Virus record (IMG/VR): IMGVR_UViG_3300017963_000140
Location: 1 to 39,778 of that record
Direction: 5' to 3' (one strand)
Source: a virus
DNA: 39,778 bases
The notes below the pieces were generated by a model. That model did no database searches. It saw nothing but the letters and a program-made list of their open reading frames with translations, and was not told the origin of the DNA. Each line of letters begins with the position of its first letter. Positions within the stretch are counted from its first letter, which is position 1. Shown here in pieces: positions 1-39,778 of this stretch. The translations under genes and the position numbers were made by a program.

Positions 1-123
1 ACCATCACCGCATCAATGCAAACCAAACGGATCGCATTGCCCGCTTAGAAACAGTGTCAGAAATGACAAAGGAGGAACGGGTGAAGCGGGACCACACGAA
101 AGCGATGATCCAATGGGTTATGA
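1..123. repeat. Terminal direct repeat, left copy (contig closes as a circle)
   Basis: Bases 1-123 are identical to 39656-39778. The reading frame of the holin-like gene runs through the join without a break, so the two ends overlap in a circular or circularly permuted molecule. It could be an assembly overlap or a true short terminal repeat; sequence alone cannot separate these. Confidence 0.95.
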
Positions 124-221
124 CCCTGTTAGTTGGTATTGGAGTGATCGTGGGCCTGCTCACCCGAGGCGACGCCGCCACGCTCAAACAAATCCTCGGT
201 GGGTTCGTTGGGCTCCCCTAG
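1..221 (+). CDS. XhlA/holin-like small membrane protein, C-terminal part (gene crosses the contig ends)
   Basis: This is the 3' part of a gene that starts at 39511 and continues through the circular join, giving 121 residues in total. First full codon in this copy is at base 3 and the TAG stop is 219-221. The part here holds the end of a charged coiled-coil stretch, then one hydrophobic membrane segment (around MTLLVGIGVIVGLL) and a short tail. A cytoplasmic helical region followed by a C-terminal membrane anchor is the layout of the XhlA/hemolysin family that accompanies phage lysis genes. It sits directly after endolysin and spanin genes, so a holin or lysis-accessory role is inferred. Exact holin function is not proven. 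Confidence 0.7.
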   Translation, partial: HHRINANQTDRIARLETVSEMTKEERVKRDHTKAMIQWVMTLLVGIGVIVGLLTRGDAATLKQILGGFVGLP

Positions 222-260
222 CGTTGTGGTTCAACGTCGGGGCCTTCATCGGCGTGGTGG

Positions 261-286
261 TGTGGCGGCTCTGGTGAACCGCCACA
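261..286. terminator. Hairpin between convergent holin-like and porin genes
   Basis: TGTGGCGG (261-268) and CCGCCACA (279-286) form a perfect 8-bp stem with a 10-base loop, between the stop of the rightward lysis cassette and the stop of the leftward porin gene. There is no clear T tract on either side, so it is a candidate bidirectional terminator or mRNA-stabilising hairpin. Confidence 0.5.
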
Positions 287-294
287 CGTCTTGA

Positions 295-1431
295 TCAGAA
301 TTTAATCTTGGCACCGACTTTGAACTCGTCAATGCCGTCGTCCCACTCGATGTCATCGCAACGACGGCAGTCTTGTTCAATCGTCAAGCCCGGCTCAACC
401 CGACGATAAGCGATGTAAATGTCCATCGCTGCCGCGTCGATCGACTGCACCAGGGCAGCGCCCCAATAGTCAATATCGCCGCCGCCGTCCTTGAACCGAA
501 TCTGGCTGTACTCGCCGAAGATCGTTGTCTTACCGACGGCGAACCATTTGCGATCAACACCAAGGCGGCCGCCCCACTGTTCGGCATCGAATGCCGCAAC
601 GCCGAATTGCTCCAGATCAACGTCAAAGATGTCGCCATCGCCGTCATCCAGGCGACCATACACCCCCGAAGCGAACAGGCCTGTTTCAACGTGCTTGACG
701 CTCGCCGAACCAGAGATGCGATCCCCACCGTCAAACTTGGCATAACCAAGCCCGGCAGCGAACTGGAGCCCGCCAAACTCTTTAGCGAAGCGACCAGCGA
801 AATCATACGTATCTTCGTCCTGCCAGGCGGCACTGAGAACAAAGCCTGCCAGCGTTGGCGTGATGTATTTGACGACCGGAGCACGCCCGCCGTCCATGAT
901 CCCGCCGCCAAGCATGGATGGGTTAGCAAGCGTCATCGCCACAGACCCGTTACTCAGGTCCAGTTCGACAATGCCGTCAGTCGCGGACGACGTTTGGCCC
1001 AGCCAGACTGTGCCGAGGGCGCGAGACTTCACATAAAGCGCCTGATGGCGAACCTCAAAGGGCTCATCTTCTTCGTTGTGGCTAACGCCAAGCTCCATCA
1101 AGAACCCGGCTTCGAAGTCTTGGTTGACCTTAGCAGAGCCCCGGAACCGGAACCGGCCGGAGTTGTTCGGGTCGTTCATGATCCGACCGCCCTTGTCGAA
1201 AAGATCAACCTGTTCTTCGCCGGGCAGTTCGATCTCATCCCTCCAGAACACGATTTCATGAACGTGCCCCGAGACTTCCAGGCTCACCTTCCGGTTGCCC
1301 TTCCGCGCCGTCGTCGCCTCAAGCTCCGCAACGCGCTCTTCGAGATCAGCGCAGCAGTTGCCGCCCAGATCAGCGGCCCATGCGGGCCATGCGATGGCAG
1401 TTGCCGCCGCAGCTACAATCAGTCGTTTCAT
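295..1431 (-). CDS. Outer-membrane porin, alphaproteobacterial Porin_2 type, phage-encoded
   Basis: A 378-residue protein. An ATG 33 bases further upstream exists, but the start at 1431 is preferred because AAGGGGA lies about 8 bases before it and the protein then opens with a clean signal peptide (MKRLIVAAAATAIAWPAWA, cleavage after AWA). The mature N-terminus begins ADLGGNCCADLEERVAELEA followed by TARKGNRKVSLEVSG; this coiled-coil linker plus first strand is highly characteristic of porins of Hyphomicrobiales. Alternating beta strands follow, and the protein ends in phenylalanine as outer-membrane barrels do. It should form a trimeric channel for small solutes. It points against the lysis genes and is separated from the upstream minus-strand operon by a strong terminator, so it is a separate transcription unit, like a moron gene. 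Phage porins known in lambdoid phages change receptor exposure; that role here is inference. Confidence 0.93.
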   Translation of the reverse strand: MKRLIVAAAATAIAWPAWAADLGGNCCADLEERVAELEATTARKGNRKVSLEVSGHVHEIVFWRDEIELPGEEQVDLFDKGGRIMNDPNNSGRFRFRGSAKVNQDFEAGFLMELGVSHNEEDEPFEVRHQALYVKSRALGTVWLGQTSSATDGIVELDLSNGSVAMTLANPSMLGGGIMDGGRAPVVKYITPTLAGFVLSAAWQDEDTYDFAGRFAKEFGGLQFAAGLGYAKFDGGDRISGSASVKHVETGLFASGVYGRLDDGDGDIFDVDLEQFGVAAFDAEQWGGRLGVDRKWFAVGKTTIFGEYSQIRFKDGGGDIDYWGAALVQSIDAAAMDIYIAYRRVEPGLTIEQDCRRCDDIEWDDGIDEFKVGAKIKF

Positions 1432-1567
1432 GGGACTGTCCCCTTGTGTGTTGGCCATACACACACCGGACGCGCAACTAGTCGATGCCCTATCACCAAG
1501 CGCGCATTCGGCGGCGGAAACAAGGCACTGTTGCTAATAGGTGTTAGACTGTGGCCTAGATGCAAGA

Positions 1568-1601
1568 AGCCCCCGGAGCATATCGCGTTACTCCGGGGGC
1601 T
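1568..1601 (-). terminator. Terminator ending the leftward recombination operon
   Basis: AGCCCCCGGAG (1568-1578) pairs perfectly with CTCCGGGGGCT (1591-1601): an 11-bp GC-rich stem and 12-base loop, followed on the minus strand by a pyrimidine-rich TCTTGC. It lies 42 bases after the stop of the H-NS-like gene and insulates the porin gene. The remaining bases 1432-1567 must hold the porin promoter, but no convincing -35/-10 pair is visible there. Confidence 0.75.
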
Positions 1602-1642
1602 GGCGCGCGTGCGGAGATGGGAAAACAACGCAGCGCGAAACC

Positions 1643-1933
1643 TTAGCCGATCGGAACGGCTCGGGCCTTGTCGAAACCTTCAGGATGGCGCCCGGCACCG
1701 CCGTAAATCACGCCCGTCTTCTGGTCTTTCCAAGCGGTCAGCTTATTCTTGCGGCTGCGGCCTGTAGGACTGTGCAACAAATCTTTCGGTTCAAGGCCGC
1801 TCTTTTTCGCGAGGTCCGCCACCTTTGCGCGCAGGGCAGTCAATTCCTGCTGCTTACGTCGCGGCAGCTCCGCCCTGATCTTGGCTTGCAGAGCCTCAAG
1901 TTCGCGAACGCTCATCTTATCCAACTTTACCAT
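1643..1933 (-). CDS. H-NS/HvrA-like nucleoid-associated protein
   Basis: A 96-residue protein. The N-terminal half is a charged helix (MSVRELEALQAKIRAEL, then repeated KQQEL/LRAKVADLAKK heptads) matching the oligomerisation domain of the H-NS family. The C-terminus carries W-x-D-x-KTG followed by GGAGRHP, the counterpart of the family's G-x-GR-x-P minor-groove hook. Family members bind AT-rich DNA and silence or tune transcription; alphaproteobacterial versions are called HvrA. Start: ATG at 1931-1933 overlaps the stop of the upstream HNH gene; an alternative start at 1915 (MSVREL) would drop six residues. Phage copies could silence host defence or organise phage DNA; that is inference. Confidence 0.8.
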   Translation of the reverse strand: MVKLDKMSVRELEALQAKIRAELPRRKQQELTALRAKVADLAKKSGLEPKDLLHSPTGRSRKNKLTAWKDQKTGVIYGGAGRHPEGFDKARAVPIG

Positions 1934-2280
1934 TTCTCAACGTCTCCATTCATCTTCTTACGCAGGCCGCTTGCTTTCGTGCCGGGGAGCGGCCGTCCCC
2001 GAAGTGATTTGCCACGAAGCCCGGCGCCCTTCCGAATCAAACGCCGCGACTTGGGCACTTCGTAACTATTATGTGCGCTTGTTTTAAGGCTGTGACAAGG
2101 CCGACACAACACACGGCAGTTTTCCAATGAATTATCCCCGCCATAGAATGCCAGCTTGTCGTGATCGTATTCAGGTCCATCACCCGGCCGGATCGTCTTC
2201 CCGCACGAGTCGCAGGTGCCGTTGCTGCGCTCCCAAGCAAGGCGTTTCGTCCGGTCTGTAAAGTTCTGCCGATCGCCCAT
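1927..2280 (-). CDS. HNH endonuclease
   Basis: A 117-residue protein with CDSCG near residue 23, a central YDHDK (the first His of the HNH fold) and NCRVLCRPCHSLK, so both zinc-binding Cys pairs and the active-site histidines are present. The C-terminal 35 residues are very basic and probably bind DNA. The start at 2280 has GGAG seven bases upstream. Small stand-alone HNH proteins in phages act in packaging, recombination or as homing nucleases. Here it sits in the recombination operon, not beside the terminase, which favours a recombination or mobile-element role. It overlaps the next gene by 7 bases. Confidence 0.88.
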   Translation of the reverse strand: MGDRQNFTDRTKRLAWERSNGTCDSCGKTIRPGDGPEYDHDKLAFYGGDNSLENCRVLCRPCHSLKTSAHNSYEVPKSRRLIRKGAGLRGKSLRGRPLPGTKASGLRKKMNGDVEKW

Positions 2281-2371
2281 CTTCTCCAGACCTCATCAAG
2301 CAGTAAAACACCACCGCCGCCAACAGCGACACAGGAACCCAAACGCTAATCGCGATAACCATTGAGATCAT
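2180..2371 (-). CDS. Candidate small single-pass membrane protein overlapping the HNH gene
   Basis: A 63-residue reading frame whose first 28 residues form a convincing membrane segment (MVIAISVWVPVSLLAAVVFY) followed by a polar tail. It overlaps the end of the preceding ORF by a few codons and the first 100 bases of the HNH gene. The membrane part looks real, but the tail has the composition of a shadow frame. I rate it possible, not secure. Function unknown. Confidence 0.35.
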   Translation of the reverse strand: MISMVIAISVWVPVSLLAAVVFYCLMRSGEDGRSAELYRPDETPCLGAQQRHLRLVREDDPAG

Positions 2372-2576
2372 ACCACGCCTCGACGTCTTTATACGAAAGA
2401 TCAAGCAACTCGCTAATCGTCCAGGGCGTATGGCCGAGCTTGGCTAACTCGTGCATCTGGTCGATCAAATCCAAGTGTACGGGCTCTTTTTCTTTGGCTG
2501 ACGTGATGGCGGGCGCATTCGAGGTAATTCCAGCGGAATGCAGCAGTCGGTTGAATGTCACAGATTTTACAGGCAT
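2346..2576 (-). CDS. Small HTH-like protein (overlaps the frame of its upstream neighbour)
   Basis: A 76-residue ORF. Its second half (LIDQMHELAKLGHTPWTISE, then LLDLSYKDVEAWYDL) has the spacing of a helix-turn-helix of the kind used in small phage regulators. The first 30 residues are poor in secondary-structure signal. It overlaps the ORF at 2413-2631 for most of its length in another frame, and the well-formed halves of the two are complementary, so a single protein made by +1 frameshifting, or a one-base sequence error, is possible. A weak GGGA lies just before its ATG. Confidence 0.5.
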   Translation of the reverse strand: MPVKSVTFNRLLHSAGITSNAPAITSAKEKEPVHLDLIDQMHELAKLGHTPWTISELLDLSYKDVEAWYDLNGYRD

Positions 2577-2631
2577 CTTCCCATCCCAAGCCTCTTTCTA
2601 TGCAGTTCATTAACTCGTTGGCGTTACTCAT
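2413..2631 (-). CDS. Small HTH-like protein, start coupled to the DUF1367-like gene
   Basis: A 72-residue ORF. The ATG overlaps the TGA of the upstream gene (ATGA), which strongly supports translation from here. The first 35 residues (MSNANELMNCIERGLGWEDA, then CKICDIQPTAAFRWN) resemble a helix-turn-helix for a sigma-like or transposase-like small protein. The remaining residues are Arg-rich and look like a shadow frame. The protein-like continuation lies in the +1 frame (2346-2576). Either two overlapping genes or one frameshifted gene. Confidence 0.5.
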   Translation of the reverse strand: MSNANELMNCIERGLGWEDACKICDIQPTAAFRWNYLECARHHVSQRKRARTLGFDRPDARVSQARPYALDD

Positions 2632-3080
2632 GTCTCGTTCCGATCCATCTCCAACAGCTTGTCCGCTGGCACGCCAATGATCCTAACGATTTCATCCTCG
2701 ACGCGCCCACTAAGTACCGTGAACTCGTTGTGCCCCATTTTGTTGTAGCTGACGGACTTGTGCTCAAGCCAGATGTAGGTCTCACCGCCTTTTTCGATCC
2801 GGTGCGGTATCCCAAAACCAGCCATCACTTGAAGATAATCCCGCAACCCTTCCTCGGTCGCCGGCTGGATCGGATGACCCTCGGGCCACTGCTTATGCGC
2901 CGCCCGTATCAGCGCAAAATACCGTCTGTGTTGCGGCGTGGAGCGGGGCTTCAGATCAAGCCGCCGCACTAGCTCTCTGATCGCCTGCATTGCTTCTAAC
3001 AGGAGGGGCGCAATCGCGTCGCCCCGCCTGATGTCCGCCCGCCGCTCTAGATCGCTGGCGATCGCCAAGAACGGCCTCAC
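2628..3080 (-). CDS. DUF1367/NinB-like protein of the phage recombination locus
   Basis: A 150-residue protein. The stretch LKPRSTPQHRRYFALIRAAH and the later KSVSYNKMGHNEFTVLSGRV followed by EIVRIIG match the layout of DUF1367-like phage proteins (a RN-x-x-H-R-x-x-FALL type motif, then a KSI-x-F-x-KM-x-x-x-EF motif). Such proteins travel with annealing recombinases and are probably nucleic-acid binding; the biochemical role is not established. The start overlaps the stop of the Bet gene by 4 bases (ATGA), so the two are translationally coupled. Family assignment is from memory of the motif. Confidence 0.6.
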   Translation of the reverse strand: MRPFLAIASDLERRADIRRGDAIAPLLLEAMQAIRELVRRLDLKPRSTPQHRRYFALIRAAHKQWPEGHPIQPATEEGLRDYLQVMAGFGIPHRIEKGGETYIWLEHKSVSYNKMGHNEFTVLSGRVEDEIVRIIGVPADKLLEMDRNET

Positions 3081-4135
3081 AGCAGCGTCCCAATGCGGCT
3101 GTTGGCCGTGTCGCGGGCGCTTTCAATCAAGTCCCACATCTCATTGCGGCGATCTTGCGGAACCGTGTCTTTGTAACGCCGCTCGATTTTCATGATCGCA
3201 TCCATGCACGATTGGCCGTCTTCAATCTCCAGCGCCGCGTCGATCTCGTACTCAAACGCCTCATAGACATCAGCGTCTTCTGCTTCGCTTGTTGGTTCAG
3301 GCAGATTGGTGGCGTCCTGCAACGCAAACCGATAAGCCTCATGGAGCATCACAGCCCAGCCGCGCGGGAACGCGCCCCAAGGGCATCCATCCACCACAAA
3401 GGCGTCATAGCACCGGTGAACGTCGTCGAGCCCAATGCCACCTTCTAGCGTGCTCAGAAGTTCGGCGTGTTTTTCTTGCAAACCAGCGTCCATCGCCGTC
3501 TGCCGGCTGGGCCGCTTGATCGACTCTGATTTGAACTCATACGGCCCGCCTTCGCGTGGTGGCGTGATGTCAACCGGCGCAGCCTCAACCAAATCAGGGT
3601 TTTCCTGCCATTGGCGGAACTCTTCCGGCTCCATGATGCCCGCCATCCCAAACGCAATACGCGCCGCCTGGCACAGCGTCCGGTTGCGCATCATGCGGTT
3701 AGGGTGCGTCTTCCACACAGGACCACCGCCGGCAGAACACTCCGCAAAGTCTTCTTCAACCTCAATCGGGCGCGTCCGGTCCTTGCGGTAGATGCGACAG
3801 CGCATTGCCGTAAGTTTGCCATCGCCGTCGCGGATAGATTCGAACTCCATGCCGTCAAATTGTGGGTGTTCGTTGCACTTCTTGATCCACCCATCCACAG
3901 AGACGATCGGCTGAATACCAGCCTTGCCTCGCATGAAGTAAATCTCTTTCGTGAGCGGGTTAAGGCCGTGCTCGGCAGCAACGATCAGGCAGCTCAACAG
4001 TTCGCCAACCGTGTGCCCCTTGGGCATGGCAACGGAGCGCATTGTGCTCACAAACGCTTCCGCCTTAAGCCCGTACCGCTTGGCCAGGCTCTCAGCCATT
4101 TCCGACTCTATAACCGGCACCAATTCATTGCTCAT
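3077..4135 (-). CDS. bet: Bet/RecT-family single-strand annealing recombinase
   Basis: A 352-residue protein. Family hallmarks are in order: HGLNPLTKEIYFM (about residue 57), GIQPIVSVDGWIK, HPQFDGMEFE, RIYRKDRTRPIEV, and WKTHPNRMMRNRTLCQAARI followed by AFGMAGI. These match phage recombination protein Bet. It anneals complementary single strands and promotes recombination with resected ends, in the cytoplasm with phage replication. Start chosen at 4135, not 4162: the ATG overlaps the upstream TGA and GAGGGG lies just before it. The C-terminal 150 residues beyond the Bet core are acidic and unassigned. No exonuclease partner (Exo/RecE type) is visible next to it, so host or other phage nucleases may supply the ends. 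Confidence 0.92.
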   Translation of the reverse strand: MSNELVPVIESEMAESLAKRYGLKAEAFVSTMRSVAMPKGHTVGELLSCLIVAAEHGLNPLTKEIYFMRGKAGIQPIVSVDGWIKKCNEHPQFDGMEFESIRDGDGKLTAMRCRIYRKDRTRPIEVEEDFAECSAGGGPVWKTHPNRMMRNRTLCQAARIAFGMAGIMEPEEFRQWQENPDLVEAAPVDITPPREGGPYEFKSESIKRPSRQTAMDAGLQEKHAELLSTLEGGIGLDDVHRCYDAFVVDGCPWGAFPRGWAVMLHEAYRFALQDATNLPEPTSEAEDADVYEAFEYEIDAALEIEDGQSCMDAIMKIERRYKDTVPQDRRNEMWDLIESARDTANSRIGTLL

Positions 4136-4401
4136 TGGTCGCCCCTCACGTTCGACACACACCGATAACCAGCATCTTGCAAGCGCTCGTCCAGCGCCTT
4201 CTCAATGCGATCCAACTCGGCGGTGTAGTGGGTAATGAGGTTGCGCGTTTTAACGGCCAGACGCACGAGGCTCTCGGCGTTTTCTGGCATGGCTTCCACG
4301 TTCCCATCGGTGTCGTTGTCTAAGATTTCGACCGGCTCGGCGTCGAGCTCGCGCACTCTGAGCCATCCTAATGCAGTTCTTGGCATTTCTCTTTTCCCCA
4401 T
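4132..4401 (-). CDS. Small acidic protein upstream of bet, unknown
   Basis: An 89-residue protein starting at the ATG with GGAG seven bases upstream; a second ATG at 4386 is possible. It is acidic in the middle (EPVEILDNDTDGNVEAMPEN) and ends in a predicted coiled coil (LVRLAVKTRNLITHYTAELD, then RIEKALDERL). Its TGA overlaps the bet ATG. Position suggests an early accessory function. Not recognised. Confidence 0.6.
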   Translation of the reverse strand: MGKREMPRTALGWLRVRELDAEPVEILDNDTDGNVEAMPENAESLVRLAVKTRNLITHYTAELDRIEKALDERLQDAGYRCVSNVRGDQ

Positions 4402-4498
4402 CTCTTTTCTCCAGATACTCCGCCCGGAGCATGTAGCTGACACACAGCAGCCACATGCCCAGAGCGAACACAACACACGCAACCAATACGCTACTCAT
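4250..4498 (-). CDS. Candidate small membrane protein overlapping the previous gene
   Basis: An 82-residue frame whose first 25 residues (SSVLVACVVFALGMWLLCV) form a strong membrane segment, starting 8 bases after the stop of the 4506-4877 gene. No good ribosome binding site precedes it, so it would need reinitiation. The Arg-rich C-terminal half is probably read-through of a shadow frame. Uncertain. Confidence 0.35.
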   Translation of the reverse strand: MSSVLVACVVFALGMWLLCVSYMLRAEYLEKRDGEKRNAKNCIRMAQSARARRRAGRNLRQRHRWERGSHARKRREPRASGR

Positions 4499-4505
4499 GG
4501 GGGGC

Positions 4506-4877
4506 TCACAAAGCTCTGGAACGCGACCACTCAATATCCATGCGCTCTTGATCGCTGCGCTCGCGGCGAAGCGCCTCAAACGCAGGATGCTCGCGGACGT
4601 ACCAATCTAAAACATTGCCGCCCCCAGCAATGGGCGCGTTAAACTCGTCATCAATGATGTGCTCAACATATTTCCACATACGATCCAAATGGCGCCCCGC
4701 GTGGGCGTTGTCCATTACGATCCTATCGTCTTTGTCAAACAGAGCGTAATAGATCGGTTCGGCGTACACTTCGCCATCTTGTTCATAGATGCGCACCTCA
4801 ACTTTGAGGTACATCCGACCGCCGCTCTCGTGCTCCCAAGAGCTTGGGAAGTACGTAATCCATTCTGTGATTTCCAT
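4506..4877 (-). CDS. First gene of the leftward operon, unknown
   Basis: A 123-residue protein. The start at 4877 is fixed by AAGGAGA seven bases upstream. The N-terminal half (MEITEWITYFP, then MYLKVEVRIYEQDGEVYAEP) looks like a beta sheet; the C-terminal half is helical and acidic with many Arg residues. No family recognised. As the first gene after the divergent control region it should be among the earliest leftward products, a place where phages often keep host-takeover or regulatory proteins. Confidence 0.75.
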   Translation of the reverse strand: MEITEWITYFPSSWEHESGGRMYLKVEVRIYEQDGEVYAEPIYYALFDKDDRIVMDNAHAGRHLDRMWKYVEHIIDDEFNAPIAGGGNVLDWYVREHPAFEALRRERSDQERMDIEWSRSRAL

Positions 4878-4898
4878 GGGTCCATCTCCTTGGTAGGT

Positions 4899-4944
4899 GG
4901 GGCCGGCATCCCCGCTGGCGTCCCCGCCGTCGCCTGCCGGCCCC
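4899..4944 (-). promoter_or_regulatory. Leader hairpin upstream of the leftward operon
   Basis: GGGGCCGGCA (4899-4908) and TGCCGGCCCC (4935-4944) are perfect 10-bp inverted arms around a 26-base loop. On the leftward transcript the hairpin lies between the putative promoter and the ribosome binding site of the 4877 gene, ending 7-8 bases before the AAGGAG. It could be an attenuator, an antitermination site or a translation control element. There is no T tract after it. Confidence 0.6.
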
Positions 4945-4972
4945 GTCACGCCGTTCGCGTCGGCGTGGTTGC

Positions 4973-5002
4973 AATGTGTAGCCAGTTGTGGATGTCGTCA
5001 AG
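4973..5002 (-). promoter_or_regulatory. Candidate leftward early promoter
   Basis: On the minus strand TTGACG (4997-5002) lies 16-18 bases before TACACA/CACATT (4973-4980). The -35 is strong and the -10 weak, as is common for regulated promoters. It is placed correctly to make the recombination operon mRNA with a leader of roughly 90 bases. Confidence 0.45.
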
Positions 5003-5010
5003 AAAAAAGT

Positions 5011-5040
5011 TTCAAAATCGTTTCGGGTGTGTGTATAAGG
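5011..5040 (+). promoter_or_regulatory. Candidate rightward early promoter
   Basis: TTTCAA (5011-5016) and TATAAG (5035-5040) are 18 bases apart, and the -10 is preceded by TG in the extended -10 position (GTGTGTATAAG). Transcription would begin just before the AAGGGA and ATG of the Cro-like gene. Confidence 0.5.
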
Positions 5041-5050
5041 GGGGAAACGA
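5019..5050. promoter_or_regulatory. Candidate operator: inverted repeat bracketing the rightward -10
   Basis: TCGTTTC (5019-5025) and GAAACGA (5044-5050) are exact inverted copies separated by 18 bases that contain the TATAAG. The arms are 25 bases apart centre to centre. Such a placement suits repression by the Cro-like protein encoded 12 bases downstream. Confidence 0.5.
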
Positions 5051-5061
5051 AGGGACTGATC

Positions 5062-5334
5062 ATGCGCACTTGCAGAGACTTAATCGACGCTTGGCCGTCA
5101 ATGGACACGATGGCGGGCGACCTCGGGACAACCTACCAGAACGTGAAGCTTTGGCGGCATCGCAACGCGATTCCATACAAGATGTTCCCGCAGATCGTGC
5201 TGATGGCGCCGGTTCATGGCGTCCAGGGCGTCACGCTGGAGCTGCTGTTCGCGTTGCAGCGGGGCGACGGGCCACCGCAAAAGCGGGGTCGCCCTAAAAA
5301 AAAGCCTTCCGCTGAGACGCGAACAGCGGCATGA
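5062..5334 (+). CDS. Cro-like helix-turn-helix regulator
   Basis: A 90-residue protein. Residues 8-35 (LIDAWPSMDTMAGDLGTTYQ, then NVKLWRHRNAIP) form a Cro/C1-type helix-turn-helix with the recognition helix around TTYQNVKLWRHR. The C-terminus is a basic tail rich in Lys, Arg and Pro (PPQKRGRPKKKP), resembling an AT-hook. It is the first rightward gene, divergent from the recombination operon, with a candidate operator over its own promoter; autoregulation and control of early genes are inferred. The ATG at 5062 has AAGGGA 6 bases before it. No CI-type partner was found. Confidence 0.8.
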   Translation: MRTCRDLIDAWPSMDTMAGDLGTTYQNVKLWRHRNAIPYKMFPQIVLMAPVHGVQGVTLELLFALQRGDGPPQKRGRPKKKPSAETRTAA

Positions 5335-5339
5335 AGAAA

Positions 5340-5366
5340 AACCCCGGCGCGGGTAACGCCGGGGTT
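5340..5366. terminator. Hairpin terminator after the Cro-like gene, stronger in the leftward direction
   Basis: AACCCCGGCG (5340-5349) pairs with CGCCGGGGTT (5357-5366), a 10-bp stem with a 7-base loop. To the right it is followed by TTCGGG, but read leftward it is followed by five Ts (TTTTTCTTC). It may cap the Cro-like mRNA and also stop an antisense RNA coming from the replication genes. Confidence 0.7.
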
Positions 5367-5424
5367 CGGGTAGAAGAGTGCTGAGTTGCGTTGCGTCTTG
5401 GGCAAGAACAACGAGGACTTCCTT

Positions 5425-5631
5425 ATGCAAAATTCCCCACCAAATGGCAATAGCAAATCGGCAACACCCGCCGCCGAAGCGGTCGTGTTTGTGACCGAAG
5501 GCCCGATTGCCGTCTGGACCGGTCACGACTGGTCTGATCTCCAAGATTTCATTGATGACATGAAGGCGCTGGGCTTCCCCGTCTGGCGGACGCCGCGCCT
5601 TGTGTTCGTATTTACGGGGGCTGCTGACTAA
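5425..5631 (+). CDS. Small unknown protein, early rightward operon
   Basis: A 68-residue protein starting at the ATG preceded by GAGGA. Sequence opens polar (MQNSPPNGNSKSATPAAEA) and then forms an alpha/beta-like stretch (VVFVTEGPIAVWTGHDW, IDDMKALGFPVWRTPRLVFV). Stop overlaps the next ATG (TAATG). No family recognised; it lies after the terminator hairpin, so its expression may depend on read-through. Confidence 0.65.
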   Translation: MQNSPPNGNSKSATPAAEAVVFVTEGPIAVWTGHDWSDLQDFIDDMKALGFPVWRTPRLVFVFTGAAD

Positions 5632-5852
5632 TGAAGAAGATGAAAGACCTGACGATTCTTGAGCAATTGGTCGAGTGTTACATGTTTGACCGAAATGAAA
5701 CGCGTGCTGAGGAAATAGCTAAGTGCACTGGTGTATCGGTCAGGCGCATTGAGAAGGCCATCAAGGTTGTTGAAGAACATGAAGAGCAGTGCGCAAAGAA
5801 GCTTGCTGAATTGGTGTTTGAAATCATGCCTCCCACAGGAGGTGTGCAATGA
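5631..5852 (+). CDS. Small helix-turn-helix protein
   Basis: A 73-residue protein. Residues 22-45 (TRAEEIAKCTGVSVRRIEKA) have the classic pattern of a helix-turn-helix, as in MarR/ROK-type or replication accessory proteins, followed by a charged helix. It is coupled to both neighbours (TAATG before, ATGA-type overlap after). The gene is less GC-rich than the rest of the operon. Likely a regulator or a replication accessory protein; inference only. Confidence 0.65.
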   Translation: MKKMKDLTILEQLVECYMFDRNETRAEEIAKCTGVSVRRIEKAIKVVEEHEEQCAKKLAELVFEIMPPTGGVQ

Positions 5853-6487
5853 CCAGCCAAGATGCACTGATCAAATACTTCGTCGAGACGAGTGGAGTGA
5901 CATCGCCGAAATTGATTTCGGAAATGCTCAGTATACCTTACGAAACAGCGCGCTCGTGGATGAGGCGCTATCGGATGGTGGTGTGTAATTCCACCGGTGA
6001 AATCAAATTACCGGTGGAATCTCACCGGTTAAATCCCACCAAATCGGTTGAATTACACCGGTCCGCCTCGCGCGCGCACAAGCTATCCGTAGAAAATAAT
6101 ACCCCCCTACCCCCCACAGAGCCAGCCGAAGTGCCTCAGTCGGTTGATGATGATGATGTGAAGTTGAAAGTGCAACTGATCAACGCGGTTCAAAATCAGC
6201 CGATGAACCAGTTCGCGGCGTCGTTTGACAATATCGAACCGATCCGCGCCCTGATCGCCGAGGGGTTCGACTTGCAGCATCACATCCTGCCGACCATCCG
6301 CAAGCACCGCTACAAGGGCAAAGGACCGATCAACGGATGGGGATATTTCGCAACCGTCGTCCGGAACACACACACCGCACCGAATGGCAAGCCGAAACAG
6401 GTTCGCTGGAAGATGGAGGAGCCGAAGCCAGGCGAGTTCAAATCCGTTTACCACTGCGAGGAGGACGCCATTGCCACGAGTCACTGA
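5849..6487 (+). CDS. Replication initiator-like protein with internal iterons (lambda O analogue)
   Basis: A 212-residue protein. The N-terminus (residues 5-43) is a helix-turn-helix/winged-helix type DNA-binding region (SGVTSPKLISEMLSIPYETA, then RSWMRRYR). A low-complexity linker follows, encoded by the iteron DNA. The C-terminus (about 115-212) contains IRALIAEGFDLQHHILPTIR and KGKGPINGWGYFATVVRN, typical of phage and plasmid replication proteins that load helicases. The gene arrangement (initiator with origin inside, helicase next) is that of lambda O and P. It begins within the stop of the previous gene (ATGA-type overlap). Confidence 0.75.
   Translation: MTSQDALIKYFVETSGVTSPKLISEMLSIPYETARSWMRRYRMVVCNSTGEIKLPVESHRLNPTKSVELHRSASRAHKLSVENNTPLPPTEPAEVPQSVDDDDVKLKVQLINAVQNQPMNQFAASFDNIEPIRALIAEGFDLQHHILPTIRKHRYKGKGPINGWGYFATVVRNTHTAPNGKPKQVRWKMEEPKPGEFKSVYHCEEDAIATSH
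5987..6062. other. Candidate replication origin: iteron cluster inside the initiator gene
   Basis: The hexamer ACCGGT occurs at 5993, 6010, 6025 and 6057, with a degenerate CCCACC-AAAT-CGGTTG between the last two, giving a spacing of roughly 15-17 bases. Each copy sits in a partly palindromic frame of the form ATTnCACCGGTnnAAT. A short A-rich stretch (GAAAATAATA, around 6092-6101) lies downstream. This is the arrangement of the lambda origin in gene O. Confidence 0.7.
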
Positions 6488-6941
6488 GGCGCTGGGACAG
6501 GCCGGAATAACGCTGCGAGATCACACGATGGGCCGCCACACGACGACGTGCCCGCAATGCAGCCACAAGCGGAAGAAGGCAAATCAGCGTAAGCCATGCT
6601 TGACCGTCTGGATTGACGAGCTGGGGTTTAACGCATTTTGCCATCACTGCAATTGGAATGAACGGATTTGGACCGATGAGAGACAAAGCAAAACAATGGC
6701 TGCAAAGCCGAGGCATCACGGACGAGACGATAGAGGCGTTCGGAATTCAAACGAAAGGGGATTGGGTCGGATTCCCATTCGCAGACCAGTTCGCGGACGT
6801 AAGGCTGACCAAATGGCGCAAGATCGACAAATCCGACATGCGGATCGAATGGCCAGAAGAGAGCGAAAAATCATTGATCGCGTTTGGAGTCCACGAGTTG
6901 AACGGTCTGTCAGAATTGGTTGTGACAGAGGGCGAGATTGA
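6471..6941 (+). CDS. Primase zinc-binding domain ORF (TTG start), N-terminal half of a split primase-helicase
   Basis: Starts at TTG 6471 with GAGGAGG six bases upstream, an excellent ribosome binding site, and overlaps the end of the initiator gene. The first 62 residues carry a Cys4 zinc ribbon: CPQC, then WIDELGFNAFCHHCNW, as in the N-terminal domain of phage primases. Beyond the ribbon the frame turns into Arg-rich shadow sequence up to the stop at 6941. The natural continuation lies in the +1 frame, where the TOPRIM and helicase domains begin. Either a programmed +1 frameshift, a split into two polypeptides, or a one-base error near 6655-6675. Confidence 0.75.
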   Translation: MPRVTEALGQAGITLRDHTMGRHTTTCPQCSHKRKKANQRKPCLTVWIDELGFNAFCHHCNWNERIWTDERQSKTMAAKPRHHGRDDRGVRNSNERGLGRIPIRRPVRGRKADQMAQDRQIRHADRMARRERKIIDRVWSPRVERSVRIGCDRGRD

Positions 6942-8100
6942 CGCGATGGTGGTATGGCAGGATGCGGTTGGAGATATTCCTGTCCGAGATGTTATATCCG
7001 TTCCAAACGGTGCCCCAAACCGGCCAGGTGAGGGCGACATTGACCCACTCGACGACGGTCGATTTTCGTGGATGTGGGACGAAGCCGGAAAGCTAAAGGA
7101 ATGTTTTGATCATTATGATCGCATCGTCTTGATGACGGATGGTGATCATCCCGGAAGCATTCTTGCGGACGAACTGGCGATAAGGTTTGGGCGCCACAGG
7201 TGCCATCTTGTTGAGTACCCACGCGGCACAAAAGACGCCAACGACGTTCATCTCGAATACGGAGCCGATAAGGTTCTAGAGATGATCCACACGGCAAAGC
7301 CGATCGTGCCGCCGCGCCTGGTGAGTTTTGCCGACATTGCCGACAGCATGGCGCCAGCCGGCTTGTCTTCTGGCGTTGCTGCACTGGATGAAAACCTTCT
7401 GCTTACGTTCCCGGAACTCGTGACGGTTACCGGCGTTCCGGGCGCGGGCAAGTCGCAGTGGGTTTTGTATTATGTTTGTCAGCTTGCCCGCATTCACGGC
7501 ATCAAGACTGCCCTACTGCAACTTGAAGATAACCCGATGCGCAACAAGCATGACATTGGAAACTATGCGCGGGCTTGGAAGTTGGATAGGGACGAATTCT
7601 TGAGCCGTCATTTCATGTGCCTTGTCCCAGACCACGAACGATCCGAAGACGAGGATATGACGCTAACATGGCTTCACGAGACAATCCGGGAGGCCGCTTG
7701 TGTTCACGGCTGCAAGGTAATTGTCCTTGATCCATGGAACGAGATCGAGCACCAGTTCGGGCGCTCAATGACGGAGACGCAATACACAAACGAAGCCCTG
7801 AGAAAAATGAAAAAATGGGCGCGTCAATATCACATTGCGATCATCGTTGTGGCGCATCCGACAAAAGGTGTGGTCGAAAAAAGCATCGGCGATCTTTCGA
7901 TGTACGATGTGGCTGGTTCGGCATCATGGGCAAATAAGAGCGATCACGGCATAATAATTTACAGAGAAGAATATAGCCAAGAAACGCAAATCAAAGTAGC
8001 AAAGTGCAAGGACCATTCGAGAATGGGAAAACCTGGCGTTGTTACCATGAAATTCAATCACACGACATCGACGTTCGAATTTATAAGGAGTGGGATATGA
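6676..8100 (+). CDS. TOPRIM primase / RecA-fold replicative helicase (zinc ribbon in the preceding frame)
   Basis: A 474-residue protein counted from the ATG at 6676; ATGs at 6658 and an open frame from 6613 also exist. The start region (DKAKQWLQSRGITDETIEAF) is the standard beginning of a phage TOPRIM primase after its zinc ribbon. TOPRIM residues are visible: Glu85 in VVTEGEID and Asp155/Asp157 in LMTDGDHPG. The helicase domain has Walker A GVPGAGKS (253-260), a Walker B-like KVIVLDPWNE, and AHPTKG as the later motif. It should prime and unwind DNA at the fork. No good ribosome binding site precedes any start, which supports fusion to the upstream zinc-ribbon frame. It ends in ATGA overlap with the next gene. 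Confidence 0.88.
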   Translation: MRDKAKQWLQSRGITDETIEAFGIQTKGDWVGFPFADQFADVRLTKWRKIDKSDMRIEWPEESEKSLIAFGVHELNGLSELVVTEGEIDAMVVWQDAVGDIPVRDVISVPNGAPNRPGEGDIDPLDDGRFSWMWDEAGKLKECFDHYDRIVLMTDGDHPGSILADELAIRFGRHRCHLVEYPRGTKDANDVHLEYGADKVLEMIHTAKPIVPPRLVSFADIADSMAPAGLSSGVAALDENLLLTFPELVTVTGVPGAGKSQWVLYYVCQLARIHGIKTALLQLEDNPMRNKHDIGNYARAWKLDRDEFLSRHFMCLVPDHERSEDEDMTLTWLHETIREAACVHGCKVIVLDPWNEIEHQFGRSMTETQYTNEALRKMKKWARQYHIAIIVVAHPTKGVVEKSIGDLSMYDVAGSASWANKSDHGIIIYREEYSQETQIKVAKCKDHSRMGKPGVVTMKFNHTTSTFEFIRSGI

Positions 8101-8303
8101 TCGAACAACACGACGACGAAACCTTCAGCCAGTACATCCGCCGCCTCGGCCAAGCCGTCACTGATGGCGACGCCTCATGGGGAACGCTCACCGCAGCCCT
8201 TGACGAATGTGCCGATGAGATCGAACTTCTTGAAGCCCAGCTTGAGCGCGTGCGCCAAGAGCTGACGGCCAAGAACTACGTCATGGCGGGGGCGGGGCGA
8301 TGA
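8097..8303 (+). CDS. Small acidic helical protein, unknown
   Basis: A 68-residue protein starting in the ATGA overlap with the helicase stop. It is acidic and ends in a coiled coil (CADEIELLEAQLERVRQEL). Not recognised. Both borders are overlaps, so it is translated as part of the replication operon. Confidence 0.65.
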   Translation: MIEQHDDETFSQYIRRLGQAVTDGDASWGTLTAALDECADEIELLEAQLERVRQELTAKNYVMAGAGR

Positions 8304-8569
8304 GTGAGTTTAGATATACGCCGCCATCGCATGAAATCACGGATTCTTTGCTGGAGTTGGCCCAGGACATTGAAATCAGCAAGGGTCGCGTCTCTGTCGC
8401 TACGCCTAAGCTTCTGAGGCAGGCTGCTGATCGCGTTAGTCGGCAGCAAGCCGAGATCGAACGCCTCCGAGCGGCGTTGCGGGAGATACGTGGTAAGCGT
8501 GAAATTGGTCGTGACGACGTGCTGCGCCGGATTGAGGAAATTTGCGAAAATGCGCTGGGTTACGAATAG
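8300..8569 (+). CDS. Small coiled-coil protein, unknown
   Basis: An 89-residue protein with ATGA coupling to its upstream neighbour. Contains a coiled coil (VSRQQAEIERLRAALREI) and a helical C-terminus. The pair of 8097-8303 and this gene may be related by architecture (a helix ending in E-R-L-R-x-x-L). Not recognised. Confidence 0.65.
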   Translation: MSEFRYTPPSHEITDSLLELAQDIEISKGRVSVATPKLLRQAADRVSRQQAEIERLRAALREIRGKREIGRDDVLRRIEEICENALGYE

Positions 8570-8608
8570 GGACAAGCGCCCAATCAATAGCGAAGGAGGC
8601 GCTAGGCG

Positions 8609-8851
8609 ATGCCAACCTGTAAGGACTGCGGTAAACCAACCGCCACCAAACAACTCTGCCAGCCCTGCGCCGTCAAATACTCCAACAAGCGGATGAAGGC
8701 CCTCGGCAAAGGCAAGCTGACGCCAGAGCGCCAAAAGGCTTGGTACAGGGAGCGCCAGCGCAACATCGACCTCACGCGCGAACTCAAGGGCGCACCCGCC
8801 GACAAGGTGCCGATCGCTGAAATCGCCTGGCTCAAAAGGAAAATGCCATGA
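8609..8851 (+). CDS. Small zinc-ribbon protein
   Basis: An 80-residue protein with CKDCGKP near residue 4 and CQPCAVKY near 17, forming a four-Cys zinc ribbon, then a very basic helical region. AAGGAGG precedes its ATG. Its TGA overlaps the ATG of the PP-loop gene, suggesting a functional partnership with it. Possible role in nucleic-acid binding; inference. Confidence 0.7.
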   Translation: MPTCKDCGKPTATKQLCQPCAVKYSNKRMKALGKGKLTPERQKAWYRERQRNIDLTRELKGAPADKVPIAEIAWLKRKMP

Positions 8852-9600
8852 TTGCGGTTTGGTTTTCGTGCGGGGCCGCCAGCGCCGCTGCCCTCAAGCT
8901 GACCCTGGAACGGTTCCCGAATGAGGACGTGCGCGCCATCAATCAGCCCATTGCCGAAGAACACCCAGACAACCAGCGGTTCCTGGATGATGTCGCGCAC
9001 TGGTGTGGCGTCGAGATTGAGCGGTTTACGCCGTCGAAGTATCCAAGCGGATCGGCCGTTGAGGTGTGGGACAAGCGTAAAGCGATGGTGTTCCCGCACG
9101 GCGCGCCTTGCACCCTCGTGCTCAAGAAAGACGCACGTCGCGAATGGGAGGCGCTGCACAACCCTGATCAGCACGTGCTTGGCTTCACGGCAGAAGAAAA
9201 GGACCGGCATGATCGGTTTACGCTGACGGAGCGCGACAACGTGATACCGATCTTGATCGACGCTGCGATGACGAAAGCCGACTGCGGCGACATGATCCGC
9301 GCCGCTGGCATCAAACTTCCGGCAATCTATGATCACGGCTTCCCAAACGCCAATTGCCTTGGCTGCGTCAAGGCGACCAGTCCGACATATTGGAACCATC
9401 TGCGCAGGGAGTTCCCTAGCGTTTTTAATGACCGTGCAGAGCAATCACGCCGCCTTGGCGTTCGTCTTGTCCGCGTCAATGATGAGCGGATTTTCCTTGA
9501 TGAACTAGACCCACACGCAAAAGGCGATCCGATGTGGCAAATGCCGCCGTGCTCGCTGTTCTGTGAAGAATGGGTGCCGCCGCAAAGGAAAGAGATATGA
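8848..9600 (+). CDS. PP-loop ATP pyrophosphatase, PAPS-reductase-like (phage type)
   Basis: A 250-residue protein. The N-terminus has the PP-loop variant WFSCGAASAAA (residues 5-15), the phage form of the SGGxDS nucleotide-binding loop of PAPS reductases and related adenine nucleotide alpha hydrolases. The C-terminal half has NCLGCVK (about residue 171) and PPCSLFC, four Cys that could bind iron-sulfur or zinc. Reported substrates of the family are sulfate and base or sulfur transfer; a phage copy next to a methyltransferase gene may modify nucleic acids, which is inference. Coupled to neighbours on both sides. Alternative: a tRNA-modifying or sulfur-assimilation enzyme. Confidence 0.8.
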   Translation: MIAVWFSCGAASAAALKLTLERFPNEDVRAINQPIAEEHPDNQRFLDDVAHWCGVEIERFTPSKYPSGSAVEVWDKRKAMVFPHGAPCTLVLKKDARREWEALHNPDQHVLGFTAEEKDRHDRFTLTERDNVIPILIDAAMTKADCGDMIRAAGIKLPAIYDHGFPNANCLGCVKATSPTYWNHLRREFPSVFNDRAEQSRRLGVRLVRVNDERIFLDELDPHAKGDPMWQMPPCSLFCEEWVPPQRKEI

Positions 9601-9728
9601 TCAACTGGCTCAAGTACTATTTCTGCCGCCACAAGTGGGAGTTCATCCGCTACGACAGCTACGACGGCACATATCTGTACGAATGCAAGCGGTGCGGATG
9701 CCACGTCGAAGATGAGGCATACGATTGA
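9597..9728 (+). CDS. 43-residue zinc-ribbon-like protein
   Basis: A tiny gene, beginning in the ATGA overlap with the PP-loop stop and ending in a TTGA overlap with the next. It has a His-Cys pair (CRHKWEF) and a later CKRCGCHVED, which together give four potential zinc ligands. Small proteins of this type occur in many phages; the function is unknown. Support comes from perfect coupling on both sides. Confidence 0.65.
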   Translation: MINWLKYYFCRHKWEFIRYDSYDGTYLYECKRCGCHVEDEAYD

Positions 9729-9859
9729 CACGCATCAAAGGCTACCGGTTGAAGGACGGCAAGCTTGTGAAGACAGAGCCCCGCAAATCTGTTAGCCAGA
9801 AGCTACGCGAGCGCAAATCCAAGCGGCAACGAGTTGTGCGTCCCATCAAAGGCACATGA
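9725..9859 (+). CDS. 44-residue very basic protein (TTG start)
   Basis: TTG at 9725 overlaps the TGA of its neighbour; stop at 9859 overlaps the ATG of the next gene. The product is strongly basic (KLRERKSKRQRVVRPIK), so nucleic-acid binding is likely. No family recognised. Confidence 0.55.
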   Translation: MTRIKGYRLKDGKLVKTEPRKSVSQKLRERKSKRQRVVRPIKGT

Positions 9860-11013
9860 CCATGATCCGCCACTTTACTAACCCCGACGCCGGCAATATC
9901 CTGACCAACGTCATCTTCACTGGCGTCAGCATGATTCTATCAGGATACGCCGGCTGGCAGCTCGCCTCGGGTCTTGGTCCTGGCATTCAGATTGCTTCTG
10001 CGTTGCTGATGTCAACATTCGCCTTCGCCCTCGGCGTCAACGTCGTGCGCCGGGAGCGTTACCGGTGCTCAATGGAGATCGCCGAAGCCCAGCGTGACGC
10101 CGCCGGCTATCTCAACGCCCGCCGCGCCATGCGTGGCTCAACATGGCTGGTCGTCGGCCTCGTGATCGCTAACATCGCGACCGACTTCCAAGCCTCCAGC
10201 ACGATCCGCGACCTCTCTATTGTCAAGGCCACCAACGCCAACACCAAGGCCGAGGTCGCCCAGAAGCGTCTTGAGACGATCAAGAAGCGCATCGCCACGC
10301 TCACGCAGTCCGGCGACATGAAAATCAAGTTTCTGCGCCCTGAAGCCTACGAACAGCGCATTCTCGCCAAAGAAGAGGAAATGCGCCAAGAGGCGCTGCG
10401 CGGTTGCCGCAACCCGCCATGCCGAGGCCCGAAATACCTAACCGACATGGAAGAACTGGCAAGCCTCAAGTCCAACATGGCCACCGCCAGCGAACTGGCA
10501 AAGCTTTATGACGAGCTGCCCGCCGCCGAGCAGGCTGTCAGGGACAACCCCATGGAAGCCAACGTGGCTATGGGGCCGATCCAGAAGATCGCCAGCGTCG
10601 CCATGCAAGACCTGAACGTCGGCGAAGAAACGCTGAAATGGGCGTTGAACTATTTCCTGCTCGCCCTGACAGCCCTTGTTACTGCCGTCATCTACTTCTC
10701 GTCTGCTGACCTTGGCCGCCGCCTCGGCCCGATGCGTGACGCCCAGCCGTTCGATATGCCAGAACCAGCGCCACGCCGCTCAAAGTGGTATCTCGAAGCC
10801 CCGGACCATAACCGCCCGATCCCGCTGCCGGCGACCGACGCGCCAAGCAAACCCGTAACCGCTGACGACTTACCGCCTGGTAAGGGCCGCTACGACGCCG
10901 CCAACAACACGATCGTCTTTTCGAAAACAACCCGTGGCCACGACAGCGAGGCCATCAACCGTTTGATGCGCGAGTTGGAGCAAGACTTCCCAGAACTCGC
11001 ACAACGCCACTAA
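9856..11013 (+). CDS. Multi-pass membrane protein with coiled coil and Cys pair
   Basis: A 385-residue protein. Segments: two membrane helices near residues 15-62 (SMILSGYAGWQLASGLG, ALLMSTFAFALGVNVV), one near 95-113 (WLVVGLVIANIATDF), a long charged coiled coil with a Cys pair (RGCRNPPCRG, about 181), and a membrane helix near 270-293, then a Pro-rich cytoplasmic tail. The coil would lie in the periplasm with the Cys able to form a disulfide. No family recognised. It has nearly the same layout as the minus-strand gene at 11981-12865. Possible roles: superinfection exclusion or membrane takeover, both inference. Start at 9856 or 9862. Confidence 0.75.
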   Translation: MTMIRHFTNPDAGNILTNVIFTGVSMILSGYAGWQLASGLGPGIQIASALLMSTFAFALGVNVVRRERYRCSMEIAEAQRDAAGYLNARRAMRGSTWLVVGLVIANIATDFQASSTIRDLSIVKATNANTKAEVAQKRLETIKKRIATLTQSGDMKIKFLRPEAYEQRILAKEEEMRQEALRGCRNPPCRGPKYLTDMEELASLKSNMATASELAKLYDELPAAEQAVRDNPMEANVAMGPIQKIASVAMQDLNVGEETLKWALNYFLLALTALVTAVIYFSSADLGRRLGPMRDAQPFDMPEPAPRRSKWYLEAPDHNRPIPLPATDAPSKPVTADDLPPGKGRYDAANNTIVFSKTTRGHDSEAINRLMRELEQDFPELAQRH

Positions 11014-11022
11014 GGGAACACG

Positions 11023-11733
11023 ATGCACAAAGAACAAATCGGCGATTGCACGCTCTATGAAGGCGACTGCCGGGACATCTTGCCGACGCTCGGGCGAGTC
11101 GATGCCGTCGTGACTGATCCGCCATATGGAATCGGGTTTAGTAAATACGAATCCCACAAAGATGATGTTGATGAGTATGAAGAGATGATGCGTGAAGTGA
11201 TACGCATGGCAACCGATTTGGGACCCCACACGCAGGCGTATTGGCAGGGAATGACAAATGCGGACAAATGGCACAAGTGGTTCCCAAATGGGTTTAGGAT
11301 ATTCGCAGCATGCAAAGGATTTGTACAGATTCGTCCGGTTGCAGTGCAGTATTCTTGGGACCCTGTGATATTTTGGACAAATAGAAAAGCTAAAGCCTCT
11401 GCGACTTCTCCAAAGGATTGGTCGATCCAGTTGCTTGCACCATTTGGTGCAAATAGACCTAGGGTTGATCACCCATGCCCAAGACCTTTAGAGCAATGTC
11501 AATATGTTGTTTGTGCCATGAGCGCGGACAATGAAATTGTTGCAGACCCTTTCATGGGGTCTGGAACAACGGGCGTAGCGTGTGCCACATCAGGCCGCAA
11601 GTTCATCGGCATCGAATGCGAACCCAAATACTTTGACATCGCCTGCAAGCGCATAGAAGACGCCTACAAGCAGCCTGACCTGTTCGTCGAGCCCGCCAAG
11701 CCGCCAGCCGAACAACTTGCCCTTCTCGATTAG
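11023..11733 (+). CDS. DNA methyltransferase, DPPY type (N6-adenine likely)
   Basis: A 236-residue enzyme. The catalytic DPPY is at residues 32-35 (VVTDPPYGIGF) and the SAM-binding DPFMGSGTTG at 175-184, an order matching the beta class of N6-adenine or N4-cytosine methyltransferases. The central recognition region (about residues 30-175) is markedly richer in A/T than both ends of the gene, so that part was probably exchanged by recombination. Likely roles: protection from host restriction or altering host methylation signals. Target sequence cannot be told. GcrA-like gene follows 27 bases later. Confidence 0.9.
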   Translation: MHKEQIGDCTLYEGDCRDILPTLGRVDAVVTDPPYGIGFSKYESHKDDVDEYEEMMREVIRMATDLGPHTQAYWQGMTNADKWHKWFPNGFRIFAACKGFVQIRPVAVQYSWDPVIFWTNRKAKASATSPKDWSIQLLAPFGANRPRVDHPCPRPLEQCQYVVCAMSADNEIVADPFMGSGTTGVACATSGRKFIGIECEPKYFDIACKRIEDAYKQPDLFVEPAKPPAEQLALLD

Positions 11734-11760
11734 TGCGTGCGTTAACATAGGAGAACACCT

Positions 11761-11919
11761 ATGCGAACCACTTGGGAACCCGAACACGATCACGCGCTGC
11801 TCGCCCTGCTCAACAAGGGCCTGACGTTCAGCCAGATCGCCAAAGCGTTCCGAGTGACCCGAAACGCCGTCGCCGGCCGTGTCTATCGCCTCCGACAGCG
11901 GTTGCATCCACCATCATAG
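11761..11919 (+). CDS. GcrA-like mini DNA-binding protein
   Basis: A 52-residue protein with AGGAGAA seven bases before the ATG. The whole protein matches the N-terminal DNA-binding domain of GcrA: W-x-x-E at the start, LLALLNKGLTFSQIAKAF, and VTRNAVAGRVYRLR, where full-length GcrA has TRNAVIGKVHRL. GcrA activates promoters with methylated GANTC sites in alphaproteobacteria and contacts sigma70 through its C-terminus, which is absent here. A competitor or decoy for host GcrA promoters is a reasonable inference. It follows the methyltransferase gene, so the two may share an mRNA. Confidence 0.85.
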   Translation: MRTTWEPEHDHALLALLNKGLTFSQIAKAFRVTRNAVAGRVYRLRQRLHPPS

Positions 11920-11946
11920 CAATGAATTTTGTTCATCAGAGCACAC

Positions 11947-11982
11947 AAAAAAGGGCGGCCCGATCAGGACCGCCCGATTTTT
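11947..11982. terminator. Bidirectional Rho-independent terminator
   Basis: AAAAAA, then GGGCGGCCC-GATCA-GGACCGCCC (one C/A mismatch in the stem), then GATTTTT. A six-base T run follows it leftward and five Ts rightward, so it closes both the rightward early operon and the leftward operon. Its T tract overlaps the stop codon of the minus-strand membrane gene (11981-11983). Confidence 0.88.
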
Positions 11983-12865
11983 ACGCTGCCATGTACTTTT
12001 TCGCCCGCGCCTCCGAGATATCGAAAGCCTTGGCCACGGACTTGATCGTCGGTCGCTTGCCCGTCCGATCCACTTCGCCGTCAACGTAGCGTTGAACCTT
12101 CTCGGCAAACGTCACGTTGCGACCGCTCGCCCCAATGTGCAACAGCACCGCGCCGCCAATCAGCAGCACCAGAGGGAGCAACCAAGGCGTGAAGTGTGAG
12201 ATCGCCGCTTGGGATATCGGCAACGCCTGCGCCAGCGATTTGGCTGATGCATCTACTTCCCACAACTCCACCTTGGTCATTGCCGCCAGCATTGCCTGAG
12301 CCTGTTCGATCTCGCTACGAAGCGAGGCCAACCGCTTATGCGCCGAAGCACAACGCGGCCACATCTCGGGCCGGTGCCGTGTCGGATCATATGATGCGTT
12401 TTGTATCACTGACCCGTCTGGCATCCGAATATCGTCAACGCATTCGCGCTGAACGACAGCGATCAGGTTCTCGTCTTTGATGATGCTGCGCACCTCTTCG
12501 ATCCGAACCTTGTCAATGCTGGTGTCGATCCTCCGCTTTTCCTCAGCCAAGGCCCGCTTCATCAGCGAAGCCTCATGTTGCTGCGTTACGCGATCAATCG
12601 ACATCGTGAAGCTGAAAGCCATTGCCGTCGCCAGCAAAGCAACCACCCCCACGCACGACAACACTTTGCGCTCGCGCCAAGTCTGAGAGATCAAACCCAC
12701 CGCGATCACCGTGACAAACCCCGCGACAATCGCCGCAGCAATCGCCGGGTCAAAGTACGTCCCCGTCTTGTCGTGAAGGTTAATCACGTTCATAGCGACA
12801 TCGGTTCCAAGCGCCCCAACGCCGCCAACCAGAGCCAGCTTATGGCCCGTATTCCACTCAATCAT
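11981..12865 (-). CDS. Multi-pass membrane protein with C-terminal HTH-like tail
   Basis: A 294-residue protein. The ATG at 12865 has GGAGGT nine bases upstream; longer forms are excluded. Three membrane helices near residues 7-27, 37-60 and 66-86, then a charged coiled-coil region with two Cys (QRECVDDIRM and WPRCASAHK), a fourth helix (PWLLPLVLLIGGAVLLHIGA), and a C-terminal basic segment ending in KSVAKAFDISEARAKKYMA, which looks like a helix-turn-helix. Topology matches the gene at 9856-11013. The cytoplasmic tail could bind DNA or protein at the membrane. Unknown family. Confidence 0.75.
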   Translation of the reverse strand: MIEWNTGHKLALVGGVGALGTDVAMNVINLHDKTGTYFDPAIAAAIVAGFVTVIAVGLISQTWRERKVLSCVGVVALLATAMAFSFTMSIDRVTQQHEASLMKRALAEEKRRIDTSIDKVRIEEVRSIIKDENLIAVVQRECVDDIRMPDGSVIQNASYDPTRHRPEMWPRCASAHKRLASLRSEIEQAQAMLAAMTKVELWEVDASAKSLAQALPISQAAISHFTPWLLPLVLLIGGAVLLHIGASGRNVTFAEKVQRYVDGEVDRTGKRPTIKSVAKAFDISEARAKKYMAA

Positions 12866-12939
12866 TGTCCCACCTCCGATTAAGTTCCTGCTTGATTGCA
12901 GGGGATGCCCCACCCCGAAGGATGGGGACACCGCTACAA

Positions 12940-13089
12940 TCACTGACCGCTATGCCAGCCTCGCCATTGATCCCACTTGGCATTCCAAGCAATTTCAATC
13001 GCCTCACTGAGCGAATAGCCTTGGGCCAGTAACGACTCAACCCACTTTAAACGCATAGCGATGGTCGGATGCATGTGGTGATTGCTCAT
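12940..13089 (-). CDS. 49-residue protein, second gene of the minus-strand membrane operon
   Basis: Starts at 13089 in an ATGA overlap with the membrane peptide gene upstream. Ends in an aromatic C-terminus (AWNAKWDQWRGWHSG). Helical stretch AMRLKWVESLLAQGYSLSEA resembles a helix-turn-helix half. Not recognised. Longer in-frame starts up to 13311 would cross the promoter region and are rejected. Confidence 0.6.
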   Translation of the reverse strand: MSNHHMHPTIAMRLKWVESLLAQGYSLSEAIEIAWNAKWDQWRGWHSGQ

Positions 13090-13178
13090 TGCTCGACATC
13101 CCATGCCAGAGCCGCCAGAGCGACTGTCAGAACCGGTACGATACAGGTGAGCACCACCAAGATTGTCGAAGCCATCAT
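13086..13178 (-). CDS. 30-residue membrane peptide, first gene of the minus-strand operon
   Basis: Two adjacent ATGs (13178, 13175) with AAGGAG 7-10 bases upstream. The product is almost entirely one hydrophobic helix (ASTILVVLTCIVPVLTVALA) with a short WDVEQ end. The TGA overlaps the next ATG. The gene lies 3' of a clear promoter (TTGCAA-17-TATATT). Such peptides act as toxins, holin modulators or exclusion factors in phages; which applies here is unknown. Confidence 0.7.
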   Translation of the reverse strand: MMASTILVVLTCIVPVLTVALAALAWDVEQ

Positions 13179-13206
13179 TTCCCATCTCCTTGCTTCCGAT
13201 GATTTG

Positions 13207-13235
13207 AATATACGCAATACGTTTGACGTTTGCAA
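13207..13235 (-). promoter_or_regulatory. Leftward sigma70-type promoter of the membrane operon
   Basis: TTGCAA (13230-13235) and TATATT (13207-13212) on the minus strand, separated by exactly 17 bases. It is the best sigma70-like promoter in the window and lies 29 bases before the first ATG of the leftward operon. Confidence 0.75.
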
Positions 13236-13278
13236 TAACAAATTCACGTTGACAGGAAAAAAGTTTTACGTTATGCGT
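13212..13278. promoter_or_regulatory. Candidate RHH operator repeats across the divergent promoters
   Basis: ACGCAATACGT (13212-13222) and ACGTTATGCGT (13268-13278) are inverted copies with two mismatches, overlapping the two -10 boxes. Between them ACGTTTG, CACGTTGAC and GTTTGACGTTTG give further half-site-like repeats of the ACGTT core. The arrangement suits binding by the RHH protein encoded at 13310. Confidence 0.45.
13249..13277 (+). promoter_or_regulatory. Rightward promoter of the RHH gene
   Basis: TTGACA (13249-13254) and TATGCG (13272-13277) are separated by 17 bases. It is divergent from the leftward promoter at 13207-13235; the two -35 boxes are about 14 bases apart, so a protein bound between them would affect both. 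Confidence 0.7.
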
Positions 13279-13309
13279 TTCTGTGTCAAGTGAGCAACAG
13301 GAGTCCAGC

Positions 13310-13495
13310 ATGGCGTTAACAGGACGACCAAAGAAAAATCAAGAAAAACACCGCAGCAGATCAATCGCCTGCCGCATCACAGAAGGCATTCGAGAAGGCA
13401 TCTATTCAGAAGCCGCCAAGCAGAAGACCACAGTAACCGAGATCATGAACGAAGCATTTGAGCGGTATCTGCGCAGAAAGGGGCACGACGTATGA
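13310..13495 (+). CDS. Ribbon-helix-helix (Arc-like) regulator
   Basis: A 61-residue protein; AGGAG lies 8 bases before the ATG at 13310. After a basic N-terminus (TGRPKKNQEKHRSRS) the pattern IACRITEGIREGIYSEAAKQ and TTVTEIMNEAFERYLRR fits the beta strand and two helices of Arc/MetJ-type repressors. It faces the leftward membrane operon across a shared promoter region, so it most likely represses that operon and itself. Confidence 0.75.
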   Translation: MALTGRPKKNQEKHRSRSIACRITEGIREGIYSEAAKQKTTVTEIMNEAFERYLRRKGHDV

Positions 13496-13812
13496 CCTGC
13501 TGCTATCAATGCGCCAACTGGCAATCCAACTCAAGCCGGGCCGTCAGGTCGCAAAACTGGAAATCATGGGGCGACGAGATCGGAACTTGTAGCCTCTACC
13601 CTGATCACCGCGAAACCAAAGCCGCCCACTACTGCGGGCAATACGTCCCGCACCGTGAGTTTACATACGACGGCAGGCCGCTTGTCATCAGACTCAGGGA
13701 CCAACTGGATGACAATTGGGACATACGCACTGAACTTGAAAAGGAAGTTGAACGGCTCAGAGATGTCGCCAAGAAACTTAGACGCAAACTGAAGGAAGAA
13801 CGCGCCAAATGA
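13492..13812 (+). CDS. Cys-rich protein with C-terminal coiled coil
   Basis: A 106-residue protein with CCYQCANW at the start, GTCSLYPDH around residue 30 and HYCGQYV near 45, giving a probable zinc site, followed by a long charged helix (ELEKEVERLRDVAKKLRRKL). Coupled by ATGA overlaps to both neighbours. Not recognised; the N-terminal fold resembles small phage zinc-finger proteins. Confidence 0.65.
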   Translation: MTCCYQCANWQSNSSRAVRSQNWKSWGDEIGTCSLYPDHRETKAAHYCGQYVPHREFTYDGRPLVIRLRDQLDDNWDIRTELEKEVERLRDVAKKLRRKLKEERAK

Positions 13813-14045
13813 AACTCACAACCCGCCAGCTCGCCCTCAGATGCGAACAAAAACTAGAGACCATGGTGCCCAAGCACGCTTTCAACGTCTCACACACAGC
13901 CACCAACGGCGTCACGATCAACGTCATCTTCGGCGGCAAGGTCAACGAATACGCCGCAGGCACAAGCTGGACCACATGCGACATGACCATTCAACAGATC
14001 GCCGCCGACTACATAGCCGCCAAGATGGGAGCCCTAGAGCCATGA
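13809..14045 (+). CDS. Small conserved-looking protein, unknown
   Basis: A 78-residue protein with an N-terminal helix (TRQLALRCEQKLETMVPKHA) and a beta-strand-rich centre (GVTINVIFGGKVNEYAAG). ATGA coupling at both ends. No family recognised. Confidence 0.6.
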   Translation: MKLTTRQLALRCEQKLETMVPKHAFNVSHTATNGVTINVIFGGKVNEYAAGTSWTTCDMTIQQIAADYIAAKMGALEP

Positions 14046-14317
14046 GGTCCGAACTTAAACGCAAGCTCGATGCCGTCTGGCATGATGATATTCTTCAGGT
14101 GATCGAACGTGTGCGCGTCAAAGGATGGAACGCCAACCTTGATGACGTGCCCGAAGAAACCATCCAAGTCATAGATGAAATGCAAGAAACTATGGCGCAC
14201 GCGGAGGAAGAGATCAAAGAACTTCGAGAGGTTTTGCTAGAGGTTAGCAAGGCATTTCAAGAGGTGCACAGAAAGGTATACACAACGCCTGCGATGGGAG
14301 CACGCAATGAACTATGA
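14042..14317 (+). CDS. Acidic coiled-coil protein, unknown
   Basis: A 91-residue protein that starts at 14042 in the ATGA overlap with its upstream neighbour; upstream in-frame starts are shadows. Mostly helical and acidic (DEMQETMAHAEEEIKELREV). Its 3' end overlaps the next gene by 11 bases. Confidence 0.6.
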   Translation: MRSELKRKLDAVWHDDILQVIERVRVKGWNANLDDVPEETIQVIDEMQETMAHAEEEIKELREVLLEVSKAFQEVHRKVYTTPAMGARNEL

Positions 14318-14546
14318 CGACCCCGAACAACTTAGAACCGCACTTTGCGATACCGGAGACAAACTCGCCGACACAATGGAAGAGCGCGATCGGCTCTATG
14401 AGGAAAATGCTGACCTCAGATTGGCGCTGCGTAAAGTCATCAACGATTTTGACACTGACGACATCCTGACGGTCGCCAGAGCCATCAACGAAGGCAAACA
14501 CCAGGAGCGGAAGCGATCCTTGAGAGTGTTGCAAAAACGCCCTTGA
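14307..14546 (+). CDS. Acidic coiled-coil protein, unknown
   Basis: A 79-residue protein with a coiled coil in the first half (DTGDKLADTMEERDRLYEEN) and a basic C-terminus. GGGAGC precedes the ATG. The following 60 bases up to 14607 contain a short direct repeat (ACGAATA twice, three bases apart) and no gene. Confidence 0.6.
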   Translation: MNYDDPEQLRTALCDTGDKLADTMEERDRLYEENADLRLALRKVINDFDTDDILTVARAINEGKHQERKRSLRVLQKRP

Positions 14547-14607
14547 CGAATACGCACGAATAACACAAAACCATAGCAGTGCGGCGTATCGTTCGGGGGA
14601 ATGCGCC

Positions 14608-14790
14608 GTGACAGTCGACCGACTGCTAGCGCAAATCATCAAGTATGGACGGCAGGGCATCCTTATTGCCCTGCTTTTCGTGCTTGCCGTCGCCATTCTC
14701 GCCAAGCTCGGCATCTCCCTCCCCATCCGCACCGTTGACCATATCACGCTGGCATACCTCGCCGGCGCATACTGGCTCACGAAAGGATAA
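14608..14790 (+). CDS. Small two-helix membrane protein (GTG start)
   Basis: A 60-residue protein starting at GTG with GGGGGA seven to eight bases upstream. One strong membrane helix (ILIALLFVLAVAILAKLG) and a second weaker hydrophobic segment (ITLAYLAGAYWL). Size fits an antiholin or small phage membrane protein, but it lies far from the lysis cassette and just before the terminase genes. Function unknown. Confidence 0.6.
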   Translation: MTVDRLLAQIIKYGRQGILIALLFVLAVAILAKLGISLPIRTVDHITLAYLAGAYWLTKG

Positions 14791-14794
14791 CAAG

Positions 14795-14860
14795 ATGCCT
14801 TGTGGCTCACGAAAGGGCATGAAGCCCAAGCCAAAGCCCAAACCCCGCCCTGGGAAGTGA
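14795..14860 (+). CDS. 21-residue basic Lys-Pro peptide
   Basis: ATG at 14795 with AAGGA upstream; product is short and basic with four KP repeats (GMKPKPKPKPRPGK). A 14-base direct repeat (TGGCTCACGAAAGG at 14773-14786 and 14803-14816) spans the end of the preceding gene and the start of this one. It may be a real micro-ORF or a by-product of that duplication. Confidence 0.4.
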   Translation: MPCGSRKGMKPKPKPKPRPGK

Positions 14861-14893
14861 ACAGTGTACAGTTGATTATTTAGGGGAAATCAA

Positions 14894-15190
14894 ATGAAGG
14901 ACGAGGCCAAGCCAAAGCTCAAGCGCGGTGGCAAGCGTCCAGGGGCCGGCCGAAAGAAAGGCGCCACCAACCTAGTGCCGCGTGAAGTCAAAGAGATGAT
15001 CGTCAACACCCTGCACAACGCAGGCGGCGAAGAGTACCTGCTTAAGATCGCCAAGGACGACCCTAAGACGTTCTGCGGGCTCATCGGTCGTGTGATCCCG
15101 CTCCAGCACGCCAACGACCCTGATCTACCGTTTGAGTTCAACCAAGACATCATCATTCGCTTGACCGGACCGAATGGCGCAGACGATTGA
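14894..15190 (+). CDS. terS: Terminase small subunit
   Basis: A 98-residue protein. Opens with the basic KRGGKRPGAGRKKGATN segment seen in many phage small terminase subunits, followed by EMIVNTLHNAGGEEYLLKIA and FCGLIGRVIP, both typical. It recognises the packaging site and guides the large subunit. AGGGGAAA lies before the ATG. The large-subunit gene starts 17 bases inside its end. Confidence 0.85.
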   Translation: MKDEAKPKLKRGGKRPGAGRKKGATNLVPREVKEMIVNTLHNAGGEEYLLKIAKDDPKTFCGLIGRVIPLQHANDPDLPFEFNQDIIIRLTGPNGADD

Positions 15191-16508
15191 CATTGAGATC
15201 GTCCCTAAGCTCATCCCCATCTTCGAGGGAGAGGCCGACGTGCGCGCCGCCTATGGTGGCCGTGGTTCCGGTAAGACACGATCCTTCGCCCTCATGACCG
15301 CGGTGCGCGCCTGGATGTGGGATATGCAGGGCCGGAACGGCATGATCCTGTGCGGTCGCCAGTTCCAGAACAGCCTGGAAGACAGCTCGCTTGAAGAGAT
15401 CAAGGCCGCCATCCGCACTACGCCATGGCTCGCGCCATTCTTCGACATCGGCGAACGCTACATCAGGACCAGAAGCGGCCGCATCCACTATAGCTTCACG
15501 GGCTTGGATCGCAGTATCGACAGCATCAAGTCTAAGAGCCGCATCCTGCTCGCATGGGTAGACGAGGCCGAACCCGTCACGGATGAAGCGTGGATGAAAC
15601 TCATCCCGACGCTGCGCGAAGAAGACAGCGAGCTTTGGGTAACGTGGAACCCCGAGAGCAAGCGCAGCGCCACGCACATGCGCTTTCGGGAAAGCCGCGC
15701 CGACGACCGTGTGAAGGTCGTCGAATGCAATTGGCGTGATAACCCATGGTTCCCGTCGATTCTTGAGCGCACCCGCCAGCGCGATCGTTTGGACCGCCCT
15801 GAACTTTATGATCACGTCTGGGAGGGCGGCTTCCGTGAAGTCTTTGAAGGCGCCTACTACGCCCCGCAGCTCGCCAAACTCTCAGAAGACAACCGCATCT
15901 GCGACCTGGCACCCGATCCCGATCTGCCTGTCCATACGGTCTGGGATTTGGGTATTGGCGACTCTACGGCGATCTGGTTCTGGCAGGTCGTTGGCAACGA
16001 AATCCGAGTAATCGACCACTACGAGGCCCACGGCCAGGGATTGCCCCATTATGCAGCGGTCATCAAGGCGCGCGGCTACACACCCGGCGACGATTGGGTA
16101 CCGCATGACGCCCGTGTGAGAGAATTGGGGACGGGTCGGACCAGGGTTGAAACCCTCCGCGGCCTTGGTCTGTCGCCCAGGCTCGTCCCCAACCATAAGG
16201 TCGAAGACGGCATCAACGCCGTCAGGGAGACGCTGCCGCACTGTTGGTTTGACCGCACCCGCTGCGACTATGGCCTTGATGCGCTCCGCCAGTACCGCGC
16301 CGAAAAGGTCGAGGATCGCGGCATGTTCCGAGACAAGCCGCTGCACGATTGGACCAGCCATACCGCCGACGCGATGCGCTACCTCGCCATGGCCTGGCGC
16401 GAACTCCAGCCGGCGCGCAAGAAACCAGACCCGATCAAGGAACTGCTTAAGCCGATGACGTTTGATCAGATGATGGAAGACTTGGAATTCGAGGACGTCG
16501 ATGGCTGA
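15174..16508 (+). CDS. terL: Terminase large subunit
   Basis: A 444-residue packaging motor. Walker A is GGRGSGKT (28-35), Walker B ends in WVDEAE with Asp130 and Glu131. The nuclease domain shows TVWDLGIGDSTAIWF with Asp258 and a late HTADAMRYLAMAW with Asp399, both metal ligands. It cuts concatemeric DNA and drives it into the head through the portal. Its start overlaps the small-subunit gene, as is usual. Confidence 0.95.
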   Translation: MAQTIDIEIVPKLIPIFEGEADVRAAYGGRGSGKTRSFALMTAVRAWMWDMQGRNGMILCGRQFQNSLEDSSLEEIKAAIRTTPWLAPFFDIGERYIRTRSGRIHYSFTGLDRSIDSIKSKSRILLAWVDEAEPVTDEAWMKLIPTLREEDSELWVTWNPESKRSATHMRFRESRADDRVKVVECNWRDNPWFPSILERTRQRDRLDRPELYDHVWEGGFREVFEGAYYAPQLAKLSEDNRICDLAPDPDLPVHTVWDLGIGDSTAIWFWQVVGNEIRVIDHYEAHGQGLPHYAAVIKARGYTPGDDWVPHDARVRELGTGRTRVETLRGLGLSPRLVPNHKVEDGINAVRETLPHCWFDRTRCDYGLDALRQYRAEKVEDRGMFRDKPLHDWTSHTADAMRYLAMAWRELQPARKKPDPIKELLKPMTFDQMMEDLEFEDVDG

Positions 16509-18519
16509 CCAGAAGAACAACCCCGACGTTGATATTAAAGAGGTCGAGCGCCCGCAGACCAAGCCGCGCACGAGCCGTTTCTGGCTGCAACAGATTCAGA
16601 TCGCCGAGAAAGAACACAAGGAATTCTGGGAAACGGGCCAAAAGTTTGAAAAGCGTTACCTTAACGATCGCGAAGGCCACCACCGCAAGGCGATGGCCCG
16701 CCGCTTTCAGATCGTCTACGCCAACACCGAAACCGTGATGTCGGCGCTTTACGCGCGCCAGGCCAAGCCCGACGTGCGCCAGCGGTTTACGGCCGCCGGT
16801 GACAAGACCGCCCGCACCATCGCCGACATGCTGGAGAAGGCACTGTCCTTTCTTCAAGACACCACCGAGCACGACAAGGTGAACCGCCGCGCCGTCAAGG
16901 ACATGGCGCTTGGTGGCCGGGGCATCGTCCGGGTCTGCTACGAGGCAGAAACCGGTGACGATGGCATGGGCAACGAAATCATCGTTCGCCAGATGATCAA
17001 GGACGAGCACGTCTATTACGGCGACTTTCTGCACTCTCAGGCCAAGAGCTGGTCCGATGTTTGGTGGGTTGGCTTCCGCCATCATTTCACCCGCGCCGAT
17101 CTCCGCGACATGGACATTCCAAACGCCGACGACATCCCGCTTGATTGGGCGCCGGACGGTTTCGGCAACAAAGACTCGGAAATCCCCGAAGACCTCAAGC
17201 GCGCGGAAGTGTGGGAGATTTGGCACAAGCCCAAGAAAGAAAGGTTGTGGGTCGTCAAGGGCTACAACTACATCCTGCGCGTTGACGAAGACCCGTACCA
17301 GCTTGAAAACTTCTGGCCGATGGCCGAGCCGATCCAAGGCGTGTGGAGCAACTGCTCATTCGTCCCGCGCAGCCCGATCGTCGAGTATGAAGACCAGATT
17401 GACGACCTCGACGAGATCACGGACCGCATCAGCAGGCTCACCAAGGCGTTGAAGCGGCGTGGTGTCTATGACGCTGCCGTCAAGGAGTTGGCCCGGCTCG
17501 CCAAGGCATCAGATAACCAGTTCATTCCGGTTGAGAACTTTGCGGCGTTCCTTCAGGGCGGCGGGTTCCAGGGCGCCTTCCAAACCGAAGACCTCCAGCC
17601 CGCCATTGCGGTCCTTGCCGGCCTCTATGAGCAGCGCCAACAGTTGATCGAGACGATTTATGAAGTCACCGGCATCTCAGACATCATGCGCGGTCAGAGC
17701 CAGGCCAGCGAGACGGCGACGGCGCAATCAATCAAAGCTCAATACGGCTCGGCCCGTATTAAAGAGCGCCAACAAGACGTCCAGCGGTGGATCAGGGACG
17801 GGATGCGGATCAAGGCCGAACTGATCGCCGAGCATCTCCAGCCTGAAATCCTGATGGAGATGACTGGCGAAGAACTGCCGACGGCGGCGGAAGTGAGTGC
17901 GCAATACGCTCAAATGCAGATGCAGGCCATGATGACCGGCCAGCAGCCACCGCCACCGCCTGACGTGCTCACGATCGACCAAGTGGTGGAGATCATGCGC
18001 AACGACCGGCTGCGCAGCTATCACGTGGACATTGAGACGGATTCGACGATTTTTGAGGACGCGGCGCAGGAAAAGCAGGACCGCGTTGAACTGTTGCAGA
18101 GCATGGCGACCTTCATGCAGGCGATCCTGCCGCTGGCTCAGGTAGGTGGCCCGCCGATGCAGAAGCTCGGCCTCGATATGCTTGAATTCGGCGTCCGGGG
18201 CTTCAAGGGCGGTCGGCAGATGGAGGACTCGTTAGACGAGATGCGCCAGGCGCTTGAACAGGCCGCGCAGCAGCCGCCCGAGCCGCCGCCGCCTGATCCC
18301 GCCGTCGAGGCTGAGAAGGCGAAAGCCGAGTCCATGCGGATGAAGGCTGAGATTGACGCCCGCAAGGCTGAAATGGACATGGCCAAGACGCAGGCCGCCA
18401 CCGAGGCGGACATGATGCGCATTCAGGCCAAGACCCAAGCCGACGCGATGAAAACGAACCTCGACATCGAGCGCATGATTGCCGATGCACAACTGCGGGA
18501 TGAGGGGCCGCCGAACTGA
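16501..18519 (+). CDS. Portal protein
   Basis: A 672-residue protein, a usual size for podovirus-type portals. The N-terminal FQIVYANTETVMSALYARQAKP and the following region are typical of this portal class, and the gene lies right after terL. The C-terminus is a long Gln/Ala/Met/Lys helical tail with PPEPPPPDP, probably the crown or barrel helix. It forms the dodecameric gate for packaging and ejection. Start overlaps terL by 8 bases. Confidence 0.92.
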   Translation: MADQKNNPDVDIKEVERPQTKPRTSRFWLQQIQIAEKEHKEFWETGQKFEKRYLNDREGHHRKAMARRFQIVYANTETVMSALYARQAKPDVRQRFTAAGDKTARTIADMLEKALSFLQDTTEHDKVNRRAVKDMALGGRGIVRVCYEAETGDDGMGNEIIVRQMIKDEHVYYGDFLHSQAKSWSDVWWVGFRHHFTRADLRDMDIPNADDIPLDWAPDGFGNKDSEIPEDLKRAEVWEIWHKPKKERLWVVKGYNYILRVDEDPYQLENFWPMAEPIQGVWSNCSFVPRSPIVEYEDQIDDLDEITDRISRLTKALKRRGVYDAAVKELARLAKASDNQFIPVENFAAFLQGGGFQGAFQTEDLQPAIAVLAGLYEQRQQLIETIYEVTGISDIMRGQSQASETATAQSIKAQYGSARIKERQQDVQRWIRDGMRIKAELIAEHLQPEILMEMTGEELPTAAEVSAQYAQMQMQAMMTGQQPPPPPDVLTIDQVVEIMRNDRLRSYHVDIETDSTIFEDAAQEKQDRVELLQSMATFMQAILPLAQVGGPPMQKLGLDMLEFGVRGFKGGRQMEDSLDEMRQALEQAAQQPPEPPPPDPAVEAEKAKAESMRMKAEIDARKAEMDMAKTQAATEADMMRIQAKTQADAMKTNLDIERMIADAQLRDEGPPN

Positions 18520-19115
18520 TGCTGCCATACGACATCACGCAACATCTGAACGCGAACGCCCGCCAGGGATACGGCAACCTCGCCGACCCGATGAAGATGG
18601 CGTTGGCGCGGATGCTCATGAACATGCCGCCCGAGTATCGCAATCAGTTGCTGATCTCGGATACGGGTCGCAATTGGGATCAGCAGGTGGCCGCCGCCCG
18701 TCGGCATGGCCTCGATCCGATGACCGGCAAGCCTGGCGTGCTCGCGCCGTGGGGGCGTGGCAAGCATCACGGCAAGGCAGCAACCGCGATCGACTTCTAC
18801 AAGCCCCGCCCGGATGCACTGCGCTGGATGCGTGAGAATGCGGGGCAGTACGGCCTGGCGTTCCCGATCAAGCAAGACCCCTGGCATATGGAGTTCACGG
18901 GCGACGTGCCGCCACCAAAGCCGCCTGGACCGGCTGCGGGATCGTTTCGAGCCGCGCAAGAGACGGGTGTTAACGCAGGCCCGGCCGCTGGTTCGTTCCG
19001 CGGAGCGCAGACAGTGGCGCCGCCACCAGCACCGGCTCAACAACCGCGCCAACAAGATCAGATGATCGCCCAACTGCTCAAAAACTGGACATACGGAGTG
19101 GATGGCCTTGGCTAG
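18519..19115 (+). CDS. M15/VanY-like peptidoglycan peptidase in the head module
   Basis: A 198-residue protein. Metal and catalytic signatures of the M15 (VanY/DD-carboxypeptidase) family: GKHHGKAATAIDF with His84 and Asp92, and WHMEF with His123. The tail after residue 127 is Pro/Ala-rich with a duplicated AAGSFR element. Placed between portal and capsid genes, away from the lysis cassette, it is probably a virion-carried enzyme that opens the cell wall during DNA entry. Coupled to the portal stop by one-base overlap. Confidence 0.85.
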   Translation: MLPYDITQHLNANARQGYGNLADPMKMALARMLMNMPPEYRNQLLISDTGRNWDQQVAAARRHGLDPMTGKPGVLAPWGRGKHHGKAATAIDFYKPRPDALRWMRENAGQYGLAFPIKQDPWHMEFTGDVPPPKPPGPAAGSFRAAQETGVNAGPAAGSFRGAQTVAPPPAPAQQPRQQDQMIAQLLKNWTYGVDGLG

Positions 19116-20271
19116 TCTCGCCGAAATGCTGATGGGCTATGTGATGCCCCCGGAAGGCGCGGAAGTCGTTGAGGGCACCCGCGGCGGAATGCTGCCGGTG
19201 GCCAACTACCGCCTGCCTGATGGGCGTGTGGTGGGCGGTCCAGCGTTTCCGCAGCCGATGGCGGATGCCGGCAACGCGATGGCATATGCGCTCGGCTACA
19301 CCCAAGACCCCAACGCGCCGGAAGGCTACGTGAGCCAAGAGGCGCTGCAACGTGGCGGTGAAGGACTGGCGGGATCGGCTGCTGTTGGTGGGCTGGCGGT
19401 TGGCAAAGCGCCGAAGAACGCGGTTGGCATGTTTGCTGGACAACGCGCCAAGACCGCCGACTTAGACGCTCTCAAGATGGCCCAGGCGTTGAAGGAACAG
19501 GGCGCGCCACGCGAAAGCATCTGGACGCAAACGGGATGGTTTGAAGGGCCTGATGGTAAATGGCGCTTTGAGATAGACGATAGCAAAGCGCGTCTTCGCA
19601 GGCGCGGCGAAACATTTGGCGAGCAATGGTCTAAAATGCCAGATGACGCCGATGCTGATTTAAAATATTTCCTTCAGCACCGCGACCTTGAAGCTGCTTA
19701 TCCTGCTGTTGCTAACAAGGATGTCGAGGCGCTCAATCCAAGACTTGGATACGACGGCTGGTTTCATCAAAACAGGCTCGGATTTGCGAAAGATTTAAAC
19801 CGCGACGATCTTCGCACAACGATGTTGCACGAAGGCAATCACGCAATTGAACCGTTGGAAGACTTCGCGCGCCAAGGACTGTATCAAAAGTTAACAGATG
19901 ACGAATACGATCGCCTTGGTTCTGAGGTTTTATCAAGAGCAGTCGAAGCCCGTCGCGATCTCACACCAGAACAGCGCCGCGCCCGCCCGCCGTGGCTGGA
20001 CTATGACGTTGATGAGGGCAACATCCTCGCCGCCAACCGCTCTCAAGCCGCTGCCCCGGGTCAAATATTAGCGCAGAAGAATTCACGCGGCCCCGGACAG
20101 CCGCCCACGGTCACGGACCTCGGCCGCGCCTTGGTTGAGGCTGAAGGCCGCCCACGCCCGCCAGGATCGCCGCCGCGCGTTACCGACATGGCCCGCGCCG
20201 AGATGGCACAACGCGCCCGTGACGAGGCCGACCGCCAAGCACTCATCCGCTATCTGCAAGGGGGACAATGA
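19102..20271 (+). CDS. Zincin-like polyvalent structural protein with HEGNH motif
   Basis: A 389-residue protein. N-terminal third is head/tail-associated and Gly/Ala-rich. The middle has TADLDALKMAQALKEQGAP followed by SIWTQTGWFEGPDGKWRFEI, a motif shared with phage polyvalent proteins, and then TTMLHEGNHAIEPLEDFARQ where His243-Glu244-His247 forms a HExxH zinc site. The stretch 19440-19960 has lower GC than its flanks, indicating an acquired domain. C-terminus is Pro/Arg-rich and virion-like. Predicted metallopeptidase packed into or delivered by the virion; target unknown. Confidence 0.75.
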   Translation: MALASLAEMLMGYVMPPEGAEVVEGTRGGMLPVANYRLPDGRVVGGPAFPQPMADAGNAMAYALGYTQDPNAPEGYVSQEALQRGGEGLAGSAAVGGLAVGKAPKNAVGMFAGQRAKTADLDALKMAQALKEQGAPRESIWTQTGWFEGPDGKWRFEIDDSKARLRRRGETFGEQWSKMPDDADADLKYFLQHRDLEAAYPAVANKDVEALNPRLGYDGWFHQNRLGFAKDLNRDDLRTTMLHEGNHAIEPLEDFARQGLYQKLTDDEYDRLGSEVLSRAVEARRDLTPEQRRARPPWLDYDVDEGNILAANRSQAAAPGQILAQKNSRGPGQPPTVTDLGRALVEAEGRPRPPGSPPRVTDMARAEMAQRARDEADRQALIRYLQGGQ

Positions 20272-20483
20272 TGGCACGCGAAACCTACGTCCTGAGAGGC
20301 GGCAAGCTGGTCCCAAAGGCCGAAGCACCGCCACCGCCTGGAATGCAGTACGTGCCCGACATCGCGCCCTTCGAGACGCAGGACGGCACGCACATCTCAG
20401 GCCGCCGCGCTCTAAGGGAATACGAGCGGCGCACGGGGACGCGCCAGGTCGGCAATGACATGAGACCACCGGGGAGGGACTAA
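20268..20483 (+). CDS. Small head-module protein, unknown
   Basis: A 71-residue (or 70, from the second ATG at 20271) protein with AAGGGGG before the start. N-terminus has beta-like RETYVLRGGKLVPK, then Pro-rich, then basic. Located between the zincin-like gene and the scaffold. Similar small proteins recur next to portal-class genes in podoviruses; function unknown. Confidence 0.65.
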   Translation: MMARETYVLRGGKLVPKAEAPPPPGMQYVPDIAPFETQDGTHISGRRALREYERRTGTRQVGNDMRPPGRD

Positions 20484-21616
20484 TGGCTGACGAACCTACG
20501 ACACGCAACGACGAGGGCGATCTGGAGCAGATCGACGACCTCAGCAAGATGATTTACAGCGCGATCGACGGCGACGATGCCGATGATGCGGAACTAACCC
20601 CAGAGGTTGAGTCCGCACCGGCTGACGATGGCCCAGCGCGCGACGAAAACGGTCGGTTCAAGGCGAAAGACGCCGACGAAGAACCAGCCGAAGAAGATGA
20701 GCCTGTAGAAGCGGCTCCAGAGGGCGAAGAGCCCGAGGACACCGAGCTAGAGGCTTCTGATGAGGCAACCGACGAGGAACCCGAACGCCCCGCATGGGAC
20801 GACGGTCACTTCCGTGGTTGGGAGCCCGAACACCGAGAGCGGTTTAACGCCCTGCCTCCGGAACAACAGCAAGTTGTGATGGAATTCAAGGCAGCGTCGG
20901 ACGCCGCCCTCACTCGAACGGCCCAAGAGTTCAGCGAATACCGCAATCGTGCTGATCATCTGGTCCAAGCCGCCGACGAAGTTCGCGAGATTTTCGCCGC
21001 CTCAAATCTGAGCCCTGATCAAGCTCTTCGAGGCTATGCGGGGATCGAGCGCACGCTCGCCTATGGCACGCTTGACCAAAAGATGCAGTTGATCGGTCAA
21101 ATCGCGGAGCAATATGGGATTCCGCTCGATATTTCGCAGGCCGTGCCTTGGGATGCTGATCTTGATCAGCTTCGTGAGGTTCACGACCGTGACAGCCGCC
21201 TTGCTCAAGAGCGGAGTCGGATTGCACATCTCGAAGCCCAAGTTGAACAGTTTCAGCAGCAGCAACTCCAGTCGCAGATTCAGAGTTTCGCCACGGCATC
21301 CAATCCCGACGGTAGCCCGAAGTACCCTCATTTTGATATGGTCAGGGGCGCGATGGGTCAGTTGATGGCGGCCGGCCAGGCTCAGAGTCTTGAGGACGCG
21401 TATGAAAAAGCAGCGAAGCCGATCGAAGATCGCATCGCCGCCGAACTCGCCGCGCGTTCCGCGTCTACGGTTGCTCGCCAGCGTGAAGCTGTTGAAAAGG
21501 CCAAACGAGCTGCCCCGCTGAGAAAGTCGCCACAACCCGCCCTAAACGGTCACCGGGTTGAGTCGACCAATATCGACGACGCAATCAACGCTGCCTTGGA
21601 CCAAGCCGGCTTTTAA
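20483..21616 (+). CDS. Scaffolding protein
   Basis: A 377-residue protein with a very acidic, low-complexity N-terminal 110 residues (runs of Asp, Glu, Ala, Pro) and a helical, Gln-rich C-terminal half (VEQFQQQQLQSQIQ). Composition, size and position directly before the capsid gene match phage scaffolds, which template the prohead and leave at maturation. Confidence 0.85.
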   Translation: MADEPTTRNDEGDLEQIDDLSKMIYSAIDGDDADDAELTPEVESAPADDGPARDENGRFKAKDADEEPAEEDEPVEAAPEGEEPEDTELEASDEATDEEPERPAWDDGHFRGWEPEHRERFNALPPEQQQVVMEFKAASDAALTRTAQEFSEYRNRADHLVQAADEVREIFAASNLSPDQALRGYAGIERTLAYGTLDQKMQLIGQIAEQYGIPLDISQAVPWDADLDQLREVHDRDSRLAQERSRIAHLEAQVEQFQQQQLQSQIQSFATASNPDGSPKYPHFDMVRGAMGQLMAAGQAQSLEDAYEKAAKPIEDRIAAELAARSASTVARQREAVEKAKRAAPLRKSPQPALNGHRVESTNIDDAINAALDQAGF

Positions 21617-21633
21617 CATCAGGAGCCTAGACA

Positions 21634-22590
21634 ATGGCAACGCCTAACAGTTCGTTTTCGGACATCATTACGACGACCTTCCAGGGTTATAGCGGACGGA
21701 TCGCCGACAACATCACCAACCATAACGCCTTGCTTCGTCAGATTGAGCGCAAGGGCAACATGATGCCGGCCACGGGCCGTGAAATCGTTCAAGAGATCGA
21801 CTTCGCCGAGAATGGTACGGTGCAATGGTACGCGGGCGCAGAAACGCTCGATATTTCGGCCAGCGAGACCTTCACGGCAGCTTCTTTTTCATACAAGCAG
21901 CTCGCCGGTAACGTGGTCATCAACGGCCTCGAAGAAGTCCAGAACTCGGGCCGTGAAGCGATCCACAACCTCGTCCGCGCCCGCATGACTAACCTGGAAC
22001 GGTCGCTGAAGAACACGGTCGCGACTGCGCTCTATGCCGATGGCACGGGCTCGGGCGGTAAGGAGTTCGGTGGCCTTCAGCTCTTGGTCGCTGACACCAA
22101 CACAAACACCGTTGGCGGCATCTCCGGCAGCACGTATTCGTGGTGGCGGAACTATGTCTTTGACTTCTCTACGGAGTCGGTGACGGCCTCGGCCACGACC
22201 ATTCAGACGGCAATGAACACGGCATGGCTCAACGTCATTCGTGGCTCTGACATGCCTGACATGATCGTGGCCGGCACGACGTACTACACGCACTATTGGG
22301 ACAGCCTCTTGGCCAACCAGCGGTTTACGTCGGACAGCGAAGCCGGAGCCGGGTTCACGAACTTGGTGTATAAAGGCAATGTTCCGGTCATCTTCGACGA
22401 TCAGTGTGCCGCCACTCGGATGTACATGCTGAACACCGATTATCTGTTCGTGCGTCCGGCCAAAGGGCGTTGGCTGAAGCCGCTGCCCGACAAGTCCTCA
22501 GTGAACCAAGACGCCATGGTTATGCCGATCGTTCTGGCCGGCAACATGACCGTCAGCAACCGCAGCCTTCAGGCCGTTATCACCGCCTAA
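21634..22590 (+). CDS. Major capsid protein
   Basis: A 318-residue protein directly after the scaffold. Opens SDIITTTFQGYSGRIADNIT and contains FAENGTVQWYAGAETLDISA and NSGREAIHNLVRARMTNLER, patterns found in the gp6-like/HK97-fold capsid family of podovirus-type phages. Codons are the most host-adapted in the window, as expected for the most expressed gene. Ribosome site AGGAG precedes the ATG. Confidence 0.92.
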   Translation: MATPNSSFSDIITTTFQGYSGRIADNITNHNALLRQIERKGNMMPATGREIVQEIDFAENGTVQWYAGAETLDISASETFTAASFSYKQLAGNVVINGLEEVQNSGREAIHNLVRARMTNLERSLKNTVATALYADGTGSGGKEFGGLQLLVADTNTNTVGGISGSTYSWWRNYVFDFSTESVTASATTIQTAMNTAWLNVIRGSDMPDMIVAGTTYYTHYWDSLLANQRFTSDSEAGAGFTNLVYKGNVPVIFDDQCAATRMYMLNTDYLFVRPAKGRWLKPLPDKSSVNQDAMVMPIVLAGNMTVSNRSLQAVITA

Positions 22591-22614
22591 GCCAATCTAG
22601 AAGGAGACACGGCT

Positions 22615-23112
22615 ATGACTTTTAGAAGTGACACCGGCTACGTCGGCCACCCGCCGATCACGGACATCAGCACCACGGAAAAGGTGCCGCTTGGTACGAT
22701 TATTTGCGCTCACGATGATGATGGCGGCGGCGCCGCCGAGTTCATCTATCTCCAGGGCGTGGCCTCGACCGGCGTTGGCGACATTGTTGAGTACAACTCG
22801 TCTTTCCAGACGGGTCTGTCGTCGATCGCCATTGCGGCGCCGTCTGAACCGCTGGCGGTCGCTATGGCGGCGTGCACGGCGTCTTACTATGGCTGGTATC
22901 AGATCAGCGGCCTGGCCACGGTGTCGAAAGCCTCGGCCACGTCATTCGCGGCGGATGCCGGGATCGGCGCCACATCGGGCGAAGCTGTTGCAGTGGCCTC
23001 CGGCCTCATCGTCAACGGTGCCGTTGTGGCTTCGGCCGCTTCGGGCGCATCGGCGGTTACGACGGTTTCCGTCATGATCAACCGTCCGCACGCACCGGCT
23101 GACGTCAGCTAA
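22615..23112 (+). CDS. Head decoration/minor head protein
   Basis: A 165-residue, Ala/Ser/Val-rich beta protein (TEKVPLGTIICAHDDDG, then YLQGVASTGVGDIVEYNS). Size, composition and place directly after the capsid gene suggest a capsid-decorating protein (similar in style to DUF2190 proteins). AGAAGGAGA precedes the ATG. Family not certain. Confidence 0.7.
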   Translation: MTFRSDTGYVGHPPITDISTTEKVPLGTIICAHDDDGGGAAEFIYLQGVASTGVGDIVEYNSSFQTGLSSIAIAAPSEPLAVAMAACTASYYGWYQISGLATVSKASATSFAADAGIGATSGEAVAVASGLIVNGAVVASAASGASAVTTVSVMINRPHAPADVS

Positions 23113-23119
23113 CACTAAT

Positions 23120-23143
23120 GCGGCGGGGCTTTGGTCCCGCCGC
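23120..23143 (+). terminator. Hairpin after the capsid/decoration genes
   Basis: GCGGCGGG (23120-23127) and CCCGCCGC (23136-23143) make a perfect 8-bp stem with an 8-base loop, 8 bases after the decoration-gene stop. Only TT follows, so it is a weak terminator or attenuator that would lower expression of the downstream gene relative to the capsid. Confidence 0.6.
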
Positions 23144-23159
23144 TTCACGGGGAGGGGAC

Positions 23160-24521
23160 ATGGCAGAATACGATTACATGGTGGAAGTGCAAAACCCGCA
23201 CGCCGAGGCGCCGCTTCAGATTGCGGTGACGAGCAACGTCACGCTGGAAGACATCAATCACAACGTCGCGGTGAATGCAACGCGGGGTGGCATTCGGTGG
23301 TTTGCCTGCCGGGATGCGTTTGAAGAACGCGCCATCATCGTCGGCGGCGGGCCCTCGCTGGCGGACAACACTGCCGCGATCCGCGAAATGGCCGAGGATC
23401 ACGTTGTCATTGCCGTCAATGGTGCGTCTAAATTCCTGTCCGAGCGCGGCATCGAGGTTGATTTCCAGTTCATCATGGATGCGCGGCCCGAAAACGCGAG
23501 CCTGATCGACCCGGACGCCCACAACTACACGCTCGCCTCGCAATGCCACCCGGCACTGTTCAATTTGGTGCCAGAAGCCCGCACCGAGATGGTGCACCTT
23601 AACTCACCGGGCATCGAAGATCACTTCCCAACGCCACGGCGCAAGGCTGGCGGCTACACGCTCATCGGCGGCGCCGCCTCCGTCGGCAACAGCGCGCTTT
23701 GCCTCGCGCACGCCATGGGTCACCGCGACCTGCACGTGTTCGGCTTCGATACGTCCGTGGATGGCGAAAAGCGCCACGCCTACCCTCAAGACATGAACAA
23801 CGGCGAAGCTCTCATCCAGAAGCGCCTTGGCAATCGCGCCTATTGGATGAGCTACGCCATGGCCGTGCAATACCAGCTCTTTTTTACCATTGAAGAAGAG
23901 CTGAAGAAGCTAGGCACCAAGCTGACCGTCTACGGCGACGGTATCCTGCCCGAACGCTGGCGCATGAAGCAGAAGGCTGACGCCATGACGGAAGCCGAGA
24001 AATACGAACTCGTTTGGTCGCATTCTGAGTATGGCATCGTTTCACCCGCCGAGCGCATTGCGCACGTCATTGACGGCTGGCTGCCGCCCAAGGCGGACGT
24101 GCTGGACCTTGGCTGCGGTGTTGGCCGCGCTGCCGTGAAACTCACCGAGATGGGCCACAACGTCCACTTGATCGACTTCGTGGAAAACTCGCGTGATCAA
24201 TCGGCCATGAGTTTGCCATTCACCAAAGCAGACCTGTCAAAACCCCTGCCAATTTCGGCCGAACACGGGTATTGTTGCGACGTGATGGAGCACATACCGC
24301 CGGGCGATGTTTCCAGCGTCATTGAAAACATCGCCAATGCCTGCAGCAAAGGCGTCTTGTGGCGTATCGAGTTCGATCTGGACGGCCATGGCCCGGCTCT
24401 GATCGGCACCCCGTTACACCTCAGCGTTCATGATCATATTTGGTGGGCTGAAGAACTCGCCCATCATTTCGATGTTGTCGAATATCGCGGCAACGGCATC
24501 TTCATCACGGAGCACACCTAA
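23160..24521 (+). CDS. MptE/DUF115-like protein fused to a SAM methyltransferase
   Basis: A 453-residue protein with GGGGAGGGG before the ATG at 23160. N-terminal domain: AIIVGGGPSLADN (about 60-72), VNGASKFLSERGIEVDFQFI, YTLIGGAASVGNSALCLA and HVFGFDTSVDG, matching MptE-like/DUF115 proteins, a family of nucleotide- or sugar-transfer enzymes related to flagellin glycosyltransferases. C-terminal domain from residue about 300: DVLDLGCGVGRAAVKL (Asp316 to Gly321), a class I methyltransferase, ending CDVMEHIPP. The two domains are in one frame. It lies in the head operon. A virion glycan modification (transfer plus methylation) is an inference; a role in changing host surface is also possible. 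Confidence 0.85.
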   Translation: MAEYDYMVEVQNPHAEAPLQIAVTSNVTLEDINHNVAVNATRGGIRWFACRDAFEERAIIVGGGPSLADNTAAIREMAEDHVVIAVNGASKFLSERGIEVDFQFIMDARPENASLIDPDAHNYTLASQCHPALFNLVPEARTEMVHLNSPGIEDHFPTPRRKAGGYTLIGGAASVGNSALCLAHAMGHRDLHVFGFDTSVDGEKRHAYPQDMNNGEALIQKRLGNRAYWMSYAMAVQYQLFFTIEEELKKLGTKLTVYGDGILPERWRMKQKADAMTEAEKYELVWSHSEYGIVSPAERIAHVIDGWLPPKADVLDLGCGVGRAAVKLTEMGHNVHLIDFVENSRDQSAMSLPFTKADLSKPLPISAEHGYCCDVMEHIPPGDVSSVIENIANACSKGVLWRIEFDLDGHGPALIGTPLHLSVHDHIWWAEELAHHFDVVEYRGNGIFITEHT

Positions 24522-24754
24522 TGGCTACCTGCGACGTCTACAAAGGCCCGATCAAGCTTGGCAGCGGCACCGCAACCAGCGGATCGGCAACCATCTCGTC
24601 TTACACATCGACCGGCGTAAAAGCCGAAGATCGCGTGAACGTCCAGATCGCGATCACGTCGAGCACCAACGCAGGCGCCACGTTCCGCGCCCGTGTCATC
24701 ACCGATAATGGAACGTCACTGGTGCTTTCCGAAGCATCACCGTATTCAACCTAA
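24521..24754 (+). CDS. Small beta-rich structural protein
   Basis: A 77-residue Thr/Ser/Ala-rich protein (TATSGSATISSYTSTGVKAE, then VNVQIAITSSTNAGA). TAATG overlap with the preceding stop. Composition matches small head or tail accessory proteins. Function unknown. Confidence 0.65.
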   Translation: MATCDVYKGPIKLGSGTATSGSATISSYTSTGVKAEDRVNVQIAITSSTNAGATFRARVITDNGTSLVLSEASPYST

Positions 24755-24766
24755 GAGGGGGACATT

Positions 24767-25297
24767 ATGGATCAACAAGCACTTAGGGACTTGGAGGGGC
24801 CGGGGCGGCTCCGCGCCACGTTCTTCTTCGACGAAGACCTTGGCTATGAAGTCTGCCAGGTGAAGATCGTCGGCGACCCGTCTGACATCATCTATAAGGT
24901 CAAGCCGGACGTGATTAACCGCTTCCCGAAAGAATGGGAACTGTACCAGAAGCAGGCCGGCAAGCGGAGCGACGAGCCAGTTGAAGGCACGCCGATCCGC
25001 GAGGTGCCCGGCGTCGATCGCGATGCGGCGGTTGTGCTGCGCTACAACATGGTGCGCACGGCGGAAGAGTTTGCCGCCCTCGATGAGCAGACGGCGCGCG
25101 GATTCGGGGCGGGATATCTCGCCATGTGGAAAGCCGCCAAGCTGCTGGTTGAGTCCAAGACCCGCAAGGCAGAAACGGACCGCATCGCCGAGCTTGAAGC
25201 CAAGCTGGCGGCGCTTGAAGAAAAGCCCAAGCGTGGCCCAGGTCGGCCGCGCAAGGAAGAGAGCGAAACGCTCGACATCCCCGACAACGCAGCTTGA
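24767..25297 (+). CDS. Virion protein with C-terminal AT-hook-like tail
   Basis: A 176-residue protein. N-terminal half is a beta-rich domain (LRATFFFDEDLGYEVCQVKI), the middle helical, and the last 25 residues contain PKRGPGRPRKEE, an AT-hook type GRPRK element. Position after the fusion gene and before the adaptor gene suggests a head-completion protein; the basic tail may contact DNA. GAGGGGGA precedes the ATG. Family not identified. Confidence 0.7.
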   Translation: MDQQALRDLEGPGRLRATFFFDEDLGYEVCQVKIVGDPSDIIYKVKPDVINRFPKEWELYQKQAGKRSDEPVEGTPIREVPGVDRDAAVVLRYNMVRTAEEFAALDEQTARGFGAGYLAMWKAAKLLVESKTRKAETDRIAELEAKLAALEEKPKRGPGRPRKEESETLDIPDNAA

Positions 25298-25309
25298 TAG
25301 GAGAGCGCG

Positions 25310-26014
25310 GTGAGTCTGCTTTCGATGATCCAACAGGTCGCCGATGAGATCGGCTTGCCGCGCCCCAATCAGGTGATTGGGACGTCTGACACTCAGGTGC
25401 GCCAACTTTTCGGCCTTGCCAACGCCGAGGGCCGGGAACTGGCCCGCCGGGGCTATTGGCAAGAGCTTACCAAAGAGACAACATTCACGACGACGGCGAC
25501 AGAAGAACAATCCAACGTGCTGCCGTCGGACTTTGATCGCCTGATCGAGGGGAGCGTCTGGAACCGGGATCAAGGCCGTAAGGTCGCCGGGCCGCTCACG
25601 CCGCAACGCTGGCAGGCCCTCAAGACAAACCTTTATCAGTCGGTTTGGGACAGCTTTCGCATTAGGGGCGATTCATTCCTGTGTCAGCCCGTGCCGACCG
25701 CCGGCGAGACATGGGCGTTTGAGTATGTGTCTCTTAACTGGCTGACCAACGCCGCCGGCGACACCGAATACGCCGCCTGGCAGGCCGACGACGACGTTGG
25801 CATCTTGTGCGAATGCCTGATGGGCCTTGGCGTCAAATGGCGGTTCCTGCGTGAAAAGGGCATGGACTATTCAGAAGCTTTCCGCACTTACGAGATGGAG
25901 TTGACGCAGCGTCTCGCGAACAACGGCGGAATGCGGTTCTTGGACCTTGAGACGGATCAGGGCACGTCAACCGTGTTTGACCCGTTCACGCCTGAAAGCA
26001 ATTGGACGCTATGA
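25310..26014 (+). CDS. Head-tail adaptor protein (GTG start)
   Basis: A 234-residue protein starting at GTG with AGGAGA upstream. Pattern LLSMIQQVADEIGLPRPNQV, LFGLANAEGRELARRGYWQE, ATEEQSNVLPSDFDRLIEGS and FRIRGDSFLCQPVPTAGETW is that of the adaptor family found next to the portal in podoviruses. It attaches to the portal and forms the tail base. Good family match by motif, no distinct catalytic sites expected. Confidence 0.85.
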   Translation: MSLLSMIQQVADEIGLPRPNQVIGTSDTQVRQLFGLANAEGRELARRGYWQELTKETTFTTTATEEQSNVLPSDFDRLIEGSVWNRDQGRKVAGPLTPQRWQALKTNLYQSVWDSFRIRGDSFLCQPVPTAGETWAFEYVSLNWLTNAAGDTEYAAWQADDDVGILCECLMGLGVKWRFLREKGMDYSEAFRTYEMELTQRLANNGGMRFLDLETDQGTSTVFDPFTPESNWTL

Positions 26015-26595
26015 CAAGCACGCCTGAACAACGCACGGTCAATATGGTGCATTATCCCAACCGGGATGAAACTGACCCGCGCCAGCTCGACACGTTCCTA
26101 GATGGGTTAAGCAGCGGCGGCGGCTTAACTGCGCATCCAGACAACCCAAAAACACCAGCGGCCGCTCAAACGGCTGAGTTTACAAGCCTCTCATCGGGCA
26201 CATATCGGATGAGATTGGTGTTTGATGGCATCACAGCCGACACAAACAACGCTGAACTTTTGGTTCAGCTTGGAACTTCTTCAGGTTGGGTGACGTCTGG
26301 ATATAATTCAGCACTTGTTGCGGTGAACAATATTGAGATTAGCGCGTCCATTGGTTTCTTAATCGCGCAAGATATGGACACCGGCGGCACGTCTCACGGC
26401 ATTGTCGATCTAGAACGTGTAAGTTCGAGCCATGAATGGGTCTACAAAAGCACATCCACCCAAAACAGCGAAGTGACCCGTGTTGGTGTTGGTCGTGTGT
26501 CTCTTGGCGCAGAACTCACGCGGCTAAGGTACACCTGTCAATCAGGCATTGTATTTGCAAACCAGGGTAAACTTCTGGTTTATACGGAGAGCTAA
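26011..26595 (+). CDS. Tail protein in a lower-GC insert
   Basis: A 194-residue protein. Start at 26011 (ATGA overlap). N-terminus is conserved-looking (TVNMVHYPNRDETDPRQLDT), the remainder is a Thr/Ser/Val-rich beta protein. GC is lower than for both neighbours, and codon use differs, pointing to recombination between adaptor and nozzle-like genes. Could be a side fibre or collar protein. Family unknown. Confidence 0.65.
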   Translation: MTSTPEQRTVNMVHYPNRDETDPRQLDTFLDGLSSGGGLTAHPDNPKTPAAAQTAEFTSLSSGTYRMRLVFDGITADTNNAELLVQLGTSSGWVTSGYNSALVAVNNIEISASIGFLIAQDMDTGGTSHGIVDLERVSSSHEWVYKSTSTQNSEVTRVGVGRVSLGAELTRLRYTCQSGIVFANQGKLLVYTES

Positions 26596-26598
26596 AGC

Positions 26599-28239
26599 AT
26601 GTTGATGCGCGCACCATTACGAGCGAACCGCAATCGCCAGCAGGTAGTGCGCCAAGCGACCGTGCCCGCGCCGGTCGGCGGCTGGGATGCGGTCAGCCCG
26701 TTGGCCGCCATGCCCGATGATCATGCCGTCCAGCTCGATAACTGGTTTCCGCGTCCGGGCTACGTCGAAGTGCGCCGGGGCCATCGCTATCACGCTTGGG
26801 ACTTAGCGGACAACGCTGGCCCGGTTGAGACGCTGATGGTTTGGCAAGGCAAATCATCGTCAAAGCTGTTTGCCGCTTCCGTTGATGCGGTGTTTGATGT
26901 GACAACGCGGGGGCAATCAACCACCGAAGTCGTCAGCTCGCTCAATGAGCCTTATCTGCAATGGGTCAACTTCACGAACGCGGGCGCGAACTATCTCTAT
27001 TTTGTCAATGGGTCAGACGCGCCGCGCCATTACAACGGCACAACATGGGCCACGCCGTCGATCTCGGGCATCACGGCATCCAATGCCGTGCATATCAACG
27101 TCCATAAAAAGCGCATTTGGTTCACGATCAAGGACTCGACGAAGGCCGCCTATCTGGCCACGGATGCGATCGCGGGTGCCGCCACCGAGTTCGAGCTTGG
27201 CAGCAATTTCGACCGTGGTGGCTACCTGATGGCCATGGCGACGTGGACGCGGGACGGGGGAAGTGGCGCGGACGATTACGCAGTATTCATATCGTCGCGC
27301 GGCCAGTTGGCGATCTATCAAGGCACCGATCCCGACAGCGCGGTTACATGGTCGCTGATCGGCGTGTTTGATATTGCGGCCCCGATTGGACGCAGATGCT
27401 TTGAACGCTGGGGAAACGATCTACTCGTGATCACCGTCGAGGGCGTTTATGCGCTGTCCTCAATATTGGCCGTCGATACGTCATCTCAACAACGCCTCGC
27501 GATTACGCAACGCATTACCAACGCGATGACATCGGCGGCACGATCCTACGGTACGAATCAGGGATGGCAATTGTGTGTTTATCCGAAAGGCACACAGTTG
27601 ATTTTAAACGTGCCAACGAGCGAATTCGTGTCAGGCCAACAGTACGTTATGAACACGCTGACGGGCGCTTGGTGCCGGTTTACAGGCCAAGATGCTGCGT
27701 GTTGGGTCAATTACAATGACGACATCTATTTTGGCGGCATGGCGGGCGATGTGTACCAGGCCGATACGGGCTCGGCCGACGTGGATCAGGTCATCACGGC
27801 AATCGGCGAAACGGCTTATAACCCCTACAAAGACCCCGGCCGCTCCAAGCGGTGGACAGCGTTGCAGCCGCTCGTCATCTCAACTGACAACATATTCCCG
27901 CAGCTTGGCATCTCGACCGACTTCCAAAGCGCCGCGTCTCTTTCGTCCCAATCCATCACGACGTTTGAAAATTCGGGCATCTGGGACACGGCAACTTGGG
28001 ATAGTTCAATCTGGTCCCAGGACGCCACGCAGATCAACGATTGGACATCCGCACCGGCGCTCGGCAAGTTCGGTGCGGTTCGCTTTCGGGCGCAGACCGG
28101 CGGCGAGTCAGTGTCCGACGCGGCGCATTGGGGTGTTGAGACTTGGGGCGACGCTTGGTCAACGGATGATTTCAGCGTTGAACAGATCGTCCAGATCAAC
28201 GGTTTTGTGCTGACGTATGAGACGGGGGACTACTATTGA
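26599..28239 (+). CDS. Tail nozzle/stopper-like protein
   Basis: A 546-residue protein with no signal peptide. Pattern VGGWDAVSPLAAMPDDHAVQ and DNWFPRPGYVEVRRGHR at the start, then repeated beta strands throughout (FVNGSDAPRHYNGTTWATP, GMAGDVYQADTGSAD). This N-terminal signature is common to podovirus tail proteins that plug the adaptor (P22 gp10/T7 gp12-like role). Place after the adaptor supports this. Confidence 0.8.
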   Translation: MLMRAPLRANRNRQQVVRQATVPAPVGGWDAVSPLAAMPDDHAVQLDNWFPRPGYVEVRRGHRYHAWDLADNAGPVETLMVWQGKSSSKLFAASVDAVFDVTTRGQSTTEVVSSLNEPYLQWVNFTNAGANYLYFVNGSDAPRHYNGTTWATPSISGITASNAVHINVHKKRIWFTIKDSTKAAYLATDAIAGAATEFELGSNFDRGGYLMAMATWTRDGGSGADDYAVFISSRGQLAIYQGTDPDSAVTWSLIGVFDIAAPIGRRCFERWGNDLLVITVEGVYALSSILAVDTSSQQRLAITQRITNAMTSAARSYGTNQGWQLCVYPKGTQLILNVPTSEFVSGQQYVMNTLTGAWCRFTGQDAACWVNYNDDIYFGGMAGDVYQADTGSADVDQVITAIGETAYNPYKDPGRSKRWTALQPLVISTDNIFPQLGISTDFQSAASLSSQSITTFENSGIWDTATWDSSIWSQDATQINDWTSAPALGKFGAVRFRAQTGGESVSDAAHWGVETWGDAWSTDDFSVEQIVQINGFVLTYETGDYY

Positions 28240-28676
28240 GCACGCATCTGGTGTTTGGCCATGATCAGACGTTCCTTGAATGGGCTGCGGAGCGCGACCC
28301 CGAAGGCTCTGTGCCCTATGGACGTTATTGGGTGATTGGATTGGTTGACGACGACGGCCGCGCTATTGGTGCGGTTACGATTGTTCAGACCAGCGCCGCT
28401 GGCGTCCAAATCGGGCTTGAATGCGAAAATGCTGTCACCCGTCAAGCAATCCGTGACACGTTTGCATTCATCTTTGGCCATTTGGGCGCGAGTCGGTGCG
28501 AATTGGTGACACGCCGGACGAATAAGGTTATGAAAAAGCACGCTCCGAACTTGTTGGGCTTTCGGTTCGAAGGTGTGCGCCGTGATTATTACGGGCCGGG
28601 CGACGATGGCCTCGCCTTTGTGATGCAACCGCAAACCTGCAAGTGGATCGACCATGGGCTTTCTATCGCCGCCTAA
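28236..28676 (+). CDS. GNAT-like acetyltransferase in the tail module (TTG start)
   Basis: A 146-residue protein beginning at TTG 28236 in a TTGA overlap. GAVTIVQTSAAGVQIGLECE and FIFGHLGASRCELVTRRTNK, then LLGFRFEGVRRDYYGPGDDG, match the phage GNAT family often found beside ejection proteins. Catalyses acyl-CoA dependent acylation; the substrate, possibly a virion or host protein, is unknown. Its end overlaps the next gene. Confidence 0.8.
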   Translation: MSTHLVFGHDQTFLEWAAERDPEGSVPYGRYWVIGLVDDDGRAIGAVTIVQTSAAGVQIGLECENAVTRQAIRDTFAFIFGHLGASRCELVTRRTNKVMKKHAPNLLGFRFEGVRRDYYGPGDDGLAFVMQPQTCKWIDHGLSIAA

Positions 28677-29421
28677 GCCGCCAAGTCCTCAATCGCAAGC
28701 AAATGCGCAGATGGCCGTTAACCGCGACACGGCGCGTATTCAGAGTGCGTATATGCGGCCGGACCAGTACGACCCGTTTGGCGGGTCTGAGACGTGGCGC
28801 GAGCGCGGGAAGGACCAGTGGGGCAACCCTCTATTCACGAAGACCACCGAACTTGGCGAGACGGGCCAGCAATATGCCAGCGGCTTGGCTGGCCTTGGCA
28901 ACCAGTACTTCAACCAAGCGCAGAACTTCCTGAACAACCCAATGGATTTTGGGCCAAGCGCAAACTATGACCGCGCTTATCAGTCTTTGACGGCCAACCT
29001 TACACCACGCTTTGAAGAGCAGCGGGCGGGTCTTGAAAACAGACTGCGCAATCAAGGGCTTGATCCGAACAGCGAAGGATTTCGTCGCGCTATGCGTGAT
29101 CAGCGTTTGAGTGAAAACGAAGCCCTGAATGCGGCAATGTTCCAGGCGCAAAATCAAGACTACACGCAGCGCATGGGTAACCGCCAAGCCCAAGTCGGCG
29201 AAATGGCGGGCCTGACACAGCCGGGTATTGCTCTTGCAAACCAAGTGCTCAATCCGGGCGTTGGTCCGGTTCAGGCGATATCGACAGGCATCACGCCAAA
29301 CATGCCGCAAATTATGCAGTCCAACTACCAGTCACAGCTTGCTAATCAGCAAGGAATGCTTGGCGGTATCGGCGGACTTGCGGGGCTTGGATTGAAGGCG
29401 TTCACCGGAGGCATCTTCTAA
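28654..29421 (+). CDS. Internal virion (ejection) protein 1
   Basis: A 255-residue, Gln/Ala/Asn-rich helical protein (GETGQQYASGLAGLGNQYFN, RFEEQRAGLENRLRNQGLDP) with a short Gly-rich hydrophobic C-terminus (GGIGGLAGLGLKAFTGGIF). Type and place match the first of three ejection proteins carried in podovirus heads. It begins inside the GNAT gene. Confidence 0.75.
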   Translation: MGFLSPPKPPSPQSQANAQMAVNRDTARIQSAYMRPDQYDPFGGSETWRERGKDQWGNPLFTKTTELGETGQQYASGLAGLGNQYFNQAQNFLNNPMDFGPSANYDRAYQSLTANLTPRFEEQRAGLENRLRNQGLDPNSEGFRRAMRDQRLSENEALNAAMFQAQNQDYTQRMGNRQAQVGEMAGLTQPGIALANQVLNPGVGPVQAISTGITPNMPQIMQSNYQSQLANQQGMLGGIGGLAGLGLKAFTGGIF

Positions 29422-30620
29422 TGGCGCGGGCTCCAAGTGCGGGAACCAACTTCCTGTCTCCTGAAGACTATGCGCAATTGCTGCGCGAGGCTCAGGCAAC
29501 GGATCGCTTTGCACAAGGCCAGCTTCAAGCGCCTCGCCACTGGACGCAGGCACTTGCCGGTGCTCTTGGTATGGGTCTGAGCGGCTATCAGTCGGGCCAG
29601 GCCCGCGAACGCAACCAAGCAACCCAAGCCGACGCCAACGCCCAACTGGCCGCCATGCTTCGCGGTGAAGAGAACACCGCCATGATGAACCCGCGTTCGC
29701 GTGACATGGCGATGCGCTATGAGATGCAGCGGCCGCAGCGCGAGTTCCAACAGTTTCAGAGGGAGCAAGCCAAAGCCAACGCCCCGCTGGAACGGCAGTT
29801 GCTGCAAGCAAAGATCGAAAAGGCGCAGCGCGCTGCCGCCGAAGCCAATTCAGGCGATCCGCGCTTTGGCAAAACGGGTGCAATTTTCCAAGACCCACGA
29901 ACGGGCCAATATTACACAGTTCAGTTTGCTGACGATGGGACGCGCAAGATAAGCCCGCTACAGGATGAACTCACGCCAGCCGGTTTAAGCGGGCGCGCGG
30001 CGGCAGATAAAAAGCAAGCCGTTATGGACCGCGAGTTTGAAGTCAAGGGCCGTCAGGGCTTGTCTAAGGCGGCTTCCGCCATTGAAGCCGCTGAGCGCAG
30101 CGATGCCAACGTGTTCCGCACCCTTGATAACCTTGAACGCCTAGCTTCGCCTTGGACAACGGGCTTTAAAGGAACGCTTGGGGCTTACATTGCAGGGTCG
30201 CCGGCAAGTGATCTTGCAATTGAGCTTGACCAGATTAAAGCTAACCTTGGCTTTGCTGAACTTCAGGACATGCGAGCCAATTCACCAACGGGTGGCGCTC
30301 TTGGTGCCGTTTCGCAGCGCGAGCTTGATCTTCTTACGCGCGCCCAAGTTGCGCTTGACCAAGCGCAGAGCTTGGGACAGTTCAAGTCGGCTCTTAAGCG
30401 CATTCGCCAGATCAAGAAAGAGGGCGCAGAGGCGCGGCGACGGGCGTGGGAGCGCGACGTCAAAGCGTTTGGCGCCGAAAATGTACCGTCTCCATTCGCG
30501 CAAGGTGATGAAGGCTATCAGGCACCGCAGCCGGAACCACCGCCAACCGCTAACCAGCGCCTGAATTTTGGGCAGCAAGGCATTGGCGGCAGCGGTTGGG
30601 GCATGAGGAAACTTGACTGA
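29421..30620 (+). CDS. Internal virion (ejection) protein 2
   Basis: A 399-residue helical protein. Gln- and Ala-rich N-terminus and long charged coil (LERQLLQAKIEKAQRAAAEA). It starts in the stop of ejection protein 1 and ends in the next ATG. No enzymatic motif visible. Predicted to leave the capsid with the DNA and form a channel across the envelope. Confidence 0.75.
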   Translation: MARAPSAGTNFLSPEDYAQLLREAQATDRFAQGQLQAPRHWTQALAGALGMGLSGYQSGQARERNQATQADANAQLAAMLRGEENTAMMNPRSRDMAMRYEMQRPQREFQQFQREQAKANAPLERQLLQAKIEKAQRAAAEANSGDPRFGKTGAIFQDPRTGQYYTVQFADDGTRKISPLQDELTPAGLSGRAAADKKQAVMDREFEVKGRQGLSKAASAIEAAERSDANVFRTLDNLERLASPWTTGFKGTLGAYIAGSPASDLAIELDQIKANLGFAELQDMRANSPTGGALGAVSQRELDLLTRAQVALDQAQSLGQFKSALKRIRQIKKEGAEARRRAWERDVKAFGAENVPSPFAQGDEGYQAPQPEPPPTANQRLNFGQQGIGGSGWGMRKLD

Positions 30621-32398
30621 TGGCCAAATACGAAATTACAGCGCCAGATGGGTCAAAGTTCGAAATCACTGCCCCAGATGGCGCAAGTGAAGACGAAGTG
30701 ATGCAATACGCGCAACAGCAGTTCGCGCAAATGGCTCAACCTGCGCCCGCGCAAGTTGATCCAACAACAGGCGAAATTGTTGAAGACGTTGCTAAGTCTG
30801 CCGGTATTGGCTTGGCCCAAGGGGCCTTAGGTGTTGCGTCTATGCCTGGAAACCTTGAAGCGTTGGGCCGGGCAGGCATTAATTGGGGGGCAGGGGCACT
30901 CGGCTACAAAGGCAACGTTGTCGATCCCGAAACGTTTATTCCTGACTATAACGACTATAAGCGCGCTGTTGAGGGCTATACGGGCGAATTCTATGAACCC
31001 AAGACTACGGCAGGGCAATATGCGCGCACCATTGGCGAGTTTGCCCCGGCTGCGATTGGTGGGCCTGGCGGACTTGCCGCCCGCGCTGCCCGTGTTGCAG
31101 TGCCAGCGGTCGCATCGGAAGGCGCCGGACAGCTCGCAGAAGGCACGGGATATGAAGGTGCCGCGCGTGTTGCCGGTGCCGTCGCCGGCTCTTTGGCACC
31201 CTCTGTTGCTATGCGAGCGCCCGCCAACGCCATACGGTCCAAAAACGTCAAGACGCTTCAAAACGAGGGCGTCACAGCGTTAACGCGGGGCCAGAAGATT
31301 GGCAGCGAAAGGCTGCGCCGGTTCGAAGATGCCGCCAACCAGATACCTTTCAGCGGTCAAGTTGCCAGCCGGATGCAGGATCAGGCCGCCGAACAATTCA
31401 CTCGCGCTGCGCTTAAGCGGGCATTGACGCCGCGCTTGATGAAAGACCTAGAGAAGCGAGGAATTAACGCGAGCCGAGCCACAGATGAAGTGATGGATGC
31501 TGGCTTCGCGGCTTTTTCAGATTCGTATAAAAAGCTCGCACCACGCATGACGATTTACCCTGACAAAACGCTTTTGACGAGAATCAGGGCGCGCGCCAAC
31601 GAATACACACGCGGAACGCAAGCCGGTGCCGTTCGGCCGATGATTTCAGAATTGGCTGACGAGCTATACAGCAAAGGAACAATGATTGGCGATGATGCTG
31701 CGCGCTATTTGAGCAACCTTAAACGTCAGTCGCGCGGCATGACCAATGATCCCGATGCACAGCGCGCCATCGGCGACATGATTGAAATGATTCAGGAGAA
31801 CATCGTTGCCCAAGCCAAGCGGCGCGGCGGCGATCAAGCCGCCGCTGCTTTGAAAAAAGATATGCGCAATTTGAACACACGTTATCGCAACATGATTGCT
31901 CTTGAAGACGCGGTGGCAAATTCAGCGGCGGTTCCGGGATCGCAAGGATTGATCACGCCGGCAAAGTTGCGCGCTGCCGTCAAAAAACAGGGCAAGCGTG
32001 ATCTGGTGCGCGGCAAGAACGATCTTGGCCGATTGGCGCGCGCTGGTGATGAGGTGATGACGCCGTTGCCATCTTCAGGCACGGCCGAACGTGCTCAATA
32101 CATCAATATCTTGAACAACCCATTTTCGCTTGGTGCAGGATCAGGTGGTGCCGCCCTTGGCACGATGGTGGCCGGCCCCGTTGGGGGCATTGTTGGCGCT
32201 GCCGGAGGGGCTGTTGCCCCTGGGTTGGCTGCGCGCGGCCTGATGGGCCTGACTAACTTTGACCCACGAATTCCGGTTGCTCCGCCAAACATGGGGTCGA
32301 CGTATCGAACGCTTGGCGTTCTGCCTGCGCAAGCCAACAAAGATGAATATGATGAAGCAACGCGCCTTGGCCGTGCTCTGATGATGCAAGGGAGATAG
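30620..32398 (+). CDS. Internal virion (ejection) protein 3
   Basis: A 592-residue protein. The N-terminus holds two tandem YEITAPDG/FEITAPDG elements, followed by EDEVMQYAQQQFAQ, an opening frequently seen in podovirus injection proteins. A hydrophobic Gly/Ala-rich stretch (residues about 60-95) and another near 515-545 (GTMVAGPVGGIVGAAGG) may insert in membranes. The middle is helical. Should form part of the trans-envelope channel. Confidence 0.78.
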   Translation: MAKYEITAPDGSKFEITAPDGASEDEVMQYAQQQFAQMAQPAPAQVDPTTGEIVEDVAKSAGIGLAQGALGVASMPGNLEALGRAGINWGAGALGYKGNVVDPETFIPDYNDYKRAVEGYTGEFYEPKTTAGQYARTIGEFAPAAIGGPGGLAARAARVAVPAVASEGAGQLAEGTGYEGAARVAGAVAGSLAPSVAMRAPANAIRSKNVKTLQNEGVTALTRGQKIGSERLRRFEDAANQIPFSGQVASRMQDQAAEQFTRAALKRALTPRLMKDLEKRGINASRATDEVMDAGFAAFSDSYKKLAPRMTIYPDKTLLTRIRARANEYTRGTQAGAVRPMISELADELYSKGTMIGDDAARYLSNLKRQSRGMTNDPDAQRAIGDMIEMIQENIVAQAKRRGGDQAAAALKKDMRNLNTRYRNMIALEDAVANSAAVPGSQGLITPAKLRAAVKKQGKRDLVRGKNDLGRLARAGDEVMTPLPSSGTAERAQYINILNNPFSLGAGSGGAALGTMVAGPVGGIVGAAGGAVAPGLAARGLMGLTNFDPRIPVAPPNMGSTYRTLGVLPAQANKDEYDEATRLGRALMMQGR

Positions 32399-32403
32399 GA
32401 CGC

Positions 32404-33204
32404 ATGCCCCGTAACGGATCAGGCACGATGTCGGTGACCAACTCGTTTTCGAGTGGCACCACGATCTCGTCCAGCGAAATGAACGCGAACTTTACGGATT
32501 TCGCGTCTGAAGTTACAAACTCGCTGCCCCGCGACGGCCAGGCCGCCATGACGGGCCAGCTCAAGGTGACCGCTGGCACCGCTGCCGCGCCGGGCGTGAT
32601 TTTCTCGACCGATACCGATACAGGGGTTTTCCGCGCCGGCGCTAACCAGCTTGGCGTCTCTGTTGGTGGGTCATCAGTTGGCAAATTCACATCCAATGGC
32701 TGGGAAGGTGGAGCCCTTACGGCTTCAGGTGAAAACTATGACGCCTTCGCATCTGGGACGGAAATGCTGTTTTACGAGTCATCGGCGCCAACCGGATGGA
32801 CCGCTGGCGGATTGAATGACCTCGCCATCAGGGTGGTCAACACAGGCGGCGGAACAATCGGCGGTTCGACGGCATTCAGCAGTGTTTTTGGTGCGCGCAC
32901 GATCACACAGGCCAACCTGCCCAACGTCAACCTCACAGCAGCCAGCGACGGTGCACATTCTCACTACATCGCGAATACGGATGAGACGGGTAGCGCAACC
33001 TTGTCGTCATCAAACATCATGCAGCGGCGCAGCCCACAGGCGAGCGACTTTTCATATGATGCGGCTGGTTCAGCTACGGCCGCAACCGTGGGTGGCACAT
33101 CGTCAAATGGCGCCCACACCCACACCGTCCCGTTGGGCGGGTCCGGCACTGCGATGGACTTTGACGTGTCTTACGCAAACTTCTTGTCTGCAGTAAAGGA
33201 CTAA
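32404..33204 (+). CDS. Tail fibre/collar protein
   Basis: A 266-residue Ser/Thr/Gly-rich beta protein. Phage fibre signatures: GVIFSTDTDTGVFRAGANQL and later a collar-like ASDGAHSHYIANTDETGS and NGAHTHTVPLGGSG, both with the His-x-His that binds metal in trimeric fibre domains. Should bind the host surface. Located right after the ejection proteins. Confidence 0.8.
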   Translation: MPRNGSGTMSVTNSFSSGTTISSSEMNANFTDFASEVTNSLPRDGQAAMTGQLKVTAGTAAAPGVIFSTDTDTGVFRAGANQLGVSVGGSSVGKFTSNGWEGGALTASGENYDAFASGTEMLFYESSAPTGWTAGGLNDLAIRVVNTGGGTIGGSTAFSSVFGARTITQANLPNVNLTAASDGAHSHYIANTDETGSATLSSSNIMQRRSPQASDFSYDAAGSATAATVGGTSSNGAHTHTVPLGGSGTAMDFDVSYANFLSAVKD

Positions 33205-33205
33205 C

Positions 33206-33532
33206 ATGGGGCGCAAGATACCACGCGGCGAAGAAGGTCTGATCTGCCCGCTGCATAAGCAGGATTGCTCCGAGGTTTGCCACAAGTGTCCGTGGTGGGT
33301 GCAAGTGCGCGGCAAAAACCCTCAATCCGGTGAAGAGGTTGATGATTGGCAATGTGCCATCGCCTGGATGCCGTTGCTTAGTGTTGAAACCTCGCGGAGT
33401 GTGCGGGGCAATCAGGCCGCAACCGAGAGTATGCGCAACGAGATCGTGAAGAGAATGGATCGTCCCGCGCCGGCCCCGCCTCAGTATCAAGTCACCGAAG
33501 CCAGAGCCGACGTGAAACTTTTGGGAGACTGA
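33206..33532 (+). CDS. Cys-rich tail-module protein
   Basis: A 108-residue protein with CPLHKQDCSEVCHKCPWWVQ near the N-terminus and a later Cys (WQCAIAW), a likely zinc-binding fold. Rest is polar and Pro-rich. Similar small Cys-rich proteins are common between fibre genes in such phages. Function unknown. Confidence 0.7.
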   Translation: MGRKIPRGEEGLICPLHKQDCSEVCHKCPWWVQVRGKNPQSGEEVDDWQCAIAWMPLLSVETSRSVRGNQAATESMRNEIVKRMDRPAPAPPQYQVTEARADVKLLGD

Positions 33533-33535
33533 TAA

Positions 33536-33967
33536 ATGGCCCGCTCTTCTGGCACTTATACCGCGCCTAGCAATGGCTTCAACCCAGCGGTGCAAGGCGA
33601 AGCGATCGACCCCGATGACTGGAACACGACGCTCACCGATCTTGAAGCTGCACTGACCGAAAGCGTCTACACCGGCGGGCTTGGCGCGACAGACAACCGC
33701 CTAGTGCGCACAGATGGAACAGACACCAAGAAAGCGCAAGGCTCTGCTGTAACATGCGACGACACCGGCGCGCTCTCTGGCGTGGTGACCATGACGTTAA
33801 CGCCAACGGCGCTGGCTAGCCTTCCGACGCCCGCCGAGGGCATGATTGCGTATGCCTCAGACGCGCGCAAAAACGGCGAAGGCGCCGGCTTAGGAACGGG
33901 CTGCTTGGTCTTCTATGACGGTTCAAACTGGATCGCAGTTGATACGGGGGCAACGGCAGCGACATGA
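33536..33967 (+). CDS. Tail fibre-like protein
   Basis: A 143-residue Ser/Thr/Gly-rich protein with a conserved-looking N-terminal segment (NGFNPAVQGEAIDPDDWNTT) and a GTGCLVFYDGSNWIAVDTGA end as in fibre tips. Part of the receptor-binding gene group. Overlaps its neighbour by 4 bases. Confidence 0.65.
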   Translation: MARSSGTYTAPSNGFNPAVQGEAIDPDDWNTTLTDLEAALTESVYTGGLGATDNRLVRTDGTDTKKAQGSAVTCDDTGALSGVVTMTLTPTALASLPTPAEGMIAYASDARKNGEGAGLGTGCLVFYDGSNWIAVDTGATAAT

Positions 33968-34302
33968 CGACGAACCAAGAAGCCCGCCATCAAGATTTGC
34001 GCGATCAGACCGCCACGGCGCGCTCTACCGCGAGCGACTGGCATGCCTATTGGGACGATCAAGGCGTTGCCGCTGGCACGTTCAACGAGCGCATGTTGAC
34101 CTGGATCAATACAGCTTTGGGAACGTCCTACACCAACGTGGTGGGCGCCATGGCCGCTTATGCCGCCGACAAGGGCGTGAGTGGTTGGAGTTCTCTTGAT
34201 GATCTCGCGCTGATTACCTTCAGCGCGGGTGATGCGTACCTCATCGAAGCCGGTGACTTCTTGTTGCTGGAGTCCGGCGACAAATATCTGATCGACTTCT
34301 AA
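33964..34302 (+). CDS. Tail-associated protein, unknown
   Basis: A 112-residue protein. Helical N-terminus (RHQDLRDQTATARSTASDW), C-terminal repeats of AGDxxLLESGD type (FSAGDAYLIEAGDFLLLESG), which suggest a short beta-roll. Belongs to the fibre gene group. Not recognised. Confidence 0.6.
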   Translation: MTTNQEARHQDLRDQTATARSTASDWHAYWDDQGVAAGTFNERMLTWINTALGTSYTNVVGAMAAYAADKGVSGWSSLDDLALITFSAGDAYLIEAGDFLLLESGDKYLIDF

Positions 34303-34312
34303 GGGGACCGAC

Positions 34313-35104
34313 ATGGCCGACACCAAAATATCAGCACTGACCGAGCTGAACGCCACGCCGACGAGTGGCGACCTGCTGACGATCATCGACGACCCAGCAG
34401 GCACGCCAGCGTCAAAAAAGATCACCGTCGATAACCTTGTAGCGTTCCAAGACGCGCGCACGGCGACGTTTACGAACAAGACGATTGCGCTGGGTTCTAA
34501 TACCGTTTCCGGAACTACGGCCCAGTTCAACACGGCGCTTTCAGACGGTTCGTTTGCAACACAGGCGGGCACTGAGACGCTAACGAATAAGACTATCGCG
34601 CTTGGGTCTAACACGGTTTCGGGCACGACGGCGCAGTTCAATACGGCTCTGACTGATGGGTCATTTGCGACCCTTGCCGGCACCGAGACGCTGACCAACA
34701 AGACGATCGCCGCCTCAACGCTCTCAGGCACGATGTCGGCGGCCGACAACATCATTGACCAGCCGAAACTGCAAGACGTGTCTGAGACGGTCAACGCGAT
34801 CGGCGCGATCGGCGGTGGCACGCAGGACATTGACCTTGAAAGCGGCAACGTGGTCACGGCGACGGTGGACACGTCCACGACGACGTTCACCTTTAGCAAC
34901 CCGCCAGCTTCGGGCTCTGCTGGCTCGTTTACGCTGATCCTGACCAACGGGGGCTCTCAGACAGTCAACTGGCCTGCTTCCGTGGATTGGGCGGGTGGTA
35001 CGGCGCCGACACTGACGGCTGCTGGCGTAGACGTTCTCACCTTCCTGACAACCGACGCGGGCACGACTTGGTACGGGTTCGCTGCTGGATTGGATATGCA
35101 ATAA
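34313..35104 (+). CDS. Tail fibre protein with tandem 37-residue repeats
   Basis: A 263-residue protein. Opens with DTKISALTELNATPTSGDLL, a common phage fibre start. Then come two full and one partial copies of a repeat beginning TNKTIALGSNTVSGTTAQFN, each 37 residues. The C-terminal domain (SGSAGSFTLILTNGGSQTVN) resembles fibre-end domains. Number of repeats probably varies between phages. Confidence 0.78.
   Translation: MADTKISALTELNATPTSGDLLTIIDDPAGTPASKKITVDNLVAFQDARTATFTNKTIALGSNTVSGTTAQFNTALSDGSFATQAGTETLTNKTIALGSNTVSGTTAQFNTALTDGSFATLAGTETLTNKTIAASTLSGTMSAADNIIDQPKLQDVSETVNAIGAIGGGTQDIDLESGNVVTATVDTSTTTFTFSNPPASGSAGSFTLILTNGGSQTVNWPASVDWAGGTAPTLTAAGVDVLTFLTTDAGTTWYGFAAGLDMQ
34472..34730 (+). 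repeat. 111-bp tandem repeat in the fibre gene
   Basis: Units begin at 34472, 34583 and 34694 (period exactly 111 bases, 37 codons); the third copy is partial. Copies differ mostly at third codon positions, so the protein repeat is conserved while the DNA has diverged. Confidence 0.85.
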
Positions 35105-37068
35105 TGCCTATTGGTGTTTCTTATCGCGCAATGTTGGCGGCCGCTGGCGTGGATGCTGGCGCCGTCTTCTCCTACGCCGTCGGCGGCAACGATCCCGACA
35201 CCGTGGCGGACTTCTCAGGCGTTGGCGGGTCTGGTGAATACTACCGCGTTGGCGGCATCGACAGCGACTTTGACTCGATGTTTACCTATACGGGTGCGTC
35301 TAATAAGACGATGATTGACTCGGATGGGAACCTGAAGTGGGCGCCGCATAATCTTATAACAAACTCTGATGATTCTGGTGCGTCTGCTTTTGGCTCGTCG
35401 TCGCTGACGACGGGACAATCTGACCCTGACGGAGGAACAAACGCTGTTCTTGTAACGGCAGGTGACACATCATTTGAAGCTGTTAGCTTCGCTAATGTTA
35501 CACCAGTAGCTGACGTAAATTATACGATGGCGTTTTGGGCAAAAGCGGGAACAACAAATTGGATTTCGGCTCGCGCAGCTGGAACCGCCGCAACGCAAAC
35601 CTATTTTGATTTGGCAAACATTACAACAGGAACGGTTGGAGCAATTTCTGCGACCATTGTTGACGCTGGAGATTCTTGGCGTTTCTGTACGTTGACCTTT
35701 ACGACCGCAGCTCCTGGCACGCCAAGTTACATATACGTTGTTACAGGCGACGGCGCATTAAGTTGCAGTATTGGAGACTCTGCAACAATTTACGGACCGC
35801 ACGTCTACCGCTCCGACCTAGGCGGCATGGTCGATAACCCTGACCGTGGCGACAGCTACGTCCCGACCACATCCTCAGCAGTCTACCTCCCCCGCCGCAA
35901 CTCCTACCGTTACAACGGGACGTCATACGTCAACAAGGGGATCACGGTTGAGTCTGAGGCGCGGACGAATAGTTGCACGCAGTCCAGCGACCTAACGACG
36001 ACATGGGCAATCGCCAACACAGACTCGATAACGAGAACGTCGAACCAAGGCACGGGACCGGATGGCAACACGTCGCTTGATGAACTTGCCATCACCGACA
36101 CGACCAACGAACATCACGACACTAATTTTACGTTCACAGGAACGGCAGCCAATTGGACGGGATCGGTCTACGTCGATGATGTAGATCAACAATATGTTGG
36201 CCTGCGGTTCTACACGTCAGCGAACGAGTGGGCTGTTGCTGTTTTCAACCTGACGGCAGGGACGGTCACTCAGGAATCGGACGGCAGCGGCACAACGGCT
36301 ATTGTAGGCGGTGAAATCGAACTGGTTGCTAGTGGTCTTTATCGGATCAGCCTCACCGCCACGCTCACGGCAGCATCGACGATCTTTGCCATACAAACGC
36401 ATAGCGGCGCAACGCCGGCCCTCACTTCTACGGATGGAACCGAGGCATATGCCGGTGCTGGAACGGAGTCATTCTATGCCGGCTTTGTCAACATTGAACT
36501 TGGCTCCACCCCCTCCAGCTACATTCCTACGAGTGGCGCAACTGCTACACGATCTGCTGAGACGCTGACGATTGCTGCGGCGAATATGGCGTATAGCGCC
36601 ACGGCAATGTCGTTCCACGCGCAAGGGGAATATAGTTGGGATGATAACGACTCAAACACGTCAACAAGCGCAACAAATGCGGGACATATTATATGGTCAA
36701 TGATTACAAACGCAAATGATTACTTGTGGCTTATAAATGATACAGGAGCGTCTGGAGGCAGTGGCGCGTATAGAGTGTTGAGAGAGCCAGTACTGAAATC
36801 AGTGCAGCAACCTTCAGGCTCTCTTACTGAAGGTATCAACGACCCATTTAATTTAGCCGTTAGAATAACCGCATCAGACCTTAATCTTGCAGTTGATGGC
36901 ACGGCCTTAACCGCAGACACATCATCAAGCACGATGCCATCAAGCGCCGACTTTAAACTCGGCCCGACTGATGCAGGAACCGGCGGCGATTTCTTTGGAA
37001 CCTTCGCCCTCTTCCGCCAATGGGACGTTGACCTAGGCGACACAGGCATCGAAAGCGCAACATCATGA
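35104..37068 (+). CDS. Large tail fibre/spike with duplicated lectin-like domains
   Basis: A 654-residue protein. Start at 35104 in a TAATG overlap; longer starts upstream are shadows. N-terminal domain (PIGVSYRAMLAAAGVDAGAV) is likely the virion anchor. Two related beta-sandwich domains follow: LITNSDDSGASAFGSSSLTT...VNYTMAFWAK (about residues 80-250) and RTNSCTQSSDLTTTWAIANT...NWTGSVYVD (about 280-480), the typical fold of phage carbohydrate-binding fibre domains. The C-terminal part resembles concanavalin-like lectins (HAQGEYSWDDNDSNT). Parts of the gene are clearly more AT-rich than neighbours. Receptor binding predicted. Confidence 0.8.
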   Translation: MPIGVSYRAMLAAAGVDAGAVFSYAVGGNDPDTVADFSGVGGSGEYYRVGGIDSDFDSMFTYTGASNKTMIDSDGNLKWAPHNLITNSDDSGASAFGSSSLTTGQSDPDGGTNAVLVTAGDTSFEAVSFANVTPVADVNYTMAFWAKAGTTNWISARAAGTAATQTYFDLANITTGTVGAISATIVDAGDSWRFCTLTFTTAAPGTPSYIYVVTGDGALSCSIGDSATIYGPHVYRSDLGGMVDNPDRGDSYVPTTSSAVYLPRRNSYRYNGTSYVNKGITVESEARTNSCTQSSDLTTTWAIANTDSITRTSNQGTGPDGNTSLDELAITDTTNEHHDTNFTFTGTAANWTGSVYVDDVDQQYVGLRFYTSANEWAVAVFNLTAGTVTQESDGSGTTAIVGGEIELVASGLYRISLTATLTAASTIFAIQTHSGATPALTSTDGTEAYAGAGTESFYAGFVNIELGSTPSSYIPTSGATATRSAETLTIAAANMAYSATAMSFHAQGEYSWDDNDSNTSTSATNAGHIIWSMITNANDYLWLINDTGASGGSGAYRVLREPVLKSVQQPSGSLTEGINDPFNLAVRITASDLNLAVDGTALTADTSSSTMPSSADFKLGPTDAGTGGDFFGTFALFRQWDVDLGDTGIESATS

Positions 37069-37556
37069 TCGACCTTGTACTCCGCGCAACCTCACGCGCT
37101 GCCCTAGTCACCTGGGGCAAAGTCAACCCACCGGCTCGTCCGCTCGTTGAAGAGGTAGACGATGGCGAAGGCGGCACCCGCAACCAAATCCGCCCCGGCC
37201 TCGAATGGTCGCCATGGGGCGGCAATGGTCAGGTCATGACGGCGGCTGGCACTTACGACCAAGACGGCAACGAGATCACGCCGCCGAGCTACGTCTCAGG
37301 CTTCGTGGCCATCATGCGGGTCCACTCAGAGTTCTTCAATTGGGACCGCCTCGACGAGGTTCCTGCTGACCCTGACGACGTAAAGGAATGGGAACGCTCC
37401 AAGATTGCCAAGTACGTCAAAGACAACGGCACGCCGGGGTCACTCGCGGGCGGCGAACTGCCCTACTACGAGCTGGACGGCGTGCAACTGTTTCGCAAAA
37501 GCGACGTTGATGCGTTCTTGGCGGCCAGAAGCCTGCCGAGCCATGGATTTCTGTAG
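37065..37556 (+). CDS. Tail-module conserved protein, fibre-accessory candidate
   Basis: A 163-residue protein, ATGA-coupled to the spike gene. Contains EWSPWGGNGQVMTAAGTYDQ and HSEFFNWDRLDEVPADPDDV; no motif I can name. Place after the spike suggests fibre assembly or a spike-associated protein. Confidence 0.65.
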   Translation: MIDLVLRATSRAALVTWGKVNPPARPLVEEVDDGEGGTRNQIRPGLEWSPWGGNGQVMTAAGTYDQDGNEITPPSYVSGFVAIMRVHSEFFNWDRLDEVPADPDDVKEWERSKIAKYVKDNGTPGSLAGGELPYYELDGVQLFRKSDVDAFLAARSLPSHGFL

Positions 37557-37581
37557 TCAAATCAGGTAACGAACTTCCAAG

Positions 37582-37612
37582 TGATGCGTATCACACCACA
37601 GGACACGCATCA
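37582..37612 (+). promoter_or_regulatory. Hairpin over the start of the lysis-module gene
   Basis: TGATGCGT (37582-37589) pairs perfectly with ACGCATCA (37605-37612), whose last base is the A of the ATG start. A smaller palindrome (GTGATGCGTATCAC) lies in the left arm. The hairpin could hide the start codon and delay translation of the lysis-side genes. Confidence 0.5.
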
Positions 37613-38250
37613 TGGCCAAATTTGACCCCGCCCGCCATCGCGTCGTTGCCGTTCCTTACCGAGACGACGACCCAGAAAAGGGCCAGCACTTCCACGTTGA
37701 TCTTGACGCCCTCGTGGACGCCGCGCGCCAAGCCGCGGCCGGCGATGTTTCACGTGAAACACTCGGCGATGATCAGGGCCTGTTCCTTGCTAAGCGGTGC
37801 CAGCAACTCGAAGCCAAGCTGACCGAAGCCGAAGCGCGTTTGGCTGAACTCGAAGCCCGCCCCACAGTTTCCGAAGACACAATCCGCCAGTTCGACGACG
37901 CCTTCAACAGCAAGGTCAACACCCTCGTCGAAAAGCGGGTCAATGCGGCGCTAGGTGACTTGCGTAGCCGCGTCGTATCCGTCGAGAAGAAATCGACCAG
38001 CCTCACGACGCAGCAAGACCCAGAGAGCGCCAAGATCAGCCGGCTGGCGTCTTTGATGCAATCGTTCGGGGAGTACATCAAAGAAGTTGAGACTTCGGTC
38101 GAGAAGCGACAGACCGACATCGAAAACGCGCACGCTCAGCTAGCGGAGTACATCACCGATAATAACGTGAAGGTCATGAAATTGGCCTCGAAGCTGCACG
38201 CCGCTATGCAGGCCCTTGAGACGGACGTCGATGAGGGAAAGGCAGCGTGA
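37612..38250 (+). CDS. Coiled-coil protein before the endolysin, unknown
   Basis: A 212-residue protein. First 55 residues form a small domain (RHRVVAVPYRDDDPEKGQHF), then extended coiled coil (QLEAKLTEAEARLAELEARP) to the end. AGGA precedes the ATG at a wide spacing. The stop overlaps the endolysin start (TGATG). A structural or lysis-timing role is possible; no family recognised. Confidence 0.7.
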   Translation: MAKFDPARHRVVAVPYRDDDPEKGQHFHVDLDALVDAARQAAAGDVSRETLGDDQGLFLAKRCQQLEAKLTEAEARLAELEARPTVSEDTIRQFDDAFNSKVNTLVEKRVNAALGDLRSRVVSVEKKSTSLTTQQDPESAKISRLASLMQSFGEYIKEVETSVEKRQTDIENAHAQLAEYITDNNVKVMKLASKLHAAMQALETDVDEGKAA

Positions 38251-39089
38251 TGCACCATGAAATCTATCACGCTGCATCGGTCTCAGACGCCCCGCCACAG
38301 GCGCATCACCTGCTTCCGATCAGCCAAGCCGGCCTTGACCTTATCAAGCACTTCGAAGGCTATCACACCAAGCAGCCAGACGGTTCCTGCACGGCCTATC
38401 TGGACGTGGCAGGCGTGCCAACCATCGGCTGGGGCTCAATCCACGGCGTTAAGCTCGGCATGCGCTGGTCGCGCGAAGAGGCAGAGGAAGCGTTGCTTTC
38501 AGAAGTTCAAGGCTGCGCATCGACGGTGCAGCGCCTCGTTACAGTGGAACTCGACCAGCACCAACACGATGCATTGGTGAGTTTCGTTTACAACCTCGGC
38601 GCCGGCGCGTTCGAACGCTCTACCCTCCTTCGCAAACTGAACCGGGGCGACTACGCGGGCGCCGAGGCTGAATTCCTGAAATGGGTCTATGCCAGCAAGG
38701 GGGCGGGCGGCCCGAAGGTCAAATATGCGGGTCTTGTGCGCAGGCGGAAGGCTGAGGCCGCTATGTTCGGCGACAACGCCATCATCCCCGTGCCCGTCGA
38801 TATGCCCGTGGTAACGCCCAAGGCACCGGCTACAAAGCCCATCAAGGTTCCGTGGTATTCCGCCCCGCTCGCGCTCGCAACGTCCATCGGCGCGTGGTTC
38901 GCCGATAAGCTCGAAGGGCTTGGCAATCTGCTAACTAGTGCCGGCAACGAGTTCATGGGCTTTTCAGCGGTCGGCAGCATGGTTCAAGCTACCGGCATCA
39001 GTCTGGCGCCCGTGATGGCTGGCCTGGCGTGCCTCTCAGTCTTCATCGCCGCGAAAACCATGATGAAAGAGCCGGAGACGGTCGAATGA
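38250..39089 (+). CDS. GH24 endolysin (phage lysozyme) with C-terminal membrane segment
   Basis: A 279-residue protein. The lysozyme core has Glu36 (HFEG), Asp52 (AYLD) and Thr58 (VPTIGWG), the catalytic triad; between Glu and Asp there is an insertion of about 7 residues relative to T4 lysozyme. The core ends near residue 165. A linker follows, then hydrophobic segments near 205-225 and 255-272 (APVMAGLACLSVFIAAKTMM). Ordinary GH24 endolysins lack this C-terminal anchor. It cleaves the glycan chain of peptidoglycan. The C-terminal helix could keep it at the membrane until holin triggers. Confidence 0.9.
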   Translation: MHHEIYHAASVSDAPPQAHHLLPISQAGLDLIKHFEGYHTKQPDGSCTAYLDVAGVPTIGWGSIHGVKLGMRWSREEAEEALLSEVQGCASTVQRLVTVELDQHQHDALVSFVYNLGAGAFERSTLLRKLNRGDYAGAEAEFLKWVYASKGAGGPKVKYAGLVRRRKAEAAMFGDNAIIPVPVDMPVVTPKAPATKPIKVPWYSAPLALATSIGAWFADKLEGLGNLLTSAGNEFMGFSAVGSMVQATGISLAPVMAGLACLSVFIAAKTMMKEPETVE

Positions 39090-39343
39090 TCTGGACGCTC
39101 ATCACCGGATGGATTGCCCGGCGCGGCATCATGATGGGCGTGATCGCTGCCATCGGCGCGGGCGTTCTGTTCTGGGACCACTCCAGAGCCAACCGCCACC
39201 GCGAAGAAGGCAAACGTGAACTTGTAGATGCGTCGAAAGAAGCAGGGAAACGACGCAATGAAGACGTTCGTAAAATTCGCCGTTCTATCCCTCGTGATGG
39301 GGCTTGGAGCCGGCTGCGCAAAGAATACGGTCCAACTGATTGA
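39086..39343 (+). CDS. Rz-like inner-membrane spanin
   Basis: An 85-residue protein starting at 39086 in an ATGA overlap. One N-terminal membrane helix (GIMMGVIAAIGAGVLFW) followed by a charged coiled coil (REEGKRELVDASKEAGKRRN) is the typical Rz plan. It sits right after the endolysin and overlaps the lipoprotein gene, as in most spanin pairs. The coil is short compared with lambda Rz. Confidence 0.75.
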   Translation: MIWTLITGWIARRGIMMGVIAAIGAGVLFWDHSRANRHREEGKRELVDASKEAGKRRNEDVRKIRRSIPRDGAWSRLRKEYGPTD

Positions 39344-39491
39344 AACGCAGAGTTTATGCCGCGATTGGACCGTCTACCGCCCCGCAAAGGGCGACAGGCT
39401 GACCGACAAGTCAGCGGAACAACTTCTGGAAAGCAATGAAGCGCGCGTCGTGTGGGGATGTGAGCGCCTGGATAATACTGCGGCGGGATAA
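39258..39491 (+). CDS. Rz1-like outer-membrane spanin lipoprotein
   Basis: A 77-residue protein in another frame, overlapping the Rz-like gene by 86 bases. Lipoprotein signal peptide MKTFVKFAVLSLVMGLGAGC with the lipobox LGAGC and Cys20. The mature part (SLCRDWTVYRPAKGDRLTD, WGCERLDN) matches a small phage lipoprotein family often annotated next to Rz. It has two more Cys. It should join the Rz protein to disrupt the outer membrane at lysis. Confidence 0.8.
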   Translation: MKTFVKFAVLSLVMGLGAGCAKNTVQLIETQSLCRDWTVYRPAKGDRLTDKSAEQLLESNEARVVWGCERLDNTAAG

Positions 39492-39510
39492 ATGGCCTGG
39501 ATGATGGAAT

Positions 39511-39778
39511 ATGAGCGCGACCGTCACGGACAACGCCGAACGCCTCGCCCGCCTCGAAACGCGAGCGGAATACGTGGACGCGATCCTCAACGACCGTCAG
39601 ATTGTTATATCCGCACACTCGCGCAGACTGGCGGATATAGAGATGCATCTGCGCGACCATCACCGCATCAATGCAAACCAAACGGATCGCATTGCCCGCT
39701 TAGAAACAGTGTCAGAAATGACAAAGGAGGAACGGGTGAAGCGGGACCACACGAAAGCGATGATCCAATGGGTTATGA
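39511..39778 (+). CDS. XhlA/holin-like small membrane protein, N-terminal part
   Basis: 5' part of the gene that finishes at base 221 across the circular join. Starts at ATG 39511 (other ATGs nearby are in a different frame). The first 70 residues are helical with charged heptads (NAERLARLETRAEYVDAILN), then the region shared with 1-123. Only a weak purine run precedes the ATG, so translation may be coupled to the Rz1-like gene 19 bases upstream. Confidence 0.7.
   Translation, partial: MSATVTDNAERLARLETRAEYVDAILNDRQIVISAHSRRLADIEMHLRDHHRINANQTDRIARLETVSEMTKEERVKRDHTKAMIQWVM
39656..39778. repeat. Terminal direct repeat, right copy
   Basis: Exact second copy of bases 1-123. It lies inside the N-terminal half of the holin-like gene. 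Removing one copy gives a 39,655-base circle in which every gene is intact. Confidence 0.95.

Follow-up and report, generated by a model that had tools for sequence, protein, structure and literature searches.

The question raised by this locus is what purpose is served by a protein that joins a DUF115-type domain to a methyltransferase in the head operon of a phage. The stretch of DNA considered, here termed the window, is 39,778 nucleotides long and corresponds to one entire IMG/VR virus record (IMGVR_UViG_3300017963_000140). According to the original prediction, a glycosyl-transfer-like domain and a SAM methyltransferase are fused in a single protein encoded directly after the capsid genes and behind an attenuating hairpin, and this protein may decorate the capsid or the fibres with a methylated sugar. 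The features of the region are listed in Table 1.

Table 1. Position of the fusion gene, its two domains and the surrounding features in the window.
Feature	Coordinates	Strand	Evidence or remark
Major capsid protein (MCP)	21634..22590	+	phrog_9953, E 2e-89
Head decoration/virion structural protein, proposed acceptor	22615..23112	+	phrog_29386, E 3e-21; partial r 0.65; one label change on tree
GC-rich stem-loop ending the MCP-decoration unit	23120..23143	+	-22 kcal/mol in a 47-nt intergenic stretch; without T-run
Shine-Dalgarno-like gggagggg before ATG 23160	23150..23157	+	Sequence
DUF115/Maf-like transferase-class I methyltransferase fusion	23160..24521	+	453 aa; Pfam, AlphaFold2, 69-sequence alignment
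Maf-like transferase domain (predicted), residues 3-270	23166..23969	+	VIA Z 21.7/21.9 to 5mu5; HMM E 6e-14; conservation
Class I SAM methyltransferase domain, residues 274-453	23979..24518	+	Motif I D316-x-G-C-G-x-G, D339, D374-V-M-E-H, LHL, WW
Small gene behind the fusion, no assigned function	24521..24754	+	Mainly in close relatives
Mx8 p50-like gene behind the slot	24767..25297	+	Synteny
Tail/neck protein	25310..26014	+	phrog_6013, E 4e-51

Domain composition of the fusion protein

The fusion reading frame is uninterrupted from its ATG to its stop codon; an alternative in-frame ATG upstream, at position 23118, lies at the hairpin and is not preceded by a Shine-Dalgarno-like site. When the protein was compared with Pfam, residues 55-199 matched PF01973 (MptE-like/DUF115; E 8e-19, 68.5 bits versus a cut-off of 34.6) and residues 314-398 matched Methyltransf_25 (E 8e-7, 30.2 bits versus a cut-off of 27). 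In an alignment into which 69 non-redundant fusion relatives were taken, the first match was obtained for all 69 members and the second for 68. In the first domain, G62, G64, S66, N87, D107, S127, R189, D197, H206, Q210 and N213 are invariant or nearly so and G176 is likewise invariant, as are D316, G318, G320, G322, D339, D358, D374, E377, H378, H420 and W429 in the methyltransferase domain. This is the pattern expected of working enzymes, and activity is predicted for both domains. Structure prediction, put forward as a check of the original prediction, yielded a confident AlphaFold2 model of the whole fusion (pLDDT 94.4, pTM 0.87) that comprises a Maf-type fold followed by a class I methyltransferase fold. 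While fold and family of both domains are thus computed, transferase activity, donor, acceptor and sugar methylation are what we infer from them.

The name MptE-like attached to PF01973 proved to be misleading, since the ranking of folds and the sequence profiles agree in describing the domain as Maf-like. In the full model, residues 3-270 match the Maf glycosyltransferase 5mu5 with a Z-score of 21.7, and the separately modelled domain (residues 2-270) matches it with a Z-score of 21.9 over 225 residues (rmsd 3.3). By contrast, the Z-score against MptE (8sd5) is 15.3 over 189 residues, that against the GT42 sialyltransferases CstI and CstII is about 10-11 (2p2v, 2x62 and 1ro8 at 10.5-10.8) and that against GT29 sialyltransferases is about 8-10. 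Sequence profiles rank the candidates in the same manner, with an E-value of 6e-14 for Maf versus 0.002 for MptE; moreover, the match to Maf spans the segment containing invariant D197, H206 and Q210, whereas that to MptE ends before it. As such, this domain is, by sequence and by model, closer to the Maf flagellin glycosyltransferases than to the MptE pterin pyrophosphokinase, so that MptE was ruled out as first choice and the glycosyl-transfer-like reading originally offered is favoured.

The likeness to Maf enzymes, as represented by Magnetospirillum magneticum (M. magneticum) Maf (5MU5), Clostridium botulinum (C. botulinum) CbMaf and PseD, concerns their central PF01973 domain, with its conserved G-x-G-x-S motif and D/H/Q segment. 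The three-domain Maf architecture is, however, absent, with 5mu5 aligning over the core alone; the fusion lacks the N- and C-terminal domains and the flagellin context of Maf, carries instead an intact class I methyltransferase, and sits in a phage head operon. Counting against a Maf-type reading, the profile alignment pairs N87 and D107 with G and E of Maf, respectively. The NCBIfam model PseD was the commonest family match (48 of the 69 members at E<=0.01), albeit far under its cut-off, the window protein scoring 26 bits against the 670 required of a full-length match and in the middle of the model only. MptE (the archaeal 6-hydroxymethylpterin pyrophosphokinase) shares the Pfam family name and the fold but matches more weakly, ending before the invariant H-Q-N segment, and the fusion has no pterin context. 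The GT42 and GT29 enzymes share the fold and a G-x-G-P-S-type loop but show low sequence identity, and none of the solved members was found to be matched directly by sequence; phrog_4603, named alpha-2,3-sialyltransferase, gave a weak match (E 0.009). The structure database BFVD contains similar uncharacterised proteins, again labelled MptE-like.

Residues 274-453 match class I methyltransferases with Z-scores of 16-19 in the AlphaFold2 model, and the curated score, motif I, an acidic residue after strand 2 and the fold all identify the domain as a class I SAM methyltransferase. The sugar N-methyltransferases TylM1 and CalS10 are two among many structural matches in this class, and the fold does not distinguish sugars from other substrates. 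Nor are bacterial chromosomal relatives, found in Chlamydiae, Planctomycetes and Rhodobacter, informative on the substrate, their neighbours (PHO4, TylF-like, flagellar hook) being unrelated.

Genomic position and distribution of the domain pair

The genes for TerL (15174) and a P22-like portal (16501) precede those of the MCP and the decoration protein, matching phrog_9953 and phrog_29386, respectively, and tail/neck genes lie downstream; the position directly after capsid genes was thus borne out, as was the fusion itself, given the Pfam scores above the cut-offs and the open reading frame. The order MCP, decoration protein, fusion and neck genes is found in essentially all loci of the window's group. 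Although an initial genome scan with the single fusion protein returned no matches, a profile scan revealed at least 80 full-length relatives in viral contigs. In total, the order DUF115-methyltransferase was seen in 100 loci and the reversed order in 49 (e.g., L101, L100 and L214-L260), and in at least 11 loci the two are encoded by separate neighbouring genes. When the methyltransferase alone served as query and DUF115 neighbours were called by an iterated profile, DUF115 was fused to (13), downstream of (15) or upstream of (15) the methyltransferase in 43 of 50 informative non-redundant viral loci; seven of the 50 were without DUF115, and seven further loci, outside the 50, had too little flank. 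Single-linkage clustering of the DUF115-like neighbours was set aside, a sulfotransferase-like protein having been drawn in; an ORF beside the methyltransferase in L178 (1868-2467) appears sulfotransferase-like by eye.

No fusion was found among GenBank phages, where the sole match, MW202621, has split genes, with the methyltransferase immediately after the MCP and a DUF115-like gene behind it. In L110 and L145-L147, genes for DUF115, methyltransferase and glycosyltransferase follow one another, the glycosyltransferase of L110 belonging to phrog_1962 (E 3e-48), while the separate DUF115 protein of L145 matches phrog_4603 (E 7e-14). Because of this glycosyltransferase cassette and the sialyltransferase match, the pair can be tied to glycan chemistry.

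The pair is found beside four unrelated MCP families. Apart from that of the window, a methyltransferase gene follows Gp13-like MCPs (PF20036/phrog_247) in Variovorax, Lysobacter and Pseudoxanthomonas prophages and in MW202621, such an MCP being encoded by the Variovorax prophage L107, with homologues in L105, L108 and L005; the prophages with a split pair behind such an MCP belong to Variovorax sp. J22R193 (L107), Lysobacter dokdonensis DS-58 (L105) and Pseudoxanthomonas sacheonensis DSM 19373 (L108); a split pair or reversed fusion adjoins an MCP of phrog_267 (L101) or phrog_1005 (L149). Most reversed fusions are flanked by two small related phrog_644 proteins without known function. In L215-L260, these two homologous proteins are Ser/Thr-rich.

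Within the window's group, the fusion is an accessory gene. Cultured phages that share the head module, and the hairpin behind the decoration gene where tested, namely, Mx8, Mx9, BUCT555, ppBjS10J-1, 45A6, RHph_I3_18 and Mwe-JY13, differ from the window phage in lacking it. To gauge the presence of the fusion, 51 viral loci were picked by MCP alone. Of these, 12 contain the fusion, three DUF115 without methyltransferase, two the reversed fusion and 28 none, while six were too short, contig ends hiding the slot in some loci. All enzyme variants (fusion, reversed and DUF115-only) occupy one shared slot.

Several further arrangements were noted in these surveys. In L285 (6394-8103), the same slot holds DUF115 fused to a C-terminal domain of some 290 residues without assigned identity. 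In L288 (5771-7285), a phrog_28018 protein of no known function (E 3e-54) lies between the decoration gene and a reversed fusion; it seems glycosyltransferase-like by eye (MDCDMM), with Pfam giving no match. L017, L034 and L044 contain an additional DUF115-like ORF downstream of the fusion. Finally, L096 carries the fusion and head module in a 649-kb contig binned as Isosphaeraceae (Planctomycetota), and is probably a prophage.

The hairpin between the decoration and fusion genes is, in its 76-nt context, weakly unusual (z -1.9). Behind the decoration gene, 72 of the 73 loci with the fusion carry a stem-loop (median z -3.9 versus mononucleotide shuffles), and so do 30 of the 31 that lack the fusion and all seven reference phages, Mx8 included; in the same loci, it is as a rule absent after the MCP gene and after the fusion. 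Its sequence varies freely, with a run of at least five T in 20 of 73 stretches. The best reading is that it terminates the MCP-decoration unit or marks its 3' end. The idea that it is a device of the fusion gene was ruled out, since it is equally present where the fusion is missing. The stem folds and its position is conserved. The term attenuating, as used in the original prediction, is reasonable, but the copy in the window has no T-run and the structure is not specific to the fusion. Being inserted behind this hairpin, the fusion is probably made in lower amounts.

Co-inheritance of the fusion and decoration genes

Co-variation was considered by comparing pairwise identities over 43 loci in a Mantel analysis with 500 permutations, the loci being related and partly picked by the fusion itself. 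Where the decoration proteins of two phages were more alike, so were their fusions (r 0.64, partial 0.65, with none of the 500 permutations as high). In these 43 loci, no such co-variation was seen with the MCP (partial -0.07), tail (-0.20) or amidase (0.08). Of the two halves, the transferase co-varies more with the decoration protein (0.64) than does the methyltransferase (0.39). In the MCP-picked set, a decoration protein of the window type was found in all 15 loci with the DUF115-methyltransferase fusion or DUF115 only, in neither of the two with a reversed fusion, and in four of the 25 without an enzyme; the corresponding Fisher value of 1e-7 overstates this association, because the loci are related. 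When mapped onto trees, the fusion label changes five times on that of the MCP versus once on that of the decoration protein.

This co-inheritance is the pattern that an enzyme and its acceptor would give, yet physical linkage alone could also give it. A variant of the glycosylation proposal set out below, and one not exclusive of it, holds that the virion is indeed glycosylated but that the co-variation reflects only linkage, the acceptor being the MCP or another head protein. The two genes are adjacent and seem to move between phages together; in L015, for example, identity to the window is 92% for the MCP, 50% for the decoration protein and 42% for the fusion. Against linkage alone, the MCP and decoration genes are equally close and do not co-vary (partial 0.01), and with its other neighbour the fusion co-varies at only about 0.24-0.26. 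This variant is thus considered unlikely, though it deserves real weight. Pairing of enzyme and acceptor is in turn challenged by Mx8, Mx9 and L284, which have a window-type decoration protein and no fusion, and by the DUF115-only phages L271 and L272, whose decoration protein lies on a different branch. Conserved Ser/Thr residues of the window-type decoration protein (positions 52, 66, 110, 129 and 143) are not probative, as some are common to Mx8.

Proposed virion glycosylation and competing explanations

It is proposed, at a level of confidence midway between doubt and conviction, that the fusion is a two-step enzyme that places a CMP-activated ulosonic acid of the host on Ser/Thr residues of a head protein, and that the sugar is methylated. 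The N-terminal Maf/sialyltransferase-type domain would most likely move the sugar, with CMP-Kdo or a nonulosonate such as Pse, Leg or Neu5Ac as candidate donors; the acceptor would most likely be the decoration protein encoded just upstream. The C-terminal SAM-dependent methyltransferase would cap the sugar, before or after transfer, and placement of the gene behind the hairpin would keep the enzyme at catalytic, not structural, levels. Shielding, stability or adhesion may be the benefit to the phage. No gene for donor synthesis was found among the window genes scanned, so that the donor would have to come from the host. As Kdo synthesis is nearly universal among Gram-negative hosts, the phage would not have to bring a donor pathway. 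Characterised Maf enzymes put nonulosonic acids on Ser/Thr residues of flagellin, the donors of CbMaf including CMP-Neu5Ac/Neu5Ac and Kdo (PMC11339370).

Given that the domain pair is widespread among uncultured phages and travels with the decoration gene, the virion is probably coated with a methylated sugar. Of the two targets originally named, the capsid finds support in the slot, in the four capsid lineages and in the co-variation with the decoration protein, while fibres gained none.

That the enzyme instead alters a host surface glycan (LPS, capsule or flagellin), serving superinfection exclusion or receptor masking and sitting in the head operon for late timing, is improbable. Relatives of both domains do work on bacterial surface structures, Maf modifying flagellin (PMC11339370), but neither adjacency to the capsid region in four unrelated lineages nor co-variation with the decoration protein instead of tail genes would be expected. 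Still more doubtful is the possibility that the substrate of the methyltransferase is the head protein itself, with DUF115 adding an unrelated group or merely positioning this substrate. The seven loci with methyltransferase and no DUF115, and a fold that gives no reading of the substrate, agree with this; the presence of DUF115 in the other 43 informative loci and the stronger co-variation of the transferase half argue against it, as do L271 and L272, where DUF115 stands alone in the slot and the transferase is therefore able to do so. It is very unlikely that the protein is carried in the virion or ejected, rather than modifying virion proteins: although sited amid structural genes, it lies behind the hairpin that closes the high-output unit, its catalytic-type motifs are invariant in nearly all members, and syntenic relatives without it still build heads. 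Hardly any credence is given to a true MptE-like 6-hydroxymethylpterin pyrophosphokinase, or related nucleotide enzyme of cofactor or nucleotide metabolism, which is suggested by the Pfam name and shared fold but is opposed by the clearly nearer Maf and by the sialyltransferase and glycosyltransferase links, and which leaves the head linkage unexplained.

Virion glycosylation as such is already known, in the literature found for few phages, mostly actinobacterial. In the mycobacteriophages Che8, Corndog and Myrna, capsid and tail-tube proteins are reported to be glycosylated by the phage's own enzymes (PMC12363180; Freeman et al. 2023, as cited in PMC12363180, PMC12691614 and PMC13313380); as described there, these systems resemble that proposed here in employing phage-encoded transferases that act on capsid and tail proteins, but belong to another host group and consist of separate genes. 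In Rhodococcus phages, a glycosyltransferase and a methyltransferase were interpreted in terms of virion glycosylation (PMC13313380), and virion glycosylation can, according to another report, hinder antibody recognition (PMC12691614). In the literature, no report of a Maf/DUF115-type transferase in phage virion glycosylation was found, and searches for DUF115 or MptE-like in phages gave nothing on phage function, a BREX match concerning DUF1156. What is new is thus the Maf/DUF115-type enzyme and its linkage to the decoration gene.

Tentatively, and less firmly than the two-step activity itself, we propose that a Maf-type transferase was recruited to attach methylated ulosonic acids to head decoration proteins in an undescribed but widespread system, in which decoration protein and enzyme form an exchanged cassette that was repeatedly assembled, in two fusion orders and as split pairs, beside unrelated capsids. 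Were this so, virion glycosylation would be carried out by another type of enzyme, and a much more widespread one, in uncultured Mx8-related phages and in siphovirus-like prophages of bacteria that can be obtained, Maf-type protein O-glycosylation would extend beyond flagellin, and the misleading label 'pterin diphosphokinase' would be corrected on many phage proteins. The enzyme-substrate cassette would, moreover, be directly testable.

Elsewhere in the window, the early region encodes a PAPS-reductase-domain protein (E 8e-6) and a DNA methyltransferase (8848-9600 and 11023-11733). Part of the tape-measure/endolysin-type PHROGs is resembled by the ORF at 18519-19115 (E 5e-11), though the phage looks podovirus-like. 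The ORF at 19102-20271, between the portal and MCP genes, contains an LPD23 polyvalent-protein domain (E 2e-26) and possibly encodes an ejected protein. A coiled-coil-rich protein is encoded before the endolysin (37612-38250).
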